Source: Mesorhizobium sp. (lineage in GTDB: Bacteria > Pseudomonadota > Alphaproteobacteria > Rhizobiales > Rhizobiaceae). Taken from it: a stretch of DNA of 64,000 nucleotides. The position numbers and the translations under genes are program-made. The stretch covers positions 95,379 through 159,378 of the forward strand of contig SUGL01000013.1 of NCBI GenBank assembly GCA_004963905.1, given 5' to 3'. Below are positions 1-64,000 of the stretch, piece by piece (position 1 is the stretch's first letter; every line of letters starts with the position of its first letter). Under the pieces are notes generated by a model. The model was not told where the DNA came from. It was given only the letters and a program-made list of their open reading frames with translations, and made no database searches.

Positions 1-132
1 CGGTTGGAAAAGATGATGATTGCGCTTGTCGATCATGGTGATGCGCACCGGTGCGCCGGCAAGAGCGCGGGTGAGTTCGAGGCCGCCGAACCCGGCGCCG
101 ACGACCACGACACGATGGCTGGCTTCACTCAT
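1..132 (-). CDS. ndh: NADH dehydrogenase-like FAD oxidoreductase, N-terminus only (partial)
   Basis: The first 44 codons of a gene that runs off the left edge of the window. The start at 132 gives MSEASHR followed by [13 protein letters not shown], a Rossmann dinucleotide-binding GxGxxG motif, then a basic [12 protein letters not shown] segment. That combination is typical of type II NADH:quinone oxidoreductases (NDH-2), which pass electrons from NADH to quinone at the membrane without pumping protons. The family assignment rests on this N-terminus alone, and another FAD-dependent pyridine-nucleotide oxidoreductase is possible. It is divergent from the cyclo-ligase gene to its right. Confidence 0.75.
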
Positions 133-261
133 TTCATTCCACCTCGCCAAGCGGATTCACCGCCCGTCATGTAAGCATTTTTGTGCACCGCAACAATGCC
201 GCCGCAGACAGCTCCATTGCCTGGGAGTCGTCGCCGGGTGTCGTGAATGCACATGCCGCTC

Positions 262-285
262 TTCAGGCGGGAGGTATAGCCTGAA
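262..285 (+). other. Hairpin in the leader of the cyclo-ligase gene
   Basis: TTCAGGC (262-268) and GCCTGAA (279-285) form a perfect 7-bp stem with a 10-nt loop, 22 nt before the start codon at 308. No T-tract follows, so it is not an obvious terminator. The 175-bp space between ndh and the cyclo-ligase could hold a structured leader. In many proteobacteria 6S RNA lies immediately upstream of this gene, but I do not recognise the 6S sequence here. Confidence 0.4.
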
Positions 286-307
286 CCGAAAATGACGGGA
301 GCAAAGC

Positions 308-970
308 ATGATCGACGATCGCGATGACGACGGCCCGGCCCAATACGCCTCGCCGCCTTGTTTCATGCACGAGCTCGATCCGGCCTATCAGGTGCCGCTG
401 TCCGATTGGACGGATGTCAGGCGCTGGCGCAAGGCGGAGCGCGAACGACTGATCGGCGCGCGGCTTGCCGTCTCCGCCGATGCGCGCGCGGCTATGTCGG
501 CACGCATTGCCGAGGGCCTCGACGCCCTGGTCGGCGACGTTGCCGGCCGCATGGTCAGCCTCTACTGGCCGTTCCGCGGCGAGCCGGACCTGCGCGGCTG
601 GATGGCGTCGATCAATGCGCGCGGCGGCCGCACGGCGCTGCCCGTCGTCATCGAAAAGGGCCAGCCCCTGGTCTTCCGCGCCTACGCGCCTGGAGACCGG
701 CTGGAGAAAGGCGTCTGGAACATCCCGATCCCGGCCAAGGGCGATCCGGTGCTGCCCGACATCGTGATCTCGCCCGTCGTCGGCATTGATCCCGACAACT
801 TCCGGCTGGGCTATGGCGGCGGCTTCTACGACCGTACGCTTGCCGCCATGCCGTTCAGGCCGCTGGTCATCGGTGTCGGCTATGAATTGCAGCGCATCCC
901 CACGATCTACCCGCAGCCGCACGATATTCCGATGACGACGGTGGTGACGGAGGCGGTTAGAGGTAAATGA
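308..970 (+). CDS. fthC: 5-formyltetrahydrofolate cyclo-ligase
   Basis: 220 residues. The enzyme converts 5-formyl-THF to 5,10-methenyl-THF with ATP hydrolysis and recycles an inhibitory folate form in one-carbon metabolism; it is cytosolic. The family signature is the C-terminal GYGGGFYDRTL motif (about residues 161-171), which forms the phosphate/folate loop. Upstream there is a DWTDVRRWRKAERERLI segment of the kind found at the start of the domain. The roughly 30-residue N-terminal extension rich in Asp and Arg is longer than in short family members, so a downstream start is possible, although no in-frame ATG is better placed. The gene ends 3 bp before the convergent Lrp gene. Confidence 0.9.
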   Translation: MIDDRDDDGPAQYASPPCFMHELDPAYQVPLSDWTDVRRWRKAERERLIGARLAVSADARAAMSARIAEGLDALVGDVAGRMVSLYWPFRGEPDLRGWMASINARGGRTALPVVIEKGQPLVFRAYAPGDRLEKGVWNIPIPAKGDPVLPDIVISPVVGIDPDNFRLGYGGGFYDRTLAAMPFRPLVIGVGYELQRIPTIYPQPHDIPMTTVVTEAVRGK

Positions 971-973
971 CGA

Positions 974-1447
974 TTACGCCATTTCCGGCCGCAACCCCAC
1001 CGCCGTCCTGTCGACGATCTCGCGCAGGGCGAAGGACGAGTTGATCTTCGTCACATGCGGCATGGCCGACAGCCATTCCTTGTGGATGCGCTCATAGTCG
1101 GCGAGGTCCTTTGCGGCGATGCGCAGGATATAGTCGTATTCGCCCGACATCAGATGGCAGGAAAGCACGTTCGGACAGCGCTTGATCGCCGCCTCGAAGT
1201 CCGACAGCGTCTTCTCGAATTGCCCCGACAGCGATATATGGACGATCGCCGTCATCTGGTGGCCGAGCGCGGCGTTGGACAGCCGCGCGTGGTAGCCTCG
1301 GATGGTTCCGGATTTCTCCAGATTGTCGAGCCGGCGTGAGCAGGCCGACTGCGATAGCCCGACCTTCTCGGCAAGCGCCGCGTTGGGGATCCGGCCATCC
1401 TTCTGCAAAGTCTCCAGAATGGCGATATCAATCCTATCGAGCGGCAT
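974..1447 (-). CDS. Lrp/AsnC family transcriptional regulator (probable regulator of ald)
   Basis: 157 residues with the standard Lrp layout: an N-terminal helix-turn-helix (LDRIDIAILETLQKDGRI, then NAALAEKVGLSQSACSRRL, about residues 3-45) and a C-terminal RAM/ligand-binding domain with the SGEYDYILRI segment. Lrp proteins bind amino acids and assemble as octamers on DNA. It is divergent from alanine dehydrogenase across a 213-bp AT-richer intergenic region, the arrangement of AldR-type regulators that control ald in response to alanine. The regulatory link is inferred from this position; the family call is secure. Confidence 0.9.
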   Translation of the reverse strand: MPLDRIDIAILETLQKDGRIPNAALAEKVGLSQSACSRRLDNLEKSGTIRGYHARLSNAALGHQMTAIVHISLSGQFEKTLSDFEAAIKRCPNVLSCHLMSGEYDYILRIAAKDLADYERIHKEWLSAMPHVTKINSSFALREIVDRTAVGLRPEMA

Positions 1448-1660
1448 TTTTCGTGATTCCTACGAAGATGCTGGCATTTTGCGCAACGATTATCGAAGAC
1501 CTGGCGTTACCGCAAGTGCATTCGCAAACACATACGGAACGATTCATGCTTCACTGCGTCTCATGCATGTCGCCCTGAACCGCACGGCGGTTTTGAGGCT
1601 TGCGGCATGCCCGGAAATGTCAGGGAGAGCGCCCGTTCAAGGGCCGGACAGGAGAAGAAA

Positions 1661-2776
1661 ATGCGCGTCGGCTGCCCCAAGGAAATCAAGAATCATGAAT
1701 ACCGCGTCGGCCTGACGCCCGGCTCGGTCCGCGAATATGTCGCGCACGGCCACGAAGTGCTGGTCGAGACCGGCGCCGGTGCCGGGATCGGCGCCGACGA
1801 CAATGCCTATCGCGCCGCCGGCGCGACCATCGCCAAGACGGCCGCCGATGTGTTCGCCAAGTCGGACATGATCGTCAAAGTCAAGGAGCCGCAGCCCAAC
1901 GAGTGGGTCCAGCTGCGCGACGGCCAGATCCTCTATACCTACCTGCACCTCGCTCCCGATCCGGAGCAGACCAAGGGTCTGCTCGCTTCCGGCGTCACCG
2001 CCGTTGCCTATGAGACGGTGACCGACGACCGCGGCGGCCTGCCGCTGCTCGCCCCGATGTCGGAAGTCGCCGGCCGTCTGTCGATCCAGGCCGGAGCGAC
2101 CGCGCTGCAGAAGGCCAACGGCGGCCGCGGCGTGCTGCTCGGCGGCGTTCCAGGCGTGCTGCCCGGCAAGGTGACGGTGCTCGGCGGCGGTGTCGTCGGC
2201 CTGCATGCGGCCAAGATGGCCGCCGGCCTCGGCGCCGACGTCACCATCATCGACCGCTCGATCCCGCGCCTGCGTCAGCTCGACGACATCTTTGGCGGCC
2301 GCGTCCATACCCGTTACTCGACCGTCGAGGCGCTGGAAGATGAGTGCTTCTCGGCCGACATCGTCGTCGGCGCCGTGCTGATCCCGGGCGCCGCGGCACC
2401 CAAGCTCGTCACCCGCGAAATGCTCTCCGGCATGAAGAAGGGCTCGGTGCTGGTCGACGTGGCCATCGACCAGGGCGGCTGCTTCGAGACCTCGCATGCC
2501 ACGACGCATGCCGATCCGACCTACGAGGTCGACGGCGTCATCCACTACTGCGTCGCCAACATGCCGGGTGCGGTTCCGGTCACCTCGGCGCATGCGCTCA
2601 ACAACGCCACCTTGCACCACGGCCTGCAGCTTGCCGACAAGGGCCTGAAGGCGCTGGTCGACGACCACCACCTGCGCAACGGCCTCAATGTCCACAAGGG
2701 CAAGATCACCAATCGCGCCGTCGCCGAAGCGCTCGGCTACGAAATGGTCGAGCCGAAGGCGGTGCTCGCCGCCTGA
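1661..2776 (+). CDS. ald: Alanine dehydrogenase
   Basis: 371 residues, the family's usual length. It catalyses reversible oxidative deamination of L-alanine to pyruvate and ammonia with NAD+. The start at 1661 gives the conserved [21 protein letters not shown]-terminus and has AGGAG about 8 nt upstream; an in-frame upstream ATG at 1607 would add non-conserved residues. Visible landmarks are the substrate-binding Lys in VKVKEPQ, the catalytic His in YTYLHLAPD, and the Rossmann loop [21 protein letters not shown] near residue 170. It is probably controlled by the divergent Lrp-type gene and is followed by a strong terminator. Confidence 0.97.
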
Positions 2777-2805
2777 TTTAGAAGAAACAGCTTCCTCCTG
2801 TCGCG

Positions 2806-2833
2806 CCCGCCGGTCCTTCCGGCGGGCTTTTTA
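2806..2833 (+). terminator. Rho-independent terminator of ald
   Basis: GCCCGCCGG, loop TCCTT, CCGGCGGGC, then a T-rich run, beginning about 30 nt after the ald stop codon. Confidence 0.85.
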
Positions 2834-2866
2834 TTTTCTGGTTCCCGCGCGAGAAATCCGGGCAAC

Positions 2867-2892
2867 AAAAAAGCGGAGCCAAAGCCCCGCTT
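2867..2892 (-). terminator. Weak terminator-like hairpin, minus orientation
   Basis: AAAAAAGCGG...CCGCTT on the plus strand reads on the minus strand as a short stem followed by six T. No convincing minus-strand gene ends here, so its role is unclear. It may terminate antisense transcription toward ald. Confidence 0.35.
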
Positions 2893-3157
2893 CCTCGGTG
2901 TTGCGATGTGCCGCCGGTCCATCCGCGGTCGGCGATCGATCAACGACTGCCTTTTAGCGCGGTTGTACGACGGGAATACGACAACGTTACCGTCTCGCTC
3001 GCCGCTTCGAAAATGCCGGCCGCCGCCAATAAGCGTTGTGTGAAGCGTTTCACATTCGGCACTGGGGAAAAATGCCTAGACACGATCCGCCTGCTCGATG
3101 GCTTCTGTCGCAGGCTTTTTCCCAACTGCCCGCCAGACCATCGGCGGGCATTTTTTT
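2893..3157 (+). other. Intergenic region with two tandem plus-strand terminator hairpins; possible small RNA
   Basis: No gene is recognised in this stretch. It ends with two plus-orientated hairpins: GCCTGC (3089-3094)/GCAGGC (3110-3115) followed by TTTTT, and TGCCCGCC (3127-3134)/GGCGGGCA (3143-3150) followed by seven T. The ald transcript already has its own terminator at 2806-2833. Two further terminators facing the same way therefore suggest an independent short transcript starting between about 2900 and 3060. The minus-strand DUF1203 gene ends at 3157, so the second T-tract abuts its stop codon. Confidence 0.4.
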
Positions 3158-3624
3158 CATGCCCGTTCGATGCGGCACTGGTAGCAATTGTTGCGCGCCG
3201 AGCGGACGTGGATATAGGCGATGTCGTCGCGTTCGAACAAAGTCTCGGCGCGAGCCGCGATATCGCTAGTCGGGGTGACGGCGCCGCTGCCGTAGACGAT
3301 GCGGTCGTCCTTGCCGTAGCCGCGAACGATATAGTCGCTGCTTGCGAGCATCTCTGGCAGCGCTTCCGCGTCCGCGGCGGGTTCGCATTCCTCCGCATGC
3401 AGGAAGATCGGTCCGGTCTCGGCGTAAGGCTGAAGTTCGGGGAACGGCCGGTAGGCGAGGATGAGATAGCGCTCGCCTACCGCAACATTCTTCATGCAAT
3501 GCCGGCACGGCACGCCGTCGCCGTCGGAAACCCTTCGTTCGGGCGTGAGGCCGTAGGCGTCTGGCCCTCCCCGCTGCAAGGCTCTCACGGCTTCGGTCGG
3601 CAGGGCTTTGAACTGGATGCTCAT
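3157..3624 (-). CDS. DUF1203 domain-containing protein
   Basis: 155 residues and close to DUF1203 throughout. It has an N-terminal FKALPTEAVRAL segment, a central VPCRHCMKNVAVGERYLIL stretch with a CxxC pair (about residues 40-43), the PFPELQPYAETGPIFLHAE core, and a terminal RNNCYQCRIERA. The family has no established biochemical function; conserved His and Cys residues hint at metal binding. It is a single gene, followed by a hairpin on the opposite strand. The family identification is good and the function is unknown. Confidence 0.85.
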   Translation of the reverse strand: MSIQFKALPTEAVRALQRGGPDAYGLTPERRVSDGDGVPCRHCMKNVAVGERYLILAYRPFPELQPYAETGPIFLHAEECEPAADAEALPEMLASSDYIVRGYGKDDRIVYGSGAVTPTSDIAARAETLFERDDIAYIHVRSARNNCYQCRIERA

Positions 3625-3843
3625 GGCTAAATCTCCGGCGTCGTTGCCCGGAAATTATGCCAGCGCGACCGTATCTCCCACCCGATTCCTGCCAAGCGGT
3701 CCGCGCGTCGCTCGGAGCGCAAGATCGAAATATCAGGAACCCGAAATCACGACACCGGAGTTATCGGACTCGCCAGACAGGACGCTCCGCGCCATGATGA
3801 TCGCGTGGTGCGCTGGCGGCTGGAGTCTGGCGATGGTCCGAGC

Positions 3844-4254
3844 ATGATCACCGGGGGATGCCTGTGCGGCGCGGTCCGCTACGAGAGCCGCGCGGAGCCG
3901 ATCACCGCGCGGCTGTGCTGGTGCCGCTTCTGCCAGTATATTGCGGCCGGCAATGCGGCGGTGAGCGTCTGCTTCTTGACGGCGCACTTCAGGGTCGCGG
4001 GCGAGACGCGCGATTACGAAAGCATGGCTGACAGCGGCAGCAGGATGCACCGACGCTTCTGCCCAGCGTGCGGAGTGCATCTTTTCAGCGAGGCGGAGTC
4101 GCGCCCGCATCTGATCTTCGTGCGCGCTGGCACGCTCGACGATCCGAACATGATACGGCCCGCAGCGACGATCTGGACGATCAAGGCGCCGCCCTGGGCA
4201 TGCATCGACACCTCGCCGCCGACTTTCGAGGGCCAGCCGCCGCCGGTGGCGTAG
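3844..4254 (+). CDS. GFA family (glutathione-dependent formaldehyde-activating-like) protein
   Basis: 136 residues from the ATG at 3844, which opens with the canonical MITGGCLCGAVRY of GFA/CENP-V proteins; an in-frame upstream start would add unrelated residues. Zinc ligands are visible as CLCG (residues 6-9), CWCRFC (near 24-29) and the late CPACG. These small proteins carry the Gfa zinc fold. Only a few members have been shown to act on glutathione adducts, so the enzymatic role here is not established. It stands alone, convergent with the GNAT gene on the other strand. Confidence 0.88.
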   Translation: MITGGCLCGAVRYESRAEPITARLCWCRFCQYIAAGNAAVSVCFLTAHFRVAGETRDYESMADSGSRMHRRFCPACGVHLFSEAESRPHLIFVRAGTLDDPNMIRPAATIWTIKAPPWACIDTSPPTFEGQPPPVA

Positions 4255-4308
4255 GCGCTTCGACGCAGTCGACCGGATCGGCTCCCCGGCGCCACTCTTT
4301 GCCCCTGA

Positions 4309-4881
4309 CTACGGCCTCATCACACTCGCCGAGCGCTCGGCGAAGGTCATCGGATGAACGACCTCCCTCTTCTGCGCCACCGGCGTGAAGCCGAGTTTCT
4401 GGTAAAGCGGCAGCGCCGCCGGATGGTCGAGCGTGCAGGTCTGCACCGTGACGCGCTTCGGTCCATACGACCATGCGGCGGAGATAGCCGCGCCCAGGAA
4501 CCAGCGGCCGATGCCCTGGCCGTGCGCGTGTTCCATCATGCCGAAATAGGCGAGTTCCACTTCGTCCGGCAAATGCGGCTTGAGATCGAAGAAGCCGGCG
4601 GGGGAGCCGTCGAGGTAGAGCACCCTGATGTCGCGGTCCTCGCGATGCAGGCCGGCGGCCAGTTCCTCGTCGCTCAGTCTGAGCACGTTGACCCAGTGCC
4701 ATTTGCGCCCGACCCGATCCATCAGGTAGCGGTAGAAATGCAGCGGGATGTCCTTGGTCTTCAGCAGCGCGATCTGACGGTTGTAAGGCAGCGGCGGCGA
4801 CGAGGCCGGCGGCGCGTGCATCTCGAGGAATGTCACCGTGACCTCGATATCCTTCGGCACACCGTTTTCCATCGCCGTCAT
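4309..4881 (-). CDS. GNAT family N-acetyltransferase
   Basis: 190 residues from the ATG at 4881. That ATG overlaps the stop of the upstream sulfurtransferase gene in an ATGA junction, implying translational coupling; a second ATG lies three codons later. The GNAT acetyl-CoA fold is seen in VELAYFGMMEHAHGQGIGRWF (motif A, with the Q/R-x-x-G-x-G/A loop HGQGIGRW, about residues 113-133) and the later LDHPAALPLYQKLGF motif B (about 152-166). The substrate cannot be told from the sequence. It is the last gene of a minus-strand run with cysK, the AlaX-like gene and sseA. Confidence 0.85.
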   Translation of the reverse strand: MTAMENGVPKDIEVTVTFLEMHAPPASSPPLPYNRQIALLKTKDIPLHFYRYLMDRVGRKWHWVNVLRLSDEELAAGLHREDRDIRVLYLDGSPAGFFDLKPHLPDEVELAYFGMMEHAHGQGIGRWFLGAAISAAWSYGPKRVTVQTCTLDHPAALPLYQKLGFTPVAQKREVVHPMTFAERSASVMRP

Positions 4882-5729
4882 TCCTTGCCCGTCACGATGG
4901 GTGTGTCGCTGAGGCCGCCCCATTCGGTCCATGAGCCGTCGTAAAGCCTGTTGTCGGTATGGCCAACCGTCTCCAGCGCCAGCGAGATCGCCGCCGCGGT
5001 GATGCCCGATCCGCACGAGGTGACGACCGGCTTTGAAAGGTCGATGCCGGCATCCTCGATCACCTTGCGCAAGCGGTCCTTGGGCAGCAGCTCGCCATTC
5101 TCGGAGAGCGCGGCGACCGGGACGTTGTGGGCGCCCGGCATATGGCCTGAACGAACGCCAGGACGCGGTTCCGGATCGGTTCCGACGAAACGCCCGGGAG
5201 AACGCGCATCGGCGATCTGGCTTCCTCTGTTTCCAACGATCCGGCGCATCTCGTCGAGGCTGACGACCCTGCCTGCATCGAAATCGGCGTAAAAGACGCA
5301 AGGCGCAGTTTTGGTCGGCTCCGCCGTCACCGGCCGCCCTTCCGCCCTCCAGCGGTCGAAGCCGCCGTTCAGGATGTAGACCTGGAAGACGCCCATGACC
5401 CGGAACATCCACCAGGCGCGCGGCGCCGAAAACAGCCCCGGGCCGTCATAGACGACGATAGTGTCGTCGGCCGAAACGCCCATGGAGCCGACATATTGCG
5501 CGAAGTACTGGGGCGAGGCCAATGTATGCGGCAGCTTCGAATCCGGATCCGAAACGGCGTCCTGATCGAGGAAGCGGGCGCCGGGGATATGGGCGGCGAC
5601 GTATTCCGCGTGGGCGTTGCGCTGCTGCGCCGGCAGGTACCAGGAGGCGTCGATGATGGTGAGCCCTGGCGTTCCCAATCGCTTCTCGAGCCAGTCCGCG
5701 TCGACGATGAAAGGGCTGTCTTCGGCCAT
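4878..5729 (-). CDS. sseA: 3-mercaptopyruvate/thiosulfate sulfurtransferase
   Basis: 283 residues from the ATG at 5729, which has GGAG about 12 nt upstream; a TTG at 5777 would extend it by 16 residues into the preceding gene's end. There are two rhodanese domains: the N-terminal inactive one (VDADWLEKRLG, then IPGARFLDQD) and the C-terminal catalytic one with the persulfide-forming Cys239 in VTSCGSGITAA. It transfers sulfur from 3-mercaptopyruvate or thiosulfate to cyanide or thiols. The CGSG(I/V)TA loop favours mercaptopyruvate sulfurtransferase. Its position downstream of cysK fits cysteine/sulfur metabolism. Confidence 0.93.
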   Translation of the reverse strand: MAEDSPFIVDADWLEKRLGTPGLTIIDASWYLPAQQRNAHAEYVAAHIPGARFLDQDAVSDPDSKLPHTLASPQYFAQYVGSMGVSADDTIVVYDGPGLFSAPRAWWMFRVMGVFQVYILNGGFDRWRAEGRPVTAEPTKTAPCVFYADFDAGRVVSLDEMRRIVGNRGSQIADARSPGRFVGTDPEPRPGVRSGHMPGAHNVPVAALSENGELLPKDRLRKVIEDAGIDLSKPVVTSCGSGITAAAISLALETVGHTDNRLYDGSWTEWGGLSDTPIVTGKE

Positions 5730-5773
5730 TTTCCTGCTCTCCTGCCCGCCTCTCGCGACGCTCGTCTTGTCCG

Positions 5774-6517
5774 TCAATTCGCCGGCATCGGTCCGAAGCG
5801 GATGCGGAAGCGTCGGTTCTCGCGGCCCTTCTTCTCGATCTTGCCGACGTGGATCTCGCCGACCTCGCCGGTGCTCTTAACATGGGTGCCGCCGCAGGGC
5901 TGGCTGTCGACCAAGGCATTCTCGCCGATGCAGACCAACCGGATCTTGCCGGTGCCAAGGGGCGGCCGCACGTTCTTCGATTTCACAAGCCCGGGATTGG
6001 CCGAAAGTTCCTCGTCGGTGATCAGCCGCGTGAAGATCGGATGATCGGCCCGCACAAGCTCCATCAGCCTAGCCGTCACATCCTCCTTGGTGAAGCCGGC
6101 GTCGGGAATGTCGAAATCGACACGGCTGTCATCCTCGGCGACCGCAGCCCCGGTGATCGGAAACGGGCAGACGACGGTGAGCAGATGGCAGGCGGAATGC
6201 ATGCGCATCAGAAGATGCCGTCGTTCCCAGTCGATGGCGAGCTTCAGCCTTTCGCCAACCGCCGGCAACGCCTGTTCAGGCGCCGGTACATGGATGATCT
6301 CGTCCTTGGTCTCGCCAGTGATGGTGGCGGCGATCGCTATGCGGCTGCCGTCGGCGCGTTCGAACATGCCGGTATCGCCGGGCTGTCCTCCCGACGTAGC
6401 GTAGAAGATGGTCCGATCAAGAAGAATGCCGCCGCGATCGTTGATGGCGACGACCTGCGCGTCCGCCGTCCTCAGATAGGCGTCGTCACGGAACAGCGCT
6501 TCGGTTCTCCGCGCCAT
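5774..6517 (-). CDS. Alanyl-tRNA editing protein (AlaX-like)
   Basis: 247 residues starting MARRTEALFRDDAYLRT at 6517, overlapping the cysK stop codon by one base. Free-standing AlaX proteins deacylate Ser- or Gly-mischarged tRNA-Ala. The zinc-binding editing-domain motifs are present: HSACH (HxxxH) near residue 104 and CGGTHVKSTGEVG (CxxxH) near residue 210. The GGQPGDTG segment near residue 41, characteristic of the AlaRS editing/AlaX-II N-terminal part, is also seen. It lies between cysK and sseA in the same minus-strand operon and has no AlaRS catalytic domain. Confidence 0.92.
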   Translation of the reverse strand: MARRTEALFRDDAYLRTADAQVVAINDRGGILLDRTIFYATSGGQPGDTGMFERADGSRIAIAATITGETKDEIIHVPAPEQALPAVGERLKLAIDWERRHLLMRMHSACHLLTVVCPFPITGAAVAEDDSRVDFDIPDAGFTKEDVTARLMELVRADHPIFTRLITDEELSANPGLVKSKNVRPPLGTGKIRLVCIGENALVDSQPCGGTHVKSTGEVGEIHVGKIEKKGRENRRFRIRFGPMPAN

Positions 6518-7551
6518 CAGGCCACCTTTTCGAACGGCACCGAGATATCGGCCTTTTCTTCCATCCAGCCCGGCACCGGCAGGTTCTTGCCGCGCAGGAA
6601 CGTGGGATTGAACAGCTTCGACTGGTAGCGCGTGCCGTAGTCGGCGAGGATCGTCACGATGGTATGGCCGGGGCCAAGCTCGCGCGCCAGCCGGATGGCG
6701 CCGGCGATGTTGATGCCCGTCGAGCCGCCGACGCAAAGCCCCTCTTCCTGGATCAGGTCGAAGATGATCGGCAACGCCTCCTCGTCCGGGATCTGGTAGG
6801 AGAAGTCCGGCGTGAACCCTTCGAGATTGGCGGTGATGCGGCCCTGGCCGATGCCTTCGGTGATCGAGCTGCCGTCGGATTTCAGCTCGCCGCTGGTGTA
6901 GAAGCTGTAAAGCGCGGCGCCGAGCGGGTCGGCAAGCGCGATCTTGACTTGCCTGCTCTTGGCCTTCAGCCCGATCGCGACGCCGGCCAGTGTGCCGCCG
7001 GATCCGACCGCCGACACGAAGCCGTCGACCTTGCCGCCGGTCTGGGTCCAGATCTCCTGTGCCGTCGTGCGGATATGGCCGTCGCGGTTGGCGACATTGT
7101 CGAACTGGTTGGCCCAGATCGCGCCGTTCGGCTCCGAACGCGCCAGTTGCTCGGCGAGCCGCCCGGACAGCTTCACATAGTTGTTGGGGTTCTTGTAGGG
7201 CACGGCCGGCACTTCGATCAGCTCGGCCCCCAGGATCTTGATCGTGTCCTTCTTTTCCTGGCTCTGCGTGTCCGGGATGACGATGACGGTTCGGTAGCCG
7301 AGCGCCTTGGCGACCAGCGTCAGGCCGATGCCGGTGTTGCCTGCGGTCCCTTCGACGATGACGCCGCCGGGTTTCAAGAGCCCGCGCTGCTCGGCGTCTC
7401 GGATGATGAACAGGCCCGCACGATCCTTGACCGATTGCCCCGGATTCATGAATTCGGCCTTGCCGAGGATTTCGCAGCCGGTCGCGTCCGAAGCCTTGTT
7501 GAGTCGGATCAAGGGTGTATTGCCGATCGCTTCGATCACATTACGGGGCAT
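6517..7551 (-). CDS. cysK: Cysteine synthase A (O-acetylserine sulfhydrylase)
   Basis: 344 residues, PLP-dependent. The enzyme makes L-cysteine from O-acetylserine and sulfide in the cytosol. Landmarks are the IGNTPLIRLN start, NPGQSVKDRAGLFII holding the PLP Lys, the EGTAGNTGIGL substrate loop, the GSGGTLAG phosphate cradle, and GGSTGINIAGA near the C-terminus. It is first in a tightly packed minus-strand operon (cysK, alaX-like, sseA, GNAT) with 1-4 base overlaps in most junctions. It is about 20 residues longer than typical CysK, through the C-terminal FLRGKNLPVPGWMEEK tail. The family also contains cystathionine beta-synthase-like members, but the pattern favours CysK. Confidence 0.93.
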   Translation of the reverse strand: MPRNVIEAIGNTPLIRLNKASDATGCEILGKAEFMNPGQSVKDRAGLFIIRDAEQRGLLKPGGVIVEGTAGNTGIGLTLVAKALGYRTVIVIPDTQSQEKKDTIKILGAELIEVPAVPYKNPNNYVKLSGRLAEQLARSEPNGAIWANQFDNVANRDGHIRTTAQEIWTQTGGKVDGFVSAVGSGGTLAGVAIGLKAKSRQVKIALADPLGAALYSFYTSGELKSDGSSITEGIGQGRITANLEGFTPDFSYQIPDEEALPIIFDLIQEEGLCVGGSTGINIAGAIRLARELGPGHTIVTILADYGTRYQSKLFNPTFLRGKNLPVPGWMEEKADISVPFEKVA

Positions 7552-7724
7552 TCAGGATTCCTTTATGCGTGCGGTCGAGACCCTAGAAACCGGAAGCCGC
7601 GGTTTCAAGGCAAGATTTTGCCTGGTCCAGTCGCATTCCGGACGCTGCAATCCTCGCTATCATTTCGACGATGTGCCCAAAAGCGCTCTTTTCATCCGAT
7701 TTCTTCGCCGTTAGAGCACTAATG

Positions 7725-7820
7725 CTTTGCGCGTCCGACCGGACGCGCAAAGCTGTAGGACTTTAATCTGGCGCATGATTCCTTTCCGAAAACCGGTGCC
7801 GGTTTTCGGGGTCATGCGCC
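7725..7820. repeat. Composite palindromic intergenic repeat
   Basis: Two adjacent inverted repeats lie in the cysK-SDR spacer. The first is a 12-bp perfect stem, CTTTGCGCGTCC (7725-7736)/GGACGCGCAAAG (7741-7752). The second is a larger one, GGCGCATGA (7770-7778) with inner CCGAAAACCGG/CCGGTTTTCGG (7786-7809) and TCATGCGCC (7812-7820). The second half matches, in sequence and architecture, the element at 46840-46890. This is a dispersed palindromic element rather than a gene; the surrounding 7552-7846 holds nothing else recognisable. Confidence 0.75.
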
Positions 7821-7846
7821 GACCCAGACCATACGCGGGACTTTCA

Positions 7847-8695
7847 ATGACACTCTACCGGGCCAACCCGAAAGACGGTGTCGCCTGGATCACGGGCGGC
7901 AGCAGCGGTCTTGGCCGCGCGCTGGCCAAGGACCTCGCAAGGCAGGGCTACACTATCGCGGTGACGGCGCTGCCGAGCGATCCGGTCGAGACACTGCTGG
8001 TCGAGACGGCGCAGATGGCCGGCCATGTGAGGTCCTTCCCCTGCGACGTGACCGATGAAGACGGGATGGCACGGACGGCCGCCGCCATCGAGACGGAGAT
8101 GGGGCCGATCGTGCTCGCCGTCTTCAACGCCGGCAACTACATCGCCACTCCCGGCGAGCACCTCGTGGTGCGCGATTTTCACCGATCCTTCGCCGTCAAT
8201 TATTTCGGCATCGTCAACGGTCTGGTGCCCGTGGTCGATTATATGCGCACGAGGGGGCGCGGGCATGTCGTCCTGGTCGGATCGGTGACGGCTTATTCCG
8301 GCTGGCCGACCACCGCCGCCTATGGCGGCACCAAGGCGGCGATCAACATCCTGGCGGAATCGCTGAAATACGACTTTGACAAGATGAACATCCGCATCCA
8401 GGTGATGAATCCGGGCTTCGTCGATACGCCGCTGACCGAAAAGAACATGCTGCCGATGCCGGGTCTGATGCCCGTGCACCGGGCGTCGCGGCGCATGGCG
8501 CGCGGCATCAGGAAGGGAGGATTCGAAGTCACCTTCCCCTATCACATCAGCTGGCCACTGAAGCTGCTTGGCCTGCTGCCGCGGCCCTTCGGCCGACTGG
8601 TGATCGGTCTGACCACCAGTTGGTGGGCGCGGCCGCTGTATTTCGACCGCAAGATGCCGGGCAAAAAAGCTCCGTCAGCGGACAAGGCAACCTAA
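7847..8695 (+). CDS. Short-chain dehydrogenase/reductase (SDR)
   Basis: 282 residues from the ATG at 7847 (MTLYRANPKDGVAWITGGSS); longer in-frame starts run into the repeat upstream and are unlikely. Classical SDR features are present: the cofactor loop TGGSSGLG near residue 16, an NAG motif (FNAGNY) near residue 89, and the catalytic Ser followed by YGGTK (Tyr-x3-Lys) near residues 146-164. The enzyme would be an NAD(P)-dependent oxidoreductase. The substrate cannot be predicted. The C-terminal 40 residues are hydrophobic and basic (FPYHISWPLKLLGLLPRPF), suggesting peripheral membrane association. It is transcribed alone. Confidence 0.88.
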   Translation: MTLYRANPKDGVAWITGGSSGLGRALAKDLARQGYTIAVTALPSDPVETLLVETAQMAGHVRSFPCDVTDEDGMARTAAAIETEMGPIVLAVFNAGNYIATPGEHLVVRDFHRSFAVNYFGIVNGLVPVVDYMRTRGRGHVVLVGSVTAYSGWPTTAAYGGTKAAINILAESLKYDFDKMNIRIQVMNPGFVDTPLTEKNMLPMPGLMPVHRASRRMARGIRKGGFEVTFPYHISWPLKLLGLLPRPFGRLVIGLTTSWWARPLYFDRKMPGKKAPSADKAT

Positions 8696-8736
8696 AAGCG
8701 CGCCGCGCTGAAACGGATTCAGGCGACGCGCTTTTA
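8693..8736 (+). terminator. Palindromic terminator that includes the SDR stop codon
   Basis: TAAAAGCGCG (8693-8702) pairs with CGCGCTTTTA (8727-8736), with a partly paired interior. The first TAA is the SDR stop codon. The symmetrical A/T flanks would let it work in both directions. Confidence 0.7.
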
Positions 8737-8857
8737 ACCCCTTGTTTCTATGCATGTCGTTTTCGCAAAACCGCTGCACAGTTTGCGTGACATGCGAAGA
8801 GCGATTGCCTCTCGGCAGGCACCGCCATAGGTTGAGAATTGTTGCTTGGAGTCGGCG

Positions 8858-9832
8858 ATGGGGCGGCGGATCGTGCTTTCGATACTTGGTCTCGCCGTCA
8901 TCCTTGTCGCAGGTTTCTTCCTCGGCCCACGCGTGGCGGCCGACACGACGATCCGCTTCGATCCTTCGGTGATCGGCGACGATCCGCAGGCCTATCTGGC
9001 GCGCGAGGAAGCCGCGGTGCCCAATATCCGTGACGGGTTGGACAAGGAGATCATCTGGGCGAACCCCTTGGTTCACGCCAAGACGAAGCTTGCGATCGTC
9101 TACATCCACGGGTTTTCGGCGTCGAAGGGCGAGGTCCGCCCGCTGCCGGACGACGTCGCCGACGCGCTCGACGCCAACCTGTTCTACACCCGCCTGACCG
9201 GCCACGGGCAGGACGGCGCGGCCATGGCCGAGGGCAGCGTCAACGCCTGGATCAACGACTATGAGGAAGCGCTGGCGATCGGCCGCGCGATCGGCGACAA
9301 GGTGATCGTCATCGCCACCTCGACCGGCGGCTCGCTGGCGACCTGGGCGGCAACACAGCCGGGCGCCTCCGACGGCGTGGCGGCGATCGCGTTCATCTCG
9401 CCGAATTTCGGCGTCAAGGCGTCCGGCGCCGAGATCCTGACCATGCCCTGGGGCAGAGCGATCGCCGAGCTCGTCGGCGGCAGGGAACGCAGCTTTCCCG
9501 CGCGCAACGCGCTGCACGAAAAATACTGGACGACAAAATATCCGATGGCGGCGACGCTGCCGATGGCGGCGCTCACCGATCTCGCCTATGGCGCGCCGGT
9601 CGAGAAGGCGACCATCCCTGCCCTGTTCATCTTCTCGGACGCCGACAAAGTGGTGCGGCCTGACCGCACGCGCGAGATCGCCGGCCGCTGGGGCGGTCCG
9701 CACGAACTGGTGCCGGTCGACGACACCGGCGATCCGGACAACCATGTCATTGCCGGCGATGCGCTGTCGCCGCAGACCACGGGCTTTCTCACCCAACGGA
9801 TCGTGGTGTGGGTGAAGGCGCTGATGCCGTAG
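8858..9832 (+). CDS. Alpha/beta hydrolase with N-terminal membrane anchor or signal
   Basis: 324 residues from the ATG at 8858, with TTGGA about 8 nt upstream; a TTG at 8846 is the alternative. Residues 5-20 (IVLSILGLAVILVAGFF) form a signal peptide or membrane anchor, so the catalytic domain is probably periplasmic. The alpha/beta fold is seen in IVYIHGFSASKGE (oxyanion HG, about residue 80), the nucleophile elbow IATSTGGS (about 150-157), the acid in FSDADKVVRP and the His in DPDNHVIAG. The elbow is T-S-T-G-G rather than strict G-x-S-x-G, which is tolerated in some families. The substrate is unknown. Confidence 0.8.
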   Translation: MGRRIVLSILGLAVILVAGFFLGPRVAADTTIRFDPSVIGDDPQAYLAREEAAVPNIRDGLDKEIIWANPLVHAKTKLAIVYIHGFSASKGEVRPLPDDVADALDANLFYTRLTGHGQDGAAMAEGSVNAWINDYEEALAIGRAIGDKVIVIATSTGGSLATWAATQPGASDGVAAIAFISPNFGVKASGAEILTMPWGRAIAELVGGRERSFPARNALHEKYWTTKYPMAATLPMAALTDLAYGAPVEKATIPALFIFSDADKVVRPDRTREIAGRWGGPHELVPVDDTGDPDNHVIAGDALSPQTTGFLTQRIVVWVKALMP

Positions 9833-9850
9833 CAGTCGAACCAAGGAAAC

Positions 9851-9883
9851 GAAAACGGCCGGAACGTTGCTCCGGCCGTTTTC
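9851..9883. terminator. Bidirectional terminator between convergent genes
   Basis: A perfect 12-bp stem GAAAACGGCCGG (9851-9862)/CCGGCCGTTTTC (9872-9883) with a 9-nt loop lies between the hydrolase stop and the helicase stop. The A and T ends serve both directions. Confidence 0.88.
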
Positions 9884-9910
9884 CTATTTCGATCAAGCCT
9901 TGGCGAGGAC

Positions 9911-11392
<1,482 letters not shown>

Positions 11393-11791
11393 AATAATCT
11401 TCTTTCATGCGGCTCGATGCCACAAACAGCGATGGCGGCAGGGCGCAACCTGCCGTCGAAAATTGTCAGGAAACGACAAGGCGGCGGACGGAAGCGTCCG
11501 CGCGGCTGCGCTGTCGTGCCCGCAAGCTTCATGCTCCGGGGCTCTTTCGCCAGCTTGCCGATCGACGGGGGCCGACTACCGGAAAGAGGGAAAACAGACG
11601 CAACCAGTCTCGTGCATGGAGAAAGCCGGACGGTTCCGGCCCAAGCGCCTATGCCGCCGCATATGGCCGAGTCTGCTCCGAAATGCAAGAGGCTATGCTG
11701 CAATGCAGCAAAACGACCATCGAAAAAGCGGCGCTTGCGCTACGCTGCCCGCGCGATTACCACAAAACACCTTTCCTTTTTGGGGGCAGCG
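11393..11791 (+). other. Intergenic region upstream of pccB, with one short palindrome
   Basis: This 399-bp divergent spacer between the helicase and the carboxylase shows no credible gene; the open frames through it lack coding character and merge with the pccB frame. TGCTGCA (11696-11702), one base, then TGCAGCA (11704-11710) is a perfect 7-1-7 palindrome about 80 bp before the pccB start and could be an operator. No T-tract terminator or tRNA was seen. Confidence 0.45.
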
Positions 11792-13324
11792 ATGAAGGAC
11801 GTGCTGAAGGAACTCGAGCGCCGCCGCGAGATCGCCCGCATGGGCGGCGGCAAGGAGCGGATCGAGGCCCAGCACAAGAAGGGCAAGCTGACCGCGCGCG
11901 AGCGTATCGAGGTGTTCCTCGACGAGGGCTCGTTCGAGGAGTTCGACATGTATGTCGAGCACCGTTCCACCGACTTCGGCATGGAGAAGACCAAGATCGC
12001 CGGCGACGGCGTGGTGACCGGCTGGGGCACGGTCAACGGCAGGCCGGTCTATCTTTTTGCCAAGGATTTCACCGTCTTCGGCGGCTCGCTGTCGGAAGCG
12101 CACGCCGAGAAAGTGGTGAAGGTCCAGGAGATGGCGCTGCGCAACCGCGCGCCGATCATCGGCCTTTACGATGCCGGCGGCGCCCGCATCCAGGAAGGCG
12201 TGGCTGCGCTCGGCGGCTATGCCGAGATTTTTCAGCGCAACGTGCTCGCCTCAGGCGTCATCCCGCAGATCTCACTGATCATGGGTCCCTGTGCCGGCGG
12301 CGATGTCTACTCGCCCGCCATGACCGACTTCATCTTCATGGTGCGCGACACCTCCTACATGTTCGTCACCGGGCCGGATGTGGTGAAGACGGTGACCAAC
12401 GAGACGGTGACGGCCGAGAGCCTCGGCGGCGCCACTGTGCATACGACAAGGTCCTCGATCGCCGACGGCGCCTATGGCAACGATGTCGAGGCGCTTCTGC
12501 AGATGCGCCGCCTGGTCGATCTTTTGCCCGCGTCCAACACGGCCGAGATTCCCGAGATCGAATGCTATCAGCCGGTGACCGATCACGATCTTTCGCTCGA
12601 CCGGCTGATCCCGGACAACGCCAACAAGCCCTACGACATCAAGGAACTGATCCTGAAGGTCGCCGACGAGGGCGACTTCTTCGAGATCCAGGCGAGCTTC
12701 GCCAAGAACATCGTCACCGGCTTCGGCCGTGTCGACGGTCGCACCGTCGGCTTCGTCGCCAACCAACCGATGGTGCTGGCGGGCGTGCTCGATTCCGACG
12801 CCAGCCGCAAGGCGGCGCGCTTCGTGCGTTTCTGCGACTGTTTTTCGATCCCGATCGTCACTTTCGTCGACGTTCCGGGTTTCCTGCCCGGCACCGCGCA
12901 GGAATATGGCGGGCTGATCAAGCATGGCGCGAAGCTGCTGTTCGCCTATGCCGAGGCCACCGTGCCGAAGATCACCGTGATCACCCGCAAGGCCTATGGC
13001 GGCGCCTATGACGTCATGGCGTCAAAGCATCTGCGCGGCGACATGAACTATGCCTGGCCGACGGCGCAGATCGCGGTGATGGGTGCGAGGGGCGCGGTCG
13101 AGATCATCTACCGCAAGGATATCGGCAACGCGGAAAAGATCGCGGCCCACACCAAGGCTTACGAGGATCGCTTCCTGTCGCCCTTCGTCGCGGCCGAGCG
13201 CGGCTATGTCGACGAGGTGATCATGCCGCACTCGACCCGCCGCCGTGTTGCAAGGGCGCTGCGCATGCTGCGCAACAAGGACATGCAGAACCCCTGGAAG
13301 AAGCACGACAACATCCCGCTGTGA
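11792..13324 (+). CDS. pccB: Acyl-CoA (propionyl-CoA) carboxylase beta subunit
   Basis: 510 residues from the ATG at 11792 ([20 protein letters not shown]); the frame is open upstream but without conservation. The protein is the carboxyltransferase that moves CO2 from carboxybiotin to propionyl-CoA, giving methylmalonyl-CoA. Both crotonase-like halves are visible: the oxyanion loop [19 protein letters not shown] in the N-half (about residues 130-148), and [20 protein letters not shown] in the C-half. The C-terminal [17 protein letters not shown] is diagnostic of PCC beta. The alpha (biotin carboxylase/BCCP) subunit is not in the window. The next gene begins 7 bp after the stop. Confidence 0.95.
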
Positions 13325-13331
13325 GGCGGCA

Positions 13332-14402
13332 ATGTCGCGACTGGTCCTCATAGCCGGCGAACGCTTCGGCAGGTTTGCGGTCCTTATTTTTGCCTTGCCG
13401 CTCTTTCTCCCGCTTGTCGTCGGACTCTATTTTCTCGACAAATATCCGCTAGTCGTCATCGCTGCGGGAACCGTTGCCATTCCGGCGGCGATGTTGGCCC
13501 TCGTCCTGCTGATTGGAATGACATTTGCGGGCTTTCGGCGAAGCAAGGTGGAGGGCATTTCGAGAGACGCTGCCCCACGGCTCTGGCAGATCTGGGAGGA
13601 TCTTGCCGGCACGCGCCGCGCTGTTCGGACGACGATCGTCCTTACTCAGGACCTCAATGCCAGCATCCGGGAAGAACGGCCGTTCCTGGGTCTCTTCGGC
13701 CGCTGGTCAATCTTGGCGGTCGGCATCCCAATGCTTGCGGTCACAGACGAACCCGCCCTTGCGGCCATCCTTGCCCATGAGGACGCACATCTTCGAAACC
13801 GAGACACGAACGGCAGCCTAAATCTGGCTGAACTGGAAAAGTGTTTCGAGTTGATCTTCGACTATGCGCCGCCGGGCAAGACCGTGTCCGGCACCTTGTT
13901 TTACTGGATGCTCAGTCCGCTTTCCAAAACGCTCGAGCGGGAAGAAATAAGGCTCTCGCGGCGCGCCGAGATAGAAGCGGATCGGCATGCGGCCAGGGCC
14001 GGCGACGCATACGATATCGTGCGAGCGCTGCTTTTGGCCGGGGCGGCCAGCATACTATTCGATGAGCGTGTCCACGCCCCGCTTCGTCGTGAACTGCTCG
14101 GGTCGATGACGCCGCCTGAGCCGCCTCTGGCCAGAATGCTGAAGGCCGCTTCCGAGCTCTTTGATGCTGCCACGCTGAAAGAACATGTCCAGAAGGCTTG
14201 GGATGCGCCGGATGATCAAACGTCCGACCATCCACCGTGGTCGGAGAGGCTCCTTGCACTCGGATACGGTTCGCCGCCGGCAATCGCGCCGGTGAAATAC
14301 ACCGCTCTATCAACCCTGTTGCGCAGCGAGATGGTTGCCGAGCGAGTCCGCCGCTTCGATGGCGAATGGACGTCGAGGGTTGCCGACCACCTGGATCGGT
14401 AG
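13332..14402 (+). CDS. M48-like membrane zinc metallopeptidase
   Basis: 356 residues. Two N-terminal transmembrane segments (about residues 16-34 and 39-66) precede a cytosolic or periplasmic domain. The zinc site is ILAHEDAHLRNRD (HExxH, about residues 155-159), followed later by EIEADRHAA (glutamate-x3-Asp), the M48 third-ligand motif. M48 peptidases act on membrane or secreted proteins. It follows pccB by 7 bp and could be co-transcribed, but nothing links the functions. Its base composition is slightly less GC-rich than pccB. The family call rests on the two motifs plus topology. Confidence 0.75.
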   Translation: MSRLVLIAGERFGRFAVLIFALPLFLPLVVGLYFLDKYPLVVIAAGTVAIPAAMLALVLLIGMTFAGFRRSKVEGISRDAAPRLWQIWEDLAGTRRAVRTTIVLTQDLNASIREERPFLGLFGRWSILAVGIPMLAVTDEPALAAILAHEDAHLRNRDTNGSLNLAELEKCFELIFDYAPPGKTVSGTLFYWMLSPLSKTLEREEIRLSRRAEIEADRHAARAGDAYDIVRALLLAGAASILFDERVHAPLRRELLGSMTPPEPPLARMLKAASELFDAATLKEHVQKAWDAPDDQTSDHPPWSERLLALGYGSPPAIAPVKYTALSTLLRSEMVAERVRRFDGEWTSRVADHLDR

Positions 14403-14495
14403 AACGGGCTGGCGGAAGCATTCGCACGCTGCTCTATTCAATGTCACTAACTCTGCATCCTTGATGGCGAAGCGCTTCCGTGACAAGGAACCGGC

Positions 14496-15575
14496 GTGCT
14501 TGCCGTCCGCGGCGGCTGTGTCGGATCGAAAAGGTATCGCGGGTTGCGCCCCATTCTCGTCTTCTGCTTGCCGGCAATCGGCGACTTCATCCGTTGCCAT
14601 TCGGCGATCCAGATTCTCGCCGAGAGGTTTCCGGAACATCCGATCGACGTCGTCACCTCGCCGCTGGCCGCGCCGCTGGCGCGATTGATGCCCCACATCC
14701 GCAAGACCTGGATCGTCGAAAGGCATTGGAATCCCGGCCTCAGGGAGCGGGCGCGCCTGGCGCGCGAACTTCGCCGGGAGAATTATCAGGCGGCCTATAT
14801 GCTCACCAGCAGCACCAAGGCGGCCCTGGTGCCGTGGCTGGCGGGTATCCCCGAGCGCATCGGCTATCCGCGCGAACTCCAATTCGGCATCGTCAACCGG
14901 CTGCCGGCCAGATGGCTGAAATCCTTCGTGGCTTTCGGGCCGCGCAAGACAAGACTGTTCGAGCAGGTCTGCGCGATTGCCATGCTGGGCGAACGGCCTA
15001 TCGATGATGCGCGGCTGCCGCAGCCGAAAATGATGGTTCCATCCGAGGAGGTTTCGGCCTGGCGCATGCGGCATGGGATCGATGCGACAAGACCGGCACT
15101 GGCGCTCTATACGTCGGAATTCGTCAACTTCCGCTCGTGGCCGGCGGAGCGTTTCATTTCCGTCGCGAAAGATCACATCAGGCGCGGCTGGTCGGTGTGG
15201 CTCGTCGGCGGTCCGCGCGAACGCGAAGCCGCCGCCCAGATCCGGGCAGCGCTCCCGGAGGCGGTCGATTTCACCTCGACCCCCGATATCACCGACGCCA
15301 TGTGCCAGATCGCCGCCTCGACCGTCTTTCTCGGGGTCGATGGCGGCATCTGCCACGCGGCCGCGGCTCTGGGGGGACCTTGCGTGCTCATCTTCGGATC
15401 GAACCGCGCCTATGAAACCGGACCGGTGAACGACCACGTGCGGTTTCTGGAGCCCCCGATTTCGACGCCGAGCTGGATAAAGGACACGAACGGGGTCAGC
15501 GAGGAAAGAGTGCTTGCGGCGCTGGCGGAAGCCGTGGCGCTGGCGTGCCGCCCGCAAGGCGCCCGAACTGCCTAA
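14496..15575 (+). CDS. Glycosyltransferase family 9 (heptosyltransferase-like)
   Basis: 359 residues from a GTG at 14496; the conserved domain begins at RPILVFCLPAIGDFIRCHSA (about residue 18), the GT9 acceptor-site start. The donor-binding half has GWSVWLVGGPREREAA (near residue 230) and LGVDGGICHAAAALGGPCV (about 286-304), the D(G/S)G-x-H-A pattern of ADP-heptose:LPS heptosyltransferases. It would add a heptose-type sugar to LPS core at the inner membrane. It is a lone gene rather than part of an LPS cluster, so the sugar donor is uncertain. The stop codon is the first base pair of the adjoining repeat. Confidence 0.82.
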   Translation: MLAVRGGCVGSKRYRGLRPILVFCLPAIGDFIRCHSAIQILAERFPEHPIDVVTSPLAAPLARLMPHIRKTWIVERHWNPGLRERARLARELRRENYQAAYMLTSSTKAALVPWLAGIPERIGYPRELQFGIVNRLPARWLKSFVAFGPRKTRLFEQVCAIAMLGERPIDDARLPQPKMMVPSEEVSAWRMRHGIDATRPALALYTSEFVNFRSWPAERFISVAKDHIRRGWSVWLVGGPREREAAAQIRAALPEAVDFTSTPDITDAMCQIAASTVFLGVDGGICHAAAALGGPCVLIFGSNRAYETGPVNDHVRFLEPPISTPSWIKDTNGVSEERVLAALAEAVALACRPQGARTA

Positions 15576-15718
15576 GGCGTGTTGATATTCAAGTAATGCC
15601 GGCCTGCAAACGCCGGTTTCCTGCGCTTCCGGTGCTCACGTACTTCAAGTACGCTCCGCTCCGGTTCTCAGAAACCGACATTTTCGGCTCGGCCTGACCT
15701 GAATCTCAACACGCCTTA
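15573..15718. repeat. 146-bp intergenic element with 13-bp terminal inverted repeats
   Basis: TAAGGCGTGTTGA (15573-15585) is exactly complementary to TCAACACGCCTTA (15706-15718). Inside lies a second palindrome centred on CGTACTTCAAGTACG and a CCGGTTCTCAGAAACCG segment. The architecture resembles rhizobial RIME-type intergenic mosaic elements. The first three bases supply the stop codon of the upstream glycosyltransferase. No open frame is present. Confidence 0.75.
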
Positions 15719-15725
15719 GAGCGGT

Positions 15726-17252
15726 TCAGCGTTTCACGGAATCGCTTTCCGTCAGTTCGCGCAGCACCGGCACCATCGCCAGCGGAAGATCCTCGGCGAT
15801 CAGGCCGGGTCCGAAGCGCCTGCCGGCTTCGGCATGAATCCAGACGCCAGCGCAGGCGGCTTCGAAGGCCGGCATGCCTTGGGCAAGCAATCCGGCGATG
15901 ATCCCTGCCAGCACATCGCCGGAACCGGCGGTGGCAAGCCAGGGCGCGCCGTTGCTGTTGATTGCCGCGCGGCCATCCGGCGCGGCGATGACCGTGTCGG
16001 CGCCCTTGTAGACGATCATTGCACTTGCCCGCGTCGCCGCCGCGCGCGCCTTGGCCAGCTTGGAAAGCGCCTCGTCGTCCGCAATGTCAGGAAACAGCCT
16101 GCCGAACTCGCCCTCATGCGGTGTCATCACCAGCGCCGGCGCGCCGGACTTTCGGGCAGCCTGGAAAAGCGTCTCAGGCTCGTCGCGAAACGAAGTGATG
16201 CCGTCGGCATCGAGCACCAATCCCTCAATGCCCGCGTCCTGCCCCTGCCCGGCGCCGAGCAGCGCGAGGACAAAATCGCGCGCCTTTTCACCGACGCCGA
16301 ATCCAGGACCAAGCACGAAGGACGACGGGCGGCGATCGGTAAGGAACGCGCCGAGATCGGCAACCGCATCCACCTTGCGCAGCATGATCGAGGTCAGATG
16401 CGCGGCGTTCGCCTGCATGGCGTTCGCATGCGAAAGCACGGTCACCGCCCCCGCCCCGCTTCTTGCGGCGGCAAGCGCCGACAGGCGCGCGGCACCTGTC
16501 GCCGAAGGTCCGCCGGAAAAGACGCTGCTGTGGCCACGCCGGTATTTATGCGCGTCGACAGCCGGGACCGGAAAGGCAGGCAGCCAAAGCGCCGGTCCGT
16601 TTTCGAAGGTTTGCGGCGCGATCCGGGCGATGATCCCGTCGCCGATGCCGATGTCGGCCAGCACGATCTCGCCGCACATCTCACGCCCCGGCAAAAGCAG
16701 ATGCCCCGGCTTCTTTCGCGCGAAGGTCACGGTTATCGCCGCGCGAAATGCGCAGCCGAGAATGGCTCCGCTTTCGCCGGAAACGCCCGAAGGCAGGTCT
16801 ATGGCGATGACCGGCAAGCCGAGATCCGTCACGATCCGGACCGATCTGGCGGCGTCGCCCGACAGCGGCTTGGAAAGCCCTGCCCCGAAAAGTGCGACGA
16901 CTACAAGCGACCCGACCTCGGCGGCGAAGGCAGACAGCGGCCGGCGCTCGAGCGGGCAGTCGGCCGCGGCGAACGCGGCATCGCTGCCTGCACGCGGCTC
17001 GCCCAACACCCACAACGCAACCTCGACGCCGCTCTCCTGGAGCAGGCGCGCAACGACATAACCGTCGCCACCATTGTTGCCGGGACCACACAGCACGTGC
17101 ACCCGCTTGGCTGCCGGATAGCGCGCCAGCACCACGGCCGCGACAGCCGCGCCGGCGCGGCGCATCAGGCCGTAGCCGTCGAGCGGACCTTCCGCAATCG
17201 TCAGCCGGTCTGCCTCGGCCATCTCGGCCGGTGAAAGAAGTTCATTGCGCAT
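15726..17252 (-). CDS. nnr: Bifunctional NAD(P)H-hydrate epimerase / ADP-dependent NAD(P)H-hydrate dehydratase
   Basis: 508 residues from the ATG at 17252 (MRNELLSPAEMAEADRLTI), the typical Nnr start; upstream in-frame ATGs add unrelated sequence. The N-terminal YjeF_N epimerase (residues 1 to about 210) carries LCGPGNNGGDGYVVARLL. The C-terminal ribokinase-like dehydratase has GGPSATGAARLSALAAARSG, TPHEGEFGRLFPD and the terminal catalytic loop WLATAGSGDVLAGIIAGLLA. It repairs the damaged hydrates NADHX and NADPHX. It is divergent from glnB across about 345 bp that contains the sigma-54 promoter. Confidence 0.95.
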   Translation of the reverse strand: MRNELLSPAEMAEADRLTIAEGPLDGYGLMRRAGAAVAAVVLARYPAAKRVHVLCGPGNNGGDGYVVARLLQESGVEVALWVLGEPRAGSDAAFAAADCPLERRPLSAFAAEVGSLVVVALFGAGLSKPLSGDAARSVRIVTDLGLPVIAIDLPSGVSGESGAILGCAFRAAITVTFARKKPGHLLLPGREMCGEIVLADIGIGDGIIARIAPQTFENGPALWLPAFPVPAVDAHKYRRGHSSVFSGGPSATGAARLSALAAARSGAGAVTVLSHANAMQANAAHLTSIMLRKVDAVADLGAFLTDRRPSSFVLGPGFGVGEKARDFVLALLGAGQGQDAGIEGLVLDADGITSFRDEPETLFQAARKSGAPALVMTPHEGEFGRLFPDIADDEALSKLAKARAAATRASAMIVYKGADTVIAAPDGRAAINSNGAPWLATAGSGDVLAGIIAGLLAQGMPAFEAACAGVWIHAEAGRRFGPGLIAEDLPLAMVPVLRELTESDSVKR

Positions 17253-17522
17253 GGGATTGCCGATCTCCATCCGATCAAGCATTGTCCGATTTGCGGTTCG
17301 AAGCAAACGGCGACCGCCGAACGCCACCCAAAAGCGGCGGGACCTGGAGGGGAATCTGCCTGCAAATTGCGCTATCTGCCCAATTTTTGCGCAGACGGAT
17401 GGAGGAGCGATGTATAGGCTTTGGGCGTCGATGACGCATCCAATGCAACGGATGACGCGAATTTGCATCCGGGTGCGACATGGCATCTGAATCGCCCGAT
17501 ACCGTCTCCAACCTCCGGGAAT

Positions 17523-17538
17523 TGGCACGCTTCGTGCT
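17523..17538 (+). promoter_or_regulatory. Sigma-54 (RpoN) promoter of glnB-glnA
   Basis: TGGCACGCTTCGTGCT preserves GG at -24 and GC at -12 with exact 10-nt spacing, about 60 bp before glnB. The sequence predicts a transcript start near 17550. RpoN/NtrC control of glnBA is established in rhizobia. I saw no clear 17-bp NtrC palindrome upstream. Confidence 0.75.
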
Positions 17539-17541
17539 TGA

Positions 17542-17937
<396 letters not shown>

Positions 17938-17996
17938 GCCCCACATCTTTCTGAACCGTCATCATCAAAAAACGTCATCACACAGGGATACATGAC

Positions 17997-19406
17997 ATGA
18001 CGACAGCCAAAGACATCATGAAGCAGATCAAGGACAACGACGTGAAGTTCGTCGACCTGCGCTTCACCGATCCGAGGGGCAAGCTGCAGCATGTGACGAT
18101 GGATGTCGTCGAGGTCGAGGAAGACATGTTCGCCGACGGCGTCATGTTCGACGGCTCCTCGATCGCCGGCTGGAAGGCGATCAACGAGTCCGACATGGTG
18201 CTGATGCCGGACACGGATACCGTCCACATGGATCCGTTCTTCGCCCAGTCGACCATGGTCATCCTGTGCGACATCCTCGATCCGATCTCGGGAGAGGCTT
18301 ACAACCGCGACCCGCGCGGCACCGCCAAGAAGGCCGAGGCCTACATGAAGTCGGAAGGCATCGGCGACACGGTCTATGTCGGCCCGGAAGCCGAGTTCTT
18401 CGTGTTCGACGACGTCAAGTACAAGGCCGACCCTTATAACACCGGCTTCCGGCTCGACTCGACCGAGTTGCCGTCCAACGACGACACCGACTACGAGACG
18501 GGCAACCTCGGCCATCGTCCTCGCACCAAGGGTGGCTATTTCCCTGTGCCGCCGATCGATTCCTGCCAGGACATGCGCTCCGAGATGCTGACCGTGCTCG
18601 CCGAGATGGGCGTGCGCGTCGAGAAGCATCACCATGAGGTCGCCGCCGCCCAGCACGAGCTCGGCATCAAGTTCGACACGCTGGTGCGCAACGCCGACAA
18701 GATGCTGATCTACAAGTATGTCGTGCACCAGGTCGCCAATGCCTATGGCAAGACGGCCACCTTCATGCCGAAGCCGGTGTTCGGCGACAACGGCTCGGGC
18801 ATGCACGTCCACCAGTCGATCTGGAAGGGCGGCAAGCCGACCTTCGCCGGCAACGAATATGCCGGCCTGTCGGAGACCTGCCTGTTCTATATCGGCGGCA
18901 TCATCAAGCACGCCAAGGCGATCAACGCCTTCACCAACCCGCTCACCAACTCCTACAAGCGCCTGGTGCCTGGCTACGAAGCGCCGGTGCTGCTCGCCTA
19001 CTCGGCGCGCAACCGTTCGGCGTCCTGCCGCATTCCGTTCGGCTCGTCGCCGAAGTCGAAGCGTGTCGAGGTCCGCTTCCCCGATCCGGGCGCGAACCCC
19101 TATCTCGGCTTCTCCGCCATGTTGATGGCCGGCCTCGACGGCATCAAGAACAAGATCCATCCCGGACAGCCGATGGACAAGGACCTCTACGACCTGCCGC
19201 CGAAGGAGCTGAAGAAGATCCCGACCGTCTGCGGCTCGCTGCGCGAAGCGCTGCAGAGCCTCGACAAGGACCGCGGCTTCCTGAAGGCCGGCGGCGTCTT
19301 CGACGACGACCAGATCGACAGCTATATCGAGCTGAAGATGGCCGAGGTCATGCGCTTCGAGATGACGCCGCACCCGGTCGAGTACGACATGTACTATTCG
19401 GTCTAA
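17997..19406 (+). CDS. glnA: Glutamine synthetase type I
   Basis: 469 residues, starting 59 bp after glnB in the same operon. It condenses glutamate and ammonia to glutamine with ATP; the enzyme is a dodecamer. GS signatures are seen as [12 protein letters not shown] near residue 50, the [19 protein letters not shown] loop near residue 258, and [13 protein letters not shown]. Tyr398 in DKDLYDLPP is the adenylylation site used by GlnE, so this is the regulatable GSI-beta form. The stop codon lies in the sequence duplicated at 23906-23921. Confidence 0.97.
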
Positions 19407-19408
19407 GC
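19393..19408 (+). repeat. Direct repeat, copy 1 (3' end of glnA); candidate att site
   Basis: ACTATTCGGTCTAAGC covers the last codons and stop of glnA. AGTATTCAGTCTAAGC at 23906-23921 matches 14 of 16 positions. The two copies bracket the accessory block, as expected for insertion at the glnA 3' end, but no integrase is present. Confidence 0.45.
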
Positions 19409-19432
19409 GGCTGCATTTCCAGACAAAAAGGA

Positions 19433-19450
19433 CCCCGGCGAAAGCCGGGG
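19433..19450 (+). terminator. GNRA-capped hairpin after glnA
   Basis: CCCCGGC-GAAA-GCCGGGG is a 7-bp stem with a stable tetraloop, 26 nt after the glnA stop. It is followed by TTCTC, so the T-tract is weak. Confidence 0.6.
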
Positions 19451-19537
19451 TTCTCAGGCTTGACAGCTAGCGAAAGCCTGCTCGCGGCATTCGACTGACA
19501 TAGGCCCTTAATGGGCGCCATGATGCCGCGCTTCAAT

Positions 19538-20014
19538 TCATTGGTGCGGGGCACCTTCAATGTCGTGCATCCTTGCGAATCGACGTATGTGAAAGAAGGT
19601 GTCCGGTCCAGAAAGGGCTTCTTTCATTGTGGTAACGGCAAAGTCATTCTTGTGTATATCGCGGATGACCTCTTTGAGATATAAGCCGTACACATCGCGA
19701 GTGACGCCGTGAAGAGCGCCCTTATTGTAAAAATGGCAAGCGCTTTCAATCAAATTCAGAATCTCGGCAAACTCATATCTCTTCCAATCATCATCGCTTG
19801 TCTGGCGGAACCTGCGCCATGCAGTAGAGAACCTGTCAGATAGCGATAAGAAACTGGCGAAGTCTTGAGCCTTTGATTGGAGACGTAAGCTCCTTGCGGT
19901 CCAGAGCAACGTCAAGATACCGACTAGCAGAAGGCAAGCATTGACCCAATCGCCGGGGGTCATTCCCGCTAGGAACCAGCCCAGCCAAGAGTCCTTCGCG
20001 ACGGCCTCCGACAT
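19538..20014 (-). CDS. Hypothetical single-pass membrane protein
   Basis: 158 residues from the ATG at 20014. Residues about 20-45 (WVNACLLLVGILTLLWTARS) form one transmembrane helix. The remainder (FASFLSLSDRFSTAWRRFR onward) is a helical soluble domain, giving a short N-terminus, one helix and a cytosolic C-terminal domain. I do not recognise the family. Similar one-helix proteins with DUF4760-like C-terminal halves occur in bacterial accessory islands, but that assignment is only a guess. It follows the Gly/Ser-rich gene by 13 bp and is likely co-transcribed. Base composition is less GC-rich than the flanking gln genes. Confidence 0.55.
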   Translation of the reverse strand: MSEAVAKDSWLGWFLAGMTPGDWVNACLLLVGILTLLWTARSLRLQSKAQDFASFLSLSDRFSTAWRRFRQTSDDDWKRYEFAEILNLIESACHFYNKGALHGVTRDVYGLYLKEVIRDIHKNDFAVTTMKEALSGPDTFFHIRRFARMHDIEGAPHQ

Positions 20015-20027
20015 GGCGAGCTGCGGC

Positions 20028-20267
20028 CTACTTCTTACCGCTGCCAGAGCTCCCGCTTCCGCCCGAACTGCCGCCAGAGTTTCCGCCATTGGAGCCGCCG
20101 CCAGTATTACCGGTAGACGCAGTCGGGTTGGGACCGAGAGTTCCCGTATGATGGGCAGTCGTCATCGAATTGATGCTTATCTGCGTTTCACTTACAACGG
20201 TGACGTGAGTGTCGCCAAGGCCTGGCCGAGAGACAGTTGGCCTACTTCCTGCATTCTCTTTAGACAT
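20028..20267 (-). CDS. Small Gly/Ser-rich hypothetical protein
   Basis: 79 residues from the ATG at 20267, with GGAG about 8 nt upstream; an in-frame alternative start at 20333 lacks such a site. The N-terminal 50 residues are ordinary (VSRPGLGDTHVTVVSETQ), and the last 28 are almost all Gly, Ser and Asn, ending in a GSGKK tail. It has no cysteine and no clear signal peptide, so a classical bacteriocin is not supported. It precedes the membrane protein gene by 13 bp on the same strand, and the two are probably one transcript within the accessory block. Confidence 0.5.
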   Translation of the reverse strand: MSKENAGSRPTVSRPGLGDTHVTVVSETQISINSMTTAHHTGTLGPNPTASTGNTGGGSNGGNSGGSSGGSGSSGSGKK

Positions 20268-20446
20268 CCGATCATCTCCGGAATCATCACTGCCATTTTG
20301 AGTGCGCTCGGAATATAGGCGAGCGCAACCCATCTAGCCAGCGCATCGCACAGAACAGCCTAAAGCTTTGCCGAATAGAGCATGCGTAGAGGTGCCACCT
20401 TCTTATATTTGCGTCTGAGTAGACTCAAACTCGATTGGGTACGAAA

Positions 20447-22366
20447 ATGGACGACCACGGAGAGGCACGGAAATCATATGGCTCTGATCGCGCGCAACTT
20501 GTCTACGGGCGGCGTGACGATGACACCTTGGCCCATATTTCCGAAGTTCAGCGCGGTCTGGCTTGCGGTTGCAAATGTCCGGCGTGCGGCGGCCGTCTAA
20601 TTGCGCGATTGAAGGATGATCATGTGGTGCCGCACTTCGCTCACAATGACGGCGAAGCTTGCGGTGGTGGTCCTGAAACGGTCCTGCACCTGCTTGCCAA
20701 GGAAGCGTTTCGCACCAATCCGAAGATGCACCTGCCGGAGCGGCTTGGCCTCGATAAGGGGAAGGTCGTGATGAAGCCGGGGCAGGAAGTCGAGACGGAA
20801 CTCCTGCGGCTTGAATATTCCGACCCGAAGAAGATCATTCCGGACCTCTATCTTAGGGCTCTCAGCTATGACCTCTTCGTGGAGGTCGCGGTTACGCATG
20901 CCAGCGACGACACCAAGATTCAGCGGCTCCGCGAGCACGGAACGATGGCCGTCGAAATTGACCTTTCAAAGCTGCCGCGAGACGCGACACGCGAGCAAAT
21001 CGCAGATGCTGTCCAGCAATCTGCGCCGCGCCGCTGGCTGTATCACCCAGGTATCGAGGCGGCGAAGGCGAAGAGCCGCGCCGACGAAGAGAAATGGCAC
21101 GCGGCACAAGCGAAGCGGTACGCCGATTATCAAGCAAAGCACCATCGACGGGTTGAAGAATTGGCGCGCGCCTATGCGGAAGCGCTGACACAACTGGCCG
21201 GTAAGAATGCCACCGTTCCCCGTTACGCTGAACTTCAAGCTATCGGGCTCGCTGAACATGTTGGTATCAAAGTCGCAGGTTACGGCTGCTTTACGGTGCC
21301 GCCCGCAGACTGGCAGGCCGTCATCATGGTGGAGGTCTTTCACGACAAGTGTTTAGGAGGCGGCATTTGCAAGGCTGTCCCGATCGCCAAGCACCTGGAA
21401 AAGCGCCGTCTGATACGGCCACAGTTCCAGCGTGTTTCACGCGAGATCGCACAGGATGTTGCGGTGGCCGAATCGCGTTTTGCGCCGGCATGGAAGGCAA
21501 TCGACAGCTATTTGCAGCATCTGCTCGGCAAGGCTGTGCTGGTTGAGCAAGGCTACGGCGTGATTCTGGAGAAGGCCCTTTCAGACAAGTGGACTGCCCA
21601 CACGCTGGCAAAGACACGTAGAACAGCAGTCATGCATGCTGCCGTGCAGGCAGTGGATTGGATACTTGATCAACTCCCCGAGAAGGAGCGAGGGAACATG
21701 ACCGGCGAATCGTGGCTGAACTCCATACACACGGAGTCGGGCATGACATACCGTGCTGCGATTCAGTCGGAGATCGAAGCAGCGACGATCACTGCTGAGA
21801 TTAGCGCCCTTGTCGCGATGTTTGAAAATGGTGGCCGGCTTGCATACGCGACCCTAGGACTGCCTGTTGAAGGCGCAATCGAGCGCCACAGGGTGCAGTT
21901 AGGAAAACAGGTCGAAAAGGTCCGTGAGAAGCAGATTCAGGAAGCGAACCGGCTTCGACAGTCACGGCGGGATCGGCTTTGCATTGACGCTGAAACGGAA
22001 CTGAGCGGTCCCGGTCTCGGGGCATTTCTGAACACGAAGCGCGACGATCTGAGTGGAATGACGCCGTTGGAAGCGGCAGAGGACAGCGAGTCGGGACTGG
22101 CCCGAGCGCGCAGTATGCTATCCGATTTGGTGCGGCAGCGGGCAAGCGTAGCTGACGCCGATGCCGAGCGAAAACGGTATCAGCAGATGATAACCGCCGA
22201 CGCAATGCGGTCTTTGCCGCCTGAACACATCGATGCCTTCCTGAACGGCCGGGATGACGATCTAGGACGGACGACGCCACTCCTGTTCGCAAGGGACGAA
22301 GACACATATCGCAAGGCACTTAAAAAATTATCGGAATGGCAGCGTGAGTTTGGTGGCCCAGTATGA
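20447..22366 (+). CDS. CoiA-like nuclease with two C-terminal MbcA/ParS-like motifs
   Basis: 639 residues from the ATG at 20447; a TTG at 20435 is the alternative. The N-terminal zinc-ribbon CGCKCPACGG (near residues 37-46) is followed by HFAHNDGEACGGGPET, both typical of CoiA. A PD-(D/E)xK-like core follows, with Pro132-Asp133, Glu146 in VEVAVTH and Lys157. The middle is a long Ala/Lys/Glu-rich helical region. Two similar segments near 524-560 (FLNTKRDDLSGMTPLEAA) and 596-632 (FLNGRDDDLGRTTPLLFA) resemble the C-terminal domain of MbcA/ParS/Xre proteins. CoiA proteins are known in DNA uptake, but this context suggests defence. It overlaps the HNH gene by ATGA, so the two are translationally coupled. 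Nuclease activity is inferred. Confidence 0.7.
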   Translation: MDDHGEARKSYGSDRAQLVYGRRDDDTLAHISEVQRGLACGCKCPACGGRLIARLKDDHVVPHFAHNDGEACGGGPETVLHLLAKEAFRTNPKMHLPERLGLDKGKVVMKPGQEVETELLRLEYSDPKKIIPDLYLRALSYDLFVEVAVTHASDDTKIQRLREHGTMAVEIDLSKLPRDATREQIADAVQQSAPRRWLYHPGIEAAKAKSRADEEKWHAAQAKRYADYQAKHHRRVEELARAYAEALTQLAGKNATVPRYAELQAIGLAEHVGIKVAGYGCFTVPPADWQAVIMVEVFHDKCLGGGICKAVPIAKHLEKRRLIRPQFQRVSREIAQDVAVAESRFAPAWKAIDSYLQHLLGKAVLVEQGYGVILEKALSDKWTAHTLAKTRRTAVMHAAVQAVDWILDQLPEKERGNMTGESWLNSIHTESGMTYRAAIQSEIEAATITAEISALVAMFENGGRLAYATLGLPVEGAIERHRVQLGKQVEKVREKQIQEANRLRQSRRDRLCIDAETELSGPGLGAFLNTKRDDLSGMTPLEAAEDSESGLARARSMLSDLVRQRASVADADAERKRYQQMITADAMRSLPPEHIDAFLNGRDDDLGRTTPLLFARDEDTYRKALKKLSEWQREFGGPV

Positions 22367-23028
22367 AGCGGCGAATACGTTGGGATAATTGCGGCCTATG
22401 CGGTGAACTTCGGATCACGACTCGCGAGCATGTTGTGCCGCGCTCCCTCTATCCGGCATCGAAGTCGAACAGCAGATTCCAGCGCATCACGATCGCAGCA
22501 TGTGCCACATGCAACAATGGCACGGCCGACGACGACGCGCATTTCCGAAACGTCGTCCTTGTGGCCGGCGAGGCAATCGATGCCGTCAAAGAGTTATGGT
22601 CCGGTCCGGTGCGTCGGGGCTTCGCTCAGGTAGACGGGCATCGCCGCGCTCGCGACATCTTCGATCTTATGCGACCCGCACCGGACGTTGGACCGAACCG
22701 ATATCGCATTTTCCCGGCCGAAGACCCGCGTATTCTCCAAACCGTGCGCAAGATCATTCGCGGCCTGTCGCGGCACCACGGACTCGCCTACCCGCTCAGT
22801 GACGGTCAGGTGTTTGCTGACGTAATGCGGCAAACGATACCGGAGGAAATTCTTGCCGCTATGGAACACAACGCTGCGGAACCCGATGTCCTTGAATACG
22901 GATATCTAAGCCTAGACGAGCCCCACGGCCTTTCGTCAGCGTGGTTTCTCCGGTTCTTTCAGCGGACAACCTTCATCGGCTTTGTGTTTGCCAGCGAAGC
23001 AGCCCGACAGCAGCACATGGGACACTAG
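22363..23028 (+). CDS. HNH-type endonuclease-like protein
   Basis: 221 residues. The N-terminal 55 residues hold a treble-clef HNH core: Cys10-x2-Cys13, then REHVVPRSLYP with Glu22-His23, then Cys47-x2-Cys50-Asn51-Asn52 (AACATCNN). The spacing and the EHVVP(K/R)S motif are characteristic of HNH endonucleases. The remaining 165 residues have no recognised domain and may give specificity. The start codon overlaps the CoiA-like stop in ATGA, so both proteins are probably made together. Its GC content is lower than the flanking gln genes. The fold call is good and the cleavage activity is inferred. Confidence 0.75.
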   Translation: MKRRIRWDNCGLCGELRITTREHVVPRSLYPASKSNSRFQRITIAACATCNNGTADDDAHFRNVVLVAGEAIDAVKELWSGPVRRGFAQVDGHRRARDIFDLMRPAPDVGPNRYRIFPAEDPRILQTVRKIIRGLSRHHGLAYPLSDGQVFADVMRQTIPEEILAAMEHNAAEPDVLEYGYLSLDEPHGLSSAWFLRFFQRTTFIGFVFASEAARQQHMGH

Positions 23029-23059
23029 GACCAGACAGGCATTTGGGGAGGATCACTAC

Positions 23060-23128
23060 ATGACAATTGAGTTGGACCACGAGAACGCGAGAAAAATCCT
23101 TCGCTCCGACAGCGCGCAACTCGTCTAA
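23060..23128 (+). pseudogene. 22-codon ORF, probable remnant of a second CoiA-like gene
   Basis: A short frame with a strong GGGGAGGA ribosome site 7-8 nt before its ATG. Its peptide MTIELDHENARKILRSDSAQ...LV aligns with the N-terminus of the CoiA-like protein (D-H-x2-A-R-K-x3-S-D-x-A-Q-L-V, about 11 of 17 identical). The nucleotide sequence is also similar through GCGCGCAACTCGTC, then TAA replaces TAC, and similarity stops. I read it as a truncated duplicate or recombination scar. A functional leader peptide for the next gene, 24 bp downstream, is the alternative. Confidence 0.5.
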
Positions 23129-23152
23129 CCTTTTCGCCCGACGAGGAGCCCT

Positions 23153-23845
23153 ATGACAGCACCCATCGAAAGCTCGCCGATGGAAAGCAACGCCGAAGAG
23201 GACTACGCGGAGGATCGCGAATACGTCGTCGTGCCCGAAGAGGCGATTCAGTTCCTGCCTCCCGAATGGCGCGATGCGTTCCAGTCGAAGGTGGAAGATA
23301 GCCGAGCTATTTTGGAAGCCGTCGATAGCGACATCAAGAATCTAATTCGACTTGTCGGTGCCTTTCAGGGGATGGCGAGTCTTAGCTACATTCACCATCG
23401 CCTCTCGAAGGCAGATTTCAACTCGACCACTGAGGCGATATTGGAGCACGACATGCTCACGTCCGCTTTTGTGATCGCCTATGTTCGGCTGATTGATGGC
23501 GGCATCGGAAGTGGTGTTTCCCGGAAAACTCTTCCACCTCACCTTCGCAAAGCGCATGACGAAATCATCGAACTGCGAAATAAGCGATTCGCCCACAACG
23601 CCGGGCACCGGTCGGTCGATGGAAAGCTCGACATCCTTTTCGGCGACGGCCGTTTTGACGTGAGCGTGACCATGCAGGTGGGCTACTACGTCCGGGGCGC
23701 CAACGAATGGGGAGAGTTGGTGACTTTTCTCAATGGGTTGATGTTCGATCGGCTGACCAAGCTGCTTGAACGGCTAAAGGACAAAACCGGATGCGAATGG
23801 ACATTCCCGAGCGGGCCACCACCGGCTTGGAGCGATTCCCGATAG
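23153..23845 (+). CDS. Hypothetical protein with HEPN-like RNx4H motif
   Basis: 230 residues from the ATG at 23153, with GAGGAG 5-6 nt upstream. The first 25 residues are acidic, and the rest is predicted mostly helical. The segment ELRNKRFAHNAGH places Arg142 six residues before His148 after a helix, the pattern of HEPN ribonuclease or nucleotide-binding domains common in toxin-antitoxin and abortive-infection systems. The rest of the protein has no recognised family. It follows the CoiA-like/HNH pair on the same strand and may be part of the same functional unit. The HEPN reading rests on one short motif. Confidence 0.5.
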   Translation: MTAPIESSPMESNAEEDYAEDREYVVVPEEAIQFLPPEWRDAFQSKVEDSRAILEAVDSDIKNLIRLVGAFQGMASLSYIHHRLSKADFNSTTEAILEHDMLTSAFVIAYVRLIDGGIGSGVSRKTLPPHLRKAHDEIIELRNKRFAHNAGHRSVDGKLDILFGDGRFDVSVTMQVGYYVRGANEWGELVTFLNGLMFDRLTKLLERLKDKTGCEWTFPSGPPPAWSDSR

Positions 23846-23905
23846 CGACGATGGAAAACACTCTCATTGGATAAGTTGTTTGCCTTCTGCCACCGATCGA
23901 CAAAT

Positions 23906-23921
23906 AGTATTCAGTCTAAGC
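23906..23921 (+). repeat. Direct repeat, copy 2 of the glnA 3' end; candidate att site
   Basis: AGTATTCAGTCTAAGC repeats ACTATTCGGTCTAAGC (19393-19408) with two mismatches. It lies 20 nt before a strong terminator that could have been the original glnA terminator before the block was inserted. Confidence 0.45.
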
Positions 23922-23940
23922 CTCTGGCCCGATTGCATTT

Positions 23941-23977
23941 AAGCCCTTGGAAGGCATTCCTCTTCCGAGGGCTTTTT
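23941..23977 (+). terminator. Strong rho-independent terminator
   Basis: AAGCCCTTGGAAG (23941-23953) pairs with CTTCCGAGGGCTT (23962-23974) with one G-U pair, followed by TTTTT. It ends the accessory block or, if the block is inserted, was the original glnA terminator. Confidence 0.88.
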
Positions 23978-24057
23978 GTTGCGGACGTCACCGCCGCAGC
24001 GCATCGGTCAAGCTGGCGGCAAGAATCGGCGCGAATCGGCCCTGCAACAGACAGAAA

Positions 24058-24086
24058 AAAGCCCCGGCGTTTTCCGCCGGGGCTTT
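24058..24086. terminator. Bidirectional terminator between the accessory block and glnII
   Basis: AAAGCCCCGGCG (24058-24069)/CGCCGGGGCTTT (24075-24086) is a perfect 12-bp stem with loop TTTTC. A-tracts on the left and T bases on the right serve both strands; it ends glnII on the minus strand. Confidence 0.88.
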
Positions 24087-24129
24087 CTTGCTTGAGACAG
24101 CGCGCGGGCTTTCACCCGCGCCGGAGAAA

Positions 24130-25170
24130 TCAGGCCGCCGCCGAAACCTTGGCGTCGGTCGGGACCTGCGAGATCGTCTTCAGGACCTGCGAGGCGATCT
24201 GGTAGGGGTCGCCCTGCGAGTTCGGGCGGCGATCTTCCAGATAACCCTTGTAGTCGTTCTTGACGAAGGAGTGCGGCACGCGGATCGAAGCGCCGCGGTC
24301 GGCGACGCCGTAGGAGAACTTGTTCCACGGCGCAGTCTCGTGCTTGCCGGTCAGGCGCTTGTCGTTGTCCGGGCCGTAGACGGCGATGTGGTCCATCAGG
24401 TTCTTGTCGAACTGCGCCATCAGCGCCTCGAAATAAGCCTTGCCGCCCACCTCGCGCATGTAGGCGGTCGAGAAGTTGCAGTGCATGCCCGAACCGTTCC
24501 AGTCGGTGTCGCCGAGCGGCTTGCAGTGGAATTCGATGTCGATGCCGTATTTCTCGGTCAGGCGCTGCAGCAGGTAGCGCGCCATCCACATCTGGTCAGC
24601 GGCCTTCTTGGAGCCCTTGCCGAAGATCTGGAACTCCCACTGGCCCTTGGCCACTTCGGCGTTGATGCCTTCGTGATTGATGCCGGCGGCCAGGCACTGG
24701 TCGAGATGCTCCTCGACGATCTGGCGCGCGACCGAGCCGACGTTCTTGTAGCCGACACCGGTATAGTAAGGACCCTGCGGAGCCGGATAGCCAGTCTCGG
24801 GGAAGCCGAGCGGACGGCCATCCTTGTAGAAGAAGTATTCCTGTTCGAAGCCGAACCAGGCGCCCTCGTCATCCAGGATGGTGGCGCGCTTGTTGGAGAC
24901 ATGCGGCGTCACGCCATCCGGCATCATCACTTCGCAAAGCACTAGCACGCCGTTGGTGCGGGCCGGATCCGGGTACACGGCAACGGGCTTCAGCACGCAG
25001 TCGGAGCTGTGGCCCTCGGCCTGGTTCGTGGAGGAGCCGTCGAAGCCCCACAGCGGCAGCTGCTCGAGCGTCGGGAACTCGGCAAATTCCTTGATCTGGG
25101 TCTTGCCGCGCAGGCTAGGGGTCGGGACGTATCCGTCGAGCCAGATGTACTCGAGCTTGTATTTGGTCAT
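24130..25170 (-). CDS. glnII: Glutamine synthetase type II
   Basis: 346 residues from the ATG at 25170 (MTKYKLEYIWLDGYVPTPSL); the frame extends upstream without conservation. GSII is the eukaryotic-like octameric enzyme found in rhizobia, not adenylylated, and used under nitrogen limitation. Signatures are WGFDGSSTNQAEGHSSDC (about residues 42-59), WEFQIFG near residue 175, and the NGSGMHCNFST ATP loop near residue 228. The promoter at 25253-25268 (minus) and the NtrC-like palindrome at 25365 indicate RpoN/NtrC control. A gstI-like gene is divergent from it. Confidence 0.97.
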   Translation of the reverse strand: MTKYKLEYIWLDGYVPTPSLRGKTQIKEFAEFPTLEQLPLWGFDGSSTNQAEGHSSDCVLKPVAVYPDPARTNGVLVLCEVMMPDGVTPHVSNKRATILDDEGAWFGFEQEYFFYKDGRPLGFPETGYPAPQGPYYTGVGYKNVGSVARQIVEEHLDQCLAAGINHEGINAEVAKGQWEFQIFGKGSKKAADQMWMARYLLQRLTEKYGIDIEFHCKPLGDTDWNGSGMHCNFSTAYMREVGGKAYFEALMAQFDKNLMDHIAVYGPDNDKRLTGKHETAPWNKFSYGVADRGASIRVPHSFVKNDYKGYLEDRRPNSQGDPYQIASQVLKTISQVPTDAKVSAAA

Positions 25171-25252
25171 TCTAGAGCCTCTCGTTGCTTGGACGCCGCG
25201 CATGGCGGTATCGATGCATGGCCGGACCGAGCCGGCCTGCCGATCGTTAAAA

Positions 25253-25268
25253 AGCAATTCGTGTGCCA
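25253..25268 (-). promoter_or_regulatory. Sigma-54 promoter of glnII
   Basis: Read on the minus strand, TGGCACACGAATTGCT matches the RpoN -24/-12 consensus (TGGCACNNNNNTTGCW) in every conserved position. It lies 83-98 bp upstream of the glnII start. Confidence 0.88.
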
Positions 25269-25316
25269 CTCTCCCCGTCCGGGGTGCGGCAAAATGGTCG
25301 TGGCAAAGCGTTGATT

Positions 25317-25336
25317 TTGCTGAGCCGCCTCAGCAA
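25317..25336. promoter_or_regulatory. Inverted repeat in the glnII-gstI spacer
   Basis: TTGCTGAG-CCGC-CTCAGCAA is a perfect 8-bp inverted repeat lying about 50 bp upstream of the glnII sigma-54 element. It may be a regulator site or a leader hairpin of a minus-strand transcript; no factor can be named. Confidence 0.4.
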
Positions 25337-25364
25337 TGCGCGGCAATCGTTCATCTGCAAAATC

Positions 25365-25381
25365 TGCATAAATCTTATGCA
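25365..25381. promoter_or_regulatory. Putative NtrC-binding palindrome
   Basis: TGCATAAATCTTATGCA is a 17-bp dyad fitting the NtrC form TGCAY-N7-RTGCA. Its position about 100 bp upstream of the glnII promoter and 100 bp before the divergent gstI-like gene suits activation of the first and repression of the second. Confidence 0.6.
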
Positions 25382-25482
25382 AGTACTGATCTTTTTGTGT
25401 GCATATTGCCTAAATGAATCGCAGGACCTATTTTGAGAAAGGATTGAATCGACTGGCTCCCGAAAAAGAAAGGCGGCCATCA

Positions 25483-25677
25483 ATGGAAGTCACCACGTCC
25501 CGTCCGTCGGCAAAGATTCTGATGTTCCCGCTTGCAGGCCGGACATCTGCCTCAAATTTGGGCGCAAAGGCCAAATTCGCGGCAGAGATTGCCTCGCTGC
25601 GCAATACGCACGCCGATTTCGACGGCTGGTACCACGAGGCGGCGATCGAGGAAGAGAACCAGCAGCGCAAGAGCTGA
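25483..25677 (+). CDS. gstI: DUF2735 protein, probable glutamine synthetase translation inhibitor
   Basis: 64 residues from the ATG at 25483; an upstream ATG at 25414 would add 23 residues with no conservation. The DUF2735 signature is complete: PSAKILMFPLAGR near the start and DGWYHEAAIEEENQQ near the end. In Rhizobium leguminosarum a similarly small gene, gstI, divergent from glnII, inhibits glnII translation and is repressed by NtrC. The same size and divergent position here support the assignment; activity is inferred. It stands alone and is convergent with the secretion adaptor gene. Confidence 0.75.
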   Translation: MEVTTSRPSAKILMFPLAGRTSASNLGAKAKFAAEIASLRNTHADFDGWYHEAAIEEENQQRKS

Positions 25678-25763
25678 CCGCTCCTTTCCGGTCCAACTAC
25701 GCACGTCTCATGACGGCGTCGATCGGTATCGTTTCCTCGAAAATTGGTCCCCTCGTCTAAATC

Positions 25764-27104
25764 TCATTGTTCCATGAAAGCTCTGGCCATGCTGTCGGCG
25801 ATCGGCTTCGTCAGATAGGCGAAAAATGTTCGCGGGTGCTCTTGCACCATGATCTCGGCCGGCATGCCCGGCGTTGGCGAAAAGCCACGCACTTTCGCCA
25901 ACTCGCTCATCGGCAGGCGCACGCGGGCGAGATAGACTTCCTTTGGAACGGGGCCTTGCATCTCCGGCAGGGCGTCGGCCGACACATAGTAGACCTCGCC
26001 TTCCAAAACCGGCGTGGTACGCCGATTCAGCGCGGTCAGCCTGACAGAGGCCTGCTGCCCGACCTTGACGTTGTCGATATCGGTGCGCGGGATTTGCGCC
26101 TCGATGACCAAAGGCACATCCGAAGGCAGGATCTCGAGGATGGCTTTGCCGCTCTCGATGACGCCGCCGGCGGTGTGGTAATACATGCGAATGATCGTGC
26201 CTGGCACGGGAGCGTTGATGGTCACCCGGCGAAGCACGTTCTCCGCCTCCCGCGACTGCTCCCGCACTCCATCCAGCTCCGCTTCCATGCTTTGCAAATC
26301 TTGGAGCGCCGCCTGACGATAGGCGTCTTTTGTCTGCGTGATCTGCTGCTCGAACCTTACGATCTCCTCCCGGTTTTCGGCGATCTCGGCCACCATCTTG
26401 CCGATCTGGCCCTCTGCATCCGCCATCGCCCGCTGGATCGCCTTCACCTCCGTTCCGCGGATCAGGCCCTGATCGAGAAGCTTCTGCTTGCCCAGATATT
26501 CCTCCTTCAGGAACTGCAGCTGACGCCGCATCGACGCGACCTGTTCGTCGATGCCTTCGTTGCGGAATTCCATCGCCTTTTTGTTTTGATCGAAGAGCGC
26601 GATATCGCTGTTGCGCTTGTTCTCGGCCGCGCTGAAATTGAGCGCCTGGCTTTCCATGATCGGCAGGACTTCCGGGTCGAAGCGATTGTCGAGGATGATC
26701 GCCGGGAACTGGATGCTGCCGCTGCCTTGCACCTCGGCGGTCAATCGAGCCGATATGGCCTCGAGCCTCGCCATCTTCAGGAACAATTGCCGCGCGTTAG
26801 TCTGGGCGGCGGTTTCGTCGAGCTTGATCAGGGGCTGGTCGAGGCTGACATGGTCACCTTCGTTGACCAGGATTTCCTTGATGATGCCGCCTTCGAGATG
26901 CTGGACGATCTTGTTCTGCCCGGTGGCGACGAAACTCCCCTGAGCGATGATTGCCGATGCCAGAGGCGCGGTCGAAGCCCAGGTGCCGAAGCCGCCGAAG
27001 GTCACCGCAATCAGCAGCAGGCCAAATGCGGTCTGCTTCCAAATCGAGCGCGGCACTTCGGAATACCACTCGATGTCGTGAACCTTGGCGATGTCGGCCG
27101 TCAT
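25764..27104 (-). CDS. Type I secretion membrane-fusion protein (HlyD family)
   Basis: 446 residues from the ATG at 27104, with TTG 27110 as alternative. The N-terminal inner-membrane anchor (AFGLLLIAVTFGGFGTW, about residues 25-41) is followed by the lipoyl half-motif GGIIKEILVNEGDHV, then a long coiled-coil periplasmic hairpin. The beta-barrel C-terminus has RVTINAPVPGTIIRMYYHT and ends in TPGMPAEIMVQ, the PrtE/HlyD pattern. It spans the periplasm between the ABC exporter and a TolC-like outer protein, which is not in the window. It lies 14 bp after the exporter gene, so the two are co-transcribed. Confidence 0.93.
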   Translation of the reverse strand: MTADIAKVHDIEWYSEVPRSIWKQTAFGLLLIAVTFGGFGTWASTAPLASAIIAQGSFVATGQNKIVQHLEGGIIKEILVNEGDHVSLDQPLIKLDETAAQTNARQLFLKMARLEAISARLTAEVQGSGSIQFPAIILDNRFDPEVLPIMESQALNFSAAENKRNSDIALFDQNKKAMEFRNEGIDEQVASMRRQLQFLKEEYLGKQKLLDQGLIRGTEVKAIQRAMADAEGQIGKMVAEIAENREEIVRFEQQITQTKDAYRQAALQDLQSMEAELDGVREQSREAENVLRRVTINAPVPGTIIRMYYHTAGGVIESGKAILEILPSDVPLVIEAQIPRTDIDNVKVGQQASVRLTALNRRTTPVLEGEVYYVSADALPEMQGPVPKEVYLARVRLPMSELAKVRGFSPTPGMPAEIMVQEHPRTFFAYLTKPIADSMARAFMEQ

Positions 27105-27118
27105 CTTCAATGCACCCG

Positions 27119-30055
27119 CTACTGGATGTGATGGCCGAACGAGCCACCTTCTATGCTGAGCCCCCGGTTCGCCAGCGCCTGCAGCACGTCCTGACGCATG
27201 CCGAACAGAGCAACGGTGCCGTTTACCAACAGGAGTATCTTGTCGACGCTCTTCAGCAGGGATGGTCGCTGGGTAATCGTAATCACCGTGATCTTGTTGT
27301 CCTTGGCGTGCTGAAGCGCACGCTCGAGCGCGGTGTCGCCCGCCATATCAAGATTCGAATTCGGCTCGTCGAGCACGACGAGGCGCGGATTGCCGAAGAA
27401 CGCGCGCGCAAGGGCGACGCGCTGCTTCTGTCCGCCGGAAAGCGGTGCTCCGTCGGCGGAAACGAACGTCTCATAGCCGTGCGGCAAGGTGGAGATCATT
27501 TCATGGACATCCGCGAGTGCCGCCGCCTGATAGATCTCGGCATCGGTCACGTCGTCGCGCATGCGGGCGATGTTGGCCTTGATCGATGCGGGGAACAGCT
27601 GAACGTCCTGCGGCAGGTAGCCGATGTTCTCGCCGAATTGGCGTGGATCCCAATTGCGCAGGTCCATCAGGTCCAGCCGAACGTTGCCTGACGTCGGGAG
27701 GATCGAGCCGACCAGCATCTTGCCGAGCGTGGTCTTGCCGGCGCCCGAATTGCCGATGATCGCCAGCGAGTCGCCCGGCGAGAGCGCGAACGAAATGCCG
27801 TTCAGCACGACGCGCTTGGTTCCCTGCGGCACGAACAGAAGGCGCTCGACGTCGAGGCGCCCTTCGGGACGGGGCAGGTTCAGCCGTTCGAAATTGAGCG
27901 GCGAGGTCTGCAGCAGCGATACAATGCGGCCATAGGCGGCCCGGACATGCACGACGTGGTTCCAGCCTTCGATGGCGCCTTCGATCGGACCCAGCGCCCG
28001 GCCCGCGATGATCGACGCGGCGATGACCATGCCGCCGGTCAGCTCTCCGTCGATCGACAGATGCGCGCCCCAGCCAAGCATCGTCACCTGGGTCAGGAGC
28101 CGCACGCCCTTCGACAGCGAAGCAAAGATGATGTTGCGATCCTGCGCGATCACCTGAGCGCGAAGGGAGTTCGCGGTGTCCTTACCCCAGATCTTCACCG
28201 CCTCGGGAATCATGGCGAGCGCGTTGATGATCTGGGAATTGCGCGCCATCGAATCGAGATGGATGTTGGCCTTGCTCTGGTGCGCATTTGCCTCGCTGAA
28301 AGCACCGGCTGTCGCACGCTGATTGATGAGCGTAATCACGAGCAGCAGCAGGGCCGAGGTCACGACGATGAAGCCCTGATGCGGGTGGATGAGAAACACC
28401 GCCAGCATCATTATCGGAGCCATCGGCGCGTCGAGGAAGGAGAGCAGCGTGCCGGATGTCAGGAATGTCCTCAGTTGCTGCAGGTCGCCCAGAACCTGAT
28501 ATTCCCTTCCGTTGCTGTTGAGGGAAGCCCTGGCCGCGGCACTCAGGATCGGCGCGCCCAACTGCGCGGCAACCTCGACCGCCGTACGCATCAGGATGAA
28601 GCGGCGAAGCGCGTCGAACATCGACTGCAGCACCACCGCGCCGACGATCACCACCGTCAGCATTATCAGCGTGTCGGCGGACCGGCTGGTTAGAACGCGG
28701 TCTGAAATCTGGAACAGGTAGATCGGGATCGCGAGCACCAGCACGTTGCACGCCACCGTGAACAACATCACGACGAGCAGGTTCTTCCTGACGGCTCCCA
28801 TTCCGGCCTTGAGGGCAGCGCCGAAGTCGACCGGGCCGAGCCGCTTGTGGAAGGCGCCGCCCCCACCGCCGCCGCCGCGCCGGCCTTTGTCGTCGACGCC
28901 ACCGGGAGGAGACCCGTCCTGATGCGGCTCCTTGGCCTTAATGGGACCGGTGTCGCCATCTATGGTGGTGATGCCCGGTGCCTTGGGGACTTCCTTCATC
29001 TCGGGCACGGATTGCTTGCCGGCCAGTGCTGTCTTGGCCTGCGGCTCGGCGAATTGGTGGGCCGCAGCCTGTGATCTTGCCGGTGCCTGATCGGCGGCGG
29101 CGTTTTGCTTCTCGATCGTTGGCGCCGCCTTGGGGGCGGGTTCGGCAGATTGTTGCGCCGGCTCGAGCCTTGCAACGGCGGCTGCGGGCGGGGCGCCGGG
29201 CTTGTCGATCGTCGAAGCTGTTTTGGGGTCCCAAGCCGACCTCGTCGTGTCGGCTTGGGGCCTCGGCATCGCGCATATCGGCTCCTGGGCGGCCATTGAC
29301 TTGCCCCCCGTGTCATTTGCCGAAGTGCTTTGGCTTGGTTGCCGGCGGAGCTCCAGCCTGGCGGATAGGCCCTGAGCCGAGAGGTTCGTTTTCTCGGCTA
29401 TGGATGTGGGTTTCGGGACTGACGCAGCAGCCGGTGCGTCCTGCGAGCCGGCGTGCGTCAGGTTGAAGAGGTTCGGCCGTACCTCCGCTCTCGGCGTCGT
29501 CTGCTGATCCGAATGCGCTTTTGCCTCAAGTCGCTCCGCTTGCATTGCGGAGGCGGCGTTGACCGGGTCGCTCTCGGACTTTTTCGCCGCCGCAAGCGGC
29601 GGGTTCACCGCTGGATTGGCCATTCCGGTTTGCGCGAGGTAACCGCCACTTTGCGCCGGTGCGGGCTGTGTTGGCGGGATGGTAGACGCCAGCGTTTCCA
29701 CAGGTGACGCGACGCTGGTCCGGGAAGCAATGGCAGCGGATGCACCAATCTCTTTGGAGAGTGGAATTTGGGGAGAGGCCGTTTCAGCCGGCTGGCTGCG
29801 AACCGGGGGCACGGCCCTGTCCGGTTCGGCCTTTGCCTCCGGATGGTTTACGACGTCATGCCGTTGGTCGACGACGCTGCCGATTGCCCCGATAGTCCGG
29901 CCGATCGCCTGCTCGCGTTGCTGCAAGGCATTCGACAGCGTCTCGCGAGATGTGGCGGAACTGGGCTTCGGCGATCCCTGTCCATCCTCCTGCGGGCCTG
30001 CTTCCAAATCCTCGGCAAACGGGTCCCAGCACAGGTCGCGATCGTCGGTCATCAT
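27119..30055 (-). CDS. Type I secretion ABC exporter (PrtD-like) with long low-complexity N-terminal extension
   Basis: 978 residues from the ATG-ATG start at 30055/30052, preceded by a GGGGGGA Shine-Dalgarno stretch. Residues from about 400 on form the usual PrtD/HlyB exporter: a transmembrane domain opening with LLVVMLFTVACNVLVLAIPI, Walker A IIGNSGAGKTTLGK, signature LSGGQKQRVALAR and Walker B LVVLDEP. It exports unfolded substrates in one step through HlyD and TolC. The first 400 residues are a Pro/Ala/Ser/Lys-rich, poorly ordered region, ending in a Gly-rich linker (GRRGGGGGGGAFH). That is far longer than normal for the family and has no recognised domain. The two upstream genes probably encode its substrates. 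Confidence 0.9.
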   Translation of the reverse strand: MMTDDRDLCWDPFAEDLEAGPQEDGQGSPKPSSATSRETLSNALQQREQAIGRTIGAIGSVVDQRHDVVNHPEAKAEPDRAVPPVRSQPAETASPQIPLSKEIGASAAIASRTSVASPVETLASTIPPTQPAPAQSGGYLAQTGMANPAVNPPLAAAKKSESDPVNAASAMQAERLEAKAHSDQQTTPRAEVRPNLFNLTHAGSQDAPAAASVPKPTSIAEKTNLSAQGLSARLELRRQPSQSTSANDTGGKSMAAQEPICAMPRPQADTTRSAWDPKTASTIDKPGAPPAAAVARLEPAQQSAEPAPKAAPTIEKQNAAADQAPARSQAAAHQFAEPQAKTALAGKQSVPEMKEVPKAPGITTIDGDTGPIKAKEPHQDGSPPGGVDDKGRRGGGGGGGAFHKRLGPVDFGAALKAGMGAVRKNLLVVMLFTVACNVLVLAIPIYLFQISDRVLTSRSADTLIMLTVVIVGAVVLQSMFDALRRFILMRTAVEVAAQLGAPILSAAARASLNSNGREYQVLGDLQQLRTFLTSGTLLSFLDAPMAPIMMLAVFLIHPHQGFIVVTSALLLLVITLINQRATAGAFSEANAHQSKANIHLDSMARNSQIINALAMIPEAVKIWGKDTANSLRAQVIAQDRNIIFASLSKGVRLLTQVTMLGWGAHLSIDGELTGGMVIAASIIAGRALGPIEGAIEGWNHVVHVRAAYGRIVSLLQTSPLNFERLNLPRPEGRLDVERLLFVPQGTKRVVLNGISFALSPGDSLAIIGNSGAGKTTLGKMLVGSILPTSGNVRLDLMDLRNWDPRQFGENIGYLPQDVQLFPASIKANIARMRDDVTDAEIYQAAALADVHEMISTLPHGYETFVSADGAPLSGGQKQRVALARAFFGNPRLVVLDEPNSNLDMAGDTALERALQHAKDNKITVITITQRPSLLKSVDKILLLVNGTVALFGMRQDVLQALANRGLSIEGGSFGHHIQ

Positions 30056-30071
30056 GTCCCCCCGCCTGGAA

Positions 30072-32099
30072 TCAACCCAATAGCGTATGCACGCCGTCGG
30101 CCTGGACATGGTCCGGTGTCGGCGCGATGTGATGGTCTGGGTGCGCAGCTTCGGGTGAAGTGTCGTCGGTCAGGAAGGCGACCGCTTCGTTGGCCAGCGC
30201 GCTGGGGTCGTGTCCGCCAAGATCTGGTTCGCTCGAAACGAGGTTTGCCTGGATCAGGATCTCATCCGAATAGTGCTGACCGCCGACATAGGTCTTGCCG
30301 GTCCCGTGGACATCGACGATGCCGGCGAAATTGGCCAGCTGGTTACCGCCAGTGGTGATTGTCCACTGCGCCTCGGGATGGGCAACGAGCTGGTTCATCG
30401 CCAGGGCGACTTGGTCGCTGTCGCCCAGCACATTGGTCTGGGAGACGTATTGGATGTTGAGCAGATCGCCGGAGATGTAGAGGACCCGCAAGGCTCCGCT
30501 GCCGGCAAAGGCCGGATCGTGCAGTATATCGCCGGGGCCGGCGCCTTTGCCCGCCGCCAGGTCCTGGGCCGCCTTGAGATAGGAGTCCGGCAGCGGATCG
30601 AATTGGTTTCCGCCGACGTTGATGATGCCGGCACCGTTCCAGAGCAGGTTTTCCCCGGTGGAGCACGAACCCGGCCCGGATGTCTCGAAGCCGCTGACCG
30701 CGCCGATGACGTCGTTGTCGACCAGGACGTTCAACTGTTGGATGATGTTCGCGTCATAGATGTGACCACCGACAATGATCAAGTCGTAGTTGTAGCTCAA
30801 TTCGCTGAGTGAAATATCGTTTACCGCCGTGTTCCCGCCGGTGGCGATCATCGTCTTGACGCCGGAGGAAGCCAGGATCGTGGTGTCGTTGTCCGTCATG
30901 AAACTGTACTGCTGGAGCCAGTTCATCATCACGAGGTCGCCGGTGACCTGCGTCACCACCCAGGCTGCCGGGAATCCATGCGGCGCGATTGGGGTCTGGT
31001 CGCCGGCCGACGGATCGATGTGCTTGAACATCGCGACATTGAAGCTCTCGTCAGGGGCGCTGCTCAGTGTCCACCCGTTCAGGCTCGAACCGACCGTTGC
31101 GCTGTCGCATCGCTCGTTGATCTGGACAATGGCATTGACGTCATAGACGTTGCCGACGACGGCGATGACCGGCGCTCCGGTCCAGTTGTTCGTCAAAACC
31201 GCGGAATTCAGCATCGTATTGCCACCGGTATCCAACTCGACGGACGGAGCCGACGTTCCGTTGCCCCAGCCCGACATGAACTTGGAGGAGTCCGGCGGCA
31301 CGCTGTAATCATTGGCGCTGCCGGAGCTCGAGTCGCTCCCCTGTTCCTTCAGGAAGCTAAAATGGTCCTCGAGTTTTGGCGCGGCGTCCTCGCCGACGAG
31401 TTGCTCGTTGACATATGTTCCTTCGATGGAGCCCGAAGCGGCGTCAGGATGTAGAACGAAGACTTTCGCGTCGCCATTCGAGCCGGGATAGGCCTCGATC
31501 CGCTCGCCCGCCGTGACGACGGTGGCCGCCATGTCCACGTCGGAGCCGGGCATTGCCAGATCGTCGAGCGGAGACAGCTCTGCCGCATGGTTCGTCAGGA
31601 CAGCCAGTTGACCACTGTCGTTGACGGTCGGCGTCAGCACCAAGCCGTGCCCTCCGGCGGCGACGTAGTCGTTGTCGGACAGGTGGTTCTCCTGATTGAT
31701 GTAAATCGCGACCGAGCCCGGAGGTACGACGTGCGGCAGGATCATGCCGCCGCCGACACCTGGAAACTGGGGAAGGTAAAAATGGTAGTAGCCGGAATGT
31801 AAGTGCCCGTGATGATGGATTTCGGGCGGGGTGTAGCTGAAGGTCGAGCCGACCGGGTTCAGCACAAGGTTCGGCTTGCCTCCCATATACGAAACATGCG
31901 GGCTGAAATCGTCCAGCGCATAGGGCGCCTTGACGTTGACGTTCGTATTGCGAGGGTTGGACGTATCGTCCTTGACCGTCTCGGCGATCTTGAAATCGTC
32001 ATAGGCCTGTAGCTGCCGCATCTCCTCGACCGAGATTTCGAACATTCCGATGAAATGAGCGATAACCTCGGTGATCTTGTCCAGTTGCATGGAGTACAC
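30072..32099 (-). CDS. Repeat-containing probable type I secretion substrate
   Basis: 675 residues from a GTG start at 32099; GGAGG lies 8 nt upstream, while the next ATG (32090) is too far from it. Beyond a roughly 60-residue helical N-terminus the protein is rich in Gly, Asp, Asn and Val and has no signal peptide. Several repeats follow a TGGN-x3-N strand, then a G(N/G)xYDxNxI segment, then a QxNxLxDxDxV segment: compare VGNVYDVNAIVQINERCDS, GHIYDANIIQQLNVLVDND and ISGDLLNIQYVSQTNVLGD. Glycine/aspartate-rich C-terminal parts fit type I secretion. I do not recognise a family. It lies directly upstream of the exporter gene. Confidence 0.65.
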   Translation of the reverse strand: MYSMQLDKITEVIAHFIGMFEISVEEMRQLQAYDDFKIAETVKDDTSNPRNTNVNVKAPYALDDFSPHVSYMGGKPNLVLNPVGSTFSYTPPEIHHHGHLHSGYYHFYLPQFPGVGGGMILPHVVPPGSVAIYINQENHLSDNDYVAAGGHGLVLTPTVNDSGQLAVLTNHAAELSPLDDLAMPGSDVDMAATVVTAGERIEAYPGSNGDAKVFVLHPDAASGSIEGTYVNEQLVGEDAAPKLEDHFSFLKEQGSDSSSGSANDYSVPPDSSKFMSGWGNGTSAPSVELDTGGNTMLNSAVLTNNWTGAPVIAVVGNVYDVNAIVQINERCDSATVGSSLNGWTLSSAPDESFNVAMFKHIDPSAGDQTPIAPHGFPAAWVVTQVTGDLVMMNWLQQYSFMTDNDTTILASSGVKTMIATGGNTAVNDISLSELSYNYDLIIVGGHIYDANIIQQLNVLVDNDVIGAVSGFETSGPGSCSTGENLLWNGAGIINVGGNQFDPLPDSYLKAAQDLAAGKGAGPGDILHDPAFAGSGALRVLYISGDLLNIQYVSQTNVLGDSDQVALAMNQLVAHPEAQWTITTGGNQLANFAGIVDVHGTGKTYVGGQHYSDEILIQANLVSSEPDLGGHDPSALANEAVAFLTDDTSPEAAHPDHHIAPTPDHVQADGVHTLLG

Positions 32100-32239
32100 G
32101 GGGTAGGCCTCCGTATCTCGAGATCATTTCGCGCGGTATTCGCGCTCGATCGGGGCGGCATGTCTCCCGGATTGGCAGGCTGAGCGGAACGGCCCGCGCA
32201 GCCCATTGTTGGTGATCTGCTCTGAGACCGGTCGATCAG

Positions 32240-34114
32240 TCATGCACCGGTATGATCAGTGGTGCCTTCGCCGGCGACCGTATGGTGATAGTCGCCGCCC
32301 ACGACGGTCTGAGAGACCAGGTTTTCTTGCAGGTTGGCGCCCATCACGATCTGCTGGTTGAACATGCTGGGGGAGATCAAGGCGTCCGCCGAGGCATGGC
32401 TTTCGCCTGTCACATAGCCGTCGTGGCCATTGCTCGAGCCCCAGGTTCCACCGTCGCCGCCGGCTCCGCCGTCGCCATTATAGGCGGTTCCGCCTGCGCC
32501 GCCGTCACCAGCAGAACCCGCCAGGGTCAGCCCACCGTGGGCGTCGCCGCCGGTGCCATCAGCCCAGGCGCCGCTCAAGGCATGGCCGCCATCGCCGCCA
32601 AGCGCCGATGCCCAGCCGCCGGTGCTTGTGCCGCCGGTCGCGGCGCCGCTGGTTGCGCTTCCGCCGGTCCCGTCGCCACTCGTTCCGCTGCCGCCCGTCC
32701 CGTCGCCGCCCGTGCCTCCGGCACCGCCGGTGCCGGTGCCGGAGCCTGCGCCATAGCCCGCGCCATAGCCGGCCCCGAGAGCATTGCCGCCATCCGCCGT
32801 GGTGTCGCCACTGTTCGAATGGGCATTTGCGCCGTCCGCCTTGCCATTGCCGCCGTCAGCGTCGGCACCGCCGCCACCGCCACCGGTAGCGCCGTCACCG
32901 CCGGTGGCAGCGCCCCCGTCGCCGCTGGAGTCGCCGCCTTGCCCGTAGGTCAAGACCGGAATCGCGGCGTCGATGCCGTCGCCCGCATGGCTACCATTGC
33001 CGCCGTCCGCATTGCCGCCGTCGCCGCCGTCGCCGCCATTGCCGCCATCGGCCTTGGCGTTGCCGCCCTCGGCCTTGTTGTCGCCGCCGCTGGCCTTGGA
33101 GTCGCCGCCTTCCGACTTGGGGTCGCCGCCTTCGGCCGCGCCGACGCCCAGGCCGAGCCCAAGCCCGAGCCCTAAGCCGAGGCCATCGCCGCCGTTGGCG
33201 TTGCCGCCATCGCCGCTGCCGCCCCTGGCGTTGCCGCTTTCGCCCTCGCCGCCCCTGGCATTGCCGCTCTCGCCATTGGCCTTGGAGTCGCCTCCGTCGG
33301 CGTCGTTGTAGCTCTTGCTGTCGCCACCGACGGCAGCGCTGAGCGCAAATCCGCCCTTGCCGTCGCCGGCTTCGACGTCGCCGGACCTGGCGTCGCCGCC
33401 GTTGCCGCCATCGCCGCCGTTGGCCTTGGCATCATCACCGCCATGGCCGCCGCCGCCGCCGGTCGAAATGCCGTCGCCCGCCTTCGATTCGCCAGCCGTG
33501 GCGTTGAAGTTCAGGTTGAGGTTGCCGGTATTGCTGACGGTCGCGTTGTCCAGCTTGTCGTCGTCGATCAGCTTGTTGACCTGGTTGATGATGGAGGCGC
33601 TGTTGTTGCCCGCGCCCGTCATCGAACCGTTCAGAAGATCCTTGAAGGTGGTTTCATCGCCAGTGTGATAGCTGACGTCGCCGTCCTTGTTGTTGATGAT
33701 CGTGTTGTCCTTGAACTCTCCGCCGTTGTTGACGACGTCGGCGAAATGATTGTCGGTATTGCCGAGCTGGCCGTCGAGATTGACGCCGACATGGACGTCG
33801 ACCTTGGTGTCATTGACGTTCTTGTTCTCGTTCGAGTTCATGGTCTCGTTCGAGTTCTCGTTCTCGTTCGACGCCTTGTTTAGGTTGGCGTTTGCGTTCA
33901 AATCCTTGTTTTCGTTCTCGTTTTCGTTCGAAGCCGTGTTGTCGTTTCCGTTCGAGGACGTGTTTCCGTTGCTGTTCGAGTTGGCGCTGGTGTTGGTGGC
34001 GGTATTGGTGTTGGTGTTGCTGTTCTTGTTGTCGCCACCGCCGTTGCCAAATTCACTGTCGACGATTTGCAGGCCGAATGCGTTGATGTTGTTCTTGTCG
34101 AGGTCGAGAGACAT
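32240..34114 (-). CDS. Asn-rich then Gly/Asp-rich low-complexity protein, probable exported surface protein
   Basis: 624 residues from the ATG at 34114 (MSLDLDKNNINAFGLQIVDS). Residues about 29-105 are a stretch of Asn with Ser, Thr, Glu and Gly, encoded by many AAC/AAT-rich codons. A more ordinary segment follows to about 215, then a very long Gly/Asp/Ala/Ser-rich region of GGDG-type triplets and a KASGGDNKAEGG pattern, to about 560. A compact C-terminus (DALISPSMFNQQIVMGANLQ) ends the protein. It has no signal peptide and no cysteine. The layout suggests an extended fibrous or gel-forming protein sent out by the adjacent type I system. The assignment is by context and composition only. Confidence 0.6.
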   Translation of the reverse strand: MSLDLDKNNINAFGLQIVDSEFGNGGGDNKNSNTNTNTATNTSANSNSNGNTSSNGNDNTASNENENENKDLNANANLNKASNENENSNETMNSNENKNVNDTKVDVHVGVNLDGQLGNTDNHFADVVNNGGEFKDNTIINNKDGDVSYHTGDETTFKDLLNGSMTGAGNNSASIINQVNKLIDDDKLDNATVSNTGNLNLNFNATAGESKAGDGISTGGGGGHGGDDAKANGGDGGNGGDARSGDVEAGDGKGGFALSAAVGGDSKSYNDADGGDSKANGESGNARGGEGESGNARGGSGDGGNANGGDGLGLGLGLGLGLGVGAAEGGDPKSEGGDSKASGGDNKAEGGNAKADGGNGGDGGDGGNADGGNGSHAGDGIDAAIPVLTYGQGGDSSGDGGAATGGDGATGGGGGGADADGGNGKADGANAHSNSGDTTADGGNALGAGYGAGYGAGSGTGTGGAGGTGGDGTGGSGTSGDGTGGSATSGAATGGTSTGGWASALGGDGGHALSGAWADGTGGDAHGGLTLAGSAGDGGAGGTAYNGDGGAGGDGGTWGSSNGHDGYVTGESHASADALISPSMFNQQIVMGANLQENLVSQTVVGGDYHHTVAGEGTTDHTGA

Positions 34115-34744
34115 GGTTCGTATCCTCAGTTGAGACCGCGACCGCCGAACCGCATTCTTCTCTTACGCGGTTTTGGGCTTGCGCGGACGTTGCGTTGAAT
34201 GCGGTGAGTGGATCGTCGGACCGAGGGAATTGGAGCCCGAAAACCCGGTATTCCATCATGTTTTGCTTGAGTGCCTCCCTTGTTCGGGAGAGGTGACCGA
34301 GCCAAGGCACTAACCGTCGAGCGCCGGACCGCTACGGGTTCGGTCGTTCAAAAGGGAGAGCCCTGGATACACCCCAATCCCACCACGGAACCCGGGAAGT
34401 CTGTGACCAGCGGTTGCCGATGAAAAGCCGACAGTTCGGGCTAGCCCGTTCGGCCTGGCGCGGGACAGACGCACCTGCAACCATAGAGAGAGCAAACGGC
34501 CGGGTCGCGCCGGGATCGAAGCCCAAGCGACCTCTTCAGACATCCTAGATCGGATAGGAAATGGCGAACCGGCTATAGCTCGTCCGAACTATATCAGCGC
34601 GGCCTAATTTGGTGTATTAATCCTTAAGGCTAGCTGTTCGCAGGGGTGGAGCCCCCATAAAAATCGAAGAAACAAAGAACAAAAAACGTCGGGAGAAACA
34701 TAAAGAACAAATCGACAGTCTTGGTCTAGGGTAGGGTGGCAACC
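34115..34744. other. Divergent 630-bp spacer between the Gly-rich gene and a LuxR-type gene
   Basis: No reliable gene. Two minus frames here (34310-34543 and 34053-34310) lack coding features. A stem, CTCCC (34276-34280)/GGGAG (34287-34291), and a CGGGCTAGCCCG palindrome near 34437 suggest a structured leader on the minus strand. A GGAGAGGTGACCGAGCC start resembles tRNA-Ser, but the pairing needed for an acceptor stem is missing. It most likely holds promoters for both divergent genes plus a long minus-strand leader. Confidence 0.4.
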
Positions 34745-35527
34745 ATGTCCAGAGTAAGCATCCGCAGCACCGTTGGTAGCGGTGCGGGGGAAAGTGGAGC
34801 GCGCAAAAGCCTTCTGACTGTTTCCTCGGCAGACATTTTTCCGGAATGTCTCGTTTATGCAATCGAGAGGGAATTTCCTTCCATAGTGGTTGAGCAGGTC
34901 AGCAGCCTGGCAGCTGCCTGCGCCACGTTCGAGCAGCCAGTCTGCCTGATACTGATCGACTCCGAAGTCTTGCCGGAAATCGGTGCTCGCGCCGCCGATC
35001 TGATGCGGTGTCATCCAGCGGCTCCCATCGTGCTGGCGCAACGGGACAGCCGTACTCCGGTTTCCATCCAGGACATCCTCGATCTGAAGGTGGTGCGAAG
35101 TGTCCTGCCCATGGATTTGAAGCTCGACGTCTGGCTCTCGGTGATCAGGCTCATGCTTCGCGGCGGCGAATATTTCCCGCCGGCGATGTTCCAGTCACAC
35201 TCGAGGAGCCTTCCCCAGAAGCTTTCGGATTACTCCGCACCGGTCGGTCAACCGACGGCGGAGCGGTCGGACTTCGACGAAATCGACGTACTGACGGATC
35301 GTGAGTTCCAGATCCTTGAGATGGTGGCGCGTGGATTGCAGAACAAGATTATCGCCGCTGCCCTTGAGCTCTCCGAGCACACAGTCAAGATTCATCTCCA
35401 CAACATCATAACCAAGCTCGGAGCTCACAACAGGACGGAAGCCGCTGCGGTGTTTCACGCGCGCACGGCTTCCTTTTCTGCCAGCTTGGGACGCTCAAAA
35501 GCGGATCTCGTCCAATCCGCGCCATGA
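34745..35527 (+). CDS. LuxR-type transcriptional regulator with receiver-like N-terminal domain
   Basis: 260 residues from the ATG at 34745, with AGGG 8 nt upstream. The N-terminal domain resembles a response-regulator receiver (VCLILIDSEVLPEIGARAADL) but lacks a clear phospho-Asp/Lys set, so it may not be phosphorylated. The C-terminal LuxR/FixJ HTH is clear: DVLTDREFQILEMVARGLQN then IIAAALELSEHTVKIHLHNI and KLGAHNRTEA. It is divergent from the Gly-rich gene and beside the type I secretion genes, so it is the probable regulator of that unit (inferred). The next gene starts 7 bp after its stop. Confidence 0.82.
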   Translation: MSRVSIRSTVGSGAGESGARKSLLTVSSADIFPECLVYAIEREFPSIVVEQVSSLAAACATFEQPVCLILIDSEVLPEIGARAADLMRCHPAAPIVLAQRDSRTPVSIQDILDLKVVRSVLPMDLKLDVWLSVIRLMLRGGEYFPPAMFQSHSRSLPQKLSDYSAPVGQPTAERSDFDEIDVLTDREFQILEMVARGLQNKIIAAALELSEHTVKIHLHNIITKLGAHNRTEAAAVFHARTASFSASLGRSKADLVQSAP

Positions 35528-35534
35528 GCCGACG

Positions 35535-36017
35535 ATGCCGCGCTTTCAGGAGATCCTGCTGCTTGTTGGCCAGTTGAACTATACATGGACCAACACTGAA
35601 AGCCTGCTGATCTATCTGATCGCCGGCCTGGCCAAGGTCGACAAGGAGACGGCGATCATCGTTTTCCTGACCTTGAACACGACCCGGGCGCGTATCGAGC
35701 TGGTCGAGCGGCTCGCTAAAATGCAAAAGACGCCGGCTGCGTGTCGTGAAGCGGTGCTGGCTGTCACCGGCAAGCTGACGCGCCAGGCGAAGCTGCGAAA
35801 CAAATACAGCCACTGCATCTATTCCTTCGACGAAAGCGGAACGCACGGAAGCACGCAACTGATGCGTATCGTCGACGGCAAGGACGACGTGAAATACGGC
35901 AAGATCGAAGCGCTGGACGACAAGGAGATCGGCCGAATCCAGGCTTCGATCGACGACATCAAGGAAATCAACAAGGATGTCTGGTCGATCGTCATCGACA
36001 ATTCCTTTCCCAGGTGA
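35535..36017 (+). CDS. Hypothetical protein
   Basis: 160 residues starting 7 bp after the LuxR-type gene, so probably co-transcribed with it. No family is recognised. The N-terminal LLLVGQLNYTWTNTESLLI is helical, and AKLRNKYSHCIYSF contains an Arg-Asn-x3-His arrangement also seen in HEPN folds; the rest is mixed alpha/beta with conserved Asp residues at the end. No signal peptide or transmembrane segment is predicted. The function is unknown, and its position near the secretion system may be coincidental. Confidence 0.6.
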   Translation: MPRFQEILLLVGQLNYTWTNTESLLIYLIAGLAKVDKETAIIVFLTLNTTRARIELVERLAKMQKTPAACREAVLAVTGKLTRQAKLRNKYSHCIYSFDESGTHGSTQLMRIVDGKDDVKYGKIEALDDKEIGRIQASIDDIKEINKDVWSIVIDNSFPR

Positions 36018-36062
36018 TGCTGCTCGATTCCGCAATCGGCTATCACCATGGCGGATCGGTGA

Positions 36063-36098
36063 GAAAAGCCCGGCGCGATCGCTCGCGCCGGGCTTTTC
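36063..36098. terminator. Bidirectional terminator between convergent genes
   Basis: A 16-bp perfect stem GAAAAGCCCGGCGCGA (36063-36078)/TCGCGCCGGGCTTTTC (36083-36098), loop TCGC, between the hypothetical gene and the MFS gene. Confidence 0.9.
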
Positions 36099-36118
36099 AT
36101 TTCCAGAGGCTTGATCGG

Positions 36119-38008
36119 TTAGTCCTTGGAGTGCAGGTCGGTGCCGAGCGTGTCCCTGACGAAGATCATGCCGATGATGAGCGACATCGCCGCGATCACC
36201 ACCGGGTACCAGAGGCCGTAATAGATGTCGCCCTTATAGGCGCTGAGCGCGAACACCGTCGCCGGCAGCAGGCCGCCGAACCAGCCATTGCCGATATGAT
36301 AGGGCAGCGACATGCCGGTGTAGCGGATGCGGGTCGGGAACATCTCGACCAGGATCGCCGCGATCGGCCCGTAGACCATGGTCACGAACACCACCAGGAT
36401 AAACAGGATACCGATCGTCACCGGCCAATTGATGGCCGCCGGATCGGCTGTCATGGCGAAAGCACCGCCACCGGGAATGTTGTAGACGGTGATCTCCGAC
36501 GCGCCGGCTGCCTCATCCTTGGTCAGCAACTTGTCGGTGACCGCCTTGTCGACCGGAACCGTCGTCTTCTCGCCGCCGCGGATCGCGGCCGCATCGAGCT
36601 TGAGTTCCGGATTGGCTGCGACGAAGGCGTCGAGCTTCTGGTCGGGCACCTTGGCGGCGGCGCGCTTCAGCGGATAGCCGCCGTCCTGCAGGGCTATGTT
36701 GACCGCTTTGGTGAAGGCGCCGTCCTTGGCCTTGGCCTGATCGCCGGCGGCGACGGCGTCATAGGATTGCACCGTGTCATTGCCGATCTTCACCGTGGCC
36801 GCGGTTCCGGGCGCCGCCGTGGTGACCACGTCATACGGCACCGAATTCTTGGTCAGGAACGAGGTCGCGATATCGCAGGATGTCGTGAACTTCGCCGTGC
36901 CGACCGGGTTGAACTGGAACCTGCAGTCGCCAGGTGCTGCCGTCACCGTCGCGCGCGTGTTCTGCTGCGCGGTGGCCAGGGCCGGATTGGCGGCCCAGGT
37001 CAGCGCCTTGAAAAGCGGGAAGGTGCAGACGATGCCGAGCGCAAGACCGGCCATGATGATCGGCTTGCGGCCGATCTTGTCGGACAACCAGCCGAAAACG
37101 ACGAAGAAGATCGAGCCGACCGCAAGCGCGATCGCGATCATGATGTTGACCGACTGCGCGTCGACCTTCAGCACGTTCGTCAGGAAGAACAGCGCATAGA
37201 ACTGGCCGTTGTACCAGATGACGGCCTGGCCGGCGGTCAGGCCGAGCAGCGCCAGAAGCGCGATCTTGGCGTTCTTCCACTGGCCAAAGGCTTCCGACAG
37301 CGGTGCCTTGGAGCCTTTGCCTTCTTCCTTCATGCGCTGGAAGGTCGGCGACTCCGAGAGCGACAGCCGGATCCAGATCGAGACGGCGAGCAGCAGGAAT
37401 GAGACGATGAAGGGAATGCGCCAGCCCCAGGAAGCGTAGGTTTCCTTGCTGAGCGAACTCTGGACGATCAGGATTATGATCAGCGACAGGAACAAACCGA
37501 GCGTCGCCGTGGTCTGGATCCAGGACGTGTAGTAGCCGCGGCGGTCGTCCGGCGCGTGTTCGGCGACATAGGTCGCCGCACCGCCATATTCGCCGCCGAG
37601 CGCCAGGCCCTGGAGCATGCGCAAACCGATCAGGATCACGGGCGCCGCGATGCCCCAGCTGGCATAACCGGGCAGCAGACCGACCAGGAAGGTCGACAGA
37701 CCCATGATCGTCATGGTGACGAGGAAAGTGTATTTGCGGCCGACAAGGTCGCCGAGGCGGCCGAACACCAGCGCGCCGAACGGGCGGACGAGGAAGCCGG
37801 CGGCGAAGGCCAGCAGCGCGAAGATGTTGCGCGTCGCCTCGGGGATGGTCGGGCTGAAGAAGGTCGCGCCGATGAAGGCGGCCAGCGAGCCGTAAAGATA
37901 GAAATCGTACCATTCGAAAACGGTGCCGAGCGAAGAGGCGAAGATGACCTTCTTTTCCTCTCGCGTCATGCCGCGGCTTGTTCCGCCGGCGGTCGAAGCC
38001 ATTGCCAT
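36119..38008 (-). CDS. MFS transporter (MHS family) with a large inserted domain
   Basis: 629 residues from the ATG at 38008, which has GGGAGGA at normal spacing. The MHS pattern is clear: SSLGTVFEWYDFYLYGSLA, FGRLGDLVGRKYTF and GLRMLQGLALGGEYGGAA in the first half, and WLSDKIGRKP in the second. Family members move proline/betaine, citrate, ketoglutarate or shikimate with H+. The protein exceeds the usual 420-450 residues because of about 185 residues (about 335-520) inserted before the last four helices; these are Ala/Thr/Asp-rich with several Cys and likely periplasmic. The substrate is not determined. Confidence 0.88.
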   Translation of the reverse strand: MAMASTAGGTSRGMTREEKKVIFASSLGTVFEWYDFYLYGSLAAFIGATFFSPTIPEATRNIFALLAFAAGFLVRPFGALVFGRLGDLVGRKYTFLVTMTIMGLSTFLVGLLPGYASWGIAAPVILIGLRMLQGLALGGEYGGAATYVAEHAPDDRRGYYTSWIQTTATLGLFLSLIIILIVQSSLSKETYASWGWRIPFIVSFLLLAVSIWIRLSLSESPTFQRMKEEGKGSKAPLSEAFGQWKNAKIALLALLGLTAGQAVIWYNGQFYALFFLTNVLKVDAQSVNIMIAIALAVGSIFFVVFGWLSDKIGRKPIIMAGLALGIVCTFPLFKALTWAANPALATAQQNTRATVTAAPGDCRFQFNPVGTAKFTTSCDIATSFLTKNSVPYDVVTTAAPGTAATVKIGNDTVQSYDAVAAGDQAKAKDGAFTKAVNIALQDGGYPLKRAAAKVPDQKLDAFVAANPELKLDAAAIRGGEKTTVPVDKAVTDKLLTKDEAAGASEITVYNIPGGGAFAMTADPAAINWPVTIGILFILVVFVTMVYGPIAAILVEMFPTRIRYTGMSLPYHIGNGWFGGLLPATVFALSAYKGDIYYGLWYPVVIAAMSLIIGMIFVRDTLGTDLHSKD

Positions 38009-38245
38009 TTGATATATCCTCCCGTGGATCCCTTCTGTCCTCGATGGCTGAGCGCCACCGTCCGCAACTCCTCCGGACGAAGACTCGAGAACGCAGCCAA
38101 CGAGGGAAAAAATGGCAGAAAGCGCCGCCAAAAGGCACCGCGACGATGGGATTATGACTTTCGTATTAGGTGCAATGCGAAAGCGGAGGGCAGCGCCTGG
38201 ACTGGTTCAGCTCTGGTAGATCGCCGACCAGCTCCAGGTTTGTCT

Positions 38246-38294
38246 GCGCAATTCCGGACGGAAAACCGCTGCGCACTTTTCCTGGAATTGCTCT
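38246..38294. repeat. Dispersed repeat, family A, copy 1
   Basis: GCGCAATTCCGGACGGAAAA, then a short variable core and ACTTTTCC-TGGAATTGC. Ends GCAATTCC and GGAATTGC are inverted, so it forms a hairpin. The 38009-38351 spacer holds little else. Confidence 0.75.
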
Positions 38295-38303
38295 GTTTGC
38301 TTT

Positions 38304-38353
38304 ACGCAATTCCGGACGGAAAACCGTTACTCACTTTTCCTGGAATTGCTTCT
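38304..38353. repeat. Dispersed repeat, family A, copy 2
   Basis: A second copy in direct orientation 10 bp after copy 1 (ACGCAATTCCGGACGGAAAA...TGGAATTGC); it differs mostly in the central 6-8 bases and reaches the 3' end of the ATP12 gene. Confidence 0.75.
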
Positions 38354-39143
38354 AGGCTTTCAGCGCTTCGAGAAGACTGACCGCCGCCATCATGTCGCGC
38401 TTGCGGGCCGCGCGACGCGCGACCGCCTCGGCGTCCTGGCCCCAATGCTCGATCTGCCAGTCCTCGTCGACATGGCCGGCCGCCCACGCCTCCTCGCCGG
38501 CGAGTTCACCGAAATCCACGGCGAGCGCCAGCAGCGCCGATCCGGTCAGCGAGGTCATGACATGGATGGCGGCCAGACGCAGCGGCTCGCTGCGCTGGGC
38601 AAGATGCGCGCCAAGGACGCCAATCGTTTCGCGCGGCTGCTCGACATGGATGACGCCTTCGGCAAGATTGAAGCGCGCGCCAAGGCTGCTCCTTGCCCAA
38701 TCGAGCACCGGGTCCCAGAGCCTGTTCTGCCGATCGACCAGCCCTTGCGGACCATCGGCGCGGTAGCAGAGCAGGTCGGACGAAGCGAACCGCAGGACAT
38801 CCTCCAGCACCGCCTGCGGATCGCTGGCGACGCCATCGATGGCCGTGTTGGCAAGGCGCATGACCGGCATCGTCACGGGGTCGATGACCTCGCTTTGCGC
38901 GGAAAACTCGACGGCCACCAGAGCCGCGGCTTTTTCGGTCGGCAGCACCAGCAGCGCCTTTCCCGGCGTGCGGACCGGCCTGCCGTCGAGATGGACGGCA
39001 AAACCGTTTTCGACCGGCACGACCGAAACCACCTTGTAGAAACGCTTCGGCAGCGGCGTCTTCATCTGGATCTGGGCGCGGCGCACCGGATCGGGATCGG
39101 AGAGCTGCTTTCCCGCTTCGAGGTCTTCGAGAATGTCGCGCAT
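38352..39143 (-). CDS. ATP12 family chaperone (F1-ATPase assembly)
   Basis: 263 residues from the ATG at 39143, with AAGGAG 7 nt upstream; a TTG at 39149 is an alternative. Alphaproteobacterial ATP12 helps assemble the F1 alpha subunit. The family features are the KRFYKVVSV start, the FAVHLDGRPVRTPG beta-segment, the central LLCYRADGP segment near residue 125, and EDWQIEHWGQDAEA near the C-terminus with the conserved Trp-Gly-x-Asp. It is located directly after the EamA gene in the same minus run with rluC. Confidence 0.9.
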   Translation of the reverse strand: MRDILEDLEAGKQLSDPDPVRRAQIQMKTPLPKRFYKVVSVVPVENGFAVHLDGRPVRTPGKALLVLPTEKAAALVAVEFSAQSEVIDPVTMPVMRLANTAIDGVASDPQAVLEDVLRFASSDLLCYRADGPQGLVDRQNRLWDPVLDWARSSLGARFNLAEGVIHVEQPRETIGVLGAHLAQRSEPLRLAAIHVMTSLTGSALLALAVDFGELAGEEAWAAGHVDEDWQIEHWGQDAEAVARRAARKRDMMAAVSLLEALKA

Positions 39144-39153
39144 GTCCAACTCC

Positions 39154-40053
39154 TTACACTGTGGGCTGCCTGCGCGCCGGCCGGTTGACGATGATCAGCC
39201 CGGCGGCGATCAGCGCCAGCGCCACGAAAATCCTGATCGTCAACGGCTCGCCCAGCAGCACGGCGCCGCACAGCACGCCGAACACCGGCGACAGGAAGGC
39301 GAAGCTGGACAGGCCCGCCGCCGGATAGCGCGTGAGCAGCCAGAACCACAACACATAGGTGAAGGCGACGATATAGAAAGACTGGAACAGCAGCGCCAAG
39401 GTCGGCAATGCGGCGATTTCGCGGATCGGCGGGCCGGCGAACGGCATCACCAGCGCGCCGACGGCGGCAGCGCCCGCCAGTTGGTAGAGCAGGAGCTTCT
39501 CGGCGCTGGTCGCGACCAGCTTCGATCGCTTGATGACGATGCTGGTCAACGCCCAGAGGATGCCCGAGCCGAGACTGAGCAGATCACCCGTCAGTGTCGC
39601 GTCCTTGCCGCCAACGATGCCGTCGGCGAACACGGCCAGCAGGCCGCAAAAGGCAAGCACGAGGCCGCCGAGCTTGCGCGCGTTGATGCGCTCGCCGAGC
39701 AGGAAATGACCGCCGATCAAGACCCAGAACGGCATGGTGTTGACCAAAAGCGTGTTGCGGGCAACGGTCGTGTATTCCAGCCCGATGTAGAGGAACAGGA
39801 ACTCGACGCCGAAGAGCACGCCGACGACGACGCCTGCGGTCAGCGTCCCGTCCGCCGCAAACAGCTTGATGCCGCGCAGCCGACACCAGCCGAGAACGCA
39901 GAGCCCGCCGAGGATCGAGCGCGCGACCGAGACGAAGACCGGATCGTAGCCGGCATAGGAGACCTTGGCGGCGACGTAGTTCAGCCCCCAGGACAATGTC
40001 AGCCCGACCATGATGACGGCCGCGGTCATGTCGACCGCATCGCGCCGCCCCAT
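39154..40053 (-). CDS. EamA/DMT family transporter
   Basis: 299 residues from the ATG at 40053; a TTG at 40074, overlapping the upstream stop in TTGA, would suit translational coupling and add seven residues. Ten hydrophobic segments form two EamA repeats, the first opening TAAVIMVGLTLSWGLNYVA and the second GDLLSLGSGILWALTSIVI. RhaT/YdcZ-type exporters move small metabolites or drugs; the substrate is unknown. It lies between the pseudouridine synthase and ATP12 genes on the minus strand. Confidence 0.88.
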   Translation of the reverse strand: MGRRDAVDMTAAVIMVGLTLSWGLNYVAAKVSYAGYDPVFVSVARSILGGLCVLGWCRLRGIKLFAADGTLTAGVVVGVLFGVEFLFLYIGLEYTTVARNTLLVNTMPFWVLIGGHFLLGERINARKLGGLVLAFCGLLAVFADGIVGGKDATLTGDLLSLGSGILWALTSIVIKRSKLVATSAEKLLLYQLAGAAAVGALVMPFAGPPIREIAALPTLALLFQSFYIVAFTYVLWFWLLTRYPAAGLSSFAFLSPVFGVLCGAVLLGEPLTIRIFVALALIAAGLIIVNRPARRQPTV

Positions 40054-40070
40054 CGTATCGGTGGCGCCGC

Positions 40071-41057
40071 TCAATTGTCGTCCTCCGCGCTCTGCTCGTC
40101 GAAGCCGAGCAGGTTCCAGCTCTGACGCATATGCGGCGGCATCGGCGCGGTGACATCGATGACGCCCTGGTCGGGATGCGGGATGACGATGCGGCGCGCA
40201 TGCAGATGCAGACGGTTCTGGATGCCGCCTGGAAATTCCCAATTGGTGTCGGCCTCGAAATATTTGGGATCGCCGATGATCGGGCAGCCGATATGGGCGG
40301 CATGCACGCGCAGCTGGTGGGTGCGGCCGGTATAGGGTTCCATCTCCAGCCAGGACAGCGACTGCGCCGCCTGTTCGACGACGCGGTAATAGGAAACGGC
40401 GTGGTCGGCGCCTTTCTCGCCATGCTTGGCGATGCGCACGCGGTCGCCGTCCGGCGTTGCCTCCTTGACCAGCCAGGTCGAGATCTTGTCCTCGCGCTTT
40501 GGCGGCACGCCCTTTACCAAGGCCCAATAGGTCTTCTTCGTCTCGCGCGCCCGGAACGCTTCCGACAGCTTCATCGCGGCAAGGCGGGTGCGGGCGACGA
40601 CCAGCACGCCCGAGGTGTCGCGGTCGAGGCGGTGGACGAGGCGCGGCTTCTCGCCTTTCTGGTTGCGCCAGGCCTCCAGCATGTCGTCGACATTGCGCGT
40701 CACGCCGGAGCCGCCCTGCACGGCCAAGCCCGCCGGCTTGTTGAAGACGAAGACTTTCGGGTCCTCGTGCAGCAGCATCTTGGCCAGCACATCGGCATCG
40801 CCCTGATTGCGGATCGAATGACCGGTGAGCGGGGCATCGCCCTTCTTGTCGACCTCGAGCGGCGGGATGCGCACGGTCTGTCCGGGCTCGACGCGCGTGT
40901 CGGCCTTCACCCGGCCGCCGTCGATGCGGATCTGGCCGGAGCGCAAAAGCTTCTGGAGATGGCCGAAGCCGAGGCCCGGATAGTGGACCTTGAACCAGCG
41001 GTCGAGCCGCATGCCCGCCTCGCCGGCCTCCACCGTGATCTGTTCAACACCTGCCAT
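40071..41057 (-). CDS. rluC: RluA-family 23S rRNA pseudouridine synthase
   Basis: 328 residues. An N-terminal S4 RNA-binding domain (GMRLDRWFKVHYPGLGFGHLQ, about residues 15-35) precedes the RluA catalytic domain with HRLDRDTSGVLVVART (catalytic Asp of the RLDxxTSG motif, about residue 146). The enzyme isomerises uridines in 23S rRNA helices. The S4 plus RLD(R/K)DTSG form matches RluC, though RluD and RluA are sister families. It is the first of the rluC-EamA-ATP12 run. Confidence 0.9.
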   Translation of the reverse strand: MAGVEQITVEAGEAGMRLDRWFKVHYPGLGFGHLQKLLRSGQIRIDGGRVKADTRVEPGQTVRIPPLEVDKKGDAPLTGHSIRNQGDADVLAKMLLHEDPKVFVFNKPAGLAVQGGSGVTRNVDDMLEAWRNQKGEKPRLVHRLDRDTSGVLVVARTRLAAMKLSEAFRARETKKTYWALVKGVPPKREDKISTWLVKEATPDGDRVRIAKHGEKGADHAVSYYRVVEQAAQSLSWLEMEPYTGRTHQLRVHAAHIGCPIIGDPKYFEADTNWEFPGGIQNRLHLHARRIVIPHPDQGVIDVTAPMPPHMRQSWNLLGFDEQSAEDDN

Positions 41058-41164
41058 GACTTCGCTTTTCCGTTCGAAAGCGGCGCCATAGCACTAAGGC
41101 AGGCATTGTGCGAGCCAAAGACCCAACAAACCGCGACGATTACCCCAATCGCCGCGCTATCCGA

Positions 41165-41527
41165 TCAACTGTCCGAAGGCGTTGGCGCGGCGCAGACAGT
41201 CGAGCGCGTCAGGAAGCGCTTCTCGCGGCCGTTGTCGAGCGAGAACATGCCGCCCCTGCCCGCCACGACGTCGATGATGAGGTCGGTGTGCTTCCAGGCC
41301 TCGAATTGCGAGGCGCTGATATAGACCGGCGTGTCGCCGATCTCGCCCAGCCTGACGTCATTGTCGCCGAGGATGAAATCGCCGCGCGGATAGCACATCG
41401 GCGAGGACCCGTCGCAGCAGCCGCCGGACTGGTGGAACAGCACCGGGCCGTGATCGGCGATGATCTCGGCCAGCAACGCTTCGGCCGCGGGCGTGGCCGA
41501 CACTTTGCCCAACGAGTCCTTGTCCAT
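41165..41527 (-). CDS. DUF779 domain-containing protein
   Basis: 120 residues with the full DUF779 core: HGPVLFHQSGGCCDGSSPMC (Cys-Cys pair near residue 37), RGDFILGDNDVRLGEI and FEAWKHTDLIIDVVAGRGG, ending in TRSTVC. The family is small, of unknown mechanism, often encoded beside NAD+-aldehyde dehydrogenases of alcohol oxidation; the same pairing occurs here 65 bp after the ALDH gene. The cysteines could bind metal. Probable partner in aldehyde/alcohol metabolism. Confidence 0.9.
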   Translation of the reverse strand: MDKDSLGKVSATPAAEALLAEIIADHGPVLFHQSGGCCDGSSPMCYPRGDFILGDNDVRLGEIGDTPVYISASQFEAWKHTDLIIDVVAGRGGMFSLDNGREKRFLTRSTVCAAPTPSDS

Positions 41528-41592
41528 GCGATCCTCCCGTCATCACAGGAGGGTACGGCTTGCCGTACCCTCCCCTACGCGCCCTAGGAGGA

Positions 41593-43110
41593 TCAGAAGA
41601 AGCCGAGCTTCTTCGGGCTGTAGCTGACCAGCATGTTCTTGGTCTGCTGATAGTGGTCGAGCATCATCTTGTGCGTCTCGCGGCCGATGCCGGACTGCTT
41701 GTAGCCGCCGAAGGCGGCATGCGCCGGATAGGCGTGGTAGCAGTTCGTCCAGACGCGACCGGCCTGGATGGCGCGGCCGAAGCGGTAGCAGCGGTTCGCG
41801 TCGCGGCTCCAGATGCCGGCGCCGAGACCGTAGAGCGTGTCGTTGGCGATCGACAGCGCCTCGTCGTCGTCCTTGAAGGTCGTCACCGACACCACCGGGC
41901 CGAAGATCTCCTCCTGGAAGATGCGCATCTTGTTGTTGCCCTTGAACACGGTCGGCTTGACGTAGTAGCCGCCGGCAAGGTCGCCCGGCAGGTGGTTCTG
42001 TTCGCCGCCGGTCAGCACTTCGGCCCCTTCCTGGCGGCCGATGTCGAAATAGGAGAGGATCTTCTCCAATTGCTCGCTCGAAGCCTGCGCGCCGATCATG
42101 GTCGCCGGGTCGAGCGGGTCGCCCTGGACGATCGCCTCGACGCGCTTCAGGGCGCGCTCGATGAACCTGTCGTAGATCTTCTCATGCACCAGCGCGCGGC
42201 TCGGGCACGTGCAGACCTCGCCCTGGTTGAGGGCGAACATGACGAAGCCCTCGATCGCCTTGTCGAAGAAGTCGTCGTCCTCGGCGGTCACGTCCTGGAA
42301 GAAGATGTTGGGCGACTTGCCGCCGAGCTCGAGGGTCACCGGGATGAGGTTCTGGCTGGCATATTGCGAGATCAGACGGCCGGTCGTCGTCTCGCCGGTG
42401 AAGGCGATCTTGGCGATACGGTTGGAGGATGCGAGCGGCTTGCCGGCCTCGAGGCCGAAGCCGTTGACGATGTTGAGCACGCCTTCCGGCAGCAGGTCGC
42501 CGATGAGGTCGGCCCACAGCATGATCGTTGCCGGGGTCTGCTCGGCCGGCTTCAGCACGACGCAATTGCCGGCGGCCAGAGCGGGCGCCAGCTTCCAGCA
42601 GGCCATCAGCAGCGGGAAATTCCACGGAATGATCTGGCCGACGACGCCGAGCGGCTCATGGAAGTGATAGGCGATGGTGTCGTGGTCGATCTCGGAGATC
42701 GAGCCTTCCTGGCTGCGGAGCACGCCGGCGAAATAGCGGAAATGGTCGACAGCCAGCGGCAGGTCGGCCGCGGTCGTCTCGCGGATCGGCTTGCCATTGT
42801 CCCAAGTCTCGGCGAGCGCCAGCAGGTCGAGGTTCTCTTCCATGCGATCGGCGATGCGATGGAGGATCAGCGCGCGCTCCGCTGGGCTGGTCTTGCCCCA
42901 GGCATCCTTGGCCTTGTGCGCGGCATCGAGCGCCGCCTCGATGTCGTTCGCATCCGAACGCGCGATCTCGCACAGCGGACGGCCGGTGACTGGCGAGATG
43001 TTATCGAAATATTTGCCGGAGTGCGGCGCCGTCCACTTGCCGCCGATGAAGTTGTCGTAGCGCTTGGCGAAAGGAACCTTGGCCGTACGCGAGAATTCTA
43101 CCTTGTTCAT
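41593..43110 (-). CDS. NAD-dependent aldehyde dehydrogenase (AcoD/ExaC-like)
   Basis: 505 residues from the ATG at 43110. It oxidises aldehydes, in this subgroup usually acetaldehyde, to acids. Signatures are [19 protein letters not shown] (about residues 150-168), the catalytic general base in [12 protein letters not shown] and the nucleophile region [15 protein letters not shown] with Cys-x-Cys (near residue 301). The Cys-Thr-Cys arrangement is typical of this subfamily. It is followed by DUF779 and preceded by a GAF/Fis regulator on the same strand, 140 bp away, with a perfect palindrome between them. Confidence 0.93.
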
Positions 43111-43216
43111 CACTTTCCTCCCTAGAAGCACGCCGCGGGATGCGTCGTGTCAGGAAGAAAAGGTTGCCGATGGGCTTCGGTTTGTCAGCCGGGGGTCCAT
43201 CGATCGTGGGTGCGGA

Positions 43217-43236
43217 CTGTCGCAGATCTGCGACAG
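43217..43236. promoter_or_regulatory. Perfect 20-bp palindrome upstream of aldehyde dehydrogenase
   Basis: CTGTCGCAGATCTGCGACAG lies 107 bp before the aldehyde dehydrogenase start and 15 bp after the regulator stop. The TGTCGC-N6-GCGACA core is the kind of dyad that AcoR-type Fis-domain regulators bind, so it is a likely operator for the adjacent regulator. Confidence 0.7.
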
Positions 43237-43250
43237 GTCGGATCGTGAAA

Positions 43251-44264
43251 TCAGTGCGGACGGCGAATTTCGAGGCGGGCGAGCTTGCGATGCAGCGTCG
43301 CGCGCGAAATGCCGAGGTTCTGGGCGGCGGCCGAGACATTGCCGCCGGCGCGCGCCAACGCCCGCTGCAGCACGCCGCGCTCGGCATCGTCGAGAACGTC
43401 CGCGCCTTTTGCGGGGTCGCCGAGAACATCGGCAGCCAGCAAGCCCTTGGCCAGTGTTTCGCCGGTTATGCCGAGAGCGAGGCGAGCGGAGCGGGTCGCG
43501 CCGATCACCAGATCGTCCGCGTCGACCGCGATGAGCGCGCCGGCGCTGCGCTCGGTAACCGGCGCGAGCAGGATGCGGGCGCCTGAAAACACCATGCGGA
43601 AATTCTCGGCCTCGATGCGACGCGCGGCATCGCCCACGGCGACGGCTATGAGCTGAACGAAACCCTCCGTCAGATCCGCCCGGCAAGACGACACGTCGAG
43701 TGCCGCCGCCAGATTGCCTTCGTGATCATAGACCGGCGCCGTCGTGCAACTGAGCAGCGTGTTGCGGGAAAAGAAGTGCTGGTCGCGATGAATGGTGAGA
43801 GCCCGCTGGTCGGCAATGCACGTACCGATCCCGTTGGTGCCCTCGCTCTCCTCGCTCCAGACCGTGCCGGTCCACAGGCCCCATTCGTCGAAGGTCTCGT
43901 CGTCGGCAACGGCGCCCCTGCGCTCGAGGGGAATGCCGTCGCGGTCGGCCAGCATCACACAGCAGCCAACACCGCCGACGGCGAGGTAGAGGCGGTTGAG
44001 GCTTGTTTCGGCGGCGCGGATCATTTGCTCCATGCGCTGCCGGGCCCCTCTCAGCTCGCCTTCGGTCAACCGCCTGGGCGCCTTGCGCTCCGCGGGATCA
44101 AGGTGATGCAATTGCAGGGAGCGCCGCCATGATGCGACCAGCGCCGAATGGGCCGCGTCGCTTTTCGCGATCGAGGCCTGGACCAGATCCGCATGCACGG
44201 CTGATTGCCGTCCGATCACCCTAATCCTCCCGGCGAGCGGAACCTCCTTCCGCTCCGTCGTCAT
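43251..44264 (-). CDS. AcoR-like GAF/Fis transcriptional regulator without an AAA+ domain
   Basis: 337 residues. The N-terminal domain has a GAF-type sensor with WSEESEGTNGIGTCI near residue 139 and TTAPVYDHEGNLAAALDVSS near residue 177, as in AcoR, the activator of acetoin and ethanol catabolism. The C-terminus has the Fis HTH: RALARAGGNVSAAAQNLGIS then RATLHRKLARL (about residues 293-330). The AAA+ sigma-54-activating domain that AcoR proteins carry between them is missing. Without it the protein cannot activate sigma-54 promoters and may act on sigma-70 promoters. Divergent spacing and the palindrome at 43217 suggest it controls the ALDH/DUF779 genes. Confidence 0.85.
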   Translation of the reverse strand: MTTERKEVPLAGRIRVIGRQSAVHADLVQASIAKSDAAHSALVASWRRSLQLHHLDPAERKAPRRLTEGELRGARQRMEQMIRAAETSLNRLYLAVGGVGCCVMLADRDGIPLERRGAVADDETFDEWGLWTGTVWSEESEGTNGIGTCIADQRALTIHRDQHFFSRNTLLSCTTAPVYDHEGNLAAALDVSSCRADLTEGFVQLIAVAVGDAARRIEAENFRMVFSGARILLAPVTERSAGALIAVDADDLVIGATRSARLALGITGETLAKGLLAADVLGDPAKGADVLDDAERGVLQRALARAGGNVSAAAQNLGISRATLHRKLARLEIRRPH

Positions 44265-44340
44265 GCTCGCAAGAACATATCCGACACCAAAGCGGTTCAG
44301 CTATTCGATAACAGGGCTGGCCGCACAGGTCTTTGATTTT

Positions 44341-44388
44341 GCGCAATTCCGGACGGAAAACCCCTCCGAACTTTCGCAGAATTGCTCT
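44341..44388. repeat. Dispersed repeat, family A, copy 3
   Basis: GCGCAATTCCGGACGGAAAA, then CCCCTCCGAACTTTCGC-AGAATTGCTC; the same 5' arm and a degenerate 3' arm compared with the two copies near 38.3 kb. It lies in the 218-bp spacer after the GAF/Fis gene, which has no other feature. Confidence 0.75.
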
Positions 44389-44482
44389 GGAGTCCTAACG
44401 GCCCCGGCCTGCCGGCGCCATAAGACGTTGGTTTAAGACGAGCCAGATCGAGTGATGTCCCAACCTTCGGTTCCGCTTGCGA

Positions 44483-45313
44483 TCAGTTGGCGGCAGCCTT
44501 CTTCGGCTTGGACGAACCGATCATCTTCCAGTTCTTGTAGAAGACGGAATTGATGCGCTCGACACTGACCGAAACGATCGCCAGAAGTCCAGCGATCAGC
44601 CCCGGGAACGGAGACGGCCGGATGATGTCGACGAAGACGCAGTAGCGGCGGCCGTCATATTCGTTGACCGAGCGATGGAACAGCGTGTCGTCGAAGATGA
44701 ACAGCGGATTGTCGTACCAGTAGTTCTTCTTGCTGCCGCACTGGACGAAGATCTCAGCCTTCACCGGGATCAGATTGTAGAGAATGCGCAGGCTGAGCCG
44801 CAGCGGCCCGAAATGCCACGAGGTCGATTCACGGCCGCTGAAGACCGAGACGGCGATCGTCTTGATGTATTTGAAGTCCTTGTTGAATTCGGGGACGTTG
44901 TCGATCTTGTGCTTGCCGTACCACTGATAGACATACATGCCACGCCTGCCGGTGCCGAAATTGGCGTCGATGTCGGCGATGATCTCTTCCTTGCGCGCCT
45001 TGAAGACACCCAGCACCTCGTTGATCTCGCGCTGATAGTCTTCCGGGAACTGCTCGGGTTTCCAGACGCCCGGATTGCGGTAGCACAGAAGATCGACGAT
45101 CAGGTTGAACGGCGAAAGCAGCCAGGTGAACAGGCCGTTGCCGAGGAAATAGCGATCGAACAGCTTCCAGTTCTTCTGATCGTTGCGCATGATGTCGATC
45201 AGGCCGCAGACGATGAAGATCGCCGTCAGGATCGGGATGAAGTAGAAGCCGAGCGCAAGCAGCACGACTGCGATCGCAGCCTTACGAATGGTCTTAACGG
45301 TTTGCTTTGTCAT
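44483..45313 (-). CDS. Aspartyl/asparaginyl beta-hydroxylase family protein (LpxO-like)
   Basis: 276 residues. Two N-terminal hydrophobic segments (about residues 12-40 and 60-80) anchor it in the inner membrane. The hydroxylase core shows an iron-binding His in TSWHFGPLRLSLRILY (near residue 165) and, after it, DDTLFHRSVNEYDGRRYCVF with the distal His and the 2-oxoglutarate Arg (about 207-226). LpxO members add a 2-hydroxyl group to a lipid A acyl chain using Fe(II) and 2-oxoglutarate; membrane anchoring supports this. Peptide hydroxylases are the alternative. Confidence 0.8.
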   Translation of the reverse strand: MTKQTVKTIRKAAIAVVLLALGFYFIPILTAIFIVCGLIDIMRNDQKNWKLFDRYFLGNGLFTWLLSPFNLIVDLLCYRNPGVWKPEQFPEDYQREINEVLGVFKARKEEIIADIDANFGTGRRGMYVYQWYGKHKIDNVPEFNKDFKYIKTIAVSVFSGRESTSWHFGPLRLSLRILYNLIPVKAEIFVQCGSKKNYWYDNPLFIFDDTLFHRSVNEYDGRRYCVFVDIIRPSPFPGLIAGLLAIVSVSVERINSVFYKNWKMIGSSKPKKAAAN

Positions 45314-45492
45314 AGTCTTTCGCGCGGGAGCGCGATCCTGTTCGCATGAGCCAAATCACGGCGACCCCCGCCAGCCGTGCGTCTTCATAGGATTTTTCCC
45401 ATTGCCGCACAATCTGGATCAGGTTTGCCCGCTCACGATTGCACCGGCATTTCGACCTTGATCGTCGAGCGGCGAAGTGCCAGGCCCGGCCG

Positions 45493-46800
45493 CTACTCCC
45501 GCTCTTTGCGCAGCTTCGCCCAGTATTCCAGCCGTTTTCGGATATCGCGTTCGAAGCCACGCTCGGTCGGATCGTAGAAGGTGCGGCGGCCCATCTTTTC
45601 CGGGAAATAATCCTGGCCGGAAAAGGCATCCGGCTCGTCATGGTCGTAGCGGTAGCCGGCGCCGTAATCCTCTTCCTTCATCAGCTTTGTCGGAGCGTTG
45701 AGGATATGTTTGGGCGGCAGCAGCGAGCCGAACTCCTTTGCCGCTTGTGTCGCTGCCTTGAACGCGGTGTAGACGGCGTTCGACTTGGGCGCGGTGGCGA
45801 GATAGACGGCGGCCTCGGCGAAGGCGAGTTCGCCCTCGGGCGAGCCCAGATAGTCATAGGCATCCTTGGCGGCGTTGGCGACGACCAGCGCCTGCGGATC
45901 GGCAAGGCCGATATCCTCCACCGCCATGCGCACCAGCCGGCGGCCGAGATAGAGCGGATCCTCACCCGCATCGAACATGCGGGCAAGGTAATAGAGCGCG
46001 GCGTCCGGGTCCGAGCCGCGCACCGATTTGTGCAACGCCGAGATCAGATTGTAATGGCCGTCCTGGCCCTTGTCGTAGATCGGCGCGCGGCGCTGGATGA
46101 CGCGCTGCAGGCCCTCCGGAGCGAACACCTCGCCAGGCTTGGCGGCGCGCCAGACCTCCTCGGCCAGCGTCAGCGAGGCGCGGCCGTCGCCATCGCTCAT
46201 GCGGATCAGCATGGCGCGCGCCTCGTCGTCGAGCGGCAGCGCCCTGCCCTCTGTCTCCTCGGCGCGCGCCAGGAGCTTGGCGATGCTCTCCTCGCCGAGG
46301 GACCGGAACACCAGCACCCGCGCGCGGGACAAAAGCGCGGCGTTCAGCTCGAAGGACGGGTTCTCGGTGGTCGCGCCGACCAGCACCACCGTGCCGTCCT
46401 CCATGACGGGCAGAAAACCGTCCTGCTGAGCGCGGTTGAAGCGATGGATCTCGTCGACGAAAAGCAGCGTCTGGCGGCCGTTGGCGCGGCGCAGTTTCGC
46501 CGCCTCGAACACCTTCTTCAGGTCGGCGACACCGGAAAACACCGCCGATATCTGCTCGAAGGCAAGATGCGTTTCGCCGGCGAGCAGCCGCGCCACCGTC
46601 GTCTTGCCGGTGCCGGGCGGCCCCCAGAAGATCATCGAGCCGAGCGTGCCGGAATTGATCAGCCGCGTCAGCGCCCCGTCGGGACCGGTCAGATGCTCCT
46701 GGCCGACGACCTCGCCAAGGTTCTTCGGACGCAGCCGATCGGCCAGCGGCCGGCCGGGCGGCGCTTTCTCCGGTTCATCGGAACTGAACAGATCGGCCAT
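45493..46800 (-). CDS. rarA: Replication-associated recombination protein A
   Basis: 435 residues, close to RarA/MgsA/WRNIP1 length. It is an AAA+ clamp-loader relative that acts at stalled replication forks with SSB. Landmarks are VGQEHLTGPDG, Walker A GPPGTGKTTVARLLAG (about residues 59-74), Walker B TLLFVDEIHRFNRAQQDGFL, sensor 1 LVGATTENPSFELN and the C-terminal MgsA part KSVRGSDPDAALYYLARM. It has its own promoter region after the DegP-like gene; the repeat at 46840 lies just upstream of the start. Confidence 0.95.
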   Translation of the reverse strand: MADLFSSDEPEKAPPGRPLADRLRPKNLGEVVGQEHLTGPDGALTRLINSGTLGSMIFWGPPGTGKTTVARLLAGETHLAFEQISAVFSGVADLKKVFEAAKLRRANGRQTLLFVDEIHRFNRAQQDGFLPVMEDGTVVLVGATTENPSFELNAALLSRARVLVFRSLGEESIAKLLARAEETEGRALPLDDEARAMLIRMSDGDGRASLTLAEEVWRAAKPGEVFAPEGLQRVIQRRAPIYDKGQDGHYNLISALHKSVRGSDPDAALYYLARMFDAGEDPLYLGRRLVRMAVEDIGLADPQALVVANAAKDAYDYLGSPEGELAFAEAAVYLATAPKSNAVYTAFKAATQAAKEFGSLLPPKHILNAPTKLMKEEDYGAGYRYDHDEPDAFSGQDYFPEKMGRRTFYDPTERGFERDIRKRLEYWAKLRKERE

Positions 46801-46839
46801 GCTTGTCTTTTTGTTGGAGCGCGATCCCGCTCATTTTGG

Positions 46840-46890
46840 AGCATGATCTTATCCGAAAACCGGTTCCCACTTTTCGGGATCATGCTCTAG
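46840..46890. repeat. Dispersed palindromic repeat, family B, copy 2
   Basis: AGCATGATCTTATCCGAAAA-CCGG...TTTTCGGGATCATGCT: outer AGCATGATC/GATCATGCT and inner CCGAAAA/TTTTCGG arms. It matches the inner element at 7770-7820. Common in Mesorhizobium genomes from general knowledge. Confidence 0.75.
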
Positions 46891-46904
46891 ATGGGAAGAT
46901 CGCC

Positions 46905-48398
<1,494 letters not shown>

Positions 48399-48540
48399 TC
48401 CGAATCCTCCAGATCAGGCGCCATTGTCCCGACGATTGTGCAGAATGAAAGGCTAATGCACGGAAATCAGGCACTTGTCGCGCAAAAGCATGAGCTTGCC
48501 CGCGAAAATCCGCTTGCGCCGAAGCTCTGCCCCCAAAATG

Positions 48541-48562
48541 CAAAAGGGGCCCGCAGGCCCCT
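48541..48562 (-). terminator. Terminator of the ribosomal protein/rpoA operon
   Basis: On the minus strand AGGGGCC-TGCG-GGCCCCT is followed by TTTTGC, 27 nt after the rplQ stop codon. It ends the transcript that runs from the S10 cluster. Confidence 0.75.
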
Positions 48563-48588
48563 CGCAGTCCCCTCCGAAAACCGTGGCC

Positions 48589-49020
48589 TCAGGCGGCCGC
48601 GGCTTCCTCGTTGCCGCCTTCGGCCTCGAGGCGGGCACGGTCGGCTGCGCCCTTGGCCGAGGTGTCGCGGTCGACGAATTCGATGACCGCCATGGCGGCG
48701 TTGTCGCCCTTGCGGAAGCCCGCCTTCATGATGCGCAGATAGCCGCCGTTGCGGTTGGCGTAGCGCGGGGCGATCGTCTCGAACAGGCGCTTGACGACGC
48801 CTTCATTGCCGATCTGCGCGATCACCTGGCGGCGGGCGTGCAGGTCGCCCCGCTTGCCGAGCGTGACGAGCTTCTCGACGATCGGACGCAGGTCCTTCGC
48901 CTTCGGCAGAGTGGTGACGATCTGCTCGTGCTCGATCAGAGACACGGCGAGGTTGGCGAACATCGACTTGCGGTGGCTTACGCTGCGGGCGAAGCGACGG
49001 CCTTTGAAACCGTGGCGCAT
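48589..49020 (-). CDS. rplQ: 50S ribosomal protein L17
   Basis: 143 residues. The N-terminal [20 protein letters not shown] and the [20 protein letters not shown] region are the L17 signature; the C-terminal 35 residues are an Ala/Glu-rich extension typical of alphaproteobacteria. L17 sits on the large subunit near the exit tunnel. It is last in the operon, 104 bp after rpoA. Confidence 0.97.
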
Positions 49021-49124
49021 GGCTCTTTTCCTTCTTCAGTTGTTCAAGAGGCCACGGCCTCTGATGGTTTTCCGCATGACCGTCGGATCGAGCGGCTCGC
49101 GCCGCCGATCCTTGGAATTCATGC

Positions 49125-50135
49125 TCAATATTGGTCTTCGTAACGTTTCGCGAGGTCTTCGATGTTTTCCGGCGGCCAGTCCGGCACTTCCATGCCGAGG
49201 TGCAGGCCCATCGCCGCCAGCACTTCCTTGATCTCGTTCAGCGACTTGCGGCCGAAGTTCGGGGTGCGCAGCATCTCGGCTTCGGTCTTCTGGATTAGGT
49301 CGCCGATATAGACAATGTTGTCGTTCTTCAGGCAGTTGGCCGAACGCACCGAAAGCTCGAGCTCGTCGACCTTCTTGAGCAGCGCCGGGTTGAAGGCGAG
49401 CTCGGTGACGGCCTCGGTGGCGACTTCCTTCTGCGGCTCGTCGAAGTTGACGAACAGGCTGAGCTGGTCCTGCAGGATGCGGGCGGCGAAAGCCACGGCG
49501 TCCTCGCCCGAGATCGAACCGTCGGTCTCGATGGTCATGGTCAGCTTGTCATAGTCGAGAACCTGGCCCTCGCGGGTGTTCTCGACCTTGTAGGAGACCT
49601 TCTTGACCGGCGAGTAGAGGCTGTCGACCGGGATCAGGCCGATCGGCGCATCCTCGGCGCGATTGCGCTCGGCCGGCACGTAGCCCTTGCCGGTGTCGAC
49701 GGTGAACTCCATGCGGATCTCCGCGCCCTCGTCCAGCGTGCAGATGACGTGGTCGGGGTTGAGAATCTCGACGTCGCCGACGGTCTGGATGTCGCCAGCG
49801 AGCACGGCGCCCGGGCCCTGCTTGCGCACGACCATGCGCTTGGGACCATCGCCTTCCATGCGGATGGCGATTTCCTTGATATTGAGCACGATGTCGGTCA
49901 CGTCCTCGCGCACGCCGGCGATGGACGAGAATTCATGCAGCACGCCGTCGATCTGCACGGCGGTGACGGCCGCGCCGCGCAGCGAAGACAAAAGCACGCG
50001 CCGCAGCGCGTTGCCGAGGGTGAGGCCGAAGCCGCGCTCGAGCGGCTCGGCCACCAACGTCGTCAGCGTCTTCTTCTTCGACGAGAACTCGATCTTGTTC
50101 GGCTTGATCAGTTCCTGCCAGTTTTTCTGGATCAT
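49125..50135 (-). CDS. rpoA: DNA-directed RNA polymerase alpha subunit
   Basis: 336 residues from the ATG at 50135 ([17 protein letters not shown]); an in-frame alternative start at 50165 is not conserved. The N-terminal domain (residues 1-235) forms the alpha dimer and binds beta and beta-prime, with [20 protein letters not shown]. The C-terminal domain (about 255-330; [20 protein letters not shown], then [13 protein letters not shown]) contacts UP-elements and activators. It is the standard partner of rpsK, rpsM and rplQ in the alpha operon. Confidence 0.98.
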
Positions 50136-50232
50136 TGTGTCTTCCTTCCTTTGACCCGCCACCATCCAATCGTGGCGGGCAGCCTGGAATTGCCGCGCGG
50201 CAGCGCCTGAGCGCTCGCGCGGCGTTCAAATA

Positions 50233-50622
50233 TTAGACGCGGCGCTTCTTGCGCGGACGGCAGCCATTGTGCGGGATCGGCGTCACATCACGGATCGAGG
50301 TGATGGTGAAGCCGGCGGCCTGCAGGGCGCGCAGCGCCGATTCGCGGCCGGAGCCGGGTCCGCAGACCTCGACCTCGAGCATGCGCATGCCGTGTTCCTG
50401 GGCCTTCTTGGCAACGTCCTCGGCGGCCATCTGGGCGGCGAACGGGGTCGACTTGCGCGAACCCTTGAAGCCCTGGGCGCCGGCCGACGACCAGGCAATC
50501 GAATTGCCCTGCGCGTCGGTGATGGTGATCATCGTGTTGTTGAAGGTCGAATTGACGTGGGCAACGCCCGACGAGATGTTCTTGCGTTCGCGACGGCGAA
50601 CACGAGCGGCTTCCTTGGCCAT
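50233..50622 (-). CDS. rpsK: 30S ribosomal protein S11
   Basis: 129 residues. It has the S11 start [20 protein letters not shown], the [20 protein letters not shown] helix, and the [13 protein letters not shown] and [12 protein letters not shown] end. S11 forms the platform of the 30S next to the E site. It precedes rpoA by 97 bp. Upstream lies the repeat-derived hairpin at 50677-50777. Confidence 0.98.
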
Positions 50623-50676
50623 GGTAGTCCTTTCAGTTGATCTCTACACCGCCGTAATGCCAGCGGCTCCACCTTC

Positions 50677-50777
50677 GTAAGGGAGTAGGGGAATAGGGTA
50701 GTAAGGGAGTAGGGAAAATGAACGATCCGATTTCGGACTATTCCCTACTGCCTTACTCCCCTACTCCCTTATTCCCC
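50677..50777. repeat. Long imperfect inverted repeat in the rpsM-rpsK spacer
   Basis: The arms are 50677-50716 and 50741-50777. They are built from GGGAGTAGGG-type units and their complements, about 31 of 37 pairing. Such units form a stable hairpin inside the rpsM-rpsK transcript. The spacer is 162 bp, far longer than usual for these genes. It is an intergenic repeat, not a gene, and could attenuate or process the transcript. Confidence 0.75.
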
Positions 50778-50784
50778 TAAAAAA

Positions 50785-51153
50785 TTACTTCTTCTTGCCG
50801 GCGATCGCCTTGGCCGGGCCCTTGCGGGTGCGGGCATTGGTATGCGTGCGCTGACCGCGGACCGGCAGCGATCGGCGATGACGCAGGCCGCGGTAGCAGC
50901 CGAGGTCCATGAGCCGCTTGATGTTCATCGAGACTTCGCGGCGCAGGTCGCCTTCGACCTGGTAGTCGCGGTCGATCGTCTCGCGGATCTGCAGCACTTC
51001 CGCGTCGGTCAGCTGGTTGACGCGACGGTCCGCCGGGATGCCGACCTTGTCGACGATCTCCTGGGCAAACTTCTTGCCGATGCCGTGAATGTACTGAAGC
51101 GCGATGACGACGCGCTTGTTGGTCGGAATGTTGACGCCGGCTATACGAGCCAT
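50785..51153 (-). CDS. rpsM: 30S ribosomal protein S13
   Basis: 122 residues. It has [19 protein letters not shown], the helix [20 protein letters not shown], and the basic tail [21 protein letters not shown]13 contacts the tRNA and the S19 dimer at the head of the 30S. It follows adk by 207 bp of sequence without another feature. Confidence 0.98.
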
Positions 51154-51360
51154 TTCTTCTCATCTCCATATGGGCCGGACAAGCCGGCGCTATCTAAGTT
51201 GCCCCGCGTCCGGTGGAGGCCGGCCCTTGCGGGAGTTTCCTGGTTCAAAACGATCGCCCTGCCCTTGCGGGCAGGCAAAGTCCATGCCTGACAGGAAGAC
51301 GGGCCGCCATACCCCAACGGTCCCCTCTCGTCAAGCGCAATCTTTACTTGTCGGAACGGC

Positions 51361-51951
51361 CTACTTCGCCGTCGCCGCGAGCACGCCCTCGATCTCCGCG
51401 GTCACAGCGTCGATGCTGGCCATGCCGTCGACGGTCTTCAGCCTGCCTTTGGCATAGTAGTAGCCGGTCAGCGGCGCCGTCTTCTTGTAATATTCGCGCA
51501 GGCGCTCCTCGAACACAGCCGGGTTATCGTCCTTGCGCACCGGCTGACCCGCGGCCTTGGCATCCTCGGCCCGCTTGACGACGCGCCCGACCAGCGCCTT
51601 GTCGTCGACGACGAGCTCGATGACGCTGTCCAGCGCGATGTTGCGTTCCGACAGCATGGCCTCCACGGCGTCGGCCTGCACCAGCGTGCGCGGATATCCG
51701 TCGAGGATGAAGCCTCTGGCGCAATCGGGCTGGTCGATCCGCTCGGCGACGATCGCATTCACGATCGCGTCCGACACCAGTTCGCCGGCATCCATCACCG
51801 CCTTGGCCCGCTTGCCGACCTCGGTTCCGGCCTGGACGGCGGCACGCAGCATGTCACCCGTCGAAAGCTGGGGTATGCCGTGTTTCTCTACCAGTCTCTG
51901 TGCTTGCGTCCCCTTGCCCGCCCCTGGCGGCCCAAGCAATATCAGCCTCAT
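51361..51951 (-). CDS. adk: Adenylate kinase
   Basis: 196 residues. Walker A is [20 protein letters not shown], with the NMP-binding [19 protein letters not shown] and [16 protein letters not shown] motifs; it lacks the zinc LID insertion and belongs to the short form. It balances ATP, ADP and AMP. The start overlaps the secY stop (51948-51951, ATGA), as is common for secY-adk. Confidence 0.97.
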
Positions 51952-53288
51952 CTGCTCCTCTTCCCCCCGCGCAACTTCGACTTCTTGATCAGGCCCTCAT
52001 ACTGGTGCGCGATCAGGTGACCCTGGATCTGCGCCACCGTGTCGAGCGTGACACTGACCACGATCAGAAGCGATGTGCCACCGAGGTAGAAAGGTACGCC
52101 AGTCGCTGAAATCAGGAACTCAGGCAGCAGACACACCAGCACCAGGTAGATGGCGCCGATGACGGTGATACGCGTCAGAACATAGTCGATATATTCGGCG
52201 GTGCGCTCACCCGGCCGATAGCCGGGGATGAAACCGGAATGCTTCTTGAGCTGGTCGGCCGTGTCCTTCGGGTTGAAGACGATCGCCGTGTAGAAGAAGG
52301 CAAAGAAGATGATCATCGCGGCGTAGAACGCCATGTAGAGCGGCTGGCCGTGACCGAGAGAGGCCAGAACGGTGCTGGCCCAGGCCGGCAGGTTCGTCGT
52401 CTGCGAGAAGCCGGCGACCGTTGCCGGCAGAAGCAGCAGCGAGGACGCGAAGATCGGCGGGATGACGCCCGAGGTGTTGAGCTTCAGCGGCAGGTGCGAG
52501 GTGTCGCCCTGGAACATGCGGTTGCCGACCTGGCGCTTCGGATACTGGATGAGCAGACGACGCTGGGCGCGCTCGAAGAAGACGATCACACCGATGACGA
52601 CGACGGCGAGTACGATGATCGCCAGAATGAGGCTGGTGGACAGCGCGCCGGTGCGGCCGAGTTCCAACGTGCCGGAGATGGCGCGCGGCAGGCCGGCGAC
52701 GATGCCGGAGAAGATGATCAGCGAAATGCCGTTGCCGATGCCGCGCGCGGTGATCTGCTCGCCGAGCCACATCAGAAACATGGTGCCGCCGACCAGCGTG
52801 ACGACGGTCGAGATGCGGAAGAACATGCCGGGATCGTTGACGATGCCGTTGCCGCCCTCGAGGCCGATCGAAATGCCGTAGGCCTGCACCAGGGCAAGCA
52901 GCACGGTGCCGTAGCGCGTGTACTGGTTGATGATCTTGCGGCCCTGCTCGCCTTCCTTCTTCAGCGATTCCAGCGACGGGATGACCGACGTCATCAGCTG
53001 CATGATGATGGAGGCGGAGATGTAGGGCATGATGCCGAGCGCGAAGATCGCCATGCGCTGCACGGCGCCGCCGGCAAACATGTTGAACATGCCCAGCACG
53101 CCCTTGCTCTGCGAGGAGAAGGCTTGCGCGAAAGCGTCGGGATTGATGCCGGGAAGCGGGATGTAGGTGCCGAGGCGGTAGACGAGCAGCGCGCCGATGG
53201 TGAACCAGATGCGCTTCTTCAGATCCTCGGCCTTGGCGAAGGCCGCAAAATTCAGATTGGAGGCTAGTTGTTCAGCAGCCGAAGCCAT
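51948..53288 (-). CDS. secY: Preprotein translocase subunit SecY
   Basis: 446 residues with ten transmembrane segments. Signatures are [20 protein letters not shown]-type opening (here [19 protein letters not shown]), [14 protein letters not shown] near residue 86, and [21 protein letters not shown] near residue 245. SecY forms the channel for Sec-dependent export with SecE and SecG. It overlaps adk and is preceded by a 190-bp spacer with a hairpin. Confidence 0.97.
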
Positions 53289-53383
53289 GCCTGATTCTCC
53301 GCTAGATCACGCTCGATGCCCGCAGCTCAGGCGGCGCGTGTCACCGAAGCTCACGAGATAAGCCCCGGACCGTCAACATGCAA

Positions 53384-53405
53384 GCGGCCGCGTTGACGCG
53401 GCCGC
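53384..53405 (-). other. GC-rich hairpin between rplO and secY
   Basis: GCGGCCGCG-TTGA-CGCGGCCGC is a 9-bp perfect stem in the 191-bp rplO-secY spacer. No T-tract follows on either strand, so an mRNA processing or attenuation element is more likely than a terminator. Confidence 0.55.
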
Positions 53406-53479
53406 CCAATTGATCAGATCAGAGCGCGGGAGGGCGGCAAAAACGAAGTCATTCCCGCCGGCCGCGCTTCAAATCGCCG

Positions 53480-53953
53480 TTACTCGGCGGCGGCCGCTTC
53501 CGGCAGCTTCACCGAACCGCCGGCCTTCTCGATCTTCTCGATCGCCGCCTTGGAGGCGCCGGCGACGTCGAAGCTGAGCTTGGCCTTGAGCTCGCCGTCG
53601 GAGAGCACGCGCACGCCGTCCTTGGCGCGGCGAATGACGCCGGCGGCAATCAAGGCCTCGGCCGTGACGGTCTCCTTGGCGTCGAGCTTCTTGGCGTCGA
53701 CGGCAGCCTGGATGCGGGCGAGCGACACGACGGTGAAGCTCTTGCCGAACAGGTTGTTGAAGCCGCGCTTCGGCAGGCGACGGTAGAGCGGCATCTGGCC
53801 ACCCTCGAAGCCGTTGATGGCGACACCGGAGCGCGCCTTCTGGCCCTTGACGCCGCGACCGGCGGTCTTGCCCGAGCCGGAGCCGATGCCGCGACCGAGG
53901 CGCTTCCTGGAATGCGTGGCGCCGTCCTTGTCACGCAGATCGTTGAGTTTCAT
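53480..53953 (-). CDS. rplO: 50S ribosomal protein L15
   Basis: 157 residues. Its start [20 protein letters not shown] and [20 protein letters not shown] loop are typical of L15, followed by [18 protein letters not shown]15 is a late assembly protein of the 50S. It lies 22 bp after rpmD in the spc operon. Confidence 0.98.
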
Positions 53954-53975
53954 CTTATCTCTCCTGCGGTTCCGT

Positions 53976-54173
53976 TCAGGCCTCGTCCACGACGCGGACG
54001 AGATGCTGGACGGCGGCGATCATGCCGCGCACGGAAGAGGTGTCTTCCAGCGTGCGCCGCTTGTGCATCTTGTTGAGGCCGAGGCCGACCAGCGTCGCGC
54101 GCTGCTCCTTCGGCCGGCGGATCGGCGAACCGATCTGCTCGACGGTGATGGTCTTGGTAGCTTTCTTGGCCAT
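53976..54173 (-). CDS. rpmD: 50S ribosomal protein L30
   Basis: 65 residues, the normal bacterial L30 length. [20 protein letters not shown] and [20 protein letters not shown] are the family core. It lies between rpsE and rplO. Confidence 0.97.
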
Positions 54174-54198
54174 GGTCGAAATCCCTGGTCAGCGTCGA

Positions 54199-54768
54199 CT
54201 ATTCTTCAGCCGCGACGGCGGTGCCGCGGCGGGCCTGAAGGGTCGAGTACTTGATGCCGCGCGCGGCAGCCACATCCTTCGGATGCATCTGGCTCTTCAG
54301 CGCGTCGAAGGTGGCGCGAACCATGTTGTAGGGGTTCGACGAACCCATCGATTTGGCGACCACGTCATGCATGCCGAGCGTCTCGAAGACGGCGCGCATC
54401 GGGCCACCCGCGATGATGCCGGTACCCTGCTTGGCGGCGCGCAGAAGAACGCGTCCGGCGCCCCAGCGGCCCTCGACGTCGTGATGCAGCGTGCGGCCAG
54501 AGCGCAGCGGCACGAAGATCATGTCGCGCTTGGCCGACTCGGTCGCCTTGCGGATCGCCTCCGGCACTTCGCGAGCCTTGCCGTGGCCGAAGCCGACGCG
54601 GCCCTTCTGGTCGCCGACGACGACGAGAGCAGCAAAGCCGAAACGACGGCCGCCCTTCACCACCTTGGCGACGCGGTTAATGTGGACGAGCTTGTCGACG
54701 AAGCCGTCGTCGCGCTCTTCGCGCTCACGCTCGCGGCCGCGGCCGCCTTCCCTACGTTCCTGTGCCAT
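54199..54768 (-). CDS. rpsE: 30S ribosomal protein S5
   Basis: 189 residues. The S5 N-terminal dsRNA-binding part [20 protein letters not shown] is followed by GYGKAREV-type [16 protein letters not shown] and the C-terminal [16 protein letters not shown]. The first 20 residues are an Arg/Glu-rich extension seen in alphaproteobacteria. S5 affects decoding fidelity. It is 25 bp before rpmD. Confidence 0.97.
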
Positions 54769-54845
54769 ATCCTAGTCCTTGTTCTTTTCCGGAAGCACGG
54801 GTTGCTGAAATGCCGGTGCCACCTTGGGTCGCCGGCGGTGAAAAA

Positions 54846-55208
54846 TCAGAAGCTCAGGCCACCCTCGCGAGCAGCCTCGGCCAGCGCCTTGACGCGGCCG
54901 TGATAAATATACGGGCCACGGTCGAAGACGACTTCCTTGACGCCGGCCTTCGAAGCGCGCTCGGCAATCAGCTTGCCGACGGCGGCGGCGGCAGCGGTGT
55001 CGGCGCCGGTCTTGAGCGAACCCCTGAGGTCCTTCTCCAGCGTCGAGGCGGCGGCCAGCGTGTGGCCCTTCGCATCGTCGATGACCTGGACGTAGATATG
55101 CTTCGAGGTGCGGTGCACCGAGAGGCGCGGGCGTTCGCCGGCGACCTTCTTCAGTTGGCGGCGCACGCGCTGCGCGCGGCGTTGAGTGGTCTCTTTCGGG
55201 CTTGCCAT
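54846..55208 (-). CDS. rplR: 50S ribosomal protein L18
   Basis: 120 residues. [39 protein letters not shown] and the C-terminal [20 protein letters not shown] define L18. It binds 5S rRNA together with L5. It is separated from rpsE by 77 bp. Confidence 0.98.
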
Positions 55209-55367
55209 AATGTCAGTTCCTTGCCTTCAGAAAACGGGGGCAACCCTGTGCGGTAGGCCAATGCCTCCCGCGGTCGCGCCCCGCGGCGTTACACTTGTCT
55301 TGCTTGGTCCCTTCCGAAAAGTCTGCAACTTTTTGCTGCGCTGACCTTCGGTTCAGGGCCAAGCCTG

Positions 55368-55901
55368 TTACTTCTTCTTGCCTTCCTTGCGGACGATCCG
55401 CTCGTCGGCGTAGCGCACACCCTTGCCCTTGTAGGGCTCCGGACCGCGATATTCGCGGATCTCGGCGGCGACCTGGCCGACCTGCTGCTTGTCGATGCCG
55501 GAGACCGTGATTTCGGTCGGCTTCGGCACCGAGATCGTGATGCCCTGCGGCGTCTCATAGACCACGTCGTGGCTGAAGCCGAGCGCCAGCTGCAGGTTCT
55601 TGCCCTGCATGGCGGCACGATAGCCGACGCCGGTGATCTCGAGCTTCTTTTCGAAGCCGTCCTTCACGCCCTGCAGAATGTTGACGATCTGCGTGCGCGA
55701 CATGCCCCACTTGGAGCGGGCAGTCTTCGACTGGTCGCGCGGCTCGACAGCGATCTCGCTGCCTTCCATCTTGACCAGCACTTCGTCGTTCACCACGAAC
55801 TTCAGCTCGCCCTTGGGGCCCTTCGCCGTCACGGTCTGGCCGTTGACGGTCGCGGTCACGCCCTGCGGCAGCGAAACGGGTTTCTTTCCGATACGAGACA
55901 T
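55368..55901 (-). CDS. rplF: 50S ribosomal protein L6
   Basis: 177 residues with the start [20 protein letters not shown], the middle [20 protein letters not shown] and the signature [20 protein letters not shown] (residues about 150-170). L6 lies at the base of the stalk. The 159-bp spacer to rplR is longer than usual for this operon and has no recognisable structure. Confidence 0.98.
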
Positions 55902-55991
55902 TTTGTTGTCCTCGTCACTTCTTTCGTTTCAGGTTCCAGTTCCCGGGCGCGATCCCGAGAACCGAAGCCCATTCATCAATCTCGTGCCGGA

Positions 55992-56390
55992 TCAGAAGAT
56001 CTGGCAGAGGATCTCGCCGCCGACATTCTGCTCACGCGCCTCGTGGTCAGCCATGACGCCCTTCGGCGTCGAAAGGATGGCGATGCCGAGGCCGTTGGCG
56101 ACGTGCGGGATCGACTTGGCCGAGACATAGACGCGGCGGCCTGGCTTCGAGACGCGCTCGATCTCGCGCACGACCGGCGCGCCGTCGAAATACTTCAGCT
56201 CGATCTCGATTTCCGACTTGCCGTTGTCGAAGTCGGTCTGGCTGTAGTCGCGGATATAGCCTTCCGACTTCAGCACTTCGAGGACGCGGGCGCGCAGACG
56301 CGAGGCCGGGGTGGAGACGCTCGACTTCTTGCGGCCGTAAGCGTTGCGGATGCGGGTCAGCATATCGCCGAGAGGATCGCTCAATGACAT
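55992..56390 (-). CDS. rpsH: 30S ribosomal protein S8
   Basis: 132 residues. [40 protein letters not shown] and the end signature [19 protein letters not shown] identify S8, a primary 16S rRNA binder that in many bacteria autoregulates spc translation. It is 12 bp after rpsN. Confidence 0.98.
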
Positions 56391-56402
56391 CTCAGTGTCT
56401 CC

Positions 56403-56708
56403 TTACCAGCTCGACTTGACCAGGCCCGGGATCTGGCCGTTGTTGCCCAGATCGCGAAGCGCGATACGCGAAAGCTTGAGCTTGCGATAGTAGGCGCGCG
56501 GACGGCCGGTGACTTCGCAGCGGTTGCGGATACGGATCTTGGCCGAGTTGCGCGGCAGCGCCGAAAGCTTCAACTGGGCGCGGAAACGCTCTTCCATCGG
56601 CTTGGACTGATCCATGACGATTTCCTTGAGCGCCTTGCGCTTGGCGGCGTACTGGCCGGCGAGCTTGCGGCGCCGGTTGTTCTTCTCGACTGAGCTGGTC
56701 TTTGCCAT
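56403..56708 (-). CDS. rpsN: 30S ribosomal protein S14
   Basis: 101 residues from the ATG at 56708 ([20 protein letters not shown]); longer in-frame starts are not conserved. It is the long S14 type without a zinc CxxC ribbon: [21 protein letters not shown]14 binds the 16S head. It lies between rplE and rpsH. Confidence 0.97.
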
Positions 56709-56734
56709 TTCAGATTTTTCCTTTTTCGCTGCCG

Positions 56735-57313
56735 TTACTGGCGGAAGGGGAAGTTGAAGGCCTTGAGCAGCGCCCTGGCCTCGTCGTCCGTCTTCGCCGT
56801 CGTACAAACGATGACGTCCATGCCCCAGACCTGATCAACCTTGTCGTAGTTGATCTCCGGGAACACGATGTGCTCCTTGATGCCCATGGCGTAGTTGCCA
56901 CGGCCGTCAAAGCTCTTCGGGTTCAGTCCGCGGAAGTCGCGGACGCGCGGCAGCGCGATGTTCACGAGGCGGTCGAGGAACTCGTACATGCGTTCCTTGC
57001 GCAGCGTGACCTTGGCGCCGATCGGCATGTTCTCGCGCACCTTGAAACCGGCAATCGAGTTGCGGGCGCGGGTGACGACGGCCTTCTGGCCGGCGATCAG
57101 CGCGAGGTCTTCGGCCGCGACCGAAGGCTTCTTCGAATCGCCGGTCGCCTCGCCGACGCCCATGTTCAGCACGATCTTGTCCAGGCGCGGAACCTGCATG
57201 TCGTTGTCGTAGCCGAACTGCTCCTGCAGCGCCTTGCGGATGGTCTCGTTGTAGACCTTCTTGAGGCGCGGCTCGTTCTTGGCAGCCGCCTGCTTGGTTT
57301 CGGCCTTAGCCAT
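56735..57313 (-). CDS. rplE: 50S ribosomal protein L5
   Basis: 192 residues, with [40 protein letters not shown] and [20 protein letters not shown]. It binds 5S rRNA and contacts the P-site tRNA. It overlaps the end of rplX by 8 bp, so translation is probably coupled. Confidence 0.98.
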
Positions 57314-57620
57314 TGATGACTTCTCCCGAACGCTTGGCGACGCGCACCTTCTTGCCGTCCTTCTGGATGGTGAAGCCGACGCGGGTCGGCTTGCCGTCCT
57401 TGGGGTCGGCCAGCGCGATGTTCGACAGGTGGATCGGCGCTTCCTTGGTGATGATCCCGCCCTCTTGGGACTGGGTCTGCTTCTGGTGACGGCGGATGAG
57501 GTTCACGCCGCGAACGAGCGCGGTGTCTTCCTTCGGCTGCACCGACAGGACTTCGCCCGAACGGCCCTTGTCCTTGCCGGCAAGCACGACAACCTTGTCG
57601 CCTTTTCTGATCTTTTGCAT
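57306..57620 (-). CDS. rplX: 50S ribosomal protein L24
   Basis: 104 residues with a KOW motif near the start ([20 protein letters not shown]) and [21 protein letters not shown]24 initiates 50S assembly. It overlaps rplE by 8 bp, with rplN 12 bp upstream. Confidence 0.98.
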
Positions 57621-57632
57621 TGGTCCGGCTCC

Positions 57633-58001
57633 TTACAGCACTTCAGGCGCGAGCGAGATGATCTTCATGTGGTTCTTGGCGCGAAGCTCGCGCGGAACCG
57701 GCCCGAAGATACGGGTGCCGATCGGCTCTTTCTTGTTGTCGACGAGAACGGCCGCGTTCTTGTCGAAACGGATCACGCTGCCGTCCGGGCGGCGGATGTC
57801 CTTGGCCGTGCGAACCACGACCGCCTTCATCACATCGCCCTTCTTAACGCGGCCGCGCGGGATGGCCTCCTTGATCGACACCACGATGATGTCGCCGACG
57901 GAGGCATACTTCCGCTTCGAGCCGCCCAGCACCTTGATGCACATGACACGACGGGCGCCGGAGTTGTCCGCGACGTCGAGGTTTGTTTGCATCTGAATCA
58001 T
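57633..58001 (-). CDS. rplN: 50S ribosomal protein L14
   Basis: 122 residues, starting [20 protein letters not shown] and carrying [20 protein letters not shown], then [20 protein letters not shown]14 forms the intersubunit bridge with 16S rRNA. It lies 82 bp after rpsQ. Confidence 0.98.
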
Positions 58002-58083
58002 GACTGGCCGCCTTCTTCTTTTCTAACGGGACGGGTTCGACACCCTTCCCCGGTCTGTCCAAAATTCGTTTCGTTCGCCCGGA

Positions 58084-58323
58084 TCAAGCCTGATCAGAAG
58101 TGACGACGATCCAGCGCTTGTCCTTGGAGATCGGCTTCGATTCCTGGATGAACACCTGGTCGCCGACCTTGTGGGCGTTGTTCTCGTCATGCGCCTTGTA
58201 CTTCTTGGTCAGGCGCACGGTCTTCTTCATCACGGGATGCGTGAAGCGCCGCTCGACCTTGACGACAACCGTCTTCTCGTTCTTGTCGCTGACGACAGTG
58301 CCCTGCAGGATGCGCTTTGGCAT
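58084..58323 (-). CDS. rpsQ: 30S ribosomal protein S17
   Basis: 79 residues from the ATG at 58323; the start [20 protein letters not shown] is the family's normal one, and a longer upstream frame is spurious. The OB-fold core [20 protein letters not shown] and [19 protein letters not shown] are clear. S17 binds 16S rRNA helix 11. Confidence 0.97.
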
Positions 58324-58334
58324 GGTTCTCGTCC

Positions 58335-58535
58335 TTAAGCCTTCTTGGCCGCGGCTTTTTCCGCGGCGATGGTCTTGATGCGCGCGATGTCCCTGCGGAC
58401 CTGCTTCACGCGCGCGGTCTTCTCGAGCTGGCCGGTGGCCTTCTGGAAGCGCAGGTTGAACTGCTCCTTCTTGAGGGCGGCCAGGTCGTCGGTCAGCTGA
58501 TCCTGGGTCTTGGTCCGGATATCTTCGGCTTTCAT
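58335..58535 (-). CDS. rpmC: 50S ribosomal protein L29
   Basis: 66 residues, with [20 protein letters not shown] and [20 protein letters not shown], the two-helix L29 fold near the exit tunnel. It lies 11 bp before rpsQ and 12 bp after rplP. Confidence 0.97.
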
Positions 58536-58547
58536 GATCGCCCGTCC

Positions 58548-58961
58548 TTATTCTGCGATGCGCTGTACGAAGCGCGTCTTGACCGAGAGCTTGGCGGCGC
58601 CGAGACGCAGCGCCTCGCGCGCGGTCTCCTCGCTGACGCCGTCGATCTCGAACATGATGCGGCCAGGCTTGACGCGCGCCGCCCAATAGTCGACGGCGCC
58701 CTTGCCCTTACCCATGCGCACTTCGGTCGGCTTCGAGGTGACCGGCAGATCCGGGAAGACCCGGATCCAGACGCGGCCGGCGCGCTTCATCTCGCGGGTG
58801 ATCGCGCGGCGGGCCGCCTCGATCTCGCGCGCGGTGACGCGGTTCGGCTCAAGCGCCTTCAGCCCGAAACCGCCGAAATCCAGGTTGGTGCCGCCCTTGG
58901 CGGCACCGTGGATACGGCCCTTGAACTGCTTGCGGAACTTTGTGCGCTTTGGCTGCAGCAT
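58548..58961 (-). CDS. rplP: 50S ribosomal protein L16
   Basis: 137 residues. [20 protein letters not shown], the arginine-rich [19 protein letters not shown] and [20 protein letters not shown] identify L16, which sits at the A-site and is needed for late 50S maturation. It follows rpsC by 27 bp. Confidence 0.98.
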
Positions 58962-58988
58962 CGTTCTAACTCCAAATTCTCAAATGTC

Positions 58989-59711
58989 TCAGGCGTTCTC
59001 GCGACGGCGACCGCGCTCGCGCTCGCCAGCGGCACCTGCATGATCGCCTTCCGTGGCGCGACGCTCAGAGGCCATCGGGTCGTGCTCGAGGATCTCGCCC
59101 TTGAACACCCAAACCTTGACGCCGCAGATGCCGTAAGCCGTGTTCGCCTCGGCAACGCCGTAGTCGACGTCGGCGCGCAGCGTATGCAGCGGCACGCGGC
59201 CTTCGCGGTACCACTCCATGCGCGCGATTTCGGCGCCGCCGAGACGGCCGGAGCAGTTGATGCGGATGCCTTCGGCGCCGAGACGCATGGCCGACTGAAC
59301 GGCGCGCTTCATGGCGCGGCGGAACGCGATGCGGCGCTCCAACTGCTGGGCGATCGACTGGGCGATCAGCGTGGCGTCGATTTCCGGCTTGCGCACTTCA
59401 ACGATGTTGAGGTGCGTCTCGGACTTCGTCATCTCCATCAGCTTCTTGCGGAGCTTCTCGATGTCGGCGCCCTTCTTGCCGATGATCAGGCCCGGACGCG
59501 CGGCATGGATGGTGACGCGGCACTTCTTGTGCGGACGCTCGATCACGACCTTGGAGATCGCGGCCTGCTTGAGTTCCTTCTCAAGATACTTGCGGATCTT
59601 GATGTCCTCATGCAGCAGCTGGCCGTACTCGCCGGTGTTCGCGAACCAGCGCGAATCCCAGGTGCGGTTGATGCCGAGACGCAGCCCGATCGGATTGACT
59701 TTCTGGCCCAT
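58989..59711 (-). CDS. rpsC: 30S ribosomal protein S3
   Basis: 240 residues. The KH domain is seen in [20 protein letters not shown], and the C-terminal signature is [20 protein letters not shown]. The last 20 residues are Arg/Glu-rich. S3 binds the mRNA entry channel. The start codon overlaps the rplV stop by 1 bp. Confidence 0.98.
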
Positions 59712-60100
59712 TATGCGGCCTCCCCTTTTTCCTCGACTTCACGAACGACGATCGTGAGGTGCGAGAACGGCTTTTCGATACGGCTGGCGCGACCACGGCC
59801 ACGAGCGTGGAACCGCTTCATGACGATCGACTTGCCGACATAGGCTTCCGATACGATCAGCGAATCGACATCGAGGTCGTGGTTGTTTTCCGCGTTGGCG
59901 ATCGCCGATTCCAGCGTCTTCTTGACCGTGCCGGAAATCCGCTTGGCCGAGAATTCGAGGTCGGAAAGCGCTGTCGCGACCTTCTTGCCGCGGATCAGCG
60001 CGGCAACCAGGTTCAGCTTCTGCGGGCTGATACGGATCGTGCGCAACACGGCGCGCGCTTCGTTGTCAGCAAGCCTACGCGGAGCTTTGGCCTTGCCCAT
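59711..60100 (-). CDS. rplV: 50S ribosomal protein L22
   Basis: 129 residues. [20 protein letters not shown] and the end [20 protein letters not shown] are the L22 pattern. L22 lines the peptide exit tunnel and its long hairpin loop is the site of some macrolide-resistance changes. It overlaps rpsC by 1 bp and follows rpsS by 3 bp. Confidence 0.98.
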
Positions 60101-60103
60101 GAT

Positions 60104-60382
60104 TTACTTCCTCTTCGCCTTCTTATCCGCGCCGTGACCGTAATAGGTCCGGGTCGGAGCGAATTCACCGAACTTGTGACCGACCATGTCCTCGTTCACC
60201 GAGACCGGGACATGCTTCTGGCCGTTGTAGACACCGAAGGTGAAGCCGACGAACTGCGGCAGGATGGTGGAGCGACGGCTCCACATCTTGATCACCTCAT
60301 TGCGACCGCCTTCACGAACCTTGTCCACCTTCTTGAGAAGGTAGCCGTCGATGAAGGGGCCTTTCCAAATCGAACGAGTCAC
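60104..60382 (-). CDS. rpsS: 30S ribosomal protein S19
   Basis: 92 residues: [40 protein letters not shown] and [21 protein letters not shown]19 binds the 16S head with S13. It lies 16 bp after rplB. Confidence 0.98.
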
Positions 60383-60398
60383 TTGGCGTTACCTCTTC

Positions 60399-61232
60399 TT
60401 AGCTCTTGCGCTGATGGCGCGAGCGCACGATGAACTTGTCGGTCGCCTTGTTGGACCGCGTCTTCTTGCCCTTGGTCGGCTTGCCCCAGGGCGAAACCGG
60501 ATGACGGCCACCCGAGGTGCGGCCTTCACCACCGCCGTGCGGATGATCGACCGGGTTCATGGCCACGCCGCGATTGTGCGGGCGCTTGCCGCGCCACACC
60601 GTGCGGCCGGCCTTGCCGTCGTTGATGTTGCCGTGGTCGGGGTTCGACACGGCGCCGACGGTGGCCATGCAGGAGCCGTGCACGACGCGCTGCTCGCCCG
60701 AGTTCAGGCGCAGGATCGCCATGCCCTGGTCGCGGCCGACGAGCTGGGCGTAGCCGCCCGCCGAACGGGCGACCTGGCCGCCCTTGCCCGGCTTCAGCTC
60801 GATGTTGTGGACGATCGTGCCGACCGGCATGGAGGCCAGCGGCATCGCGTTGCCCGGCTTCACGTCGACGGCTTCGCCGGCCACGATCTTGTCGCCGGCA
60901 GCCAGACGCTGCGGCGCCAGGATGTAGGACAGCTCGCCATCGTCATACTTGATCAGCGCGATGAAGGCGGTGCGGTTCGGATCGTATTCGATACGCTCGA
61001 CCGTGCCGACGACGTCGTACTTCTTACGCTTGAAGTCGATGATGCGGTACGAACGCTTGTGACCGCCGCCGATGAAGCGGGCCGTGATGCGGCCGTAGTT
61101 GTTGCGGCCGCCCGACTTGGTCAGGCCTTCGGTCAGCCCCTTGACGGGCTTGCCCTTGTAGAGGCCCGAGCGGTCGACGATGACCAGCTGGCGGGTGCTC
61201 GGCGTTACCGGGTTGAATTTCTTGAGTGCCAT
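60399..61232 (-). CDS. rplB: 50S ribosomal protein L2
   Basis: 277 residues. Characteristic segments are [40 protein letters not shown] and the peptidyl-transferase-associated [20 protein letters not shown] near the C-terminus. L2 joins the subunits and is essential for the peptidyl transferase centre. It is 22 bp after rplW. Confidence 0.98.
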
Positions 61233-61254
61233 TGTCCTGTCCTCGCGGCCTTGC

Positions 61255-61548
61255 TCAGAGACCCGTCGCGACGTCGATCGACTGACCGTCGGCCAGCGTC
61301 ACAACCGCCTTCTTGACGTCGCCCTGGCGGCCAACCGTGCCGCGGAAGCGCTTGATCTTGCCCTTGCGGACGAGCGTGTTCACGGCCATCACCTTGACGC
61401 CGAAGAGAGCTTCGACGGCGGCCTTGATTTCCGGCTTCGACGCCTTCTTGGCGACGTTGAAGACGACCTGGTTCTGCTCGGAAGCCATGGTCGACTTTTC
61501 AGTGATCGCCGGCGAGACGATCACGTCGTAGTGACGAAGGTCGGTCAT
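61255..61548 (-). CDS. rplW: 50S ribosomal protein L23
   Basis: 97 residues. [40 protein letters not shown] and [20 protein letters not shown] define L23, the docking site for trigger factor and SRP at the tunnel exit. It overlaps rplD by 4 bp (ATGA). Confidence 0.98.
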
Positions 61549-62165
61549 TTGAAGCGCTCCTCGAGAGCCTCGACGGCGGCCTTGGAAAGGACCAGCGTGC
61601 CGCGGCGCAGAATGTCGTAGACGTTGATGCCCTGGATCGGCAGCACGTCGATGTTGGGAATGTTGGTCGCCGCCAGCTTGAAGTTCTGGTCGAGCTCGGC
61701 GCCGCCGATCACCAGGGCATTGGTGAGCCCGAGCGTCTCGAGGCTAGCTGCCAGCGCCTTGGTCTTGGCTTCGGCCAGCTTCAGCTCGTCGACGATGATC
61801 AGCGAAGCGCTCTTGGCCTTGGCCGAGAGAGCATGCTTCAAGCCCAGCGCGCGCACCTTCTTCGGCAGCTCGTGCTCGTGGCTGCGCACGACCGGGCCGT
61901 GCGCCTTGCCGCCGCCGCGGAACTGCGGAGCGCGAGCCGAATGGTGACGGGCGCGGCCCGTACCCTTCTGCTTGTACATCTTGGCGCCGGTGCGCGCGAT
62001 CTCGGCGCGGCCCTTGGCCTTGTGCGTGCCCTGCTGCTTCTTGGCGAGCTGCCAGCGCACGACGCGCTGCAGGATGTCCTCGCGCGGGTCAAGGCCGAAA
62101 ATCTCCTCGGAGAGTTTCACCTTGCCGGCGTCCTTGCCGCCGAGCGTTGTAATCTTGAGGTCCAT
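61545..62165 (-). CDS. rplD: 50S ribosomal protein L4
   Basis: 206 residues. The loop [20 protein letters not shown]-like segment (about residues 76-95) protrudes into the tunnel, followed by [20 protein letters not shown]-type motifs. L4 of E. coli also represses its own S10 operon; no leader for that is visible here. It overlaps rplC by 1 bp and rplW by 4 bp. Confidence 0.98.
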
Positions 62166-62881
62166 TATTCCGCTCCCTCGGTGGCCGGGGCTTCGTTCTT
62201 GGCGGCGGCAGCGCGGATCGCGGCAGGCTTCGGCGCATTGGCCGGCAGCGCAACCTTGGCCGCGTCACGGACCAGGATCCAGGCGCCCTTGACGCCCGGA
62301 ACGGCGCCACGGATCAGGATCAGGCCGCGGTCGGCGTCGGTCGAGACGACCTCGACATTCTGCGTGGTGACGCGGACGTCGCCCATGTGGCCGGCCATCT
62401 TCTTGCCCTTGAACACCTTGCCGGGGTCCTGGCGCTGACCGGTTGAGCCGTGCGTGCGGTGCGAGACCGAGTTACCGTGCGTGGCGCGGCCACCACCCAT
62501 GTTGTGCCGCTTGATCACGCCCTGGAAACCCTTGCCGGTCGAGGTGCCCGTCACGTCGACCTTCTGGCCGGCGACGAAGTGCTCGACGGTGAGCTCGGCG
62601 CCGACGTCGATCATGTTCTCGGCGGAGACGCGGAACTCGGCGAGCTTCGCCTTCGGCTCGACGGAGGCGGCAGCGAAATGGCCGCGCATCGCCTTCGACG
62701 TGTTCTTCACCTTGGCAAGGCCAACGCCGAGCTGGACGGCGGTGTAGCCGTTCTTCTCCTGCGTGCGCTGCGCCACGACCTGGCAGTTCTCCATCTGGAG
62801 AACGGTGACGGGAACGTGTTCCCCGGCATCGTTGTAGATGCGGGTCATTCCCACCTTCTTTGCAATCACACCTGAACGCAT
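62165..62881 (-). CDS. rplC: 50S ribosomal protein L3
   Basis: 238 residues. [20 protein letters not shown] and the central [20 protein letters not shown] are the L3 signature, and the [20 protein letters not shown] segment forms the loop at the peptidyl transferase centre. The last 40 residues are an Ala/Lys-rich extension. It follows rpsJ by 94 bp. Confidence 0.98.
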
Positions 62882-62975
62882 CGGTTCAATTCCTTTAGAG
62901 TTCCCTGTCGGGGCTAGCGCCCCTCCACGCCTCTTGTTCCTTCAGAGTTCCGGGTTGCCCCCGCCCTCTTGTTCC

Positions 62976-63284
62976 TTAGAGCTTGATCTCGACGTCGACA
63001 CCGGCGGCCAGATCGAGCTTCATCAGAGCATCGACCGTCTGCGGGGTCGGATCGACGATGTCGAGCAGCCGCTTGTGGGTGCGCATCTCGAACTGCTCGC
63101 GGCTCTTCTTGTCGACGTGAGGCGACCGGTTGACCGTGAACTTTTCGATCCGCGTCGGCAGCGGAATGGGGCCGCGGACGTTGGCGCCGGTGCGCTTGGC
63201 GGTCGACACGATTTCGCGCGTCGAGGCGTCGAGCACCCGGTGGTCAAACGCCTTAAGGCGGATGCGGATATTCTGTCCGTTCAT
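62976..63284 (-). CDS. rpsJ: 30S ribosomal protein S10
   Basis: 102 residues: [40 protein letters not shown] and [21 protein letters not shown]10 acts in the 30S head and as NusE in antitermination with NusB. It is first after tuf in the S10 operon, 68 bp downstream of tuf's stop. Confidence 0.98.
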
Positions 63285-63352
63285 GCGTCAATTCCTTGTT
63301 CTGGCGCGGCGCGGGCAGCTCCCGCGCCCGCGACAGATCCGTTTCAGTCCAA

Positions 63353-64000
63353 TTACTCTTTGATGGTGACGACGATGCCGGCACCGACGGTGCGGCCGCC
63401 TTCACGGATGGCGAAGCGCAGCTTCTCTTCCATCGCGATCGGCACGATCAGCTCGACGTCGACGGTGATGTTGTCGCCAGGCATCACCATCTCGGTGCCG
63501 GCCGGCAGCGTCACGATGCCCGTCACGTCGGTGGTGCGGAAGTAGAACTGCGGACGGTAGTTGGTGAAGAACGGCGTGTGACGGCCACCCTCGTCCTTGG
63601 TCAGGATGTAGGCTTCGGCCGTGAACTTCTTGTGCGGCTTCACCGAACCGGGCTTGGCCAGAACCTGGCCGCGCTCCACGCCCTCGCGGTCGATGCCGCG
63701 CAGCAGCGCGCCGATGTTGTCGCCGGCCTGGCCCTGGTCGAGCAGCTTGCGGAACATCTCGACACCCGTGCAGGTGGTCTTGGCCGTCGGACGGATGCCG
63801 ACGATCTCCAATTCCTCGCCGACCTTGACCACGCCGCGCTCGACGCGGCCGGTCACGACCGTGCCGCGGCCCGAGATCGAGAACACGTCCTCGATCGGCA
63901 TCAGGAACGGCTTGTCCAGCGGACGAACCGGCGTCGGGATGTAGGCGTCGACCTGGGCCATCAGCTCGCGGATGGCGTCCTCGCCGATGGTCTTGTTGGA
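63353..64000 (-). CDS. tuf: Elongation factor Tu, C-terminal part (partial at window edge)
   Basis: The C-terminal 215 residues of EF-Tu, with the N-terminal GTPase domain outside the window. Visible are the domain 1/2 junction [20 protein letters not shown], domain 2 [20 protein letters not shown] and domain 3 [20 protein letters not shown] with the late [15 protein letters not shown]-type end. EF-Tu delivers aminoacyl-tRNA to the ribosome. tuf in front of rpsJ is the standard S10-cluster arrangement. Confidence 0.97.

Follow-up and report, generated by a model that had tools for sequence, protein, structure and literature searches.

In the accessible part of the 2005 paper of Kosinski et al., the mechanism of CoiA was given as unknown, and its active site was described as PD-ExQ, with a conserved Arg at the position of the swapped Lys of COG4636 nucleases (PMC1189080). 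A CoiA domain is also part of a system that protects E. coli from phage, one of the 21 anti-phage systems selected in this species according to the accessible text of Vassallo et al. 2022 (PMC9519451).

We analysed a stretch of Mesorhizobium sp. DNA of 64,000 nucleotides (the window), in which a CoiA-like gene is followed by an HNH-type nuclease gene between glnA and glnII (Table 1). The preliminary description had reported two reading frames that overlap by ATGA, and both the coordinates and the overlap were confirmed in the sequence. The two frames are open, and the overlap is four bases long. The C-terminus of the CoiA-like protein is complete by comparison with its relative in genome G748, and the HNH gene starts at the CoiA-like stop codon. 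Because the HNH start codon spans this stop codon, the HNH gene may be translated together with the CoiA-like gene. Both genes are apparently under purifying selection: NG86 dN/dS was 0.14 when the CoiA-like gene was compared with its nearest relative, and the values for the HNH gene, at saturated dS, were 0.09 and 0.11. The five genes of the block have a GC content of 0.53-0.59 and a GC3 of 0.52-0.65, versus a GC3 of 0.91 for glnA and 0.88 for glnII, which agrees with the less GC-rich block described before.

Table 1. Features of the block between glnA and glnII (positions in the window; residues are those of the encoded protein).
Feature	Position	Strand	Remarks
Inserted block	19456..24054	.	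approximate limits; missing from same-species genome G772
183-aa ORF, same block	19538..20089	-	weak DUF4760 match, E 0.0048, below cut-off
CoiA-like gene (predicted nuclease)	20447..22366	+	639 aa from ATG; alternative TTG start at 20435 possible
CoiA-type zinc ribbon	20534..20662	+	residues 30-72; H30, C44, C47, H63/H66, C72
PD-(D/E)xK nuclease core	20669..21043	+	residues 75-199; E123, P132-D133, E146, H151, K157 (looks swapped)
Winged-helix region	21209..21625	+	residues 255-393
Xre/MbcA/ParS-type repeat 1	21965..22132	+	residues 507-562; PF09722 in other members
Xre/MbcA/ParS-type repeat 2	22169..22351	+	residues 575-635
HNH-type gene (predicted nuclease)	22363..23028	+	221 aa; C10, C13, E22, H23, C47, C50, N51, H60
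Decayed stub like 5' end of a second CoiA-like gene	23073..23127	+	directly after HNH gene
230-aa ORF, same block	23153..23845	+	contains LRNKRFAHN

The site between glnA and glnII is empty in a same-species genome (G772), so the block is an accessory insertion. Sequence shared by G772 and the window stops at 19408 on the glnA side and resumes at 24129 on the glnII side, the two parts being about 0.17 kb apart in G772; the CoiA-like, HNH and 230-aa proteins all lacked a match in this genome. Several other strains share the window sequence to ~19455 and then again from ~24055, which gives an insertion of about 4.6 kb. No tRNA genes were found in the 64-kb window. Across the genus, the glnA-glnII gap (window 19406-24130) is a variable insertion site, with 0.05-4.9 kb between the matches. 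Among the matches listed, 20 other genomes had both flanks on one contig; the gap was 0.05-0.33 kb in 14 of them and 1.3-4.9 kb in six. All six larger inserts and four of the small ones were retrieved. By eye, the ORFs listed for the larger inserts included transporter-, regulator- and peptidase-like ones and those of unknown membrane proteins. With such contents a defence hotspot at glnA-glnII is unsupported, and the site looks like a variable gap instead. The nearest CoiA-like relative (76%, in G748) sits elsewhere in its genome.

Other parts of the block were also inspected. The stub behind the HNH gene is 79% identical over 53 nt to the CoiA-like gene of Mesorhizobium temperatum (E 2e-6 when searched among the local loci), and its score against the window's own CoiA-like gene was 43, with a maximum of 36 in 1000 shuffles. 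This decayed 5' copy suggests that a second CoiA-like gene may once have stood there. The 230-aa ORF had no Pfam match above cut-off, and a weak partial match in one other of the 146 genus genomes; its LRNKRFAHN motif looks HEPN-like. On the minus strand, the 183-aa ORF overlaps a 101-aa ORF with a Gly/Ser-rich tail (window 19538-20333). No relative of either was found in 79 loci around CoiA-like genes.

A CoiA-type zinc ribbon and a PD-(D/E)xK core had been proposed for the first protein, and this proposal is supported by Pfam, by matches of the structure model and by conserved residues. Of the 32 members, 28 matched CoiA_N with E<=1, the best of them with E 2.2e-7. The window protein matched it at E 0.0026 with 17.7 bits, below the cut-off of 26.3, and L030 alone exceeded the cut-off among ten members viewed individually. 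H30, C44, C47, F64, H66, C72, H81, E123, P132, D133, E146, H151, K157 and E170 are invariant in all 32 long members including the window's. Pro132, Asp133, Glu146 and Lys157, which had been named as the core motif, are thus identical in 32/32 aligned members. The model of the protein (mean pLDDT 86) matched nuclease, winged-helix and Xre structures. Foldseek against the PDB gave no match at E<=0.001, and sequence searches gave no credible solved relative.

Asp, Glu and Lys are all present in the PD-(D/E)xK core fold of the protein. At position 148 of the (D/E)xK motif, Ala was found in 24/32 members, Lys in 3/32 and Gln in 0/32. The window protein reads ExA and departs from the PD-ExQ given for CoiA in the accessible part of PMC1189080. 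Lys157 is placed in the next helix of the model. Because the Gln position is Ala in 24/32 members and the next-helix Lys157 is invariant, the CoiA-like family looks swapped-lysine in its layout.

The winged-helix region and the Xre-type C-terminal repeats were absent from the preliminary description. The repeats structurally matched Pseudomonas putida Xre, and the C-terminal fold had matches to 6gw6_B and 9r35_C. Xre_MbcA_ParS_C (PF09722) was found in 13/32 members at E<=1 (best E 5.6e-9), with L139 above the cut-off, and the Pfam profile search gave no PF09722 match in the window's CoiA-like protein itself. Aligned to each other by hhalign, repeat 1 and repeat 2 gave a probability of 97.3 (E 2.1e-11); for a possible third repeat at residues 380-505 the probability was only 52-70. 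From this domain make-up a mode of action can be proposed. The zinc ribbon and the winged helix would bind nucleic acid, and the PD-(D/E)xK core would cut it via Asp133, Glu146 and a Lys157 moved onto the following helix. The two tandem Xre/MbcA/ParS-type domains would control the nuclease, either through dimerisation or by binding a partner. A more specific version, in which these antitoxin-type domains silence the swapped-lysine nuclease until they are displaced by a signal from phage or plasmid, and toxin and antitoxin share one chain, is in our view doubtful.

The repeats could also be read as an antitoxin-like mark, the CoiA-like protein binding a toxin, such as a RES enzyme, that is encoded elsewhere. 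Their structural match is to the Xre of a RES-Xre complex, and the PF09722 matches in other members fit this as well. We consider it quite improbable, since RES is absent from the 25 Pfam families listed of the 135 matched by 142 neighbour proteins, the repeats are tandem, and the chain starts with a nuclease and not with the Xre helix-turn-helix. Among the five block ORFs, no Pfam match to a RES/ParT toxin was found.

The CoiA-like relatives are patchily distributed, being present in 25/146 genus genomes and 11/297 family genomes (own genome included, some relatives partial). Long relatives, with 21-76% identity in the alignment, were found in Mesorhizobium, Tardiphaga, Methylorubrum, Novosphingobium and others; those in which the match is confined to roughly the first 200-260 residues come from Bacteroidota, Treponema and Clostridia MAGs, among others. 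A phage origin was rejected: phages gave no match, and no relative was confirmed when viral contigs were scanned by pattern. A competence role like that of pneumococcal CoiA would agree with the CoiA_N match and with the name 'competence protein CoiA family protein' that several plasmid relatives bear. The patchy distribution, the long extra domains and an active site that differs from the reported PD-ExQ make this function extremely improbable.

At E<=1e-5, 55 plasmid records had a CoiA-like match, only four of which cover 80% of the query, and 14 of the 55 are on plasmids predicted to be conjugative. TrbI, MobA/MobL, RepC, ScpB, DUF1403 and integrases were found as mobile-element neighbours of relatives. 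These observations would suit a DNA-processing helper of plasmids or integrative elements, acting in their maintenance, entry or recombination and not in defence, and CoiA was predicted to process incoming DNA in the accessible text of PMC1189080. This role appears rather unlikely to us, because several relatives adjoin defence genes, and neither a single recurrent gene nor a fixed mobile-element partner was found beside the CoiA-like gene among the loci listed. In Methylorubrum extorquens AM1, a GIY-YIG-nuclease-like ORF (L029:9803-10819, by eye) comes after the CoiA-like gene; called from its first start codon, it overlaps the CoiA-like 3' end.

Genes of the Mokosh, Gabija, Shango, DarTG and Thoeris types lie near some relatives. 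Among neighbours picked by eye, MkoA (three loci), SngC, DarG and a PDC-M68B candidate were strong defence matches, and GajA with GajB (two loci), AbiEii and ThsB were further ones; the other proteins picked in this way had no matches or only generic ones. In L015, L018 and L138, the CoiA-like relative is within ~2 kb of MkoA (Mokosh), in differing orientations. The only unselected comparison took 20 CoiA-like loci, the window's own locus not being included, and the proteins encoded up to 5 kb away from them. These 142 proteins matched 201 PADLOC families at E<=1e-5, versus 68 families for 144 control proteins from 18 stretches on the same contigs. A single protein can match as many as 45 families, and the control also has AbiE-type and CRISPR-associated hits, so the signal is suggestive only. 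The window's CoiA-like protein had no PADLOC match at E<=1. The reading that we favour, with about even confidence, is that of an accessory nuclease which acts as a single-gene defence against DNA from phages or plasmids. It is favoured on the basis of the defence-gene neighbours and of the CoiA domain in the E. coli anti-phage system (accessible text of PMC9519451).

The preliminary description had regarded the two genes as a candidate defence or DNA-processing unit. We scanned the surroundings of CoiA-like genes at 79 loci, where the flanks reached ~10 kb at most and were often shorter. The set is redundant (the same locus sometimes occurs twice) and some loci are cut short; a CoiA-like ORF was recovered at E<=1e-3 from 78/79, and about 30 of these ORFs are short relatives that match the N-terminal part only. 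Besides the window, an HNH relative was found in 1/79 loci, that of M. temperatum (L037, genome G809), where it lies 2.1 kb downstream of the CoiA-like gene on the same strand with three genes between. At the seven HNH loci examined, the upstream gene differed from the window's each time. The survey therefore gave no conserved adjacency in the loci scanned, and a conserved CoiA-HNH unit was rejected. A defence-type or mobile setting is plausible for relatives of each gene.

The two genes could still be a rare instance of a two-gene defence unit, as the ATGA overlap, the proximity in G809 and the presence of both relatives in four genus genomes (own, G693, G809 and G811) would imply. The excess of co-occurrence is weak, with a hypergeometric P of 0.029 that rises to 0.089 without the window's own genome. 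In G693 the two relatives are ~21 kb apart, and in G811 they are on different contigs. Together with the single HNH relative in the 79 CoiA-like loci and the different upstream gene at the six other HNH loci, this makes a two-gene unit very improbable. The HNH gene looks like a separate mobile gene with no conserved partnership with the CoiA-like gene. The negative result matters, since it shows an ATGA overlap alone to be poor evidence for a functional pair.

HNH relatives are rare, in 8/146 genus genomes (some partial), 4/297 family genomes and 2/397 order genomes, own genome included. For the treble clef that had been read from its motif, the motif itself held: His23, Cys47, Cys50, Asn51 and His60 are identical in 7/7 aligned members, and Glu22 is Asp in one of the seven. 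L023 carries Cys10 and Cys13, though its aligned row begins past them. Pfam gave weak support (HNH_5 in 2/7 members, best E 0.012), and the structure model, built from one sequence, was unusable (pLDDT 34). In M. temperatum, the HNH start overlaps the stop of a different upstream gene, GNAT-like by eye, and the HNH gene may therefore be a tail-gating mobile gene. Some relatives have settings of their own. The one in L123 (8322-9083) adjoins an opposite-strand ORF like a RES-domain toxin, with conjugation-like genes downstream (by eye). Those at L026:5890-6691 and L027:5902-6587 are in two pieces on plasmids typed conjugative, and the A. vitis one of these lies near a CBASS cyclase.

Compared with known systems, the HNH protein has in common with PDC-M01B (E 5.2e-5) and Septu PtuB (E 0.011) only the HNH core at residues 9-56. 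It differs from Septu in its C-terminal 160 residues, which had no match, and in its surroundings: no match to PtuA, the ATPase beside PtuB in Septu, was found among the five block ORFs. The CoiA-like protein shares a CoiA domain, by name alone, with the anti-phage protein in the accessible text of Vassallo et al. 2022 (PMC9519451). A CoiA-Xre fusion was not recognised in the literature searched, mostly as titles, and the domain make-up of the family was not found described in these sources. With Xre/MbcA/ParS antitoxins (DUF2384, PF09722), the window protein has the C-terminal fold in common by its structural matches; it differs in carrying two tandem copies fused to a nuclease, without the N-terminal Xre helix-turn-helix. 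With the CoiA family (COG4469/PF06054; CoiA_N PF25164), it shares a CxxC...HFxH...C ribbon at the N-terminus and, behind it, a PD-(D/E)xK core. It differs from CoiA, as given in the accessible part of PMC1189080, by the lack of a Gln at 148 and the presence of Lys157 in place of the Arg at the swapped-lysine position, both throughout the 32 sequences, and by ~430 further residues with the winged helix and the Xre-type repeats. This long form, with its altered active-site layout and antitoxin-type repeats, offers a testable handle on how such a nuclease may be restrained and triggered.
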